Positions 1-64,000 of a stretch of DNA of 64,000 bases are shown one piece after another. The position numbers and the translations under genes were made by a program. The stretch comes from Medicago truncatula (lineage: Eukaryota > Streptophyta > Magnoliopsida > Fabales > Fabaceae). Location: positions 7,202,001 through 7,266,000 of the forward strand of contig NC_053043.1 of assembly GCF_003473485.1 (NCBI RefSeq), given 5' to 3'. The first letter of the stretch is position 1. Each line of letters opens with the position of its first letter. The notes under the pieces are model-generated. The model saw nothing but the letters and a program-made list of their open reading frames with translations, was not told where the DNA came from and searched no databases.

Positions 1-215
1 GCTTGATGCTCCTTTTCAAAGCACTCAAGAAAAGTCGATTCTACTTACAAAATAATTTGAGTGATGATAATAAAAATAAAAGTAAGATTCATATTGCATT
101 TTGATTTTTGATTAGGGAACTCAAACATACTAAAAACACGTGCTGAATCTGAAGAATGAAGAAAGAATCTAGCATCTCAGTTATGTACTTTTTGAGTGTT
201 TTATGAAAATTTAAA
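1..215. repeat. Copy of a dispersed block, also at about 5425-5575
   Basis: The first bases of the window (GCTTGATGCTCC followed by an AAAGCACTCAAGA stretch) recur near 5425, together with the following GAATGAAGAAAGAATCTAG stretch. The two copies drift apart after roughly 150-200 bp. No coding potential is visible. The copy probably extends to the left of the window. Confidence 0.7.
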
Positions 216-759
216 AGTTACAAGTACCATATTCATTGTTTTCTGAATTTTTTAGTATTTATATATGAAACTGTGATACAAATTTTTAAATGTCTTGAAA
301 AAGAGAGCATTTAGGATTTCAGTTAAAATTGTTAAATTTAATCTTTAATTCATTTGAATTAAATTTAATAGTGTTAAAATAAGAAATTTAATAGTGTTAA
401 TTGAAATACCGATCCCCTTTTTTTCAAGTTTTTTTTTTTTTTTTTTTTTTTTTTGCATGTTATAAATATTTCAATTGCAAAACTTTAATACATTTTTTGT
501 AATACATTGTTAACTGTAATACATTTTTTGTTTACAAAACTTTTTACTTTTTTACAAAACTTAACTCAAATTCCAATGAAGTCATTTTTTTTTTATCATC
601 AAATATGCATGTTAGAAATATTTCTATTATAAACTGAAGTCAAATTTTGTTTTTTTTTTTTTACAAAACTTAACTCAAATTCTAATGAAATGATTTTCTT
701 TTTGAAGCAAAGCAGACTCATTTCATTTCAATAGAAAAATAGGAGCAATACAAAGAGGA
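216..759. other. AT-rich non-coding stretch with a poly-T tract
   Basis: No gene is visible. There is a run of about 26 T at 429-454. A short direct repeat (TTACAAAACTTAACTCAAAT) occurs near 551 and again near 660. It looks like low-complexity DNA next to the LINE remnant that follows. Confidence 0.6.
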
Positions 760-1790
760 AGATCATAAAGACCACTAGGGATAGATTGTAATAAAGATGT
801 TTTGGCAAAGTTGTGAGCGACTCTATTTGTTTACCTCTTGACAAAAGCTCTATCACAAAAGCATACTCCAACTTCGAATTTCCCTTTAGTCAAACAAAGA
901 AGAAATAGATTTCTCCTTTTTCTTAAAACAACAGTTATTCCTTCCTCAGAATATTACTCAAACATACGTAATCCACAAAACATGCAACACATTCCAAACA
1001 GATTTTGAGAAGCCGCCCAAAGCACCGAAGTGAAGACCATGATCAATCAAACTTAGAGGGTTCACTGAAAAAATACCAATCCATTGCCGAAGTAATAGCC
1101 AAAGAGTTCCAAAGAAGTCACATCTCAAAAATAAATGATTCACATTTTCTGCAACACCGCCCTACAACACAAACATTCAAATTTTGTTGAAGAATTCTAC
1201 ACTTAACGAGATTATCCTTTGTAGAAATTTAGTTCTAAAGAAGTCGCCACACAAAAAAGACACCTTCAAGGGAAATGATTTGTTCAAAATAATTTCATGT
1301 AATTCACGTCGAGTATTTGGTTTTGCCTCGTTTAATATCAGATAAACCATGCTAATTGTGTACCCCTTTTTAGGCATAAGTTGCCACGACCACCTGTCTT
1401 CCTCACCAACCTATAAGCAAGTGTATATAAAACCTCTCTACACTCCCCCAACATCTCCTCCTCTCATGCAAATAAGCGACACCGCCATTTCCAAGCCTCG
1501 TCCCCTAAACACTAGTCTAAACCACTCATCTCCACTACTGTAATAGTTTGATTCTTCGCCAAATCAAACAACTGCCTGAACCTATCAAACAATGACCCCC
1601 CCACAACAAAAACAACAAATATTTCCAAAAGAACGTCCTAGTCCCATCTTCCACTACCCTCACCAAGTTATAATCGAACCAAACCTACCCTCAGCCACCC
1701 GATCCCCACCGCGCACACCACACAATTGCCATCCCTTTATCATGTATCTTGCCACTAACACCTTATATCATAAACTATTTTGATCTACAT
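760..1790 (-). mobile_element. L1-type LINE remnant (3' region with zf-RVT domain)
   Basis: Read on the minus strand, the segment gives pieces of the C-terminal part of a plant L1-like LINE polyprotein. A DRWSWQL stretch near 1400 is followed by ILNEAKPNTRRELHEIIL, then by VAENVNHLFLRCDFFGTLW at about 1165-1105 and a tryptophan-rich tail (LHVLWITYV, then an interrupted GRNN). This matches the reverse-transcriptase zinc-binding domain (zf-RVT) and its tail. It is spread over several frames with internal stops, so it is a dead copy. The exact ends are not resolved, and an RTE-type fragment abuts it on the right. Confidence 0.75.
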
Positions 1791-1819
1791 ACAACATCCA
1801 ACACCATTTATCCTATATA

Positions 1820-2250
1820 TATATTTTCCTTGAACCAAAACATTACCCTATTCATCTTTAATAGAGTTCACATGATCCAAGTCTCTTGTCTTTCTTTCTT
1901 GTCCGCTAACAAGCCTATATGGATAGATTTTCGCCTTCTTTGGTGCATAATGATTGGTGTAAGCCATCAAAAGCTTCAGTTCTTGCTTCGATCACTGCCT
2001 TTTTGGACTCTTTCTCAACACCTTTATAATTTTCTCAAGTTTTGACATGTTTACACCTAGACAATCTTTAAAACGCTCCCTTTTGATTCTAAATTTACTC
2101 TGAACACTTTCATTTCACACCACCAACATGTTGTACCGCTAGGTCCAAAACCTCTTGATTCTCCCAACATCCCTTTTACTACTTTTGTAATCCCATGTGT
2201 CATCTTGTCCCATATAACATTAGTGTTTTCTTGTGGCTATCCAAAAGCCC
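1820..2250 (-). mobile_element. RTE-type LINE remnant (endonuclease-RT linker)
   Basis: The minus strand reads, with breaks, WDKMTHGITKVVKGMLGES, SRGFGPSGTT, NESVQSKFRIKRERFKDCL, KKAVIEARTEAFDG-like text and RTRKKDKRLG. These are hallmarks of the linker between endonuclease and reverse transcriptase in plant RTE LINEs. Part of it (1831-1990) is clearly related to 7510-7680, which belongs to the second RTE copy in this window. It is interrupted by stops and frame changes and is not functional. Confidence 0.7.
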
Positions 2251-2924
2251 CCTCTAAGATCTTGGGTTGAAAATATTTTGGTTTTCACTCTTCAAATGCA
2301 AGCACTTGGAAAAAGTTTGTTTGCATAAAATATAAACAAAGAAAGTTTGGAAATTTCAGAGATAAATAGACATGTTGGGATTAGGTTTCATAATTGATTT
2401 CATTAATGCATAATTAACTTATGATTCCTCGCTCTGTTAACATATGTAATAACATATGGATCCGAAAATGGTTTGTGATTGTAAACTCGACCCTATTCCT
2501 AGAGAGTAGCATCCACAGATGAATTTATCCTCGGTGTACAAGAACTTATTAAAATCAAAATGTTAATTTCAGAGTTTTACATTGGAAAAGCAATACAACA
2601 AAGATAAATCATCGATATAGAGAAAACACGACTATATATAACCATTGAGAATTTTTTTCTTTTTCATTTGTCAATTGTCATCACCATTAAATTCCACTTG
2701 TATATTATTTTTCTTTCAAAAAGCTTCCCTCCCCAACTCGAATTCAACCCTATCAAGAACAAATGCTCTCTTATCTATAGACATGATGACTATTCATTGT
2801 TTTTCATTTTAGGTACGTATTTTTCAAAGAGAACAAAAAAAATAAAACTTTTTGGCTGAGAGAAGATGAATTATAATGACAATGTATAGTGTCTAGTGTT
2901 CATGTAATTAACTGCTGTAGTGAT
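2251..2924. other. No gene seen
   Basis: AT-rich sequence without a convincing open frame or structured repeat. It separates the LINE remnants from the BSD-domain remnant and may include intron sequence of the latter. Confidence 0.5.
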
Positions 2925-3242
2925 CAAGATGATAAGTTGGATGTAAAAAATGTGGCATCAGGAATGTAGACAGATAATGATAACAGTGTCGAATCATGCA
3001 AAGATAGTCATATATCGATTGTTTGGAGCTAGCCTTCCATGCCTGAGGAAGAAGACATTAGTTGGGATGAAATTAAAGATGTTGAAAGCAATGATGTAAG
3101 TAGAGGGGATGCTGGTGGGTCTGAAAGTAAGATTGACTTGCGGAAAAGGTTGAGTGCAGCTACGGCTGATTAAGATGAGGATCTCAGTTGGGATATTGAA
3201 GACAATGATGAGGCTATCAAGTATCAACCCTCTTTTCTAGTC
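2925..3242 (+). pseudogene. C-terminal remnant of a BSD domain-containing protein gene
   Basis: The plus strand reads, in one frame, DDKLDVKNVASGM, then a stop, then DNDNSVESCKDSHISIV, another stop, then PSMPEEEDISWDEIKDV, ESNDVSRGDAGGSESKIDLR, KRLSAATAD, a stop, and DEDLSWDIEDNDEAIK. The acidic WDEIxD ... DLRKRLSAA ... DEDLSWDIEDxDE arrangement is the conserved C-terminal tail of plant BSD-domain (synapse-associated-like) proteins, whose BSD domain lies upstream. That domain is not seen here. Three in-frame stops (about 2971, 3030 and 3171) and the missing N-terminal part show a truncated pseudogene. The family call rests on remembered motif similarity, so confidence is moderate. Confidence 0.6.
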
Positions 3243-3689
3243 TAGGGATGATAACAATAAACAATCAAATCCTAAATACCATTTCATCTTTGGTTTGTCT
3301 CCAAAGATGAAATTTGAATATTTGTTTGGCTTATTGTTTGAATCTGTTACCCATATCAAGTTTGATGAGTCTTCTAACAAGTGTCTCAACTCTCAAGGAT
3401 ACATGTTAAGGAATCGAATATATAAATTTATCTTGAAAATTGTGTATTTAATACTTTGGAGTTTATAAAATGTACTTTTAAACCCAAATTCTAAGATAAA
3501 GTTTCTATTTTTGATTCATTAACATGTGTTCTTAGGGTATTTGTTAGCATTGTCGTATTTAAATTGGTTTTGAAGTTGTAAAATTGATATATGAAAGCTA
3601 TATACTTTTAAGTTACGAAAAAAAAAAAACATTTTGTATCAAGAACTTATTTTTCTTATAATAACGTTTTGGAACAGCCAACAAGTAAC
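3243..3689. other. No gene seen
   Basis: AT-rich sequence after the BSD remnant, perhaps its former 3' flank. Nothing else is recognisable. Confidence 0.5.
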
Positions 3690-4275
3690 ATTTGTGTTTC
3701 CTTCCTTTGTTACTAATTTTGGAGCTCTTCCTCTACACTTTTCCTAATTTTTTCTGCTATTTGTTTGTTTCTCTTGATCTTTATGGCCAACAAACTTTTT
3801 GCTTGCTATTTCATCTCCCCCTTATTGTAACTCTGGCATCCACCACCACGATGAACCACCATCCATGGTCATGGCTAACCCAACGCCCACACCCTGACCA
3901 CCAGAGCCACCACCTCCAACAGATTTGGCCACAGTTGTTCAAAGCCACAAAATATAGATAGGTATGAGCTCTAATGACAACGGCCGGTTGTTCCTCTTGT
4001 GGCAATCTATTTTTAAGTTTAGTTTGGAGTAGTGTACTCATGGTATTTAATTAAAAGCTTAAGGATAGGTGTTGAATATTTTGGAACAATATATTGTCTT
4101 CAGAGCCAAATGTGACTGCCACCATTATTAGCATTTTCTTCGCTCATGAATGACTATTGGACTTTTAGTTAATTTGGGCAAATCTAAAGCCACATTTAGT
4201 CGAATTGAGCTTGAAGAAGCTGAAGAAATGGTATGTAAGTAACAAGGTAGATATAAACACTGTGGAGCCTCAGTC
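3690..4275. repeat. Duplicated block, copy 1 (copy 2 at about 7675-8870)
   Basis: Long stretches such as GAGCTCTTCCTCTAC, CACCACCTCCAACAGATT, AATGTGACTGCCACCATTAT and AATTTGGGCAAATCTAAAGC occur in the same order in 7675-8870. A GAGCTTGAAGAAGCTGAAGA stretch near 4207 could be a former exon (IELEEAEE), but no intact reading frame is present. This copy lacks the MITE found in copy 2 and so preserves the empty site near 4155-4165. Confidence 0.8.
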
Positions 4276-4304
4276 TAAGGCTATTAACATATTTGTTTTT
4301 TCCG

Positions 4305-4470
4305 GCCACTTATATTGATCACTAACAAACTCTGAATACGGCAGTAGAATGGACCTGATGCCGAGCTTAACTTCCTCCAGAAGCCAATTCAAATGATCCT
4401 CTAGCTAACAACCATGAATATAAATAGCCGCATTCGCGTCCTGCCACTCAATCAGAATATTGTCAACCAC
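4305..4470 (-). other. Exon-like fragment of unknown origin
   Basis: After a possible splice acceptor (TATGTATTGCAG on the minus strand, near 4475), the minus strand reads EVVDNILIEWQDANAAIYIH, then GC, one stop, LEDHLNWLLEEVKLGIRSIL and LPYSEFVSDQYKWPEK. The composition looks like real protein rather than noise, but I do not recognise the family. The internal stop suggests a gene or transposon remnant. Confidence 0.35.
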
Positions 4471-4479
4471 TTCTGCAAT

Positions 4480-6189
4480 ACATAAATTTCACTACTCCAA
4501 AAACTACTCCAAGCGTTAGCATTTAAACCATCACCAATAGACAAATAAGATGAAAGATTTCTCTCTATTTTCCTCCCATTTTTCCCTCAAAAGTCCTTCC
4601 CTCCCCTCCCCTCAAAACTCCCAAATAAAAACTAAATGTAAGCCAGATGTTACCTATTATATAGCGGGAAAATTTCATTTTGAGTTCCAGCTATACGGTG
4701 ACTTAATATGTTAAGTGAGTTAGTTCCCTATTTCCAGTACTATAGTGTTGTGCTATTGATTGTATTTACTGCTGCCTTTGACAGAAGATGTTTTCACATG
4801 ATCAAGGTGGGTTGAGAATTGAGATGCATTCTTGTTGTGCTTGAGCAAGAATGGGTGAATTGTATGTTGTGTTTGATCAAGGATAAGTGTAGGATGAACT
4901 TGTATTTCTAAATGTGATTTCTATTGATGACCCTGGTATTGTACACAGTTTATTATGTATTGTATTTGTGTACTATAGTGCTTTGAAGAATAATTTGTGG
5001 ATAGGACATGCTGCATTTTGTTTCCTGTTTTGAACAGATATGGGGAGAACGAGGTCATAGTTAAATGCTTTGTATGGGGGTGTATGGTAGCTGTTTTGAA
5101 CTGATATGGTCAGAATCATTTTAATTCCCTCTTGAAACCACCATAGTTAACTTAGATCTTCTCAATTTGAATGTACCTATTTGTGATACAAAGCAAACAA
5201 GGCCATTTATGTGTTACTGCTGAAATAGCCATTGAAGCTTAAGAGTGAAAAGACATGATTAATGGATTTTGAGGACACATTTGATCAATGTTTCAGTGAC
5301 CTTAGCAGGACGAGCAGCCACAAATTTGCTCTTTGTTCTTTGAGTTAAGAAAAGGAACATTGATGAAAATCTACAATGAAACAAACACCCCATAAGCACT
5401 TAAGAAATAAGCCTCGTGTTGTTTGCTTGATGCTCCTTTTCAAAGCACTCAAGAGTGATAGAAATAAGATTGATATTTCATTATGAATAAGGAACTCAAA
5501 CATAATAAAACTGAAGAATGAAGAAAGAATCTAGTATCCCAAAAATCAGCCTGTGTTTTGTTAAACATTGAAAGTTACAAGTCTCACATAGAATAGTTTT
5601 ATGAGTGTTTAAGTCTTTATGTATCAATGTGTAGTGTGAATTTGTAAATTGGTTATAAGAAAAGGATTGGGCAATGTTGATGATGTTATTAACAATAACA
5701 ATGAAATGAATATTTGTTATTGTTAAAATACATATTCTCCTTTCAACTTTTTTACAAACTATGCATCTTAGAAAGATATCAAATCAATTGTTAGGTCGGA
5801 CGGCGTGATTGGAGTTTAAACCCCGTCACCTCAACTTATGTGTGTGAGTTTATAACAGTTTTGCCATTTCGTCTATAAAAAAAAAATATCTTAATTGTCA
5901 TCACCATATTTTGATTCCTTCCTTGAATATTTGGACTAAAATTTGACGATTGTCATTTTTTTTTTTAGTAATGTGGCATAATGATTTAATCGCATAGAAC
6001 AATCCTAGTTATATTTCCCTCAAAAAAAAAAAACAATGCTAGTTATATTAATGAGTGACATACTGACACATCAACAATTAAGTCTTATTCTATCCCACTA
6101 AATATGATCGGCTACATAGAGCAAATTACGTTATAATGGTCTATCATAAATTATACTTCGATCCAACCCATTAATTTTTAGATCTTTCT
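4480..6189. other. Gene-free stretch with a repeat copy at 5425-5575
   Basis: No coding region is supported. The block at 5425-5575 repeats the first bases of the window. The rest is AT-rich sequence without a recognisable element. Confidence 0.5.
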
Positions 6190-7640
6190 TAGTACTTTCT
6201 CTTATAGTTTTTTAGGTATTCCTCTTCCTCTAGTCATCTGAATGTCCTCCATCTGGTATTCTTTACTATGAAATCTACATCTTTGCTCTCGTCTAATTTT
6301 ACCACACATCCAACTCAACATCATCATCTCCTCTATGCTTATTTTATTCTTATATTGGTTCCTCACCACCCAAAATTTTCGTTCTTATAGTTGTTCGATA
6401 AAATTTTCATTTCAACTTACGCCGTACTTTTCTATAACACATAAAGTACTCGAGGCTCTTCATCACTTCAACCATCCAACTCGAATTTAATAATTTACTT
6501 CTACTTCTATTTCTTTATTGTTTTGTACTGTGGACCCAAGACTTTTTAACTGTGTAACTTGTGGTATGATATGATATCTAAATTTCACCTCAAAGCTATA
6601 AATGTTTTTTCTTTTGCTAAAATTACATTCCATGTACTCTCTCAGGCAAAAGAAAAAGTTATACACTTCTAAGACTTGTCTCCAACCTACTGTTCAGTTC
6701 ATCCATTGACTCTACAAGCAGGACTACATCATTTGCAAAATGCATACATCTCAATGGTAGCTCTTGGTTGTGTTTGGTAAGTACATCCAAAATTAAAGTA
6801 AAACTATAAGGGCTTAAAATTGGTCCTTGATGCAATCCTTGATACATCTCTCACTAGTCGAAGTCCACTCATACACAAATCGAATATAATCAATTCTAAC
6901 TTCTTTCTTTTCTAGGGTTTTCCACAAAATTTCTTTAGGAACTCTATCACACGTCTTCTTCAAATCAATGAAACAAAGTGGTTCTAACTTCTCTATGGTT
7001 TTCTTATCTAGGACTTTCTTGAAATCAAATCAATTCTAACTTCTTTCTTCTCTAGAGCTTTCCAAACATAAAACTAATTTGGTTATTGGTAACCCGATTA
7101 TTTTTTCTCAGTCTCCGTTCAATCATTTTTTATCCATAACATTATGCTATGACTAAGTTTAATTCACTTATAATTTGCGCAATTTTGTATATCTCCCTTG
7201 TTCTTGTAGATTGTAATTAAAGTGTATCTTTTCCACTCATTCGTTATTTGCTTTGACCTCATAATTTATTAAAAAGTTTGGTGGGCTACTCAATGCCTCT
7301 ATCTCCAAGACTTTTCTGCACTTCAATAGGTATATTGTCTGATCCAACTGCATATTCATTGATCATCCTTTTCAACGCTTATTTTATCTTATGTTCTTGA
7401 ATATGATGATAATAGTTATAATTTTGATCATCTTGTCTTATTTCCAACCTATTAGAATCCGATAAGATCCCATATCCTTCATTAAATAAGTTGTGCAAAT
7501 ATTTCTTCCATCTACCCTTTATATCTTTTTGTTGAACCAAAACTTTACCTTTTTCATGTTTAATACATTACACTTTGTCCAAGTCTTTTGTTTTTCTTTC
7601 CGGTCCCATAACAAGCCTATATTAAATTTTCTTTAATTGA
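6190..7640 (-). mobile_element. RTE-type LINE remnant with reverse-transcriptase core
   Basis: On the minus strand the order is the linker region (near 7510-7640), then a FIDLKKTCDRVPKEIL-like motif near 6970-6920 (RT motif with the DRVP signature), then YQGLHQGPILSPYSF and LPLRCMHFANDVVLLVES at 6850-6690. The last corresponds to the catalytic box, usually FADD, here FAND, so the second catalytic aspartate is lost. The QGLHQGxxLSPY and CMxFA(D/N)DxVLL motifs are typical of plant RTE LINEs. Frames are broken repeatedly, so the copy is inactive. Confidence 0.8.
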
Positions 7641-8109
7641 TGCCTAAAGATTGGTATAATCCATAAAAATCTTGAGCTCTTCCTCTATGCTTTTCCTAAT
7701 TTTTCTGCTATTTGTTTGCTTCTCTTGGTCTCTATGGCAAACAAACTTGTTGCTTTCTATGTCATCACCCCCGATTGTAACTCCGGCATCCGCCACCACA
7801 ATGAACCACCATCCACAGTCATAGCTAACCTGAGGTCCACACCCAACCACCGGAGCCACCACCTCCAACAGATTCGTCTGCAGTTCGTCCTCCAACAAAA
7901 CTACCAAATGTAGATATGAGCTCTAATGACAATGGCGCGTTGTTCCTCTTGCGGCAATCTATTTTTAAGTTTAGGTAATAGTCATGGTATTTAATCAAAA
8001 ACTTTAGCAGAGTTAGAATATTTTGGAACAACATATTGTCTTCAGAGCCAAATGTGACTGCCACCATTATTGGCATTTTCTTCATCCATGAAATGACTGT
8101 CAAACTTAA

Positions 8110-8317
8110 GGGTGTGTTTGGATCAGAAGAGAAAGTGAAAGGAAATAAAGTTAAAGGAAAGAATGTAAAAGGAATGAAAGTGGATAGAAAGTGAGTAAAA
8201 AGTGAGATGATTTTTTAGTTGTTTAGTTTGAATGATGGTGAGAAGAAAGTGAAAGGAAAGATAATTATATAATTAGTAAATTGACATAAATATCTCTACA
8301 TAATATACATAATATTT

Positions 8318-8369
<52 letters not shown>

Positions 8370-8719
8370 AGATATAAATAAGTAACAAGTTTTTATAAGT
8401 ATACTATATTGTAAATTAGAATGAAAATTGGAGACCGAAGTGACAGGTGAGGAACATATTAATTAAAGACAAAAAAAAAAATTAACATTGATAATTGTTT
8501 AAAAGTCAATGGTCATTTTGTAATTTGATCACAATGCATGCATTCCTTTGTGTTTCTTCACATGGTAGGGAGGAAAGGTTTCAGAGCATGGGCCCCCACC
8601 AAAATCAGACTTTCTTTCCTATCTGACAATGGAACCAAACTATGGAAAGACAATTCTCAAGATACTTTCTTTCCTACGTGCTTTCTTTCCTTAATCTATT
8701 TGTTGTTCCAAACACACCC
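8110..8719. mobile_element. Tourist-like (PIF/Harbinger) MITE with TAA target duplication
   Basis: The element starts GGGTGTGTTTGGA and ends TCCAAACACACCC, a 12-13 bp terminal inverted repeat of the Tourist type. It is flanked on both sides by TAA (8107-8109 and 8720-8722), the usual 3-bp target of PIF/Harbinger elements. The paralogous block at 4155-4165 is the empty site. Subterminal regions are purine-rich (GAAAG repeats) on the left and pyrimidine-rich (CTTTC) on the right. No coding capacity is seen. Confidence 0.8.
8320..8363. repeat. (AT)n microsatellite
   Basis: About 21 uninterrupted AT units inside the Tourist-like MITE. Confidence 0.95.
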
Positions 8720-8870
8720 TAAAAGTCAATTTGGGCAAATCTAAAGCCACGTTTAGTCAAATTGAGCTTGAAGAAGCTGAAGAAATGATATGAAACAAGG
8801 TAGATATAAATACCGTGGAGTCTCAATCTCTGGTTATTAACGTATTTGTCTTTGACCGTGTGTGGAAAAC

Positions 8871-9560
8871 TTTGTACAGATTTAGATCTTGGCCGAGTTT
8901 TATAATTTTTTTTGTTGTTGACAAAATCATTGTTTTCTTAGTGTTTATGGAACGGTGTAATTCTGTAATAAAAGAAAAGGCATTGTGTAGCTAGTTATAC
9001 AAGACTATAAGTTGAACCAGCAAGTTATTTGGTGTTTACGGGCAGCTTTGTGTTTGGTGCTTCTGTATAACGTAAAACCTATGTTTAAGGAATTGATTCA
9101 TTTTATCAAGTTCTTTAGAAACATATAAACGGGTGTTTTGAAATAGATAAAATGAATCAATCAACTAGTAAGGAGATGTAATAGCAAAACTGGAGGTGCA
9201 AATTGCAACATAAAAATTGACCAGTTGATGACCGCGACAAATGATATGATATACTTCACATTAAGCAGCATACTCAAACTTGCATAGCATCAAATATTTA
9301 GGGACTTGTATGCCCCAGAGCAAAATAAGATATCAAAACTATACATTTATCATCAACAATTCGACATAGCACCAAGTTGCATTTTACAATAACACCAGCA
9401 ATGATATCATAATTCTCTACATACAATACCAGGGTTATAGAATGATAACCTATGTATTAAATATAGCGAGAGAGCATTAAATTCATAGTTAAAAGAACAA
9501 TTCCCAGATGAAATTCTTTTATCACACTAAGTACAATTGTAAAGCTACAAATTTCCCATT
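8871..9560. other. No gene seen; downstream flank of the LFG gene
   Basis: AT-rich sequence without coding potential. The 3' UTR of the minus-strand LFG gene probably occupies the last part (about 9560-9704). Confidence 0.5.
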
Positions 9561-9704
9561 TCACCAAAAGTGCCATCTGTCAGCTGTAAAGGAATACTAG
9601 AAAAGCATTGTATATCTGCATTATGCTTATTACAGCATCACAAAGATGCAATGCATTAAAGTAGTTTCACTTATTTTTGGTCAACCTCAATTCACTAAGG
9701 ATGA

Positions 9705-11644
9705 TTAATTGTTTGCCTCCCTCAGAATCCTCAAGATGGAAAGGAACAGGTTCAGAATGTCGAGATAAAGAGTGACAGAGGCCCCAATGTATTCATCATA
9801 AGTATGGCGCTTGATCAGATTGTCAGTGTCGTAGACAATATAAGCAGAGAAAATCATAGCACCAACTCCACCATAGATAGCATGTGACACTGGCCCAAGA
9901 GGGAAGAACATCTGTACCAAAGAAAATCTAGTCTTGAGCAACAGAAAAGCTGCAAGCATAATCTATGTACAATAATTTCATGTGTGTATCTATAGCTAAG
10001 ACTTTTTTCATTAGGTGATGCAACCACATGAATACAACAATTTCAAAATGTCTTATTATGAATCACACACCACCTAATGGAAAACAAAAACCAATTTAAA
10101 ATTCAAATATCAGTGTGTTTGAAACCGTGGTATCAAAACATATAATACGAAAAACTGTCTCTAGGAGTCTCGGAATCAACAACAGTTCACCATTCACTGA
10201 GGTTTAGATACACCAGTCTCCCTTTAATTCTAAACATTGAATTGAATTTTATCTCATCTATCCTCCTTATAAGTGCTTCTATGAATCTTCTCCATACATT
10301 CATAGACCACCTAGACTTGGACTAGGTCATGTTTGGTTTAGCGTCGTATAGGTTCAAACTTACTTCCAATACATAGCTTCAAATGTCAATGTGATTTCAA
10401 CGCAATTCCGAATTGTGCTAGTGATTTCTACCATATTTTCTACAATGGTAGCTACTCATTTTTTCTCTAGTAATTCCATTCTTAATCATATCCTATGTTA
10501 TCCTGCGTGACTACTTATCCATCCTAACATTAACATTCATATATAAACAACACACACAGAAAACCTCACATTCATTCATATTGAAACGTATAAAACTAAA
10601 GTAAAAAAAACAGCCAACAACCAGTTATCAATCAATGATACAAAATAAATGACAAGAAATGCAACCAACCTGCATCATGCCGGTGAGTACAAGAGTAAAG
10701 AGACAGGTAAACAAAAGAGGACCAAGGTAGCTAAAATCCTTGCCCTTCTTGGAAGCCCAGAAAGCATAAGCAGTTAGAGAAGAAACCACCGCAGATGTCA
10801 AAACCAACGCCTCAAGCACAATTTTTCCTGCATTACAACAATACATATATTACAACCCATGAGAATAAAAATAGTGTACTTTCAGTTTCAATTTTGGAGC
10901 AATTGATTCTAAAGGTATATAATTGATTTGTTTATTTGCTCTCGAGCAGAATTGATTCTAGAAATTATAGCTTTGATTCTAGAATTGATTTTTACAATCA
11001 AATTTATTGTCCAACTTGCTAATACATGAACATAGATAAACCTAAATAAATTTACTTACATTCAATTTTAAACCAGAATCAATTTTTGTGGCGGCAAAAT
11101 CAAATAGACAAATAATAACATATGAACGAGAACGAAACCCTACCATCGGTGTTAGCACAGGTAACTCCAACGGTGAAACTAATCGACAAAGTAAAAAGTC
11201 CAAGCAAGATATAATTATGAGGATGCTTTTGCTGATACCTCAACAACGGAATCAAAACTGCAAAAAAAATAAAAAAAATAAAAAATAAGATCCATGCAAT
11301 AAAACCCTAATTAATTCATAAAAAGAACAATTAAGGATTGGAATAGTACAGATGAATGGAAGAAAGACGAGGAACAAGAGAAGAGGGGAATTGCCCCTAA
11401 GAAGAAGATTAAGAGGAGTATAGAAAACAGTTATGACAGAGACGATGGTGGTTAAGAGGATCTGAGCGGAGAGGATTCCGTAGACTTTACGGATGAAACC
11501 CCAACGGAGTTGATTTTCACCGAGGGAGAGACCTGGGTAGAGGGTTTCTCCAGATTCGATGTCCAATTCAGCTTCATCTCTTTTCACGCTTGTGTAGCCT
11601 CGTTTATCTTGTTGATGTGGTGGTTGCTGATCGAACATCATCAT
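9705..11644 (-). CDS. LFG: LIFEGUARD / TMBIM (Bax inhibitor-1-like) membrane protein, 4 exons
   Basis: Exons on the minus strand are 11644-11350, 11257-11144, 10827-10670 and 9911-9705. All introns are GT-AG, phases agree, and the product is 257 aa. Three ATG codons in a row open the frame; the first is used here. The N-terminus is a hydrophilic tail (about residues 1-45) ending in the family signature LRWGFIRKVYGILSAQIL. Seven hydrophobic segments follow, including NYILLGLFTLSISFTVGV, LEALVLTSAVVSSLTAYAFW and IYGGVGAMIFSAYIVYDTDN. The C-terminal YDTDNLIKRHTYDEYIGASV and LYLDILNLFL are the most conserved parts of the family; their aspartates match the di-aspartyl pH sensor of bacterial relatives. 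LFG proteins sit in ER or vacuolar membranes, affect calcium handling and suppress stress-induced cell death. The Arabidopsis homologue BIL4 acts in brassinosteroid signalling. The length is normal and nothing looks broken. Confidence 0.95.
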
Positions 11645-11807
11645 CTTCTTCTTCGGAGATCTGATTAACAGATTCGTCTTCTTGCTTCTTCTGGTTTTTT
11701 TTAGGAGAAAATATCTTAAGTGTGTGTATATGATGATGACAAAAATGAATGAATGCGCGTTGTTTACTTTTTAGCGGTGACAGGTATCTTTCAAGTCGTT
11801 GCTTCAA

Positions 11808-13478
11808 TCATGTAATTCATTAATTAATTCTACCGAAAAACAAAAATTACTAAACTATGTTAAAGTACCAAAAATTTAAAATAAAGACAAATTTTGCATT
11901 AAAAATAACAATTTTTAAACTTTCAAATAGGAAAATGCACAATAATATTTCTTTTTATAATCCATCTGAAGGCACATTTTAAAAAAAAAACTTTACTAAA
12001 GTCCCATGAAAAACATTACTAAAGTAACAATATTTATCATAATTGTGATTGTGATAACTTAAGGCTTTATTAAAATAATTCTTCTGAATCCACGAATTAC
12101 AACTCAACTTGTAAAAATATCTACATTGTTAAGTGAAAAGTCATTTTTAAAATAAAGTTTTACCAAAATAAATAAAGTTTTGTTATTTCGTTTATCTAAA
12201 GTTAAAATTCCTCTGAAAGAAAAAATCTTTACAAAAATAATAAAATAGAACATACGCATATTAGTGTGATCAATCGGTTTAATTCAATTTATAATAGAAA
12301 ATAGATCTAAACCAATACAAAATAATTTTATTGGTTGGTTATGTATATGCTAATAGTGCTCTTGGGGGCATTGATTGAGCACCCAAACACAAGAAAGTTT
12401 TCATCAAAAAAAAAATAATGTAATCATTATTTGGTCAAAAGTAACACCTTATGTTTTCAAGACAAAATTTCTATTCATTGAATCCTTAACCAATGCGCTG
12501 GGGCACCGATTAACAAGACCCATATTATATATACAAGAAATTTGAACAATTGAACCCAATAAAGAAATTGTTGTTTTTTTTTTTATATAGTTGAGTCAAG
12601 TTTTTAGTTTCAAAAACACCTAACATAAAAATATATAATATGGCTCCTTCAAGAATAAGAGATGTGTTAATGACAATAACAATTCAAGTGAGGATGAACA
12701 TGAGTCGACTTTGTCTCTTATTGTCGATCCAATTTCTCAAAGGGAATTAGCTTCAAATCATGTTATTAGTCAAATTGAGAATGGTTCCATGACAAGTCCC
12801 TCACCCTAGAGGGCAAATGCTATAATATATATACTCATATGAATTGCCACCACGGTACATTCCAACCACACTCGGACATAGATAGTGTTTGGACACACAT
12901 TTGTTTTTACAAAAAGTGCGGTGAATTATCATGGCAGAGCAAAAGCTACATATTGTAGTTTCATAAATATCACGTCTAACATACACTGGGATGCGAAATT
13001 TGGCATGCCAACGTTGATCCAAACATGCTAATAATCTCCAAAGGCTATATTCGAACAGAGATGCAGAGATCCAAATAGATCATGATGGATCTAGTCATGA
13101 TAATTATGCATCGATATACGCTGAATCGTATGAAATCTTACCATACTTTGTGTCTCCATTCTCGAATATGGTTTTGTGAATAGAACCCCTTGAACTTTTC
13201 ATTGTCGAAAGTTCATCATGCTAACCATCGTCACTTTTGAAATTAATATATATTTTGTAATATTTCATAAGTTGTGTTAAAAAGACACTCATTTCGGTAA
13301 AATAAAATATTGTTTAGCATGGTTAAACGAAAGTTAACGAAATAATATAAATTTCGAATCAGAAGATATAATTCAACATCTTTGTGGGGATAGTTGTGTA
13401 TTATTTTAAACATAAGGGGATGATGTTGTAACATCATTAGCTATGGAAGAAATGATGAGTAATTTATTATTTTTTATT
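11808..13478. other. Intergenic region; one unrecognised open stretch near 12660-13140
   Basis: Mostly AT-rich sequence between the divergent LFG and FRS genes, which would hold both promoters. Around 12680-12780 the plus strand gives NNNSSEDEHESTLSLIVDPI and SQRELASNHVISQIENG, which looks protein-like but is followed by stops. It may be a decayed transposon ORF. I could not assign it. Confidence 0.4.
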
Positions 13479-13830
13479 GGGGTAATGTCGACTTTGGTCT
13501 TTGAATTTATAAATAGTAGTCATAATAGTTTCTTAATGTATCAAAATAATCTCTGATTTTACACTATTCTAGTTAAAATAGTTCGTTAAATTAAAATATT
13601 TTGTTAATATTGTTATATTAGTCTTTTAAGATACCTACATATTATCATATAATTTTGTATACGTAGATACTTTTTTGTTGTATCAATTTTTATATGAAAA
13701 TAGTTAATGCCAACATTGAAAAACTATTTTAACATTAGAGATTATTTGTATAAATAAAATGTGCAACAATTAAAGACTATTTTGATATATTAAAAGATGA
13801 ACTATTATAAGGTAAATTCTAGCGACTACC
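13479..13830. mobile_element. MITE-like inverted repeat, degenerate relative of 36820-37119
   Basis: The left part (GGGGTAAT, then TAGTAGTCATAATAGT and CTTAATGTATC) is mirrored on the right (GATATATTAAAAGATGAACT). The same arms, better preserved, bound the 300-bp MITE at 36820-37119. The right terminus here is worn, so the ends are approximate and no target duplication can be read. Confidence 0.55.
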
Positions 13831-13919
13831 TAAAAAAATAAAAAAGATGGATTATTATTAGTGCTCATATTTTTTTGTTGGTCTAGATTATAAGTGCTCA
13901 TTACACGACCAAAATGAGT

Positions 13920-14463
13920 ATTTTTCCATTTTTTTATTACATGGATTTACGGGTTTCCGGATCCTAATCCGGGTTCCATCTATATCCCAATTACCGCCAT
14001 AGCTCAATCTGAACAACAAGCTTTCTTACAACCTCCGTGTTTTACACCTCTCCAATTTGTCCCCAATTCCACTATTGCTCTCTCAATTCCATTTCAATCC
14101 CATTCATCAATGCTTCAATTCCAGGTAAATTTTTCATTTCTTAAACCCTAATTATTTCGATCCATTCCTACTGCTTTGACTTTTTATTGCTAAAACCCAT
14201 TTATTTCGATTTCTTAATTGCTTCATTTCGTTTTTTTCTAGTTCAAAACTTAATCATTCCGTAGTAATTAATTTACCTCCTTCAGATGATGATAATTTTA
14301 TGATCAAATTAAAAATGTAGTGATGATTAATTTTATGATCAATTGTATAACTGTATTGAATTTTGCATCATAACTTTCCATGCAGGAATAAGTGTTTTTA
14401 TCTTAATGTGTGGAATGTGCTTTTGTTTGCTTTGAAAAAGGGAAGGTAGTAGGATTTGAGATA
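13920..14463 (+). promoter_or_regulatory. FRS leader region with a 5' UTR intron
   Basis: A probable leader exon ends at 14124 (CCAG followed by GTAAAT) and resumes after an acceptor at 14385 (TTTCCATGCAG), giving a 261-bp leader intron at 14125-14385. The leader is pyrimidine-rich (CTCTCAATTCC, CCATTCATC). The transcription start is not resolved. Confidence 0.6.
14406..14435 (+). promoter_or_regulatory. Upstream ORF in the FRS leader (9 codons)
   Basis: The first ATG of the second leader exon opens MCGMCFCLL and stops at TGA (14433-14435), 28 bp before the chosen FRS start at 14464 and in another frame. If translated it would lower initiation at the main start. The FRS frame itself has no ATG between the leader acceptor and 14464. 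Confidence 0.6.
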
Positions 14464-16749
14464 ATGATTGTAAAGGAGCATCCGGTTGGTACTGAACTGG
14501 TAATGAGTAATACAATTGGGGAGGATGAAATAGATTTTTCTTGTGATCCATACATAGGGTTAGAGTTTTTTAATGCTGATGATGCACTTAAGTTCTATAT
14601 ATCGTATGGTAATCGAATGGGATTTAAAGTTCGGATTGGTCAACTTTATCGATCGAGAACTAATGGGTCGGTTTCTTCTAGAAGATTTGTGTGTTCGAAG
14701 GAAGGACATCAGCTCAGCTCAAGAACTGGTTGTCCGGCGTTCATAAGGGTGCAGTTAAATGATTCTGGAAAGTGGGTTGTTGATCATTTTCATAAGGATC
14801 ATAACCACAATCTTGAAAATGAAAGTGAAAGTTTCGCTCCAACATTGCAGCCGAAGGCTTCTGCAGCTATTGAGTCTTCTACTGAAGTCACTCGCAAGCC
14901 GAGGAAGAAAATGCTTGAAGTAGGGAATGGTGAACCTATTTCTCCCTTTGGCGTTATTAATTTCAAGCGTATGAGAAAAGAAGAACTTGAAGTACAAGCC
15001 AGGATCGAACCATATGTTGGTCAAGAGTTCAGTACCCCTAATGAAGCCTACCAATTTTATCATGCTCATGCAGCATATATGGGTTTTGGAATTCGAGTCG
15101 GTCAATTGTTTCGTTCTAAAAATGACGGATCAATTACATCACGACGCTTTGTGTGCTCAAAAGAAGGGTTCCAGCACCCTTCCAGAGTTGGCTGTAAGGC
15201 TTATTTGAGGATTAAGAATCAACCATCAGGAAAGTGGGTAGTCGACCGTCTTGAAAACGATCATAATCATGATCTGGGCCTTGAAAAGGAACGTAAGACA
15301 AAAAGTCTTCCTGCTTCCAACATTTTGACCGAGGAGGTAAACACTGAATTGGTGAATGGCGACATATTTAGGATAGATAACTACCCTGTCCTAAGAGGGG
15401 CTAGACAAAATCACATTAGAAGTGATTGGTACAACATGCTTTTAGAGTATTTTCAGTCAAGGCAAGCAGAAGATACAGGATTCTTTTATGCCATGGAAGT
15501 TGATAATGGTAATTGCATGAGCATATTTTGGGCTGACGGAAGATCTAGATACTCATGTAGTCAGTTTGGCGATGTCCTCGTTGTAGATACATCATATAGA
15601 AAGAGTGTTTATATGGTACCATTTGCTACTTTTGTTGGAGTTAACCACCACAAGCAGCCCGTGCTTCTTGGATGTGCTCTAATTGCTGATGAATCTGAAG
15701 AGTCTTTCACTTGGTTGTTTCAGACATGGGTAAGAGCAATGTCTGGCCGGCAGCCTCTGTCAGTAATAGCTGATCAAGATGTTTCAATCCAGAGGGCCAT
15801 AGCAAAAGTCTTTCCAGTAACCAATCATCGCTTTTCGTTGTGGCAAATTAATGCAAAGGAACAAGAGCTCGCCGGTCTGATGGGTAATGGGTTCACTAAA
15901 GATTATGAAAAGTGCGTTTACCAGAGCCAGACAGTCGATGAATTTGACGCCTCGTGGAATGCTTTACTCGTCAAATATGGATTGAAGGACAATGCTTGGC
16001 TAAAAGAAATGTATGAGAAGCGTGCATCCTGGGTTCCGTTCTATTTAAAGGGCACATTTTCTGCTGGAATTCCTATGAAAGAAAGCATGGAATCATTCTT
16101 TGGTGGAAGTTTAAATGGCCAAACACCTCTCATAGAGTTCATTCCGCGTTATGAAAGAGGTCTCGAGCGACGTCGTGAAGAAGAAAGGAAAGAGGATTTT
16201 AATACTTCCAATTTTCAAACTTTTTTGCAAACGAAAGAGCCAGTAGAAGAACAGTGTAGAAGGCTTTACACTCTTGCAGTATTCAAAGTATTTCAGAAAG
16301 AGCTTTTGCAGTGCTTTAGTTATCTTGGGTTTGCAATCTACGAACGAGGGTCCCTCAGCAGATATTTGGTGCGTAAGTGTGGAAATGATGATATGGTGAA
16401 GCATGTAGTTACATTCAATGCATCCAATCTTGACATTAGTTGTAGCTGTCAGATGTTTGAATATGAAGGCGTTCTTTGTAGACACGTGTTGAGGGTTTTT
16501 CAAATATTGGAAGTAAGAGAAGTTCCTTCTCGCTACATCTTACACCGATGGACGAGAAATGCCGAGGATGGTGTTTTTCCCGACATAGGATCATGGAGTA
16601 GCTCTCAGGAGCTAAAAAGTTTGATGCTATGGAGTCTAAGAGAAACAGCATCTAAATACATAGATGCTGGTGCATCATCAATTGAAAAGTATAAACTTGC
16701 GTATGAGATTTTACGAGAGGGCGGGAGAAAACTTTGTCGGCACAGGTGA
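14464..16749 (+). CDS. FRS7/FRS12: FAR1-related sequence protein with two FAR1 domains, FRS7/FRS12 type
   Basis: This uninterrupted exon encodes 761 aa from the first in-frame ATG (MIVKEHPVGTELV). Two FAR1-type WRKY-GCM1 DNA-binding domains lie at about residues 29-116 (PYIGLEFFNADDALKFY ... CPAFIRV ... DHNHNL) and 183-271 (PYVGQEFSTPNEAYQFY ... CKAYLRI ... DHNHDL). A domesticated MULE transposase core follows at about 340-430 (GDVLVVDTSY ... VGVNHHKQPVLLG). A SWIM zinc finger, CSCQMFEYEGVLCRH, lies at about 660-675. A basic NFKRMRKEE-type stretch between the FAR1 domains may help nuclear import. FAR1 domains duplicated in this way are characteristic of Arabidopsis FRS7 and FRS12 (about 760-790 aa), which repress transcription in flowering-time, growth and defence-metabolite control. 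Function here is inferred from that clade. No breaks were seen. Confidence 0.93.
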   Translation: MIVKEHPVGTELVMSNTIGEDEIDFSCDPYIGLEFFNADDALKFYISYGNRMGFKVRIGQLYRSRTNGSVSSRRFVCSKEGHQLSSRTGCPAFIRVQLNDSGKWVVDHFHKDHNHNLENESESFAPTLQPKASAAIESSTEVTRKPRKKMLEVGNGEPISPFGVINFKRMRKEELEVQARIEPYVGQEFSTPNEAYQFYHAHAAYMGFGIRVGQLFRSKNDGSITSRRFVCSKEGFQHPSRVGCKAYLRIKNQPSGKWVVDRLENDHNHDLGLEKERKTKSLPASNILTEEVNTELVNGDIFRIDNYPVLRGARQNHIRSDWYNMLLEYFQSRQAEDTGFFYAMEVDNGNCMSIFWADGRSRYSCSQFGDVLVVDTSYRKSVYMVPFATFVGVNHHKQPVLLGCALIADESEESFTWLFQTWVRAMSGRQPLSVIADQDVSIQRAIAKVFPVTNHRFSLWQINAKEQELAGLMGNGFTKDYEKCVYQSQTVDEFDASWNALLVKYGLKDNAWLKEMYEKRASWVPFYLKGTFSAGIPMKESMESFFGGSLNGQTPLIEFIPRYERGLERRREEERKEDFNTSNFQTFLQTKEPVEEQCRRLYTLAVFKVFQKELLQCFSYLGFAIYERGSLSRYLVRKCGNDDMVKHVVTFNASNLDISCSCQMFEYEGVLCRHVLRVFQILEVREVPSRYILHRWTRNAEDGVFPDIGSWSSSQELKSLMLWSLRETASKYIDAGASSIEKYKLAYEILREGGRKLCRHR

Positions 16750-18686
16750 ATGTCTTCAAGTTCTACGAAGTTGTACATTATTGCAAGTTTAATTTTTAGC
16801 TTCAGTTGTTAATTTATGGTGGCATTTTTGCTCTTGTAATCTGATACCATCTTTTATCCACCTTTGTAGTTCCACACTTTCGTTTTAAGTTTCAGATTAT
16901 CCTCTACAGCTGCTGCACCATACAGAAGCTGTAGGATATCCAATTTTGTTCAGATTGCTTGTATTGACCACTCCATCATTGCCATCATAGTTAACATCTT
17001 AGGTGTGACATTGGTTTCACTTTGATTATGTTGCACATGTCAATTCTGTTGCTTGTGTTTATCATCATTTTAGAAAAGCAGAATGGTTTTCCTCCCAATG
17101 AGCAAGCAACATCTGCTGTTTATTATGTTTGGCAACTAGCAAAACAGTCAAAGTAATTATCTTTTTATGAAAGAAAAAGAAACCAGAGTAGCTGTTATAT
17201 CCTTATTGTACCAATTGGATTTAAGGAAGTGGAGAGGACAAGTATTTTTCAGTCTGAGAGTTAGATTGATGTAGACATAAAGCAGTTTGGATAATGGAAA
17301 AATCAAAGAAAAATCCCCACTACCCATCACCAGATAGTCTCTTTACCGCCCTCTGTTTCATTTGGCAGGCAGCAAATGGAATAAGATGATAGCCACTGAT
17401 TAATAAACCACATACATGAATTTCAAAACCATGATTATCCTAGTTCTTGTGAAAAAAACTGTCCTTTTCCGGTTGAATTGATTAGAACATGATTAGTATT
17501 TACTGCAGCTAATCCAGTAGTAAATTTTACCTGAATTCCATGTACCATGCAGAGTTGGTATGAATGTATAACCTCTGTTTGTACTTTGCCTCATGATTGT
17601 TTGTTTATTTAAGATTGACATCATGAGTGACTTTGGCGTTTTACTCTTTTAAGGAACAAATGTCTCAATATTTAGCCACAAGAAAGGTCTCATTGGGAAT
17701 GGGAATGTACGTGTAATTAGCACCGGCCTCCACACTCCAGTGCTGCGTTTGAGAGCAAATTTTGTACTAACTTTCTCTATTTAGCTTTCTGGGAGTTGTC
17801 TTCTGATTAGTTTACAGATATTCTTTTTCTCCTAATTTGGAGTATAATTTTTTTAATATAACGCAGAGAAGTACTTTATGCCACTTGTGAGCTTTGGAGA
17901 CAAGCGTGTGTTTGTTTGTTTGCATGGAGAAACCACTTCCCACTATCTTCTCTTCTCACTTTGGAAAGTACAAATGAGAGCCTTATAGTTTAATGTGGGC
18001 TCAAACAGAGGCAAAATCAATTTTAATTTAAAGTTATCAAGCATCTAAATATTTACCCTTTTTTTTTTTTACCCAAATCACAATTATTTGTATCCAAATA
18101 TACATGTGATAAAATAAAAACTGTAGTACTTTTTTTTACCTTATTCTATATTTTATGAATTTTGTAGATATATTCTGCTCATTCCTGTTTTTCATATCTA
18201 CTGAACATGCCACTGATCTGCTTTCAGTTTTGTGCTAGAGAACCAGATTCTCGAGCTTTTTACTTTATTCCGTTCTTGGCTTCAGAATTGTTCTTTGTTA
18301 TATAGACAATGCAGGTATATAGTTGCATAGGAATGTGAAAGTTTCCTACTTTTATCCTTTACTAACAGAATATGCCCTGTTTCTCAAAAGCAGTTAGTTA
18401 CTTATCTTTTCCACTTGAGTTCAACTTGAGAAAGGTCCATATTCTTCTTTCAGAAATGCATTGGAATCGAAGACTAGTAGTTTAAAATATGCTTAGTTAC
18501 AATAATACAAGAAATCATACACTTCTACCAATATATTCTAAGAAAATTCTACCACCTTTAAATCACGTGGCAGAATTTTGCATATCTATTTTCATTTTTT
18601 TTTTTTATCATGACTATTTAAATCTTGATCTTGCACAAAATCTTTATTAGGTTTTACAACAACAGATATTTCAGATTTGTGTTGTG
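16750..18686. other. FRS 3' region and gene-free intergenic DNA
   Basis: The first 100-150 bp are probably FRS 3' UTR. The remainder shows no coding potential or element that I can recognise. Confidence 0.5.
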
Positions 18687-19012
18687 AGAAAGCACCAACA
18701 TTAAAGCTCTTGACCAAAGTTAAAACTCTTAAACTTTGACATCCATATCGATCTTACTTGATTCGAGAAATTTGTCTAGTATTTGCGTCCAGGGGTCCAA
18801 ACTTGAATCATGTCTATAGAAAGCACCAACATTAAAAACTCTTGAGGAAATTTTTTGACATTCATTGTGATTTTATTCTGCTCTGGAAACTACTTTAGTA
18901 TTTTCGCACACCTTGGTTTGAATCTTGTTGAGAAAGCACCAACGTTAAACTTGCGGAAGACTTTGGCATCTATTGTGGTCTTTTCAGCTCGAGAAATTAG
19001 TCTCCGTATTTA
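18687..19012. repeat. Degenerate tandem repeat, about 112-132 bp period, 3 copies
   Basis: Units begin at about 18687, 18819 and 18931 with GAAAGCACCAACATTAAA or a close variant. Each continues through CTCTTGA..., TTTGACATC.AT, a TCGAGAAAT.AGTCT-type stretch and a GTATTT.CG. segment. No reading frame runs through it. Confidence 0.75.
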
Positions 19013-19311
19013 TGCGCAACATACTCGATTTCCACAAAATAATCACAACAACATAATCATCCCACATATCAAGAAATAGATGAAACTGTATGTTTTATCT
19101 TATATCATAACCCAACACAAGAACAGACAACTGAGCTTCATCAAATATCAAATACTAACAACACCTATATACACTGCTTTGCCTCTCAGTTCTCCACATA
19201 CATATTATACATCTAATAATGGCATAATACATGAACAGAAATAAAAACCATAAGGATTTCACTTCATTTTATTCTTCCTTACACTTCAGTTGCATATCAA
19301 GCTCATCAACC

Positions 19312-20430
19312 TCAATCCTTCATTGGTGAAACCAAACTTTCAACATAAACCTCTGCATCAAACCAACCCTTCCCACCTTCAATCCTAGGATACCTAAATG
19401 AATGATCTCTTGGATCATACAAAATCAAGTCAAACTCAAACATCAACAAGACTTCACCATTCTCTGAAATACAATAAGGCCCCGAGTATGAGAAATCTTC
19501 AGGATTTGGCAAATAAGGGATTGTCAACAATTTAATCCAAGACTCTCTCACACCATAATCCTTCATCAACCATACAACAAAATCAGTCTTTTTGTAATCA
19601 TAATTCATGCAAAGACAACCCTTTAGCACACTCAAACTAGGAGTTGAACACTCTTCCTTTTCATAATCAGGTGGAAGCACTTCCCTATAAGTTTCCTTCT
19701 CCAAATCCAAAGAAACAATAGTCCAAAAAGAACTTGAACCAATTGAGTAATTAGAAGCCCAATTGAGTGTACCACTAACAAATTTCCCAGATGAATTTTG
19801 GTAAGGTGAAACACCATGAGGAAAATCATGAATCTTCCTCCAAGTATTAGTAGCCATACTATAAACCTTAACTTTAGATTCACTGAAAAACTCATTAGGA
19901 TCACAAAAAACAGCAACAACTTTGTAATCATCATTCACATGATCATAACCAAGACCAAAACAAGTAAAACAACCTGGTCTCCAATTATTCCCTAAAGGTG
20001 GTGACTTTTTAGAGACCCTTATTGAAGGGTTCCAAAGAAGAACACAATCACCTTTTATAGCAAAACAAAGTAATCCATTACAAGAACCAACAATACCATC
20101 ATGGCGAAACTTGTTCTTAACAGGGTAGTTAAGGTCATCAGAAACTGTTGATGGGTTATTGAAAAGAGAAGTTATAGAACAAGATTTGAGGTGAAATTCA
20201 GCTGTAGTAGCACTCAATATGATTCTATGATTGGTTGTGAAGTGAGTGTTTTGTGTTGAAAAGTGAAGTTGTTTTTTTATGAAGTAAGGATTGGAAATTA
20301 TGTGTAACCATGATTTGCATACACACCTGAAACGTAATAGAGATTTTATTGGAAGTTTTATGAGGATTTCAAGAATGAGTTCTTCAGGAAGAAAGGGTAA
20401 TGGAAGAATCATGGTGCTATTTTGATTCAT
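19312..20430 (-). CDS. F-box protein with F-box-associated (FBA) domain
   Basis: Single-exon gene of 372 aa starting at an ATG (20430-20428, MNQNSTMILPLPFLPEEL). The F-box spans about residues 12-57 (LPEELILEILIKLPIKSLLR, then FRCVCKSWLHIIS). The FBA region follows, with GSCNGLLCFA, LLWNPSIRVSKKSPPL, FGLGYDHVNDDYKVVAVF and a WxKLLTIPYL segment. Proteins of this type are substrate receptors of SCF (SKP1-CUL1-F-box) ubiquitin ligases: the F-box binds SKP1 and the FBA part selects the target, which is unknown here. It differs clearly in sequence from the array at 23.5-46.6 kb (for example SPMKD rather than SLISPC at the end), so it is a separate subtype. It looks intact. Confidence 0.93.
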   Translation of the reverse strand: MNQNSTMILPLPFLPEELILEILIKLPIKSLLRFRCVCKSWLHIISNPYFIKKQLHFSTQNTHFTTNHRIILSATTAEFHLKSCSITSLFNNPSTVSDDLNYPVKNKFRHDGIVGSCNGLLCFAIKGDCVLLWNPSIRVSKKSPPLGNNWRPGCFTCFGLGYDHVNDDYKVVAVFCDPNEFFSESKVKVYSMATNTWRKIHDFPHGVSPYQNSSGKFVSGTLNWASNYSIGSSSFWTIVSLDLEKETYREVLPPDYEKEECSTPSLSVLKGCLCMNYDYKKTDFVVWLMKDYGVRESWIKLLTIPYLPNPEDFSYSGPYCISENGEVLLMFEFDLILYDPRDHSFRYPRIEGGKGWFDAEVYVESLVSPMKD

Positions 20431-20533
20431 GATATGTGATGGCGGTGATGGTTTTTTTGTTCATGTGATGATGACATGAAGAGAGTGAGAGTGTGAGTGT
20501 TGAGAGGTTCATTTCATGTGGTGGTTGATGAAT

Positions 20534-20544
20534 GATATATATAG
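20534..20544 (-). promoter_or_regulatory. Likely TATA box of the 19.3-20.4 kb F-box gene
   Basis: CTATATATATC on the minus strand, about 105 bp upstream of the ATG, with a CT-rich (CTCACACTCTCACTCTC) leader in between. Position and leader type fit a plant core promoter. Confidence 0.55.
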
Positions 20545-20559
20545 TAATGAAGATGATGA

Positions 20560-23256
20560 AAAATATATTGATATGGTTTCATTTCATATGGTCTATGATT
20601 GAATTGAAATAGTCTAAGATAAAAATGAAATGAAAATTGTGAATGTTTGAGACATGGTAAAATGACACGTTGCAGTTATGGTAAGACACTAGCGTGTGAG
20701 TAAGATTAAAGAAGAGGAAGAAAACGAAATAAAGAATCTAACATCATATGATACAACACTATTGTCAAAACAAAACAATCATCATCCAATCAACCAATAA
20801 AGCTTGTTTTTACTTGAGATTTTTTTTAATCTTTTGTTTTTTGAAACCAAAAATATTCAACTTTTCTTTTTGATTCAAAAAAATATTCAACTTGTGTAAA
20901 TGCTTTTTTCGTTTTTTTTAATTTTCTTTTTTTATGTACTATAATTGAAACTTCTCATAACCAAAGAAGTTGAATCTAACAAAAGAAATTAAACTCTCAC
21001 AATATAATGATTCAACTTTAGAATTTAACTTAAAGAGAATATAATATTTAATAGTCATACAATACAATTGACACATATATGATTTTTTTTTACTAAAACA
21101 AACTCAAATCATTTAGTTACTAAACGTAATTTAGATTAGAGGAGAATGTCTCATATAATGTTAATGATGTAAGTGGAAAGTTCAATTATATGTGTCAATC
21201 ATCTTATTTTACTATCAACTTGTAATAAAGATGTATGCATAAATAATCCATGAATGTAATTTTGGTGAGAGTAATCTTAGTATGTCTACTAGTTGATAAT
21301 GAATAAAATAAAGTAGAATAAAATGAAACATAATGAAGAAAAATCAAACAAAGGCCGCATTCTATTCGAGATGTTTTTCATTGTACTAGTAAAGATGCTA
21401 TCATTTTCCATTTTATTCTATTAGTTTACAAAGTATCAAAATAATGGAGCATTATGCGATTCCATTAATTGGTAAAAAAAATGCTCTTCCATTACGACTA
21501 TGATTCTCTGCACCATAAAGAACACTATTTGCGGAGGTTATAAGTTAAAGCCACGGCGGTTTGAACCACCTCTATTTAGTTTTTGCAGCAGCATGCAATG
21601 GTCACAATCTTGTGTGTCGCGGTCCTTGAAAAAAAAATGTTGTGTGTCACGGTGTTCCTATGCGACGGTTCTAGAAACTATTGTACTCTATCTCATCCCA
21701 CTATTTTTGTTAAACTATTATAGGAATGATTCTAGAACTTTTGCATAGATAAGGATTCATTCTACGTATTCACCATTTTATTGATTGTTTGATGGATATC
21801 GAACGCTGATCTCAATCCAATAATCATCGATTAGGTGAATGCATGAATCTAGGGAACAAGATCCCTATTCCCACACATAATAACTGAAATTGATATGTTA
21901 ATGAACATGGGAAGGATAAATTTTAAATAAGAGTAACTAACATAAAATTGTCTTTTATACTAGTATTGTTTATTTATCTGACCGAACGTATGAAAGATAC
22001 AAAATATGTGACACCATAATAATTGTCGCTTTCAGCCTCGCATGTTACATTTAACCTGATGTCAGACACACAAGGATTCTTCTTGATGAAGCAATCAATT
22101 AAAGGATTGCCATGACATAGAAACAAGGCTACAAGTTGTAGCAACTGCATACGCACCTCATCAACAACATCATTTTCTTGGAAGGGGATATCCACAATGA
22201 CCTCATATTATTATATGATCACTACCTCAATTGCTCATATTTTGTTTCCCAATAAATTTGTAGCTTTAATCTTTGATTGGCAGTGAATGAGTGTACCTCT
22301 GCCACTCACTCACTATGCTGAGGTTAGGTTCATCTTCATCCACAAGATGTATCTTATAAATGTGATAAGATTAGCTTTAACATTCTTATCACAAAGTCTT
22401 GCAATCACATCCTTCTTTGTATATTTAGTTTTCTAATGATAAAAATGAATTGAAGATAAAATAATTTATATTAAAATTTATTTATGTAAAAGTGAGTTGA
22501 AGAATAAATTTGAGTTGTAATCTATACTTTATTTTTGAAACACTTTTTGTAACTCTTTTTTTTTTGTTTTTTTATGTGTTATGTCTTTTTTAGAATTGTC
22601 AAGTGTTTGTTAATATTTAATTGAATAACTTTTGTCAAGATAAAAGGAAAAGAAAATAAAAAAGTTGATTGATTTGAGAAAATAATTATGAAACTTTTTC
22701 AGTTGGAGGGATTGATAAATTTTGTCATGGTGGTGAATGATACAAAAAAAATGATCATGATTTGAGATGGATTTCATTCGAATGTTGTTGGTATGTGCTG
22801 TCTTTAATGTCTTTGTTTTTATCTTTTTTATTAAATAATAATTATTTTTTTCATCTAAATAATTTATTTTAATCACTATACCTCACTTATCTTCTTTCCC
22901 ATCTAAAATACACTTAAAAACAAACAAGGCTAATAACACAAGTGAAATCCAATTTGAGATACGATACACTTTGTTTATCATAATGGCTTACGAAAACATA
23001 ACAAGTGTTCTGTGAACAATGCTAATGGGAATATTCCACTCTAGATAGATAACTGTTCTGAACACATTAAAAAAATACAACATAACATGTACCAAAAAAA
23101 AAAAACACAACATAATTTAATAAGAAATTGTTATATACTTTCTTAATCGTAACAATTGTCAAAGAAAGACTCTTAATTTTTTTTTTTTCTTTCTTCTTTC
23201 ATATATTGTTGTTATTTGAGCCTATCTTAATGTATCCGTGAGCGTAAACTATTAAA
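20560..23256. other. Gene-free, AT-rich stretch with one unassigned open segment
   Basis: No convincing gene. The minus strand at 22195-21974 is open for 73 codons from its ATG (MDIPFQENDVVDEVRMQLLQ ...), and its composition could be coding, but I do not recognise it. A TTATCACAAAGTC.TGCAA stretch with its flank near 22385 recurs near 29125, so part of this is a dispersed repeat or gene fragment. Confidence 0.4.
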
Positions 23257-23510
23257 AAATTGCTCTTTACCCTTTTAAATTTTTTAATTTCCTTAATTCA
23301 ATGTGAGTTAGCGTTGAGTCAACGGGAATTAATTCACGCTCGTATTTTTCAGCGTGAGTTAACTCACGTTAACACTTTTAATATCGGTTCAATTACTTTT
23401 TAAACCGGTTCAACCGATTTAAAAAATATCAACGTATGTTAACTCACACTAAAAAATATCAAAATTGAATTAAGAAAATGAGTAATTTTGAAAAGGAAAC
23501 AACAATATTC
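23257..23510. mobile_element. Foldback-like element with a central palindrome
   Basis: The two ends are imperfect inverted repeats (CCTTTTAAATTTTTTAATTT... with TTAATTCAA, against TTGAATTAAGAAAATGAGTA and AATTTTGAAAAGG). In the middle lies the perfect 16-bp palindrome CGTGAGTTAACTCACG at 23353-23368. This is a non-autonomous MITE-like structure. The ends are approximate and I could not read a target duplication. Confidence 0.5.
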
Positions 23511-24698
23511 AAACTATTATAAAGAATAAGTTCTTATACTAAAAGTAAAAGAATGTCCTTTACACGGTGGACCATTTTGCTGGTGGTCCAGAACATGGAA
23601 AAAAACTGCACTCTTTGATTTCTAAGATAATTAATTATATAATAACAGTGAATTACCATTTTCATTTAAATTTACTTAAATGTTGTAAAAAGAACTACAA
23701 ATTATCAGTTTGAATTTAAAATTTTTTCAAGGTGAGATGCTGAAAAAAAATTACATCTTCAGATCTTAGTCTTAGACCATCTATCATATTAACTAACTAA
23801 AGCTTAGTTTGGTCTCATCAGTACTCATGTATTAGCTATAGGGAGATATAATGCTTTTTGTGTTTCCATGTCACTGAAGGCAAGCTAGCATATGTTATCT
23901 TACAGAAATGGAAGAACTTGGAACGACATAATGTAATTGTATCAATTTGGAACGAAATAAGGTAGAGAAAACTCCATTCCTTGACTTCTATGAGAAACAA
24001 ATTATCGTTTTCTTTTACTTAAGAAGCGTTCTTCCTGAACCCTCCCTGCATCTATTTCATTCAAGAAATGAGCCTCAACTTAAGTCAATTTTTGATCAGG
24101 TTATTATGCTCTATATAGATGGCCTTTAAAACATTGAAGGTATAGTCAAGTTTACATATGCAGCATGATAAATTACATATACAAACTGAATAATTGGTTT
24201 AGAAATGGCATACCCTCATATTCTAATGCAAATACATCCAACAGATGCACAGAAAAAGTAGGGAATAAAGAACTGATAGGAAACAGAATATTAAGGAAAT
24301 ATCATCCAAATTTTATTCAAGAAAATAAGCTTCTGATAGAACGTGTTTTATATCAGCGATCCAAATTCAGCACATAACATTTAACTATTGGTATTCAAAA
24401 CGAAAAGTGTAGTCTTCGTATTGTATCTAACACTAGGAAATGAATTTGATTTTAAGATGTTCAATTAAAATCAAATAAATTTAAACATCCAAATTTTTGA
24501 GAAGAACGATGTATAGGGGGGAGGGGAACTAAAAAAGAGATCAATGAAAAAAGAGAGAGCAAGGACCAAAGAAACACGTCCATCTTTGAGCAACCATTTG
24601 CAGATAGAATAAGGCAACAAACTATAGATGGTTTAGACTTGGAAATTTCAGTAAAATTAAATCCTCTTAAAACTGTTGGTTAAAATAACACTTTTATT

Positions 24699-25691
24699 CA
24701 TAGTTTTAAAACTCGGCTCGGTCATCGACTCGACGGGGGTACTGGGTCAATGATTAATGGTCGAACCACTGAGTCATTGGTCGAACCGCATGACTGAATC
24801 GGAACCACTCGGATGACTCGGTTAGATAACTCGGTCCTTAGATTAAATTTATATAGTTATTTAATCGGATTAACTCGGATTGAATCGGTGACTCGGTCAC
24901 TTTAGAAACTAAAATAATTAATGAGTGTTGTAATTTAAAAAAGGTTTACATTTAAGAACAAAAATAAAATCAAATAGATGTTTAAATATATGGACGAAGA
25001 GAGTAATACATATTCAAATAAATATAGTAAAATAAAACTATTCTTTCAAAAAAAATATTGTAAAAAAAATATTTATTAAAATATTTGAGATGTCGGACAA
25101 TAATATTTAAATGATAAGAGTGAGCTTGGTTCCTTAAAATAAAAAAGAGTGTTTGGTTCCCTTTAAAAAAATAGAAACGTTTACTTGTATAATATATTAT
25201 GAAGATAGAATAAAAAATAAAAAGAGAATACATGTTTTTTTTTTATTTTTAAGAAACACAAAATACAAGTTATTAAAAAAAAATGACGAAAATACAAATT
25301 ATGCAAAAAAAAAAAAAAAGACAATACAAGTTCAAATGTGAATGGAAAATTAATATGTTATTTTGAATTAATATGTAATGAATATGAATCAATATTTTAT
25401 CACAACAAACAAAAGTGGTTCAGTGGTTCTTAGTGTCTTAGTGAATGCATGCATGCCTGTTTGATCCCCAGTTGCACCAATTTTCAATTTTTTGATATAT
25501 AAAACAATTGTTCATTAAAAAAACCGGTCAGCTCATTAAACCGCCGGTTTTAACCAAGTTTTTCCGATTCATGCCGGTTCTCACCGGTTTAAATGCATGA
25601 CCGATCCAATATGTCAACCGAACCGGTTACCCCTCCGGTTCACGGTCGGACCGGTTCGACCGGCCGATCTAGTCCGGTTTTCAAAACTATG
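24699..25691. mobile_element. hAT-like non-autonomous element with 8-bp target duplication
   Basis: The ends CATAGTTTTAAAACTCGG and CCGGTTTTCAAAACTATG are inverted repeats. The exact 8-bp CTTTTATT flanks the element (24691-24698 and 25692-25699). Both subterminal regions are rich in CGGTT/AACCG motifs (CCGGTTCGACCGGCCG type on the right). The middle is AT-rich and carries no transposase. An 8-bp duplication points to the hAT superfamily. Confidence 0.75.
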
Positions 25692-25882
25692 CTTTTATTA
25701 TTAAAAAGAGCCATGACAGTTACGTAAATAATACTAAAAATTATAAACAAACATATATCTAATATAAAATTAGATATAACATTCAAATCTCATAAAACAT
25801 TCATAAATCATACAAAACACCCAAATCTTATGAAAGCTTTCAAGTCTCTAACATAATATCAAAAGACTTGATCAAAATTCAA

Positions 25883-26432
25883 CATAGTAGTCAATCTCGG
25901 ATTGCAGTGCATAATGGCCGACCTTAAAAGTGGGATAGCGGGTTAGCGTATAGTGGTATGACAAATAGTGTTACCGATATTTGATTATTTTTTGAACCAA
26001 ATGACATGAATAAGGGTATAAAGTATAAACAAACTTATATATTTTTAAACAAAAACTTATATTTAATATAAAATTAAATATAACACTCAAATAAAAATCA
26101 TAAAACAAGAGAAACCATAAAACAAAATAAAACAGAGGACGAAAAAAAGAAGAGAAACCATACAACAACTCAATTTGGTTTTAAAAATCCCCAAAATGCC
26201 CTAAAATCAATTTAGAAATTTGAAAACCATACAAAATGTTTTAAAAATAGTGTCAATATGAAAATTTTCAACTAAAATCAAATAGCGGCCGAAGCGGCCG
26301 CTATCTGCTCCGCTCCACTATGCTGTTATAGCCGCTAAAGCGACCGCTATCTCATTCCGCACCGCTACAACGATTAGCGTAGCGGTTCATCGCCGCTACG
26401 CGCGTCCGCTATAGCGCCGCTTGACTACTATG
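25883..26432. mobile_element. MITE-like element with GC-rich subterminal repeats
   Basis: The ends CATAGTAGTCAA and TTGACTACTATG are a perfect 12-bp inverted repeat. The right subterminal part is dense in GCGGCCGCTAT and GCCGCTA motifs in both orientations, and the left has shorter GGCCGAC/GCGGGTTAGCG motifs. The interior is AT-rich and non-coding. A clear target duplication was not found; only an imperfect TGATCAAA similarity lies outside the ends. The overall structure suggests a hAT-derived MITE. Confidence 0.65.
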
Positions 26433-27226
26433 ATCAAATAAGGAGCACTTTCTGAATCAAGACACTGCTTACAAGTGCAGCTATACTTTGAGTAAAGCTA
26501 CATCAAGTGCAACCAACCTGGATAAATTTTATATCAGTTAATCCTCAACAAACTCAAGTAGTCCAGAGATTTAAGGAATTGAGCAAACAGGACAGGACAG
26601 GACTAAAAAATAATAATCAATCACTACTAATTCAAGTAGTAGTTGATAAAATTTGCAGAAGCAATGGACCTGATTCCTATTTTCTATAATTTCACAAGAT
26701 TAAAGTGACTTTTTGCATAAGAATACCACTCAATTTTATGTCAGAACCACAGCTCTGTGCTTTTTGCATAAGAATAGCACTCAACAACCACAGGCAAAGA
26801 AAATTCATTTTGCTTTAGACATCCCCGTAGCAACTTTTGCGACACACACACTGAGACTTGTGTAGCCGTCAGCAAAAATTTTAATTAGACTTGAGTGGAC
26901 TTAACACTTAATTCCAATCTTAGATAACAAAATCACAAAGCATATAATGAGATACAACATAAAAAACCAACGAAAAACTCTAATTAACAAATGAATGATG
27001 CCTACCTTTAACATAACAATTTCAAATGCTGCTATCCCAAGGTTAACAATAATTCATGAAGTAACCCATAAACATAAAATTAACATAAAAGTAACAAGCT
27101 GCTATTCCAACTTTAACAAATAATTCATAAAGTAACCCATAAACAGAAACTAACATAAAAACTGCAATAAGCGAGTTGAAGATCCAATGGAAGGGTTCTT
27201 GATAAACCTCAGGAAGTGGCATAATA

Positions 27227-28473
27227 TTAAGAACAAGGCGATATCAAACTATCATGATAGACTTCTGGACACCACCGGCCGTTGATCGTTTGAATTCCCA
27301 AAGCCTTAAAAGTACCATCTGTTGAATTGTAAACAACCAACTCGTGCACGTTCCCCAGCAACAGTTGGTCATCGTTGGAAACATAAAGGGCTTTGTAATA
27401 TGGACAAAAATTACGAGCTGGTATGTCAGCATCTCCCATGTAAGGAACACGGAACAATTTAGCCCAAGAATCTTCATTTCCATACTCCTTCATAAGCCAA
27501 ACATCTGCCAAAGTATCACCATGACAAAGTATGCACAAACAATCCATCATCACATTTAAGATTGGAGAAAACACAGACATCCCTCCATAATCAGGCTGCA
27601 ATATCTCTCGAAAAGACTCCGTCTCCAAATCAAAAGAAACAATGCTTCGTGTATAAGGAAAACGATGTTCTGCTTCAAACCAATTAAAAGTTCCACTAAC
27701 GAAATTTCCTGTTCCGGTATTAGGAAAACGATAAGGGAAATGGGTTTGAATCCTTCTCCAATAATCGGTACCCATGGTGTGAACATTTACTTGAGTTTTC
27801 ATAGCCCTATTACCATTAATAAGAGATTCATACCAAGAAACTGCGACCACCTTGTAAGTATCACTGGAATGATCATATCCAAAGCCATACATTGTGAAAT
27901 AACTAGGCGTTCGAGTTGGAGGAACTTCTAGATAGGGCGACTTTGTAAATTTGCTAATGGAAGGGTTCCACAAATTTGATCGAGTGCGAAACAGAGAATG
28001 CCATGGCAAGAAGCAACTAGGATAGTTTTATCATTGAGAGGGTAATCTAGGTGCAAGGCAGTGGGGATGGAGGTTACTTTTGTGAAGAGAGAGGAGAGAG
28101 GGTAAGACATGTGGTCGACCTCGAGTGAGAAATGGGTGAAACTTGAGACGAGGAGACGTGGGCGCGTGGTTGACACATGAAGGTGCTTTTTGGCGAATTT
28201 GTGATCGAAGATGAGAGATTTCCATTACTTACAGACGCATTGGAGTTGCATGAGAGACTTCACGGGAAGCCGGGAGAGAATCTCTACAACGAGATCGAAT
28301 GGAAGAGTCGGAAGGGAATCTCCAGGAATAGCAGAGGAGGAAGATGGTGAAGCTAGGGTTAGGGTTAGGGTTTCAGTGGAGAAGCTCAATTTCATGATGG
28401 CGGATGTTTTCTCCAACGGTGTATCAGACGAAGCAACCTGGTTTTGCTCATCAGCATTGCTACTTGGCGTCAT
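27227..28473 (-). pseudogene. F-box/FBA pseudogene of the array
   Basis: From the ATG at 28473 the frame encodes an N-terminal extension and the F-box (LPTLPFDLVVEILSRLPVKS, then LMQLQCVCK). It is then cut by TAA at 28225-28227, where paralogues have a serine codon (CKSWKSL). The same frame continues (WKSLIFDHKFAKKHLHVSTT ... SCHGILCFALDQ) to about 27975, where several bases missing relative to the paralogues shift the frame. The rest is read in another frame (LWNPSISKFTKSP ... YGFGYDHSSDTYKVVAVSW ... DSLISPCS, stop at 27227). The FBA part is otherwise well preserved, so inactivation is recent. One nonsense and one frame-changing deletion are enough to abolish the protein. Confidence 0.9.
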
Positions 28474-30115
28474 GCCCTCCTCATTGTCGCTAGTAGCAAA
28501 CCGCTTATTGTCTCTTTCAAGGGTTAAGAGTTTAAATAGTCTTCTTAATATAAAGGAAATCTAAAAAATAACACAACACTTCTATAAAAACTGTGCCCGC
28601 CTTTCCGTTTTTTTTATTGCGCTAACGTTTGAAAATTATTATCGGTGTTCTTTTTATGAAATTTTGATTTGGATTAAAACAAAAAATGTAAATGTTTGTA
28701 GCTTTCAAGTTATAGCAAACCAAACATTATTTATTGCAATCCAATAGCGCTTAGATGGGATAGAACGAGTCTCTTCTAACTTAACCAAGATCCTAGGTTC
28801 GAATCTAGCCTTGGGCATGCAGCAACGTTAAAACTCTTAGGGAGAGCCTGCCGCCTATTTGGGCATGCAGCAGCATTCGTTATAAATTCATCCGCTATAA
28901 TCTAACTTATCAACTATCTGTTATTTTTTAGCAAATTAAAGTCATAGTGTCTTGATTTTGGGATGAACATGTAAGTTATGCGCATAGAAAACTACACTAC
29001 ACATAAACCAACCTCCCTCACTTCACTACACGTAAACCAAAATCTAGTGTAATCTATTCCCCCAAATGTGACCTTACTCCACATCCTTGGAGGTTACAAT
29101 TCCCTTGATCTCAGACACAGATTCTTATCACAAAGTCGTGCAACCACATCATTCTTTCTTTTTCATTCTATTGTTTATCTTTCCCTCTCTCGATAAGATA
29201 AACCGGAAGTATAGTTCTGAACAAAATTAAAAAAAATATATACACATAATAGTTTAACAGAGAATTCTTGTGTGTATTTATAATCTTAACATCTCACAGG
29301 AGGACTGTGAAGAAAAAGTTTCCTGTGTTATTATGTGAACTTCTTAATTGAACCATTAGCCTAAATGGCCGTGGAAGATAAGTACTGGTCACCAGACTCA
29401 CCAATACATCCCTAGAAAAAATTGCTTAGATGTCCTTACATCTTCTTCTCCACGGATCAGGTAACTCCCGTTATTTTCCTCTTTTCCTCTTCCTGTACCA
29501 ATACTCTTTTCTTTTATATCTTTGGTCTCCACCTCCTCATCCTCCTCTCTATTTGCGCCACCTCCCGTTGACACAGTGCCTCCACATGGACATCAACAAG
29601 GTGGGGCAGCAGGTGGCTTTGTTCTCCCAACAATAAAGAATTGTTTTAACTCCCTTGAATCGAAGATGAAGCAGGGGAAGGTATTGAAACCAAATCAGAA
29701 TGTGCTGATGTTGACACAACCAGGCTTCTCAGAGACCCTCACTTTGGATGCCAAATCCATATTGCATTTTTTTTTTTTACAATCTGTATCTCTAGTGGCC
29801 GCATAAAATACAACTTTCTCAGCAAAAGCTTCAATATCTTAAATACTACATCGAGCCACTTAAATACTCCACCAAACATTTTATACTACTCGATGCAGGC
29901 CTTAGGCATCCGATAGTAACCAAGTCCCTATTAGACAATCACAAGGAGAATGAAGGGAATGACTCAACATTGAAACAACAAATGAAATCTCTGAACAGAT
30001 GATAGTGAATTAGTGATATAATTTAGCTTACTAACAAGGCTTTGGCACCCTCTTGGATCAGTAAATGGGCCTCCTGTCCAGGGAGGAGTTCATGGAAGAG
30101 TCAGCAATTTTACAG
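28474..30115. other. Intergenic part of the array; no gene supported
   Basis: Contains the upstream flank of the F-box pseudogene and AT-rich DNA. A proline- and serine-rich open segment at 29522-29806 has no ATG start. A minus-strand stretch near 30110-30030 reads HELLPGQEAHLLIQEGAKAL before a GTAAGC donor, so it may be an exon remnant of an unknown gene. Confidence 0.4.
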
Positions 30116-30179
30116 TCTAACATGCCAGTTCCCTTGAGAATGTCGGATACATGCTTTTTTTTTGAGAAACAACACCAGT

Positions 30180-30315
30180 GAGATTGAGATTATTTGTAAC
30201 AACCTCAATGCATATAATCTTTATTGTTCCAGCTTGAGGGGACTGTTGGAGTTCTAAGTATTGAACCCATAAGCCCATTAGTGTATTTGTAAATATATTC
30301 TTGTAATCTCTCACC
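30180..30315 (+). mobile_element. Possible Copia-type LTR end fragment (fossil)
   Basis: A purine tract (TTGAGGGGA) is followed by CTGTTGGAGTTCTAAG and CCCATAAGCCCATTAGTG, an arrangement seen where the polypurine tract meets the 3' LTR in plant Copia elements. It ends where ABCI12-like sequence begins at 30316. Only a fragment is present, with no second LTR, so this is a weak call. Confidence 0.3.
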
Positions 30316-30690
30316 GCAGGTGGTGGAGTTCTCGACTGAACAAGCACAGGCACACCATCTGAACCCAGTCCTAATGTTATGAATAACAATGCCAATAGAA
30401 AATAAACTTGCCCCAATTGATCCTAAAATAGCAATTACGTGAGAAGTTTCCCAAATTAACACAACATTTCAAGATGAAAACAATCGTAAGCGAATAGCGA
30501 GCTATGGGTAGTTTTGACTTTCAAGACTTGTATATGAGAAGCACAAGCTAGCTCGAAGCATAAATTAGCATTAAGCATGAAAGAAAAAATACGCCAAATC
30601 TTGAAATCAGACGAAAAGACAAACAACCAAAACCTGATGATCAAAATAATATAGTGAGTGAATCAGAAGATAAACCGAACAATCATTGCT
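30316..30690 (-). pseudogene. ABCI12 gene fragment (part of exon 3 plus upstream intron)
   Basis: The minus strand from 30422 reads DQLGQVYFLLALLFITLGLG, then SDGVPVLVQSRTPPPAV, nearly identical to exon 3 of the intact ABCI12 gene at 51018. It includes the acceptor just before it and about 250 bp of the preceding intron. Homology stops abruptly at 30316 inside the exon, where LTR-like sequence abuts. The copy therefore covers about 107 bp of coding sequence and cannot make ABCI12. It lies inside the F-box array, about 20 kb from its source and in the same orientation. Confidence 0.9.
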
Positions 30691-31800
30691 ACTGATGTTA
30701 GTCAAGTAAACAGCTCTGGTCAGCAGAGTTGTTGTTTCTTCATCTCTTAGTTTCTGCAGCTACGAAACAGGTACAAGCATTGTATGTAACACAGAAATAA
30801 GCTAATATTAATCAAATAAATTTAAACATCAAATTGCTTGAGCAAGGACCAAGGATAGCTGATGATACAACGAAAAAAGAGAGAGCAAAGACCAAACAAA
30901 CATGTCTTTCTTTGAGCAACCATTTGCAGATAAAATGAGGTAATACTTGCTATTAAAAGATCCATGACTGTTATCCCTTCGAAAACTCCCACTTCAAACA
31001 AAATATAACTTAAATTTTAGCGACCAGGAGCACTTTCCAAATCAAGAGACTGCTTACAAGTGCAACTATGTATTTTGAGAGGAAAGCTACAACAAGTGAA
31101 AGTGAAACCAACTTGAATAAACCCTATATAAGTTCAACAGAACTGAAAAATGATAATCAGTACAAGCAACTCAACCACCACTAATTCAAGTAGAAGTTGA
31201 CACATTTTGCACATCATGGACCGGACTCCTATTTTCTATGATTTCACAAGATCAAAGTAAATAAAAATACAGTTTCAGCTATTGAACCTAGTAATTCCCA
31301 CAATAAGGTTCAAATTTGGGACAAAAGCCCTGATAAATAATTAAATCCATACCATGCATAGAAAGCTACTGTAAAATAATAACAAAGCATAAAAATTTAG
31401 TGAGCGAGAAAGAGAGGAAACATATTACCATTGGGATGGTGGAGGAATAATGCAGAAGACTCTAAAACCATGATTCTATGTTGTTTGCATAAAAACATCA
31501 CTAACATCGTCATTAGCCGCACACAATATGAAATTCGTGTAGCCATCATCAGAAATTTTAATAAACATACAATACAAGAGACTTGTCATAACACTTGATT
31601 CCAATTTAAGAAAACCAAATCAATTACACCTAACAAAGCAATTTCTCTTGCTGCAAATTCCACCGACCAATGATTAAACAACAACCCATGAAGTGAGTAG
31701 TAAATATAAAAGTTGCAATTAGGAAGTGGAAGCATCCAATGGATGGATTCTTGATACACAAATGGCATAACATATCATTTAACATACATACTAATACTAT

Positions 31801-32985
31801 TCACGGACAAGGTGATATTAAACTTTCCTGGTATACTTTTGAATTCCAACAACTAAATGTATTTTGAATACCGAAATCCTTAAAAGTACCATCTCTATAA
31901 TTGTAAACAACCAACTTGGACGTCATATCAAGTAGCACTTGATCATCCTCAGAAACATAAAGTGGACAAGCATGAGACCAAGAACGAGGATGATCTTTCA
32001 TGTGAGGAAGACGGAACAATTTAGTCCAAGAATCATTATTTCCATACTCCTTCATAAGCCAAACATCTGTAAAAGTAGGATCATTAGAAAATAGGCACAA
32101 GCAATCCCTTAACACTCCTAGCATAAAATTAACCACGGTTATCACTCTATGATCAGGCGGTGGCAATAGCTCTCGATAAGACTCCTTCTCCAAATCAAGA
32201 GAAACAATAAACAATGAAGTGGCCGACCAAGTTTTAGATGTCAACCAATTAATAGTGCCACAGACAACTGTTCCTGAACCATCCGCACCAAAAGGGGTAT
32301 AAGGAAAATTCTGAATCCTTCTCCAAGAGTTAGTACCCAAAGTATGAAGCATAGTTTGATTTTTGTCAAGCCCATAATGAGAACCGTCATCACTATACCA
32401 ATCAACAACAACAACCTTGTAAGTGTCACTTACATGATCATAGCCAAAGCCATACAGTCTGCAAAGCCCCTCTCGTTCTGTATAGCCCAAAGAGGGCAAT
32501 TTAGTAAATTTCTGAATGGAAGGATTCCACACAAGAGGGGGAGCTTTACCGAGACTGAAACAGAGGATGCCGCGGCATGAACCAATGAAGCGATCCCAAC
32601 TTTGATCGTTTAGAGGGAACTGTAGCTGCAAGGGAGTGGTGGTAGGGGTGATTTCTGTGAAAACGGAGGAGAGAGGGTAATAATTGAGTGAGGGTTTGGT
32701 TTTATCTGAGACAAGATGGTGGCGCGTGGTTGAAACGCGAAAGTGGTTCTTGGCGAAATTTGAATCTGAAATAAGATATTTCCAGGATTTGCAGACCGAT
32801 TTGAGTTGCATGAGGGATTTGACTGGAAGCCTGGAAAGAATTTCAGCCACGATGTCAAACGTAAGACTGGGAAGAGGCTGTTGGTGAAGTGAATCTCCAG
32901 GAGTGATGGAGGAGGAAGATGATGATGCAAGGGTTAAGGTTAGGGTTGTTTCATCCGGAGTAGTGCTGGTTAGAGTAGTAATTCA
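31801..32985 (-). CDS. F-box/FBA gene of the array, apparently without a start codon
   Basis: One open frame runs from an in-frame TGA (32985-32983) to the stop at 31801. It encodes ETTLTLTLASSSSSSITPGD, then SLHQQPLPSLTFDIVAEILS, RLPVKSLMQLKSVCKSWKYL and a complete FBA domain (LVWNPSIQKFTKLPSL, YGFGYDHVSDTYKVVVVDW, DVWLMKEYGNNDSWTKLFRL, ending QESLISPCP). No ATG lies between the TGA and the F-box; the first one (32811-32809) is inside the F-box (LMQL). Paralogues begin with an ATG well upstream. Either the start codon was lost, or an upstream exon supplies it, or translation begins within the F-box and makes a protein unlikely to bind SKP1. The FBA part shows no breaks. Confidence 0.8.
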
Positions 32986-33329
32986 CCACTTTTGTCTTTG
33001 AAATTGTAAAGAAACGAGTTTTAATATACGACGGATGTATGTACTATGTACAGATAGATATGAGCTGCAAATATCTAATCTAACTTATTTCTAATCCTAG
33101 TTAACACTCCAATTATCACTTATCACTTGAGAATAGAACGACAGTTAGTTGTCGTTCGGAAGCGAACAATAATAAACTGTCGTTGGTGGCATTTTTGGTA
33201 ATTCGAGGTGTGTGAACAAGTACTAGGTGTCTAAAGAGCAATTTTTCTGATCCTTTTGACCAAAAGAAGTGGAATCAAGGAACAAAAATGCATCAGATAC
33301 AATCACAAGAATTTATCGTAGAGTTGTCC
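32986..33329. other. No gene seen
   Basis: Upstream flank of the preceding F-box gene, AT-rich. A GACAGTTAGTTGTCGTTCGG stretch and an AACTGTCGTTGG stretch form a weak local repeat near 33130-33185. Confidence 0.45.
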
Positions 33330-33361
33330 AATTGGTATAGGTGTTCAAAACCGAACAAACC

Positions 33362-33470
33362 CAATAGAAAACTGCAACCCGAACCAACTCAGACCGAAAA
33401 TCACAAAAAAAAAAAAAAAAACTAATAGAAAACCGCAAACCGAACCAACTCAGACCGAAAATCACAAAAA
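33362..33470. repeat. Two-copy tandem repeat, 61-bp period
   Basis: AATAGAAAACTGCAACCCGA and the nearly identical AATAGAAAACCGCAAACCGA start at 33362 and 33423. Both are followed by ACCAACTCAGACCGAAAATC and an A-run of differing length (about 17 and 9). Confidence 0.85.
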
Positions 33471-33938
33471 AAAACGCATTTGGTTTGAATGTATTCGGAT
33501 CATTTTTGACTCAACCACATAGTTCGATTTACAATTTTTATTTTACCGATCAGACTAAACTGCAACATAAGAGAAACGCTAATTAAACATATGTTACACA
33601 CTCAAGTACTCATAGCAAAAACAAAAAGTGATGTAAATATACTTCTTTTAAAAAAATTATGTAAATATACCGACTAATCTTTTGGTAAGGTTGCTAAAAA
33701 AAATCTCTTGATAAAGTGTGGTGTGGTTGTTCAGAATGATATGCCACTTCGTGATTGTCCTAATGCAATGTATATCTGAAAGTATTTTTGTCAAGTTTAT
33801 CTTAACGAATTTTACATGCAAGATTGTCTAATGTGGTTTAAACACCGTGCTACTATTAGGCGAGTACTATGTAACCTATTTTGAGATTTGGCGGAATAGA
33901 AATTATGAGATTTTTAAGCATTGAAGAAAGACGCTTGA

Positions 33939-34229
33939 CAGGGGCGTCCCTGAGGGGGTGCAAACAGCTCAAACGAGCTGGGCCTCCCACAAGGATGGGC
34001 CTCAAGAGTGGGGGTTCCTCATGATTGATTTTGGTGTTAGGTAGGGGTTCCTCATATATACGGTAGTCATTTTCACCTCTGAGTATACCGCATATATACG
34101 GCACCTTGTATTTATCTTTTAAAAAATATAAATAGAACATCGCTCTTTTAAAAAAAAGACATTTTAATTTTATCACTGGCCTCTTTTCATTCCCCGAGCT
34201 GAGCCTTCGAAATCTCAGGGACGGCCCTG
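33939..34229. mobile_element. hAT MITE with perfect 8-bp target duplication
   Basis: The ends CAGGGGCGTCCCTGAG and CTCAGGGACGGCCCTG are near-perfect 16-bp inverted repeats with the CAGGG terminus typical of hAT elements. The exact 8-bp ACGCTTGA flanks both sides (33931-33938 and 34230-34237). It is 291 bp long and non-coding. Confidence 0.88.
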
Positions 34230-34299
34230 ACGCTTGAGCTTCGGTGAATACTATATTCTCGTATCATTCATCCATGATCAAAGCTTTTAGCCCCAGCAG

Positions 34300-34790
34300 T
34301 AAGCAACACGTGATCTGTCATGTTCACCGGCATCCCTCTCTTGAAGGCGTTATTTAAATTAACACGGATGACTCTTCTTTTGGCAATCTAGATAATACAG
34401 GTTTTGGCAGTCTTTTTGAGAAACGATATGTGAATTTGGATTCAAGGTCTTTTCGGATCTTGTGGGAGAGCTTCAAATTTTATTGGCTAAACTTTCAACT
34501 ATTTTGAGAGGTCTTGAATTGGCATCTAACTCTCAGACAACTTTGGATCTAATTACTAATACTAAGCATAATGACTTTTATCCTCATGCAACTTTGCTTT
34601 CTCTCATTATGACTTTCTTTTCTTTCTTTGGAAGTCTCCTTTATTCATACTATGAATGTATTGATCGGTTGGTTCAATTTGGTGCTACTAATGTTGACTC
34701 TTTAAAGTTGGAGATTTTTCCTCTCCTCAAATGGATATTGCTCTACTTGCAGATGCCTTTGGGGTGTGCAGACACAGGAGTTCTTAGTTT
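34300..34790 (+). mobile_element. LINE-derived RNase H domain remnant
   Basis: Read across frames, the plus strand gives INTDDSSFGN, an ILWESFKFYWL segment, a GLELA...LRQLWI segment and VLLMLTL. This corresponds to the RNase H domain (RVT_3) that ends plant L1-type LINE ORF2 proteins (WxKxNTDG, LA ExxA, LWIESDS-like motifs). Several stops and frame changes are present. A T-run at 34788-34809 follows. Confidence 0.6.
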
Positions 34791-35260
34791 TTTTTTTTTT
34801 TTTTTTTTTCCATATTTCTTTATTTTCCCTTGATAAAAAAACCTCTTGATTAGGTAACTCTGAATGTTTCTTAAAAAATCTTTGATTATTTTAGGGTTTT
34901 TTTCTTGAAAGATTGATGGACCAAATGGTTTTTTTTTCTTTTTCTGAGGGATGATGGACCAAATGGTTAAGAGCTCAAATGTCCAACATGAACCAAATTA
35001 TTGTTAATTAAGAAAAAATCGGTACGTTTACGACAATTATATAAAGTAAAAGAAGGATTTTTACACGAAAAATTCTTATGTAGTCCCAAAGCTTTGGATA
35101 TAATATTTAGACACAAAACTGGAAAAGGTAAAACGAGAATAATTTTTTTAGTAATATGCATTTATAAATAATACACATTTTTACACGGTGGACTAATTTT
35201 TTGTGGTTCAAAACATGAACAAGAAAGGCAGAAGAAACTCTGCTACTTGATGTATAAGAT

Positions 35261-35940
35261 TTTTTTTTCTTGGAACGGTAAAATATAATGATAGAAAGAT
35301 ACAAGCACAAGGCGTGCAAGTATAAAATACAAATGTAGCAAAACAAGACAATACATCAAAACAAGTGAAACATGAGACACCTATGTCAGCAAGCATGAAT
35401 GAACAAACACGCTAACAAGAGCACCTGAAATGAACAAATGCCCAAAAACCACAATTCCTCAACTTAAAAGCACAACCAAAACACCTCTCTAGCAACTAAA
35501 AAATCATTAGCAGAACCAAGAGAAAATCAAAACATCTAGTAGGAAAGCACACAACCAGAAGACAAGTCGAACAATGATAAACATGAGAAGCTGTACAGCC
35601 GAGACCCCGAACCACTTTAATGTTTCACACCAAATCGCGGCAAGAATGAAACAATTAAAAAATACATGATTCGCGGTTTCAGCATATCCATATCCACCAA
35701 CACAAAGTAAAGAGGAATTTAATTGCACCCCTCTATGGCTAAGGTTTTCCTTGGTTGGTAATCTATTTTGGAAAAGCCTTTAAACCAATGCCGACATTCT
35801 CAACGGAATCAACGGGCTCCAAACATCTTTAGCCCAAACCACTTCTTCAGCATCGTCCTCACTGAAACAATAATAAGCTACCTTAACTGTGTACTTCGAG
35901 TCCCGCCCACTTCCAAGTTCCAACAATTCATTTCTCCCCC
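35261..35940 (-). mobile_element. 5'-truncated L1-type LINE with 16-bp target duplication
   Basis: The insertion is flanked by ACTTGATGTATAAGAT (35245-35260) and ACTTGATATATAAGAT (35941-35956), 15 of 16 identical. It starts on the plus strand with a T-run, that is, the poly(A) tail of a minus-strand LINE. The minus strand encodes the ORF2 C-terminus: GRDSKYTVKVAYYCF, EEVVWAKDVWSPLIPLRMSA, then VGGYGYAETANHVFFNCFIL and AAIWCETLKWFGV, the zf-RVT domain. It sits inside a duplicated flank of the F-box array whose uninterrupted relative is near 23600. Frames are broken. Confidence 0.85.
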
Positions 35941-36819
35941 ACTTGATATATAAGATAGTTATTATATGGACATGACTTACCACTTTCATTTAAATTTGCT
36001 TATATGTTTTACGAAGTGCCACAGATCATCAGTTTTAATTTATGAAAATTTTGCAGGCTGAGAAAAACTTAACACTTAAAGATCTTAGGCCATCTATTAT
36101 ATTAACTAACTGTCTAACTCGGCTTAGTTTGCTCTCATACTCGGCTTAGTTTCCCCTGTTTCAGAAGGACAATAATATGTTATCGAAAGCAATGAAAAAT
36201 GAATAACTAAGTCAGAGTTCTGGGTCTGACAGCCATTGCTGGAATCAGTAGAATATCACAACTATGAGAGCAGCTTAAATTCTATTTGTTTGAAGATGAA
36301 GGAGGGCAAGGAGCTGAAATCAATTTAGAAGTGTGGACTCTGAAGCAATATTTACAACATTGACTCAGAATTATCATTTTCATTCAAATTTAGTAGTATA
36401 CAAATTATCAGATTTCATCATTGAAAATTTCACCTGATGAGAAGCTACTTTTCACATCTACTGTGGGTCACAGAGCTTGCATTCTAACTAATGAGGTAGC
36501 ATGCATCACTCACCTAGAGAGTGACATTAGAAATTAATGCTCATAAAGAAAATACCACAACACAACACACTTTGATTCTTAATAATGGTCATGGGCAGAG
36601 ATAGAACAAGATCTTAGTAGTGGGCAGGGCGGATCCAGACATTTGGTACATGTGGGACTAAAATCTGACAAACACTTGCGGTTGCTACCGACAAAAGCAA
36701 CGCCAATTTCAAAAGCTTATGAATCATAACAAATGGGTCGCACTTGTTTGTTTCCACAAGTTTTGCACAAGGTTGTTTACTTGTTGATCTTGTTCTTAAC
36801 ATATTGTGTTTGATTTATA

Positions 36820-37119
36820 AGGGGTAATAAATATTTTGGTCCCTGAATGTGTAGGGAGTAACCATAATAGTCTCTTAATGTATTAAATTTTTAAAAATAG
36901 TTCTTGATTGTGCACTTTATTAGTCAAAATAGTCCTTAACATTAAAATAATTTGTTAATATTTTCATATTAGTCTTTCAATATACTTACTTATTGTCACT
37001 TCAAAGACTATTTTAACTAATAAAGTGCAAAATCAGAGACTATTTTAAAATTTTAATACATTGAAAGACTATTGTGACTACTCGTTACACATTTAGGGAT
37101 CAAAATAACTGTTATCCCT
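36820..37119. mobile_element. 300-bp MITE with long inverted arms and 7-bp target duplication
   Basis: The left arm (AGGGGTAATAAATATTTTGG, TCCCTGAATGTGTAG) is mirrored by the right arm (CTACTCGTTACACATTTAGG, GATCAAAATAACTGTTATCC) over about 65 bp. ATTTATA flanks both ends (36813-36819 and 37120-37126). It is non-coding. A degenerate relative lies at 13479-13830. Confidence 0.8.
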
Positions 37120-38454
37120 ATTTATAGTATAAAAAAATATGGAAGTTGGATGTGGGGGCGCTTTAGCCACACATGGAATGTGAATGGATCCCCCCCTGAT
37201 AGTGGGGAAAAACATACAAATATAAACAGAACAGACATTTCAAAGAAAACAAAATGGTTAAGGGGGCAAACATACGATATATTCCAGCAAGAATATGGGT
37301 ATAATATTAAGAAATGTTTCAGACTTCACAAACAACAGGGATAGGCTATATACTCTTCTGTCAAAAATGAGACTCAACTGAAGTCAATCTTTGATCAGGT
37401 TATTAGGCTATATATATGTTGGCCTAAGAAACATTGAAAGTATAGCCTAGTTAACATATGCAGGATAGAGTGCACACATACAAACTGAATAATTGAGTTA
37501 AAAGACTGAAACCCTCTGATTCTAATACACATACAACTAACAAACTCACATGCAAAGGACAATACAAAATCAACTAAAGAAAGAGCAGGGACTAAAAATC
37601 TGAGATGAAATTGAACAGAAAAATCACTCAAAAAGTCTGAAATTGTTCAAATGAAAGAATGCTTCCACTAAAGAAAGGTCTCAAAAAGATTGAATGAGCT
37701 TAACTTTTATTACCAATGTATAAACAACCTTGGATGGAATTAAGTAAGCATAAAGCTAAACATGTATCCAATCTTAAGGAAATAGCATCCCAATGCGATC
37801 TCACAAAAAGGCTCATATCTCAAGCAAGTAAGCTTATAGTAAAATATGTTTTCAAGCAGCGATCCCAACTCAGCACATAACATTTTTTAATTCCTATTGG
37901 TATCAAAAACTAAATAAAAGTTTATTCTTCGCAGCTAACAAAGGTGTATAACTATTCTATTTAACATGCGAAAATAAAATAAAATTTAAGAGGGACAACA
38001 AAAATCAAATTAATTTAAACATTAAGGGGACAAATAAAGAGACCAATGACAGCTGAAAATACAATGAAAAAAGAGAGAGCAAGGACCAAAGAAACATGTT
38101 TGTCTTTGAAAAATCTATAAATTGTTTACACTAAGACATTTCAGAAAAATCATTCTTAAAACATTTACAGGGGCCAGAAAACATATTGCTATTAGGATGG
38201 TGCAGGAACAATGTAGAGCAGTCTAGAATCACAATTCTTTTCATTTGACAGAAATAGTTTCATGTAGCTTCAGTCATCCCAGCATCACATAGTTTTGCAG
38301 CATACATCATAAAAAATTTGTAGCAGTCATCAAACATTTTAACATACACACAAGTGACAGCCAAAGGACATACCTAATTTCAATTTTAGAAAACCAAACC
38401 ACTAACCATATAATGAAGTGCACAATTAAAGAACCAGGGAAAAACCCTAAAAGT

Positions 38455-38990
38455 GTGTTTGGATGGAGTATTTGAGAAATTTTGAAGAATTTAGAATTCT
38501 AGGTAATTCAAATGATTCAATTAAATTGCTTTCATTCTTAAATATTATTGTTTGGATGGAGTAATAAAAAAATTTTATTGTCATCATTTTTGGGCAACTT
38601 TTATAAATTTCAATTTTTTTGGGCCAAATTTGAAAAATGAAATTAGGGGTCAATTAGTAAATTTCAAATTTTTTGAGGGGCCAAATTATAATTTTTGGAA
38701 AACTTGAGGGGTCAATTTGAAATTTTTTATAAATTTATTGGGGTCAAATTGAAAATTTTGGAAAGTTTGAGGACCAAAATGTAAAATTTGAAAAAATATG
38801 ACAATGAAGAATTTTGAAATTCTTAACTTTTAGGTGTCATTTGAAATTCTCTACATTTAACTTGAACAAAATACTTCATAAATTTCCATCATTTTGAAAA
38901 TTCTTCAAACTATTACCCAAACAATGAAATTCACCTCAAAGTATTTGAATTCCTTCAAAACATTACATTCCCTCAAGTGCAACCAGCCTA
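38455..38990. mobile_element. Probable non-autonomous insertion, AT-rich with internal repeats
   Basis: It begins with GTGTGTTTGGATGGAGTA, and TTGTTTGGATGGAGTAAT recurs at 38550. The interior repeats AGGGGTCAATT/AGGGGCCAAATT motifs at roughly 40-50 bp spacing. The paralogous array flank resumes at about 38985 (TCAAGTGCAACCAGC). The right terminus is poorly matched, so the class is uncertain. Confidence 0.45.
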
Positions 38991-39739
38991 AACAAACTCT
39001 ATATATGTTTAACCTCAACAAATTCAGATTGCACAGAGATTTAAGGAATTGAGCCAACAGAACTGAAAAAGAATAATCTTTTCAAGCGAATCAACTGCCA
39101 CTCATTCAAGCAGTCAACACTATTTGCAGAAGTCATAAACCTAATTCCTATTTTCTATAATATCATAAAATGATTTTGAATAAATATTCATTTGAATAAA
39201 ATTACATTGTTGGCTATTGAACCTGGCACTTCCTCGTAAAGGATTCAAAGTCAGAACGAAAGCGCCATTAAATAATGAAATCCAACTTAAGTATAGAAAA
39301 CAGTGATAAAATAATCGAAAAACAACAGAAAATTCAGTGAAAGAGGAAGAGAGGAAACATATTACCGTTCTAACTATAGACGAAGAAACTGCATGTTGCT
39401 TCAGACATCCCAACAACACGCGGTTTTGCAGCATACATCATAAAATTGTGTAGCAGTCGTCAAACATTTTAACATAAACACAAGTGACGGCCAAACACCA
39501 AATTGCATAGAACCTAATTCCAAATTTAGACACCCAAAGCACTAACCATATGAAGTGCACAATTAAAGAACAAGCAAAAAACTCTAACTATTGACTAAAT
39601 TAAAGTATTAAACCTAGCACAACAATTTCTCATTAAACATATTCCATCGACTAATAACAAAAAATAATCCATAAACCTTCATAAACCTCATGCACAAGTG
39701 ACGTAACATAGTATCTACATTATTACATGCATTCTACCG

Positions 39740-40867
39740 TTAAGAACAAGGTGATATCAAACTCTCCTGATAAACTTGAGGGACCAACCACCGATTGATG
39801 TGTTGAATTTCAGGAGTTTTAAACGTACCATCTCTAGAATTGTAAACAACCAACTCAGCTTGATACTTGAGCAACACTTGGTCATCCTCAGTAAGATAAA
39901 GTGCCTTGGTATAAGGACATGACCCAACATCTCCCATGTAAGGAACTCGGAACAATTTAGTCCAAGAATCGTTATTTCCATATTCCTTCATAAGCCAAAC
40001 GTCTGAAAACGTATCACTATGAGCAAGAATACACAAGCAATCCCTCAACACCCCTAAGGTTACACTATTCACAGTTACCGCTCCATAATCTGGCTGCAAC
40101 AGGTATTGATAAGTTTCCTCCTCCAAATCAAGAGAAACAATGATCCATGAAGTATATGGATCTTTAGCAGCCAACCAATTAATAGTTCCACTAACAAATG
40201 TTCCCGAATTATCAAAAGGAACACCGGAAGGAAAATCCTGAATCCTTCTCCAATAATCGGTGCCCAAAGTATAGACCTTAACTTCAGTTTTGTAAACCTT
40301 ACTACCATTGCTGTCAGTGTCAGATTCAAAGCAATTAACAGCAACAACCTTGTAAGTATCATTGAAATGATCATAACCAAAACCATATATTGTGTAACTC
40401 CCCTCTCGTTTAGGAATATCCAAAGAGGGCAATTGAGTAAATTTCCTAATTGAAGGGTTCCGCAAAAGAGCGAAACATTCATCGAGTGCGAAACAGAGGA
40501 TGCCATGGCAAGAACCAACGATAACATCAAAACGGTTTCGATCGTTGAGAGGGTAATTCAGCTGTGTGGCAGTGGCAGTTACATCGGTAAAGACGGTGGA
40601 GAGAGGGTAATCTGTGATGGAGAGCTTGCGTGAGGTATTGATGAAGGTTAAGATAAGACGGTGGAGCGTGGTTGACAAGCGAAGGTGATTCTTAGCGAAT
40701 TTTGAATCGGAGATAAGAGATTTCCAGGACTTACAGACGGATTGGAGTTGCATGAGAAACTTGACTGGAAGCCTGGAGAGAATTTCCGCCACAATCTCGA
40801 ATGGAAGAGTGGGAAGGAAATCTCCGGTGGAGGAGTTTTCATCATCGGTTTCGCTAGTTGGCGCCAT
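39740..40867 (-). CDS. F-box/FBA protein of the array, intact
   Basis: Single-exon gene of 375 aa with an ATG start at 40867 (MAPTSETDDENSSTGD). The F-box is at about residues 18-62 (LPTLPFEIVAEILSRLPVKF, LMQLQSVCKSWKSLI). The FBA domain follows: GSCHGILCFALDE (118-130), LLRNPSIRKFTQLPSL (134-149), YGFGYDHFNDTYKVVAV (161-177), DVWLMKEYGNNDSWTKLFRV and the terminal QESLISPCS shared by the array. It is expected to be a substrate receptor of an SCF ubiquitin ligase with unknown target. It is one of two members of the array with no visible defect, and the best reference for judging the damaged copies. Confidence 0.95.
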   Translation of the reverse strand: MAPTSETDDENSSTGDFLPTLPFEIVAEILSRLPVKFLMQLQSVCKSWKSLISDSKFAKNHLRLSTTLHRLILTFINTSRKLSITDYPLSTVFTDVTATATQLNYPLNDRNRFDVIVGSCHGILCFALDECFALLRNPSIRKFTQLPSLDIPKREGSYTIYGFGYDHFNDTYKVVAVNCFESDTDSNGSKVYKTEVKVYTLGTDYWRRIQDFPSGVPFDNSGTFVSGTINWLAAKDPYTSWIIVSLDLEEETYQYLLQPDYGAVTVNSVTLGVLRDCLCILAHSDTFSDVWLMKEYGNNDSWTKLFRVPYMGDVGSCPYTKALYLTEDDQVLLKYQAELVVYNSRDGTFKTPEIQHINRWLVPQVYQESLISPCS

Positions 40868-41339
40868 TACTGAATGTGTGTGGCTATTAGTATAACTGGC
40901 TATAGCTAAATGAATCGAATTTAATAGGAGAAGAAGTTTAGTTTATCTGAAATTTTTCCATATGGCAATTACGAAGAAATTTCTTATGCCCCTTTTTTCT
41001 AAGTACGACTTGTCAATGTGGAAAATAATATCAGTGGATTGCGTTGTGACATTTGTAATCTTACGTGTGTGTCTCAATAATTGTTCCTTGCTTTATGAAA
41101 GAAAAAGAAAGTCCCAGAAGATTGCTATTATTATACAAGGACAACAACTGATGAGTTTTACCATCAAAATAAAACAAAAATTGATAAAAGTACCATTTTA
41201 AAGTTTATGTTACTCTTTTTTATTCTTTAAAGTACATATTTAAAGACACTTTAAAATTTAGTATCAATGAAGTCATTTAGTTCTTCATCTATAATTCTAT
41301 TAAAAATTTACTATAAATAAACAATTTGTACATGTATTT

Positions 41340-41740
41340 ACTATAAAAACTTTCACAAACTCTATATCAGTTTAAACCTCAACAAACTCAAGTTGCTTGG
41401 AGATTAAAGAGATTAAGATAACCGAACTAATAAAAAATAATCTTTTCAAGAAAATTAACTCCTATTTTCAGATAGTCGACACAATCCTCAAAAGCCACAG
41501 ACCTAACTCCTATTTTCTATGATTACATAAGATATAAGTGAAACCATATTAATTTTATTAAAATTACAGTTTGAGCTATTGAACCTGGCACTTCCTTGGA
41601 CAGGGATTCAAATTTGAGAAGAAAGTGGCACTAACAATGAAATGCAGCCTAAACATTGAAAACCATTATGAAATAATTGAAAATAATAGAAAACATTTAG
41701 TGGAGAGAAAGAGAGAGAGAGACAGAGAGTACATAACACA
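41340..41740. repeat. Orphan copy of the F-box 3' flank
   Basis: Carries the same ordered landmarks found 3' of the array genes (ACAAACTCTATAT, AACCTCAACAAACTCAAGTT, CCTATTTTCTATGATT, GAGCTATTGAACCTGGCACT). It is followed by non-F-box sequence and the C2-like gene instead of an F-box gene. It marks a unit whose F-box gene was deleted or never copied. Confidence 0.75.
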
Positions 41741-42905
41741 AATGGAAATCTACAAAATAGAAACTTGATTGATATTTGAATTTATGCAATGTATTAAAAA
41801 AAATCAATAATGAGTTTTATAATGCACTACTCCCGTCTTAAATAAAAACAAAAAAGTATGTATCTGGTTGAAGACTTAAACCACTACTTTGCTTGACTTT
41901 TTTCTTCTTCTTTTATTCAAGATTAAAAGAAGTACTATAACATAAAAAGTTGGAATCACACTAAATTAAAGACCGCCAAAAATAAATTATTTGTGTTAGA
42001 CTTAGAAATGGTTGAATAAACATATATAAAAAATTCCTGATTCCTACACGATTATTATACATTGTATTATTTTATCATTTGCTTTAGTGGCTACCTACTT
42101 TTGTCTCCATTGTTCTTTGCAAAAAAACAAGATTTTCTAAAGCTGGCCAAACATTAAGTATTAAGACTTTATGAAGAAACAAATTACTGCATCCCCCAAT
42201 CCTCCTGAAGAAAAAAACCATTCCTCGACTTCTAAGACAATATTATCAGATTTCAGTGGTGAAAATTTCACTGGATGAGAAGCTATTTGTCCTATTTACT
42301 GCTTGCCACAGAGTTTGCTTAATAACTAACAGGTAGCATGCATTACTTACTTACACACCTAGAAAGTGATATTAGAAGGTGATACTGAAAAAGACAAAAA
42401 AACACTACAGCACAAGCCAAAACATACTTTGTCGAGTAAAAACAAGCCCATCCAATCCAATGCACTTAAGGGATCAACCAGTTTACTGTTATATGCAATA
42501 AACATGGGTCAAAATAAACACCTTAATTACACTTAGTCCAAAAAAATCTAATGAGTTAGTTAGTTAGTTATTTTTAGTCTCTTCCTATTTTTTCTACTAC
42601 TTGATAGTTTCGCAATTAGTTATATATTTTGAATCATTTCTGAGTTATCCAATCAGTTAGAAGAATCTACCTAGTCAAGGTCAAGCTAGAAAACCAAGCA
42701 GCTGAACCGCCACATTTCTCAGGTACATATCTTCCAAATCTTGAATCCAAATTTCACTCTTTTTTTCTTCTTTCTTCCATTCCATTTTCATTTCTTGCAA
42801 GTTGTTATAATCCCCCACATTATTCACAATTCTTCTACCACCTTCAATATTTCTTCTATTTCTTTGATCAGTTTTGCACGTGAATTTTTCTTGTTTGTTT
42901 CCACC

Positions 42906-43532
42906 ATGACCAAGATTGTTCTTCCAATCAAGAAAAGAAAGCCAGAGATACAAACCCAAAAATGCAGCATCACACGTGTGTCTGCACCATCACCATCACC
43001 AAAACCCTTAAACAATGCAGACCAAAAGAGCAAAAGCATCATCACAGAAGAATTCAAAGTTGCTTTGCATGTGATGATTTTCAAGGCTGAAGGAATCGAC
43101 AACCCCACAAATTATCCAAGTGTTAACAACAGAGCTTACAATGTGGTGTACTGGTTAAAGCCTGATGAAGAAGCTTCCACCAAGATTGCGGTAGGTGTTA
43201 ACCCTGAAAGGAATCAAGATGATATGATCGTGTTAGAGAATCTTGATGATGAAGTTTTTCTGAATGTTGAGGTACAGAGGTTTAATTCTTTGCTTGATCC
43301 TGGTACTTCTAGTGGTAAAGTTGTGGTAGGGAGGGTGAAGATTCCGGTTCCTTAGGAGTTTTATCGACGAAAAGTTGGGTCGTTTCCTCTGCTTAGGAGT
43401 GATGGAAATGGAAAGAGGCTTGAAGGGAGTATTCTGCTTGCTATGAGACTTCAGAGAATCAAGGGTGATTCTGATTCACCTCTTCGATTTTATGCTGATG
43501 ACTTGTTTTTTGAAGATGATGTTGTTAATTGA
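42906..43532 (+). pseudogene. C2-domain-like protein gene with an in-frame TAG
   Basis: The ATG at 42906 (context CCACCATGA) opens MTKIVLPIKKRKPEIQ, a lysine- and serine-rich N-terminus, then a C2-like domain from about residue 48 (EEFKVALHVMIFKAEGI, VVYWLKPDEEASTKI, NPERNQDD, VFLNVEVQRF, VVVGRVKIPVP). A TAG at 43353-43355 ends the frame after 149 aa. The same frame stays open for 58 more codons (EFYRRKVGSFPLLRS, KRLEGSILLAMRLQRIKG, ending DDLFFEDDVVN and TGA at 43530-43532), and these look like the remaining C2 strands. The usual calcium-binding aspartates are not evident. It is either a recently broken gene or one making a shortened product. The C2 assignment is by pattern and of moderate confidence. 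Confidence 0.6.
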
Positions 43533-44050
43533 GAGATAGTTACTTAAGACTTAGTAGTTAGAACGTTGTTATGATTCTGTGACTGTGAGTAATGAGTTCT
43601 TTTTTTTTTTTTGTTTACTATATTCTGTTATGATCATACTAGTTGGTTGAATCAAACTCATTCGTGAATTGTGAGTTGTATTGACATTTGATACTAGTTG
43701 TTAAGCTTGTGTTAATTTTGTTTATGTGTGAAATTTTGAGGTTAGATAAAATGTGGTGATGATCATGAAATTTTATGACTAATCTGTGTTAACTAGTACG
43801 TACTAATTATGGAAGTTTTTTTTTTTTTTTTGTTAGTTTGGAACAAAGCCGAAGATGGAATTTGGTAGTTAATTAGCAGTGAATCTTGATAGGAAATTTC
43901 TTGGTCTAAAATGGATGGATCATGGTTCATGTTGGTTTAGAGACCCTTGAATTGATAGGTGAAAACATAGGAATTCCCATCCGAAACATTATCGATCTTA
44001 ATGTTTTAATACCATTAGTTTCAATCTTAATGCTGCCAAAATGATCTTTC
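43533..44050. other. 3' flank of the C2-like gene, no further gene
   Basis: AT-rich with T-runs near 43600 and 43820. From about 44070 the F-box array landmarks resume (CTTAAGGAAATAGCATCC). Confidence 0.5.
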
Positions 44051-45418
44051 AATTCAATATATATTATATCAAATCTTAAGGAAATAGCATCCAAATGTGA
44101 TCTCACAGCAAGGCTCATGTCTCAAGCAAATAAGTTTATAATAAAATGTGTTTTCAAGCAGTGATCCCAACTCAGCACATACAACTTTTGAAGTCCTATT
44201 AATATCAAAAACTAAATAAAATTTTAGTCTTTGCAACTAAGAAACATATATAACTATTGTATTTAACAGGCGAAATTAATTTAGACATCAAACTGTTTGA
44301 GAAGAAAGATGTATGGAGGAGAGGGGGACAAATAAAGAGAACAATGACAGCTGAAAATACAATGAAAAATTAGAGAGAAAGGACCAAAGCAACATGTTTG
44401 TTTTCCAACAATCTACGAATTGTTTACACTTCATCATTTCAGTAAAATCATCCTAAAAACATTTATGGGGACAGGAGCACTTTCCAATCAAGAGAAAACC
44501 TACAAGTGCACTTATATGTTGAGACAAAAGCTATAACAAGTGCAACCAGCATAAACAAACTCTATATATGTTTAACCTTAACTAACTCAAGTTGAACAGC
44601 GATTTAGGAAATGAGCTAACAGAAATGAAAAAGAATTAATCTTTTCAAGCAAATCAACTGCTACTCATAAGATAAATGTGAATAAATATTCATTTGAATA
44701 AAATCAGTGTAGGCTATTGAAACTAGCACTTCCTCGGATAAAGTTCAAATGCGGAATGAAAGCGGCATTAAACAACTAAATCCAGCTTAAGCATAGAAAA
44801 CAACGATAAAATAGTCAAATAACAGCAAAAGAAAAATCAGTGAGAAAGAGAGAAAACATATTACTGTTATGATGGTGGGGAACAATGTAGAATAGTGTAG
44901 AATTACAATTCTTTGCATTTGACAGAAATAGCCACTCTAACTGTAGTTCAAGAAACTTTGTCTTCATGTTGCTTCAGACATCCCAACATCACACGGTTTT
45001 GCAGCATACATCATCAAATTTGTGTAGCAGCCATCAAACATTTTAAGATACATACAAGTGACAGCCAAAGGCCATATTAACTAATTCCAATCATGGAAAA
45101 CCAAACAACTAACCATATAATGAAGTGCACAATTGAAGAACCTAACAACCAATTTCTCAAACATATTCCATTTATAATAATGAAAGATAATCCATGAAGT
45201 AACCAGCAAACATAAGGCACCTAACACAAATTAAAAATTAACATACCAGTTGCAATTAACAAAAAAGTCATGACAACAAAGTCATATCAACCATAAGGTA
45301 CATAACATAAATGGAAATTAACTTAAAGTTGCAATTATGATGTGTTGTTCATAAACCTCATGTCATGCACATGTGGCATAAGATAACATCTATATTACTA
45401 CATAGATTCTATTATTAA

Positions 45419-46504
45419 CTACTCAGCACAAGGTGATATCAAACTCTCTTGGCAGACTTCCGGAATCATCCAATCACGGCGTCTTTGAATTTTAAGAGTC
45501 TTAAAAGTACCATCTCTAGAATTGTAAACAACCAACTTCATCATATACTCTAGCAGCACTTGATCATCCTCATAAACATAAAGTGCCTTTGTATAAGGAT
45601 CAGAACCAACACCTCCCATGTAAGGAACACGGAACAATCTAGTCCAAGAATCTTGATTTCCATATTCCTTCATAAGCCAGACATCTGAAAAAGTATTACT
45701 GTTAGAAAGTATGGACAAGCAATCCCTCAAAACCCATAGGGATATACTTAACACATCCACCGATCCATAATCAGGCTGCAATATCTCTCCATAAGACTCA
45801 TTCTCCAAATGAAGAGAAACAACGAGCAACGAAGAAACTGAATATTTATCTTTATATGCCAACCAATTAAAAGTCCAACTAACGAATTTTCCAGATTTCA
45901 AATAAGGAGTACAGGGAAAATCCTGAATCATTCTCCAAGAAGTGGTACCCATAGTATGCACATAAGTTTTGTAAATTTCCGAATTAGGCATCCACTTTAT
46001 AAAGGCAGCCACCTTGTAAGAATCAGTGGAATGATCATAGCCAAAGCAGCTATATATTGTGTTACTCCATGGGATTTCCAAAGGTGGCAAACTTGCATAT
46101 TTATTAATGAAAGGGTTCCATAAAATAGCGAACCTTTGGTGGAGTTCGAGACAGAGGATGCCGTGGCAAGAGCCACGGATTTTATCGAACTTTCGAATGT
46201 TGAGAGGATGCTGCATGGCGGTGGCCGTCCCTTTTGTTGTGATGAGGGAAGAGAGAGTGCAAGCATTGAAAATGTATTGGCCTTTGGTTAATTTTGGGAA
46301 GAGGAGACGGTGGGACGTGGTTGACACGCGAAGGTTCTTCTTGGTGAAATTTGAATCTGAGATGAGAGATTTCCAGGATTTGGAGACAGATTTAAACTGT
46401 GCGAGGGATTTGACTGGAAGCCTGTAGAGAATGTCTTCAACAAGATCGAATGGAAGAGTGGGATTCGAGCGCCGACTCTTTGTGACGGTTGTTCTCGATA
46501 CCAT
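45419..46504 (-). CDS. F-box/FBA protein of the array, intact
   Basis: Single-exon gene of 361 aa. The first in-frame ATG is at 46504 (MVSRTTVTKSRRSNPTLPFD); the frame is open further upstream but has no ATG there. The F-box is at about residues 16-60 (LPFDLVEDILYRLPVKSLAQ, FKSVSKSWKSLISDS), with serine replacing the usual cysteine in the VCKSW motif. The FBA domain includes GSCHGILCLEL, ILWNPFINKYASLPPL, FGYDHSTDSYKVAAF, DVWLMKEYGNQDSWTRLFRV and a terminal QESLISPCAE. It is the most divergent array member, with a basic N-terminus and shorter spacing. Its role as an SCF substrate receptor is inferred from the domains; the target is unknown. Confidence 0.93.
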   Translation of the reverse strand: MVSRTTVTKSRRSNPTLPFDLVEDILYRLPVKSLAQFKSVSKSWKSLISDSNFTKKNLRVSTTSHRLLFPKLTKGQYIFNACTLSSLITTKGTATAMQHPLNIRKFDKIRGSCHGILCLELHQRFAILWNPFINKYASLPPLEIPWSNTIYSCFGYDHSTDSYKVAAFIKWMPNSEIYKTYVHTMGTTSWRMIQDFPCTPYLKSGKFVSWTFNWLAYKDKYSVSSLLVVSLHLENESYGEILQPDYGSVDVLSISLWVLRDCLSILSNSNTFSDVWLMKEYGNQDSWTRLFRVPYMGGVGSDPYTKALYVYEDDQVLLEYMMKLVVYNSRDGTFKTLKIQRRRDWMIPEVCQESLISPCAE

Positions 46505-46573
46505 TTGTGAGCGTGGCGGCGCAGGCCTGGCACATGGATGAATCAACGAATGAAATCGAAGTTTATGAATCAC

Positions 46574-48073
46574 AGAGAGTTCGCCTTTGTTTAATTCTAC
46601 TTCATCACCGCCGCTTGCATCTTCTATTGATTTGAAAAATAAGTGTGCTGTGATTGACCTCGATAAATAGAGACGAATGAAATCAAAAAACTACTTTACC
46701 TTCTCCCTCTCACTTTATTTCTTATCGACTCAACTCCACTCCTCATATTTGTTTTGGAGAAAAATTATGGTGAGAGGAGCAATTTTCAAAATAAAAATCG
46801 AAGTAGCAAAGAGGAATCATTGTGTCATGATGTGGGGGTTTGAATGAATGTGATTTTTTGTTCAAACAATCAAAAATTTGATGGGTTTCTAGTAATATAC
46901 GGTCAAGTTTGATCAAGGGGTTTTAGGTCCACCAATAAAATTTCATTTTTTAATTAAATTTTACAATAAAAAATGCCTCCTACTCTAACAAAAAAGGCTT
47001 ATTTATTCGACGTTGTTTTAGGCCTCATTTACTATTAATATGTTCTTTGTTTGAAAGGTGAATGGGACGAAGAAAATAAACATGCATGCATAGTCAATGT
47101 ATATGCTTCATGTGATGCTAGAAGAAAGAAAGACTTGTGAGTTGAATTATCAGTTCAGATATCGGCACAGAACGGGGAATTGAGGATAGAAGGAACGGGT
47201 CAGAGAAATTACCATAATGGATGAGATAGAATTCCTTTGACGAATTTTTCATAGAAACAAAGTTGATTGACTTACCTTTACCTGGTAGAAGATTTATTTG
47301 GTCCAATGATTGTATGAATAGACAAAATTGAGTTTTTTTTTTTTTTTTTGACCGAACAAAATTTAGTTTTGATTTTTTTTTTTTTTGACAGAAAAATTTT
47401 ATGCAAATAAATGTGTACAAAGAGGGGGCCAAACACACATTGTTTACATAAAATATACAAATATAACAAAGTATTGATTTATACAAGTCATCAACTTGAA
47501 CAATAATTCAGGTATTTATTAATTTTATTAATTCAATACAGCTCTCGGGTCTACTATTTGCAATGTTACAAGAGTTCAAATAGACCACACTTGTGACAGT
47601 AACAACCTTCACCGGCAGTAATATCCTTTATCACTGCTTTTTCTTTTATCATTAACTCAGTATCCCGAATTTACAACACTCACATATTGCGCATCAGCCA
47701 CTTGCGCCAGATCAAAAAAGGACGTGGATACTTGTTATGAAAACAACCTTTTCCCACAAATTGTGTATATAGCTACAATGACTCATCTGACTTATGAAAG
47801 CAAATAATCCAAACATCTGTTTTCAACTTTGAAGCAACTCATTTACAGAACCCATTAAGAAAGTTTCTAATTAGGTTTTTCATCCAAAACCTGCATAATA
47901 TATCTACATTGTTACTCATGCATGTACCAAACGACAAATAGCCCTTAGAGAAGAAGGAGCACCTTGTCCCCAAAGATTTTTTTTTGTCTTATAAGCAATG
48001 AAATAATTAAATACAAACATAATCAAGTCAACACAATGCTCTTACCAGTGCTAAAAGTGGCTTATCTCTCTCA
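46574..48073. other. Intergenic region between the F-box array and ABCI12
   Basis: No gene is supported. T-runs at 47333-47349 and 47371-47386 are each followed by similar short segments (GACCGAACAAAATTTAGTTT and GACAGAAAAATTTTATGC), suggesting remnants of A-tailed retroelements on the minus strand. The 3' UTR of ABCI12 probably covers the last 100-200 bp. Confidence 0.45.
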
Positions 48074-51000
48074 TTAGACAAGGTAGTACTCAGACAGGAG
48101 AGAAGCTCCTATGACAACTGTTAAGTTCAACAAACATACAATATCTGCCATCCCAAAAGATGATTCTGACAAGAAATAAATTTTGTGATTGTCGACGTCC
48201 CCTTTAAAACCTCTGGCTATCATAGCCTGCAGTATTTTGTGTTAAATTGTCAGAAGATAAACTATGAGCTGTTTGTGATGATTATGAATGCCAACAGCAA
48301 ATTAGCTCCAAAATGTCAGTTTGTGTTCAAAGGCCTATGTCGCAGAAAATTAAGTGCATGACTAATTTAATGACATCATTTTTTTCTTTCTAGAACACAG
48401 CATTATTGATGAAATCAACATAGAGTTCCAGCTATGCAATCAACACAAATTTCTGATGGTTTTTACTTTTTATAATATTCACAAAATTTAAACTGAGTTG
48501 GGAATATGATAAAAAAGTTGATGCACTTCAAACAACAATAACAAAACATAAAGGGGAAAAAACATTATACATCCAAGACAAACCTGGGAAATTTGCTCTG
48601 CATGGCTGAAAATATTTTTGAAGATGCGACGGAAGTAGTTAAAGAAAACTGTGGAGTCATATAAAGGGGAAAATATCATTAGAATGAGGAAATATCTCAA
48701 GTATAATAGTTAAGTCAATCAGCAAATAGTTTTTAAGTAAAGTCAAAATAACTTATCAGTTTCAGAACGGAGTTTACAATCCAAACTACCTACCACATAA
48801 CATCATGAAAAACCTGCATTCTAAAACTTAATTTGGAATTCTAGGTCCCTTAAAAATTACATGTATCTTTAAGTAGTACAGGTGATGACTAGAAAGTTCA
48901 GCAAGATAGCAACATATGAGTTATCACTTATCATCACTATTGAAAATAAACAGATAACTTTCATGCTTTCAATGATTTTATTTAGGATCAGACTGGCATT
49001 GATTATTATGCTAACATGATATAAGATAACAGTATCATGTACCAGTCCAAATTCCAAATATTGGATTAAATGAAACAGATCACTAATTCGGTATAATCTT
49101 ATACAACAAATATATTTGTGTGAGTTAATTACCAATTTTGAATGCTTACACAATGTGGACAAATCAAATACGAAGCTTAAAGAACCTAAATGAGATTTAT
49201 GCACAGTCCTTATCGAGATGATACCCATCACTTACCTAGTTAGTTGGAACACAGATAAGGAGTTCAGGAAACAGAACAGTATTTTTTTATGATGCCTAAA
49301 TACAAGTGGAAAAGCTAACAATATTTACTTACTATCAATTGTCTCCATAACAGTCAGTTGTTTCCAATTTACTCTACGGGATACAATTCCCAATGCAATG
49401 TTCCGGACCTGCAACAAAATAATCAGGATATTAATTGTGTTAAGTAAAAGAAAAGAAAAAATTTAAGCCTAACTAATGATAGAAGTTTCAGCATGAATGC
49501 TCAATTATACTTCCTATGCTAATGTGTGACAAATTGTATAGATTAAAAAGTTATGAAGAATGCTATGATCACACCCTCTAACACTCCTTTAGACACACTC
49601 CAATCCAATGACACATGACCCATTTTACCTGCAAACCGGATGTGCAAGTTACAAAGAGATTTTTTATTTATTTATTTTATTTTGTATTATTAGTCGGTTT
49701 GAATTTTTCATCTCAACCTCCCTTTGATGGTACCGCCGACCATCTCAATCGCAACCTCTCTTGGCCGCTGTCTCTAGCATCATTCTCGTGAGCTGTGGTG
49801 ACCGCTGCTGTCTCAATCACATGTGACTTGAATTGATTTTGATTTTGGGTAAATCAAGTTTTCCCCTGTTGTCTCCATCGCTACATCGATGGCTTGTCGC
49901 GCTGATTGTTAAAAGTCATAAATAACAATTACTACTTCTGATTAGTCGAAGAGCGTGTGACGGAATTGGTGAAAGAACATATAATTAGTGGGGTTGGTGA
50001 AACATCCTGATGAATCACTATGTTAATCGGAAGTGGTCATTGGTAGAAGATTATAATTAGTGCTAAGTTTCTTACCAAGGATGTTCAATTTGAAGACAGG
50101 TTGTTCACACGGCAGATTTGCGGGTTTTCACATTGCAAACTTCCAATTTGTTATATCTTTGGGAAACAAAATAGATGTTTGACAGTGGGAGTAGCAGAGT
50201 CATAATTTCTGAGAAGAAAGCAGAGACATTGATGCAGTTTTGGAGAATTGGAGAAAAGGGTGAACAGATGAAAAGTTCAATCCAATTAACAATACCAAAA
50301 AATAAAAAAACTCTTTGTAAGCTGCACATCTGGTTCACAGGTAAAATGGGTGATGTGTCATTATTAGATTGGAGTGTGTTAGAAGGTGTGACCCTAGCAT
50401 TCCTCTAAAGTTATAGTTACAATGTTTACTACTATAATCTGGTTATGCATTCTACTTAAGCTAATCCACTCAGCATAGTAATTGAAATTCTTCTTAGTTC
50501 TTACCTCATCAAAAACTAGACTGATGAATCTCAATGACAGTAAAAGGGTAAGCACGATTTCTGATACAGATACGCCTATGTATCTCAGAGGAAGCATGAA
50601 CCATCGCAATGCAGATGCTAGTTGTTCAGGTGTTGTGGTTGTGAGGCAGAGACTTGCACTTTGAAATACCTTCATAAATAAATTATATTGTTTCAGAATT
50701 CTTTCAAAGCATTGTTTTTGCCAAAAGTCCTAAAGTAACTGTAAATAAAAGGTAAAAGCAGGAATGCAGCAAGCATCTTACTGTAAAAGTCAAACATGCA
50801 ACAGTGCTTCCTACAGATAATCCTTTCCTCGTAAAGGTTAATGGACCTAACTTTGAGATTACATATGAATAACCTGTTAAAGATATAGGAAGATTTGGAA
50901 GCCCAGACACTGCAGGTGGTGGAGTTCTTGACTGAACAAGTGCAGGCACACCATCTGAACCCAGTCCTATTGTTATGAATAACAATGCCGACAGAAAATA

Positions 51001-52653
51001 AACACGACCCAATTGATCCTATAAACAGAAATTGAATTAGGCAAGAAATTTCTCAGATTTACACGATAATTCAAGATGAAAACAATTGTAAGCTAATAGC
51101 CAGCTGCCAAGCAGTTTTGACTTGATACTATAGACTTATTTATGAGAAGGCACAAGCTAGCTCAAATCATAAATTAGTATAAAGCATGGAAAAATTCTGT
51201 CCCAAATTATGAAACTAGAGAATAAGAAAAAACAACCAAAACATGACGATTAAAAAAAATAGTGAATCAGAGGATATAAGCAATGGATAAACAATTACTT
51301 ACCTTCCAAGCATTTCTTGGTAGAATCCAAATTGAAAGTAAAGTCAAGTATGCTACTAATCCAAATCGCATAATTATATGCGACCTTGCCGGTAGAACAA
51401 CCAGAACTAAAAGCCATACCTGTAAAATCACACTAATTGATTACCAAAGAACAGAAACACATGTAAGCAACAAATTGTTATAAGAACTCTGACATTGATA
51501 GCCTTAATCCCTTCACCTAAAGCAGTTTAACATGTATCCACAACAACTTAGCTATCACTCACCTTCAAAAAAAAACTTAGCCATCACTCAAACAGTCATG
51601 GGAAATTCTATTATCCCTTAGGTGAACATGAAATAAGTGGCGATTTTCAAATTGTACAAAGATAATAACCAGCTCACATGATGATCCTATCCTATGTTTC
51701 AATGACTAGTTAGTTGTTGGATCACATTTTACAAGAACCACCAAAAACTACAATCAGCAGCAGCTCACCAAAGCTTTATAATTCATGAAAAAACTTACTT
51801 TGATTGCTTAATATTAGCGTAGTTCATATTCCAAGAAGCACGGACCCAAACACCAAACACGACACTGACACTGACACACACGTGTAGAGTGTTCAGTAAT
51901 CAGTGTAGACAATAGTAGTAACTAAATGTAACCACATGTGTCAAACACCAGATACACTCTCAAGTCCCGGCCTGAAGTGCCAGTACGACATAAGTCATAT
52001 TGTAGGACATACATTCATTTTTTTCACTCTCTTTGATTACAAATAATGGCAAACCCAATACCCCCAGAACTAAAACAGTCCTCCATACATTCTTACCAAA
52101 AACCTAACAATGCCCAAGCAAGAATAAACTTCAGACATGCTTCAATCTGAAGTGTCAGTGCAACATATATCAAAGTATAGGACACAGGTTCATCGGCAAA
52201 CCCAAAACTCCCAAACTAAAACACTCCTCCATAAAATCGTACAAAAACATCTAAAAATGCACAAGCATGAATAAAAAGCACATTCTTTTACATCAAATTC
52301 AGAGTAAACTACAAAACCCATGAAACAAATTTGCTTACCAATTTAACTCGTGGATCAATAGAGTGAAGAAAAGTGGTGGGGGAAGAAACAAACTGTCCAA
52401 TGGGACTAGCAGTAGCACTTGAAATCAATCTGAAAACTTTGTCAGCAGCAAAAGAGCCGGTGGGAATCCACTTAGACCAATTTGGTGATTGACCATTATC
52501 ATCTTTTGAAGCTTTGATTCTTAGAATTGGATTTCTCTTCAGGTTTAGTGTTAAAAGAGTTTTCTTTGGCACTGGATAATGGAATTTTGGGAAAAGCAGT
52601 GGTGGTGGTGGTGGCAATGAAACCAAAAGGAAAGTGGCATGGTTACAGTTCAT
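48074..52653 (-). CDS. ABCI12: ABCI12: plastid EcfT/CbiQ-like transmembrane protein, 7 exons
   Basis: Exons on the minus strand are 52653-52339, 51419-51303, 51018-50782, 50669-50505, 49408-49333, 48648-48584 and 48226-48074. All have GT-AG borders and consistent phases, giving 375 aa. The start is the first in-frame ATG (MNCNHATFLLVSLPPPPPLL). The N-terminal ~50 residues are rich in S, P, L and K and fit a plastid transit peptide. The membrane part contains FLHSIDPRVKLVWLLVLVVL, IGLGSDGVPALVQSRTPPPA, FTRKGLSVGSTVACLTFTVF and LSLRFISLVFDEVRNIALGI. It then has VNWKQLTVMETIDIFFNYFR and an AMIARGFKGD motif; the ARG triplet is the signature that couples EcfT to its ATPases. Plant ABCI12 is the chloroplast relative of bacterial energy-coupling-factor transporters; its substrate is not settled. 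Introns 1 and 4 hold repeats. No defect was seen. Confidence 0.95.
49558..50402. mobile_element. Non-autonomous element with about 70-bp inverted repeats, in ABCI12 intron 4
   Basis: The left end (GAATGCTATGATCACACCCT, GACACATGACCCATTTTACC) is mirrored by the right end (GGTAAAATGGGTGATGTGTC, AAGGTGTGACCCTAGCATTC) over about 70 bp. It is 845 bp long with no transposase. Long terminal arms would fit a Mutator-like MITE, but no clear target duplication was found. It lies wholly between the exon borders 49408 and 50505. Confidence 0.7.
51970..52290. repeat. Imperfect tandem duplication in ABCI12 intron 1
   Basis: About 150-170 bp occurs twice: CTGAAGTGCCAGTACGACAT ... GGCAAACCCAA ... ACAGTCCTCCATA near 51972-52100, and CTGAAGTGTCAGTGCAACAT ... 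GGCAAACCCAA ... ACACTCCTCCATA near 52150-52250. It is non-coding. Confidence 0.75.
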
Positions 52654-52822
52654 GGGTGTTGAATTTGATGGTGGGAACCAGAGTGTGTGATTTATTCTCT
52701 CATGAGAGTGTTTGGTGTTTTTTGAAACAATGAAAAACAAAAGGATTAAGGAAGAAAATGCGGTTGTTTCGTTGGAATGAATGAATGAATTAATAAAGGT
52801 AAGATATAAAGATATCACAAAA

Positions 52823-52894
52823 GGGCATTTGGTCTAGTGGTATGATTCTCGCTTTGGGTGCGAGAGGTCCGGAGTTCGATTCTCCGAATGCCCC
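52823..52894 (+). tRNA. tRNA-Pro (anticodon UGG)
   Basis: 72-nt nuclear tRNA without intron. The acceptor stem GGGCATT pairs with AATGCCC, with discriminator C. The A box is TGGTCTAGTGG, the anticodon arm is CTCGC-TTTGGGT-GCGAG with anticodon TGG, and the T arm / B box is GGAGTTCGATTCTCC. All stems pair. It lies 170 bp from the ABCI12 ATG in the opposite orientation. Confidence 0.97.
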
Positions 52895-52896
52895 AA

Positions 52897-52908
52897 TTTT
52901 TTTTTTTT
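52897..52908 (+). terminator. RNA polymerase III terminator of tRNA-Pro
   Basis: Run of 12 T starting 3 nt after the tRNA 3' end. Confidence 0.85.
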
Positions 52909-53517
52909 CCTTCAATTTCGGTTCTAGCTTACATCCTCACACGGCTGGGGCCACAACACCAGCAACATTTACTAGGATGTTGCAGCAGCATGAACTTCAG
53001 TATCCTACCTGCTTCAATTACAGATTCCTACAATGGAGAAGTGGAATATTTTATTTTATTTATTTTTTGGTGTCAAAAAGAAAGGTATTGCATGTTGAAC
53101 TCAAACCATATCATTTCAAATGTTAATGTTGTCTTTATGATTTGACTTGAATTTATACGAGAACTATTTTAGTCTCTGATTTTGTAAGACACGCACTGAA
53201 ATTTGTTGGCTCTACTAATATGTCAAGTTAATTTTAATATTTAATCACTTACTTACTATTTAAATCTCTATATTTTTAATAAGTTAATATCAATTTGATT
53301 TATGAGTTTATCCACTTCCAATCAATTTAGTTCATAACGTTTTTTTTTTATATCATGACTTTTTGAAATGTTCATAAAATTCAGTTCATAACACTTTCTT
53401 TTTTCTTTCTTTTTTATATCACAACTTTTTGAAATATTCATTTTGATATTACGACTTTTTGAAAATATTCATAAAATCATAGACAAATTTAAGAGTGCCA
53501 AGTCTCATTTTCGATTA
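52909..53517. other. No gene seen
   Basis: AT-rich, with a locally repeated CACGACTTTTTGAAA.-type motif (near 53355, 53420 and 53450). No coding potential. Confidence 0.5.
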
Positions 53518-54626
53518 GTGTTTGGTAAAAAAAAAAAAGTTATAAGCTAGCTGATAGCTGAAAAGCTAGCTTATAGCTTATAGCTGAAAAGTTAGCTGAT
53601 TAAAATTAGGCTTAATTACTCATTTGGTCCATTAACTTATTTTTTGGTTTCGTTTTGGTCCCTTAATTATTAAAAGTTTCGTTTTGGTCCTTTAACTTAC
53701 TTTTTGGTTTCATTTTGGTCCCTTAACTATTAAAAGTTTCGTTTTGGTCCCTTAACTTATTTTTTGGTTTCATTTTGGTCCCTTAACTCTTCCTCCGTCA
53801 ACCACTTTGGTCCTTTATGTTAGATGACTGTATTAGAGTTAAGGGACCAAAACGAAACCAAAAAATAAGTTAAGAGACCAAAACAAAACTTTTAATAGTT
53901 AAGGGACCAAAACGAAACCAAAAAGTAAGTTAAGGGACCAAAACGAAACTTTTAATAGTTAAGGGACCAAAACGAAACCAAAAAATAAGTTAAGGGACCA
54001 AACGAGTAATTAAGCCTTAAAATTAAAAGTGTTCGGTAAAATTAGTTGTTGAAGTGACTATAAATATAAAATGACATAAAAGGACATGCTTGTTTAATTT
54101 TTTTTAATATCATATACATATTTTTTATTACTTAACGCATTTATTTTTAAATATTTAAATATATTTCAAATTATTTTCATCTCCAAAATAATAAATGTAT
54201 TTATGAATTCAATCGAATTTTTTTTATTTTATTTTTATGAATTTTATTTAACTAAACTTGCTTCACTATTTATTATAAATTTTATATAAAATTATATATT
54301 ATATGAATCATGAGCAAAGTAAAAAATAAATAAAAAAGTGAACAAGAAAATTTAAAAAACCATACATGGTAAACGTGGTTAGTTTAAGAAGATAGTGGGT
54401 AGTTTTTTTTATTATAATAAAATAAAATAAAATAAAAAAAGGTTAAAATGGGAAGAAAGTATAAAAAGCTATAAGTTATAAGCTAAAAAGCTACTTGGAT
54501 TAGCTTCTTAAAAAACGTTATAAGTCAGTGAGAAAAGCTTTTTACCAAACACATTTTATTTTATCAAAACAAGCTTATAAACTAGTCCAACAAACTATAA
54601 GCTAGCTTTTTTGTGTTACCAAACAC
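53518..54626. mobile_element. hAT-like MITE interrupted by a foldback element
   Basis: The left end GTGTTTGGTAA and right end TTACCAAACAC are inverted. Both are followed inward by variants of AAGCTAGCTTATAG (GTTATAAGCTAGCTGATAG on the left, ACTATAAGCTAGC on the right). The middle is AT-rich and non-coding. The 408-bp element at 53609-54016 is inserted in its left part, so this one is older. No clean target duplication was found. Confidence 0.6.
53609..54016. mobile_element. Long-hairpin foldback MITE with perfect 9-bp target duplication
   Basis: The element begins GGCTTAATTACTC and ends GAGTAATTAAGCC. Almost its whole length is an inverted repeat: GGTCCCTTAACTATTAAAAG and TTTTGGTTTCGTTTTGGTCC type units on the left mirror CTTTTAATAGTTAAGGGACC units on the right, around a short unpaired centre near 53790-53835. 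Each arm is itself 2-3 copies of an approximately 65-bp tandem unit. The exact 9-bp TTAAAATTA flanks both sides (53600-53608 and 54017-54025), which suggests a Mutator-type origin. Confidence 0.88.
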
Positions 54627-55074
54627 AGCCTATGTTGAATTTAGATGCTATGTTGATGTTTTTTACTAGTGTTACGTTGCATATACTTCTTCCATCCCAT
54701 TATGAGTAATCATATTATATTATTTCACATGAATTAAGAAGCTATGAACAAAAGAAAGGAAACAACAATTTTACTAAATTAATTGTATAAGTTTATTGCA
54801 AATTAAAAATAATACTGTACTTATTATGGAACAAATTATTTTGGCAAATGACATTAATAGGACATAGGGAGGAGTTATGAGACTTAATGATCCAAGGTAA
54901 AAACAAACATGTGCAAGTTACAACACCTAATTCACTTGTACATCGTAGAAGTGGTTCCTTTAGTATATAATGTGACATGTCATGTTTTTTATATGGTTTG
55001 AAGGCATTCAAGTTTTAAAATTCAGCTTCAGTCCCAGCCTAAACAAAAAGTCTAGGTGAAACTTTGAAAGTATT
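54627..55074. other. No gene seen
   Basis: AT-rich spacer without a recognisable gene or element. Confidence 0.5.
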
Positions 55075-55360
55075 CTTTATCTAAGGTACATGTGCTGAAT
55101 GATTTATTTGTAGAAAAAATAAAAGCAAATCCGAAGAATATATATAACCAAGCAAGCATCAATGCAATTGCTGTCCATATCATATTCAAGCACAACTAAC
55201 AAAATATATCTGATATACAGTGTGAAATGTGCATTCATCTCATAACCAATAACTAGGCATGACAGCCTCATTTGTCCAGACAACAAGATCTGCATAATAT
55301 AAAATTATAAATAATCTAAATGGAAAATGAAAGAGCTTCCCAGCTCCTCACAGACTGGGG
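55075..55360 (-). pseudogene. Duplicated scrap of the glutamine synthetase 3' end (non-coding part)
   Basis: The segment matches 62310-62590, the region just downstream of the GS2 stop codon. Shared stretches include GATTTATTTG.AGAAAAAA, CTGATATACA, CATAACCAATAACTAGGCAT, CCAGACAACAAGAT and CCAGCTCCTCACAGACTG. Homology ends at about 55360, before the point corresponding to the coding exon. Only 3' UTR-like sequence is left, and it is followed by an F-box scrap. Confidence 0.8.
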
Positions 55361-55613
55361 AACTCAAAAATCCTTCTCGCTTGGGGAACTCAAAAATTAT
55401 ATTAGGGGAGGGTTTTAGGGGTTATGGAGGGTTTATATGAATTTTTCAAATTCACTCTATGTTGCTATAATGTTTTTAAAATTAAAAGTATATTAATCAT
55501 AAGTATTAGTTTATCATTCTCTAAAAAACTGTTCTTTCAAAAAATGTGAATTTTTTGTCCATTTTTCTATATATTTCCAACCTCTAAAGTCCTCCCCTCC
55601 TTTCTCTAAAAAA

Positions 55614-55820
55614 CTTACAGACGGATCAGAGTTGCATGAGGAACTTAACTGGAAGCCTGGTGAGAATATCGACCACGAGCTCAAATGGAAGAAGAGTGGG
55701 AAGTAGAGGCGCGTGAAGTGAATTTCCGGAAGAAGATGTTTTTTTTGAACAAATCAAAATGGGATTATTTTAGCGTAAAAAGGCGCCGTCTCCGTCATCG
55801 ATTTCGGTACTTGGGGCCAT
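55614..55820 (-). pseudogene. N-terminal F-box gene scrap, related to the array
   Basis: The ATG at 55820 opens MAPSTEIDDGDGAFLR and then a stop. A second frame continues SSSGNSLHAPLLPTLLPFEL, VVDILTRLPVKFLMQL, a stop, then SVCK. This matches the first ~60 residues of the 39.7-40.9 kb gene (MAPTSETDD ... LPTLPFEIV ... RLPVKFLMQLQSVCK). Homology ends exactly after VCK at 55614. The FBA part is absent, so it is a truncated pseudogene about 9 kb outside the array. Confidence 0.85.
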
Positions 55821-56979
55821 TAGCGTGGTGACAACCGGCATCAGCCAAATGAACTTAATTTGAGAGAACATGGTTTGCAAGTATCAAGTTATTTTACAAA
55901 TATACTACTAATTTACTTCATAAATTTCTTCCCTTCCAAAACAAAAAAAATTCATAAATTTTTTCTATATAAAACAGAGATTTTTTATTTAAGGGTAACA
56001 AATTAATTTTTAGTTATAAATGTTTACACTCTTACATTTTTTTCCTTCCCATTTCGTTAGAAGATGTTTATGTCTTCCATTTGAGCTAAGGAAAAATGTG
56101 TTTAAGATTTTAAGTTTAAATTTTTAGGCTTAATTGCTATTTTAGTCTCTTAACTAATTTTTTGGTATCGGTTTGATCCCATAACTAAAAAAAAGGTCCG
56201 TTTTGGTATTTTAACTTTTACTCCGTTACTTGTTTGAGAATTGCTGTTTACACATTACATAAGGCTGTGCCAAACGAGTACTTTATGAAAATGCCCTTCG
56301 GCAGTTAACTGCCGAATTTTTAGTAAACCGGCGACAGTAAACTGCCGAGGAAATCTGGACTTAATCATTCGCAGAACCAGAACTTCCCATTTCCAAAACA
56401 ATTTCAAAATTCTCAATTTCTCTCCAATCTTCACCAAATCCATTTTCACGAATTGCAAGCAAATCAAGTGCGCATTATCACAAGTAAGTTGTGTCAATAA
56501 TTTTAATGTTAATGTTGATTTGTTTAGGTTGATTTTTTAAAAAAAAAATAGAGTAGTTTGTATGTGGTTAGGGTTGATTTTAAAATTGACAATTTGATGA
56601 TTGCATGTGTTGTTTAGGAATTGATAAATGAATGTAGTTGTTGCCTATGTTGTTTAAATCATAATGTGGCTTTGAATGGTGGCAAATGAACACAATTTGA
56701 ATATGTTTTATACTTTGCACACAAAGTGTTTGATAAAATGTCTCAATGACAATTTTATTGAATATTTAGTTAGTTTAGGTTATGTAAATGATATAAATGA
56801 TGTTAATTATAGTTTGGTTAAGTGTATATTGATTTTTTAGTTAGTTTAGGTTACGAGAATTATGATGGACAGAAATGATTTAGTTGTATAGAAATGATTA
56901 AGTGTATGTTAATTATTGAATGATGTTTAGGTTATTATGGAAATGATGGACATAAATTTTATTGTAATGATGATTATAT

Positions 56980-59113
56980 TGAATGATCAGAGTAAAATAT
57001 CACATAAACGAAATATCACACTTCTTAAAAATCATAAATGAGGTAATTAACTAATTATCTTTCCAAAAATCATCAACATATTAATTCAAACTTTGCAGCG
57101 GATTAAATTCATTAACATAAATAAGTCTTTGGCACGCAGGCCTTATTAAAATATACACAATACGTAAAAGAATAGAAAATAGCCACAAAAGATCACATTC
57201 CGTACTTACTTATCAGAGCATCCTAAGACTCAGTGAGGAATAAGTCACTCACGACAGCAACGGCAACAACCTATTAACGATCACCTGCAAGTTACTCATA
57301 GGAAGAGCAACATTTTCAAGCAGAAGGGGTGAGATTTCACAAAACAATAATATTAAGCATATAATTCAACAATTATATTTAATCAACATCAAATCATCTT
57401 AATATTCATTATAGATAGTAATATATCATTTAGCACTTCAATCATAGTTTGTATAAACAATTACAACTTCACAACTTATCAACATAAACATCCTTGACTC
57501 GACAAATGCGACTCCAACTCGACTATGCAATTTAGACATCTTATATGCATGTGGTACCAATACGGAGCATCAAGCCCCTCTCGCTATTTGAGTATTAATA
57601 TACTCAAGAGCATCAAGCCCCTATCGCTATTTAAGTATTAATATACTCCATAGCATCAAGCCCCTATCGCTATTTAAGTATTATTATACTCCAGAGCATC
57701 AAGCCCCCAACAAAGAATGCTAATGTATGGACTCGACTTCTGAAACATCTTAAATCGACAACTCTTGTATAATCCAATAATTTGGAACTTCATCATCTTA
57801 ATCAACTTAGACCGACTCATGCAGCTTAGTTAAATAACAACAGCAACACAGTAGTATACAAAAACAGCATGACATAATAATATCAAATGCAAATCAACAA
57901 CGTCTCAATTATTCACATATAATTCAAGTAATGCATATATAATTATATCACGATATAACAACATCAAATCATAATCAACATCAACTTAAACATCTTATAT
58001 AATTCACATAATGCATGCATATACAAATATATTACATTACTATCAACATTAAATCATATTATAATAGCTTCACAGATCATCAATAATATTATATTCAACC
58101 CTCATTCGTACCCCAAGGATCAACTCACAACATGGGTTAAATACTCTTAAACACCTTAATTGAACTCATAGTACTTCTAGTTTTGAGGGTTGGTATTATC
58201 CCATAAGTTTTGGATTAACTTAGAAACGGTTATGCTGAATTTTCATAAGGTTTCACTAAGACCTCCTTGGAATATTTTCATCATATCTCAAAAACTAAAA
58301 ATCATTTTCAAGTGAAACCAAAGCCATTGGAAAGCTAACTCAATTATCTACAACTTTCATGTTTACACCGAAAGCAAATTCAAAACAGAAAATGGTGAAA
58401 ATTACGAATATTTTCCAGATTTGCCTACCAGAAAATCGGAGGCCGATTCTGACAAATCGGGGACCGATTTTCGTCGAACCAAAGCTAGAAAATCAGCTCA
58501 GAAATCGGGGGCCGATTTTGAGCTTCACAGCAGTTCAAAAATCAGTTTAACAATGCGTTTTTCACTTAAGAATCGCTCTTATTTCACTAGACTCAAAGAC
58601 AAACTCCCAAATTTGTTAGGAAACTTAATCTATGATTATTCTACAACCAGAACATCAATTCTTAACACAATTATCATGGTTTCTACACTTTTCTAATCAA
58701 ACTCAACAATGGAAAACCTAATTCCCAATTTTCAAACTAAACCTCCAACATGTTAAATCTAATTATCAGAATCATAGGCTTAAGAAGATTGAATGTTAGT
58801 CTCACCCTTACCTTAATAGAATGGAATCGCAGCCCCTCTAGTCTTCTCTCTTCTCTTGGCTTTTTCTCCCTTTTTCTCCAAAATTGATCGTACGTTCTAT
58901 TTTTTCTAAACTAGGTCTCTCCTATTTATAAAAATCCTTAACCTACTTATTTTTCTCTTAAATCCAAATCTTAATATTCTATTCTAGTATTATATAATAT
59001 TTCTATAACAAATAACAAATATTTCTATAATAGATCATATATATTTTTATAACAAATTATATATAATTCTAACAATAATTAAAATAATCAAATAATTAAA
59101 GAGGGCGTTACAA
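56980..59113 (-). mobile_element. Probable solo LTR (fossil) nested in the MULE
   Basis: On the minus strand the segment begins TGTAACGCCCTCTTTAATTA and appears to end in ...TCTGATCA near 56980. It has an LTR-like promoter, TATAAATAGGAGAGA, near 58925-58940. No internal retroelement genes are present. It interrupts sequence upstream of the PMD exon, just before the CAG acceptor at 59118. The exact ends and the target duplication are not settled, so this is a structural inference. It is younger than the MULE that holds it. Confidence 0.45.
57565..57710. repeat. 43-bp tandem repeat, about 3.4 copies
   Basis: Units start at 57565, 57608, 57651 and 57694 with (G/T)AGCATCAAGCCCC, followed by TATCGCTATTTAAGTATTA and a TATACTC end. 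The spacing is exactly 43 bp each time. It lies within the presumed LTR. Confidence 0.93.
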
Positions 59114-59118
59114 CAGGT

Positions 59119-61080
59119 TATTGACCCGTCACAGCTTCTTGACCAGTCTGGGGTAGAGTACCTGAATTATCAGGATCAGGTACACCACGATGTGACTGAT
59201 GGTGGATATGACCAGGATCATATACCACAACAGCAGCATGTAGGAGACGATGATGACATTGCAGCAGCTGCTACACTGGAGGTGTTACCTGTGGACCCTC
59301 CCTTTCCTGGTGGACCGACAGACTTATTTTTGCTCCACTCTTAGGACAGTCATGTGGCGTTGCCACTTTGGTATAATTCATGTAATGTAAGTGTAATTTT
59401 TTTAAATGCTTTTTCTTTATGTTTAATTATTTTCTTTAAATGTGTGTTTGTTTAATTATTATATCCACTTTTATGTGTTTTTTTTTTAATTCTTTTTCTT
59501 TATGTTTAATTATTTTCTTTAAATGTGTGTTTGTTTAATTATTATATCCACTTTTATATGTGTTTTTTTTAATTCTTTTTCTTTATGTTTAATTATTTTC
59601 TTTAAATGTATGTTTGTTTAATTATTATTATATCCACTTTTATATGTGTTTTTTTTTAATTCTATTTTTTATGTTTAATTGTTTTCTTTATATTTGTGTT
59701 TGTTTAAACTATATTTATTTTTCTATTATTTCAGGTTCGTAAGCTCCGTGTGGTTAAACCGATTAATCATGGGGCTAAGATCCTCAGTCTCGGACGCCCA
59801 AATGGGAATGAGAATTGATTTTGGGATCCGCTTAGGGAGAGCGGGTTACATGACTTGGTTTACTTGGGGTACTCCACCGTGCCTCATGCCCTGCTGATGG
59901 CTTTATGCGAGAGGTGGCATCCTGAGACCATCACCTTTCACATGCCCATGGGGGAGATGACTGTGACATTGGATGATGTCGCATGTCTCACGCATCTTCC
60001 GATTGAGGGGCGGATGTTGAGTCATGGGAAGAAGATGCCGAAACATGATGGAGCGGCACTACTTATGAGGCACCTGGTGTGTCGCAGCAGGAGGCGGAAA
60101 AGATTTGTGGGCAGGAGTACGGTGGGTACATTAGCTACCCGAGGCTGAGCGACTTTTATACCACATACCTTGGTAGGGCCAACTTATTGGTTGGTACGGA
60201 GGATCCAGAGGAGCTTGAGGAGCTGGCGAGGGTTAGGACTGACTGCGTCTGGTGTTACCTTCTCTACTTGGTCGGATGCTTGTTGTTTGGCGATAGAAGC
60301 AACAAGCGCATCGAGTTGGTCTATCTGACGACCATGGAGGACGGCTACGCAGGGATGCGTAATTATTCATGGGAGGGACGACACTCGCTTACCTATACGG
60401 CGAGTTAGCTGATGCGTGTAGGCCTAGAGACAGAGCTCTTGGGGGGAGCGTGACACTGCTCACTGTAAGAAAACTTATATTTTATTTTTTTGTTAACTTT
60501 TATTTTTTTTGTTATATTTTTCGTGCGTAATAATTTATAAATGTTATTTGTTTGGTTTGTGCATGCATGGTTTTTGGCGCATTTTCCTGGGTTTTACAGT
60601 GTTGATCCCAACACTGACTACATGGAAAACTATCCGGTTGCAGCAAGGTGGAAGCTCCAGAAGGGTCACGGGGAGGGGGTCACGTATCGGTCACTGCTTG
60701 ATCGTATACAGTTTGATGACGTATGCTGAAGGCCTTACGAGGAGCACATGGAGATCCAGGACTTTGAAGAGGTTTTCTGGTATTCTGACTGGATTATGTG
60801 CGGTGTCCGTAGGGTGTACCGTCACTTGCCCGAGAGGGTTTTGAGGCAGTACGGATACGTCCAGACCATCCCCAGACATCCGACTGATGTTGTAGACCTC
60901 CCACTGCCTTACATTGTGCAGGCGTTCGTCGACTTCCGTACTCACACGCTTAAGGCGGCCGATTGGGGTGAGCAGGCAGGAGAGCAGACATGGCTGATGA
61001 CGGATGGCTATATGCTATGGTACACTAGGGTGTCTCACCCTCAGATCTTGCCACCTCTTTCAGGAGATCTTCCGAGTTTC
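59119..61080 (+). pseudogene. Plant mobile domain (PMD) gene, decayed, cargo of the MULE
   Basis: Exon 1 starts after CAACAG at 59118 and reads VIDPSQLLDQSGVEYLNYQD ... PPFPGGPTDLFLLHS; its donor is near 59388. Exon 2 starts at 59734 and includes HDLVYLGYSTVPHALLMALC, ERWHPETITFHMPMGEMTVT, LDDVACLTHLPIEGRMLSHG, SYPRLSDFYTTYLGRANLL and CYLLYLVGCLLFGDRSNKRI. The last exon (from about 60570) reads FLAHFPGFYSVDPNTDYMEN, YRHLPERVLRQYGYVQTIPR and YTRVSHPQILPPLSGDLP. These are the conserved parts of the PMD (PF10536), the domain of MAIN/MAIL1 proteins and of many plant transposons. At least three in-frame stops and two frame shifts interrupt it, so this copy is dead. Codon use is more GC-rich than its surroundings. 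Confidence 0.88.
59409..59700. repeat. 83-87 bp tandem repeat, about 3.5 copies, in the first PMD intron
   Basis: Units starting at 59409, 59492, 59575 and 59662 contain CTTTTTCTTTATGTTTAATT, TTTCTTTAAATGTGTGTTTG and TTATATCCACTTTTATATGT in the same order. Confidence 0.9.
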
Positions 61081-61352
61081 AATGTTGTATGAATTGTTCT
61101 GCCTTTCGAAATGCTCTGGTTTAATTACAGGTAAAAATTGGCCGAAAAAAGGCTTGGAAATGTTTTAGAATGATGCAGAGCTCACTGCCTGCAATCAGAT
61201 TTCCTCGGCAGTTAACTACCGAAGTTTTCCTCGGCAGTTAACTGCAGCCGGATTTCTAAAACTTCGGCAGTTAACTGCCGAGGGGCAAAAACGTAATTTA
61301 CTCGTGTGGCACAACCTTATGTAATGTGGGAACATCAATTCTCTACTTGTTT

Positions 61353-62300
61353 TGGTCCTTTCCGTTAATTTTATTCAAAAAAACGTTAGCGTTTATTTTC
61401 TTCATCTGAAGAACAACAACAATAGCATCAACTAAATTAAGCAGCAACAACAACGATTTTGGCATCATCATCATCATCATCATCATGAAGTAACCCATAA
61501 ATCCTCTCATACAACAACAACAAAATCAAATAGTAGCAACAACATCAAACAACAACAATTTCTAAATCATCATCATCCTCTCATACAAAAAAAAAAAAAC
61601 TCATAAAACATCTTCATCCTCGTGAAATAATAACCCATAAAACCCATAAAAGAAAATCCAAAGTTTTTGCAACAACAACAAACACTTTTTGCAACAACGG
61701 CAATTTCAAACCCATTTCACAATAATCCCAAATTTTCAAACTTTCTTTCATATTATTCAAAACCAAGAATAAAATCAATAAATGGTAGCTAAAAAACACA
61801 AATCTTAGACCCATTCATCAATTTCTCCAAAAAAATTTCTTCGAAAATTTCAAAGGAGAGACAGTTCAGCAGATCCATAACTATGGGTGTGATTTTCTCG
61901 TTGTTGTTATTCTTTAAGCTGATTTGATTCAGCAGATCCAGAATTGGGAAGAGTGAGATGAACATGTTGAAGTATTGTCCCTTATGAACAAACATCTGAA
62001 ACAAAAATTCAGATACAGTAAAAATTGCCGCAAGAAGAAAATTGTTTATGTTGTTTTCTGGGATTGTGTTTGAAACGAAGATGATGATAATTTTGTGTTT
62101 GGTAGAGAGTGAAATAGAGGAATATGGATATCAGATTGGAGCAAAAAAAATGAGAAGAAAGGGAAGAGAGAGTTTGAATTTGAGTTAACCCTTTCACAAC
62201 AATTAAAAGAATTTGGGAGTAAAATAAAGTTAGGGTTTGAATAACATTCATGTGAAGGTAGTGAAATAAAGTTAGAGTTTGAATTTGAATTATGGCTTCT
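61353..62300. other. Gene-free region with trinucleotide-rich tracts
   Basis: The right-hand remainder of the repeat hit by the MULE (TTGGTCCTTTCCGTTAATTT) is followed by AAC- and ATC-rich low-complexity sequence, including a (CAT)8 run at 61463-61487. No gene is supported. Confidence 0.5.
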
Positions 62301-62631
62301 CTTTCTGAGGCACATGAGCTGACTGATTTAGCGATTTATTTGCAGAAAAAAAGAAAAACAAATCTTGAAGAATATAACCAAACAAGCATCAATGTAACTC
62401 TGTCCATACCATATGCTATCACAGGCAACGAAATATATCTGATATACAATGTGCATTCATCTTATAACCAATAACTAGGCATGTCAGCCTCGTTGTCCAG
62501 ACAACAAGATATTCATAATATAAATATAAATATAATTTATAAATAATCTAAAAGGAAAGTGAAAGAGCTTTCCAGCTCCTCACAGACTGCAGCAGTGCCG
62601 ACTCCATCTAGAACGCCATTAATCAATAGAT

Positions 62632-63817
<1,186 letters not shown>

Positions 63818-64000
63818 CTGCAATATTCATAAAAGAATAAGAAGAAAAGCAATTCAAATAATTACAAGGTATGTAGCACTGACACTTCATAATAACGTAT
63901 GTCCGGTGTCCAACACGTTTGGTTATATTGAAATACTTAATGTCGTGGCCGATGTATGTGTCTGTGTCAATGTTTCATAGATCATAACACATGATACAAA

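Follow-up and report, generated by a model that had tools for sequence, protein, structure and literature searches.

The feature at positions 56227 to 61352 of the window (the whole 64,000-nt stretch of DNA that was analyzed) is a transposon insertion, measured here to include both copies of its target-site duplication. The 9-bp duplication TACTTGTTT is present without mismatch at 56227 to 56235 and 61344 to 61352, a match with a chance probability of about 1e-5 at fixed positions given the base composition here. The element itself begins with GAGAATTG at 56236 and finishes with CAATTCTC at 61343, and its terminal arms (TIRs), at 56236 to 56356 on the plus strand and 61223 to 61343 on the minus strand, are 121 nt each and 83% complementary. 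Readable termini, inverted repeats of about 120 to 145 bp, and a perfect target duplication had been claimed in a first-pass annotation, and all three were located at these coordinates. The 9-bp duplication and the long TIRs are as expected of a MULE. Within the left TIR, an exact copy of the palindrome CGGCAGTTAACTGCCG lies at 56299 and one with 2 mismatches at 56332; on the right side, the palindrome occurs at 61232 and 61265 in the TIR and at 61206 just inside it. This 16-nt motif is concentrated in TIRs and internal blocks of the family, and the remaining 58,840 bases of the window contained no match with 3 or fewer mismatches.

When the flanking sequences were fused with a single copy of the target, they aligned continuously across the join to copies of another repeat (L031 to L034), most with one mismatch inside the 9 bp. 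Because the match is uninterrupted across the join at these related empty sites, the window element is an insertion into that repeat and not a piece of a larger duplication. The possibility that the TACTTGTTT repeats lie within a larger shared duplication was ruled out by the same alignments.

Inside the left TIR is a 5' leader (56357 to 56987, plus strand) upstream of the PMD gene, with 92 to 97% identity to several siblings and 74 to 81% to others. A foreign 2.1-kb insertion (56988 to 59112) then replaces 266 to 293 bp found in seven siblings, including the PMD start codon. One edge of this insertion is LTR-like (TGTAACGCCC, minus strand), and neither a target duplication nor clean boundaries were found for it. 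The PMD gene continues on the plus strand as a remainder of exon 1 (59113 to 59386), which lacks the start codon and has one in-frame stop; exon 2 (59735 to 60464), disrupted by two deletions of 1 nt each and by an in-frame stop; and a truncated exon 3 (60565 to 61076), where the CAG acceptor of sibling L014 has become CAT and an in-frame TGA lies at 60727 to 60729. The ends of exons 1 and 2 were read against L014. A deletion of about 540 nt relative to L010, at a 6-nt microhomology (TCCGAG, 61071 to 61076), removes the C terminus. The gene in the window copy thus has three stops, two frameshifts, a lost splice acceptor, a deleted C terminus, and no start. Downstream, a remnant of block A, an internal block of longer siblings, occupies 61077 to 61222 (plus strand) and is joined to the right TIR within a palindrome stretch.

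Positions 59855 to 60091 matched the PMD profile PF10536 (E value of 1.6e-16; 60.8 bits against a cutoff of 34.9), positions 60748 to 61089 (E value of 1.5e-5) and 60106 to 60405 (E value of 0.016) fell below the cutoff, and 60541 to 60726 had no match. Searches with tblastn for MURA, ORF2, and ORF3 returned no match within 55001 to 63000. PMD is therefore the sole recognizable cargo, as first annotated, and the lack of a MURA match makes this bounded MULE nonautonomous, also as proposed. The descriptions "near-complete" and "clean example" do not hold, as the element is a pseudogenized deletion derivative with a foreign insertion.

A search for relatives yielded 544 candidates, of which 40 were scored, giving 39 other PMD loci at 88 to 95% identity. 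The siblings retrieved were the best-scoring 20 of these 39 rather than a random sample. Both ends with perfect 9-bp duplications that differ from one another were present in 8 of the 20 (L012, L013, L014, L017, L022, L023, L024, and L025), in addition to the window copy, showing that siblings inserted elsewhere with duplications of their own. A complete three-exon PMD gene was intact in four (L014, L024, L027, and L028). ORF2 was present in 13 of the 20, partial or broken in 3 of those 13, and MURA lay inside only one, several having a right side that extends beyond the retrieved 10 kb. Several copies with different 9-bp flanks, some with MURA, had been suggested as a check for mobility, and with several such copies and one carrying MURA, the element counts as mobile on that measure. 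The count of end pairs used 76 typed end matches, after removal of secondary rows that were short and inverted, duplicates of a single place, and row C3:4078568; the L030 rows duplicate locus C4 and were not counted.

The fullest relative has the order TIR, PMD (forward), block A, ORF2 (forward), block B, ORF3 and MURA (both reverse), TIR. Shorter classes lack one or more of these modules, and the blocks between modules are palindrome rich and resemble terminal repeats. MURA was found in two relatives that share the ends of the window element. One (L029; 6,899 bp; duplication TAATTTATA) carries MURA without PMD, and its MURA matched PF10551 with an E value of 1.8e-26 and is split by one in-frame stop. 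The other (L022+L039; 9,956 bp; duplication TATAGAGAA) contains PMD and, convergent with it, MURA, as well as two small ORFs; its PMD, ORF3, and MURA frames are all broken. No fully intact element with both PMD and MURA was seen among the relatives examined. Elsewhere, MURA frames remain open over as many as 995 amino acids, and 26 of 59 scored matches had no stop. Composite loci C1, C4, and C8 carry PMD and MURA together and were rejected as full elements because one end was not found.

In the PMD-only copies, block A is joined to the right TIR inside the palindrome stretch, and the same joint is found in five of the six (L015 has a gap there). All six form one group in the tree (support of 82/95), equivalent to one change on the tree, and the window copy falls within a group of five rows (99/97). 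Of these copies, L013 and the window copy are each flanked by a perfect duplication of their own, and L015 by one with a mismatch. The nearest relative of the group is L009, which carries ORF2 and ORF3 (99/96; midpoint root, no outgroup). The idea of an element dedicated to PMD held insofar as the PMD-only elements group together; in the family at large, other modules often accompany PMD. Stops or frameshifts were present in each of the six PMD-only genes examined.

Between lineages, PMD dN/dS values were 0.31 to 0.40, pointing to a gene that was under purifying selection. Neutral simulations were run 300 times for one pair under two spectra, 200 times per pair for a 12-pair set, and 100 times per pair for the PMD-only group. 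Within that group, 13 of 15 pairs fell at or below 2 of 100 simulations, so PMD apparently was constrained there too; the two pairs that did not stand out were L010 with the window copy (7 of 100) and L015 with the window copy (27 of 100). Four pairs in the 12-pair set also did not stand out: L012-L014 (0.41) and the young pairs L024-L027 (0.85), L024-L028 (0.68), and C1-L024 (0.75). Intron divergence in 10 pairs was 0.022 to 0.063, always far below dS and near or below dN, with slight excesses over dN in L016-L024, L016-L027, L014-C8, and L014 with the window copy. Because introns are a conflicting yardstick, the case for constraint rests on the wrong-frame and simulation controls.

We consider it highly probable that the feature is a nonautonomous, internally deleted, dead copy of a multigene MULE family. 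The steps that follow are inferred. MURA from relatives would bind the shared TIRs and move PMD-only copies in trans. Palindrome arrays may act as promoters or protein-binding sites and also as recombination points. PMD would have been retained by aiding the element, most plausibly through weakened host silencing, as speculated by Ikeda et al. (2017), and the window copy would have decayed afterwards.

That PMD is instead a neutral passenger, its low dN/dS reflecting long descent inside MURA-bearing masters that each threw off PMD-only copies to decay, is possible but on balance doubtful. The broken genes in all six PMD-only copies, the neutral appearance of young-burst pairs, and intron divergence close to dN are as expected from such a history, whereas a single supported group, a joint common to all PMD-only copies but the gapped L015, and the simulation results within the group argue against it. 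Somewhat less likely still is the reverse direction, with PMD-only elements being older and the PMD+ORF2+MURA form arising when a PMD element and an ORF2-MURA element fused end to end, so that block A would consist of the inner parts of two TIRs joined together. Block A does lack the outer 60 bp and resembles a back-to-back pair of inner TIR halves, and the unrooted tree permits a root on the PMD-only stem; however, the position of L009 next to the PMD-only group fits loss equally well.

Pack-MULEs have lost transposase and carry host gene fragments (PMC6446971), and a nonautonomous MULE with an internal gene could be one that recently captured a host PMD fragment. We regard this as very improbable, given that four siblings retain a complete, intact PMD gene of three exons and that the closest among six further PMD types taken from the genome is about 37% identical in protein. 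This comparison used three of the four intact PMDs, leaving out L028 for an unaligned exon-edge base; with the best of only six types at this identity, recent host capture was not supported. Finally, it is extremely improbable that the two ends come from separate elements and that the TACTTGTTT match arose by chance or from a larger duplication, a reading for which we found no supporting point and which is contradicted by the empty-site alignments and by the eight siblings with matched ends and perfect duplications.

Plant MULEs in which PMD lies antisense to MURA have been described before. In clades including MUDR, MUDRAVI2, MDR, and MULE-Solanaceae_1, PMD is an additional ORF, frequently in antisense orientation to the transposase, and many of them have 9-bp duplications and long TIRs like those here, and MULE-Solanaceae_1 is also listed with an ORF of unknown kind (Dupeyron et al. 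2019, PMC6446971); the available part of that paper describes neither nonautonomous PMD-only derivatives nor selection on PMD. PMD-C fused to MULE transposase is reported from grasses and Amborella by Ikeda et al. (PMC5418596), where anti-silencing use of MULE-borne PMD is speculation; unlike those fusions, PMD here is a separate, convergent gene. VANDAL21/Hiun, which encodes the anti-silencing protein VANC, is similar in having additional genes and in repeating short motifs within its noncoding parts (PMC5735166), but the motif of the present family is palindromic and clusters in the TIRs and internal blocks. Internal TIR-like segments recall MULEs with multiple TIRs (Ferguson and Jiang 2012, PMC3310237), although the blocks here have no outer end and lie between gene modules. 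MuTAnT, also from Medicago truncatula, comprises nonautonomous MULEs and one autonomous relative with 9-nt duplications, features comparable to those of the present elements, but has a different TIR (search mask GGGGTTTGCTAGAACA) and TA-microsatellite targets, with no PMD described in the available part of that account (PMC4486113). The window element was rejected as a MuTAnT on its TIR.

PMD proteins silence transposons in Arabidopsis (PMC5418596, PMC7156037), yet transposons carry PMD genes. A solution in which a transposase-less class keeps its sole gene, PMD, under purifying selection as a self-serving anti-silencer while using another element's transposase appears unlikely; if true, the PMD protein would prefer copies with palindrome arrays and lift host PMD-dependent silencing from them. 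Four forms with the same ends coexist in this genome (PMD-only, PMD+ORF2, PMD+MURA, and MURA without PMD), and its PMD copies are both intact and broken, so the published conjecture that transposon PMDs counter silencing becomes testable within one species. The value of the family would lie in providing such a test set.

ORF2 had no match in Pfam and nothing convincing among solved structures (best E value of 0.11), and its similarity to ORF3 (blastp E value of 0.12) does not establish homology. The C terminus of MURA gave 16.8 bits against the Pfam OTU profile (cutoff of 23.3) and an E value of 0.0098 against OTUD3, which is suggestive only of an OTU domain.

The ends, inverted repeats and 9-bp TACTTGTTT duplication that the first-pass annotation had read around a MULE at 56236-61343 were borne out at those positions. 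A query joining the two flanks through one target copy gave, among the best 40 of 1,045 candidates, an unbroken match across the join to another repeat of the genome. Alignments with four loci of this kind (L031 to L034) contain one target copy and an ungapped join, with the empty-site 9 bp mostly in one-mismatch forms (TACATGTTT or another) and exact in one of L032. This host repeat has many copies, its ends lie about 1.2 kb apart in opposite orientation in L031 to L034, and the MULE flanks at about 56125-56235 and 61353-61410 fall inside it. Because these empty sites are gap-free and carry a single target, the alternative that the TACTTGTTT repeats lie within a larger shared duplication is rejected for the window element.

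Mobility had also been predicted to leave several copies with different 9-bp flanks, and the genome (429.9 Mb in 42 contigs, with contigs C1 to C8 of 43 to 65 Mb) contains them. Scoring the best 40 of 775 and the best 40 of 1,759 candidates in the end searches gave 76 typed end hits, among which 8 pairs face inward over 398-5,124 bp, L013 being one of them. The PMD region matched at least 39 other loci at 88-95% identity (best 40 of 544 candidates scored), and the 20 best scoring of 39 were fetched as siblings. In 8 of the 20, the two ends are present and flanked by a perfect 9-bp duplication, which differs in each: L012 (TACGCGAAA), L013 (GGATTATTC), L014 (CTGAAGTTA), L017 (AGTTTTCCA), L022 (TATAGAGAA, right end in L039), L023 (AAAAGACAC), L024 (TAAAAATAA) and L025 (TCTTTAAAT). 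The duplication had one mismatch in L015 and L026, the flank match in L009 and L028 consisted solely of A or T runs, and an in-register duplication was not found in the other 8 fetched siblings (L010 and L011, in which both ends were detected, and six lacking one end).

The window PMD gene is decayed. Compared with the intact gene of L014 (three exons of 438, 732 and 771 nt, 646 aa), it spans 78% and is missing its start. Stops interrupt the frame at reference codons 132, 174 and 445, two 1-nt deletions lie in exon 2, and the exon 3 acceptor is CAT instead of CAG. A foreign insertion of 2,125 bp (56988-59112) replaces the 266-293 bp that seven siblings have between the points equivalent to 56987 and 59113; the segment 56986-57372 shares 85% identity with part of L031/L033. 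One edge of this insertion reads TGTAACGCCC, and similar-looking edges interrupt the composite PMD-MURA loci C1 and C4. Further right, the sibling match ends at 61076 and restarts at 61071, with 6 bases in common, and L010 has about 540 nt extra at this break.

The expected autonomous partner was identified by kind, on the evidence of L029, the joined loci L022 and L039, and the composite loci C1, C4 and C8; a complete working copy was not found, the frames being interrupted in both L029 and L022+L039. The 6,899-bp L029 element has the same ends as the window family and a TAATTTATA duplication, with ORF2 forward and ORF3 and MURA reverse. Its MURA matches PF10551 (E 1.8e-26), with an N-terminal stretch scoring above the cut-off for the AFT profile and below it for FAR1, and one in-frame stop between the N-terminal and main stretches. 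The C-terminal part (L029:5485-6114) resembles an OTU cysteine protease below the Pfam cut-off. In L022+L039, PMD, ORF2, ORF3 and MURA lie within one end pair that spans 9,956 bp and is flanked by a perfect duplication; its PMD, ORF3 and MURA frames are all interrupted. C1, C4 and C8 each join PMD and MURA, with one end not found in each. Elsewhere, 26 of 59 scored matches to the MURA main stretch were stop-free, in frames up to 995 aa (best 59 of 1,547 candidates). ORF2 (115 aa; L023:7162-7506 and L029:2616-2960) has no Pfam match, and its genomic matches number at least 150; of the 150 scored, 96 lack stops (manual count; best 150 of 797 candidates). At four places it lies 2.9-4.2 kb from MURA matches in convergent orientation.

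Terminal-repeat-like stretches separate the gene modules of longer siblings. The palindrome CGGCAGTTAACTGCCG (up to 3 mismatches) was mapped in the window element and five siblings, and in each of these six it is concentrated in the two terminal repeats. Block A (after PMD) has a further cluster in L023, L014 and the 9,956-bp element, as does block B (after ORF2) in L029 and the 9,956-bp element; these latter two also have it once upstream of MURA. L010 and the window have it near the ends only, and none occurs in the other 58,840 bases of the window. Block A of L009 aligns with five of the six PMD-only copies as far as the palindrome stretch, within which they switch to the right terminal repeat; the sixth, L015, is gapped at this joint. 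In a tree built from 24 PMD sequences, a single change accounts for the PMD-only state (support 82/95; 82% of bootstrap trees). The unlabelled L018 falls among the PMD-only copies, four of which group with the window (99/97). On this unrooted tree, both fusion and fission of modules are possible histories.

PMD dN/dS was 0.31-0.40 at dS 0.12-0.15 for L014 or L016 against L023, L024, L025, L027, L028, C1 and C8, and 0.86-1.16 in a wrong-frame control of four pairs. Context-aware neutral simulations (200 per pair, 12 pairs) gave medians of 0.62-0.88. The observed value fell under the lowest run in 7 of the 12 (L014 against L024, L027, L028, C8, L010 and the window; L016-L024) and under the 2.5% mark for L014-L016; L012-L014, L024-L027, L024-L028 and C1-L024 were not distinct from simulation. 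For 13 of the 15 pairs within the PMD-only group, the value lay at or under 2 of 100 simulated runs. The youngest PMD copies were indistinguishable from neutral. Against constraint, PMD intron divergence was close to dN and far below dS in all 10 pairs. These introns are a poor yardstick because they are AT-rich with tandem repeats, yet the conflict with the constraint reading remains. ORF2 has a median dN/dS of 0.33 over the 16 pairs, out of 78, whose dS exceeds 0.08, and MURA gives 0.19-0.67 in all but one of 10 distinct pairs, the exception being 1.52 at dS 0.009; both, taken without simulations, look similar to PMD in apparent constraint.

Several plant MULE clades carry PMD, often antisense (Dupeyron et al. 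2019, PMC6446971). PMD-C was captured twice by MULEs, with an anti-silencing role offered as speculation (Ikeda et al. 2017, PMC5418596), and eudicots have mostly PMD-C of the genic kind (Nicolau et al. 2020, PMC7156037). Titles and abstract openings in a literature search did not name a non-autonomous PMD MULE.

PMD matches belonging to a different type, most of them in long stop-free frames, are clustered at 23.03-23.27 Mb of contig C3. Within the window, several minus-strand ORFs of 260-384 aa at 19312-46573 have, by eye, the appearance of a tandem F-box family. A 779-aa open frame at 14410-16749 resembles, by eye, a FAR1-related sequence gene, a kind of domesticated MULE transposase.
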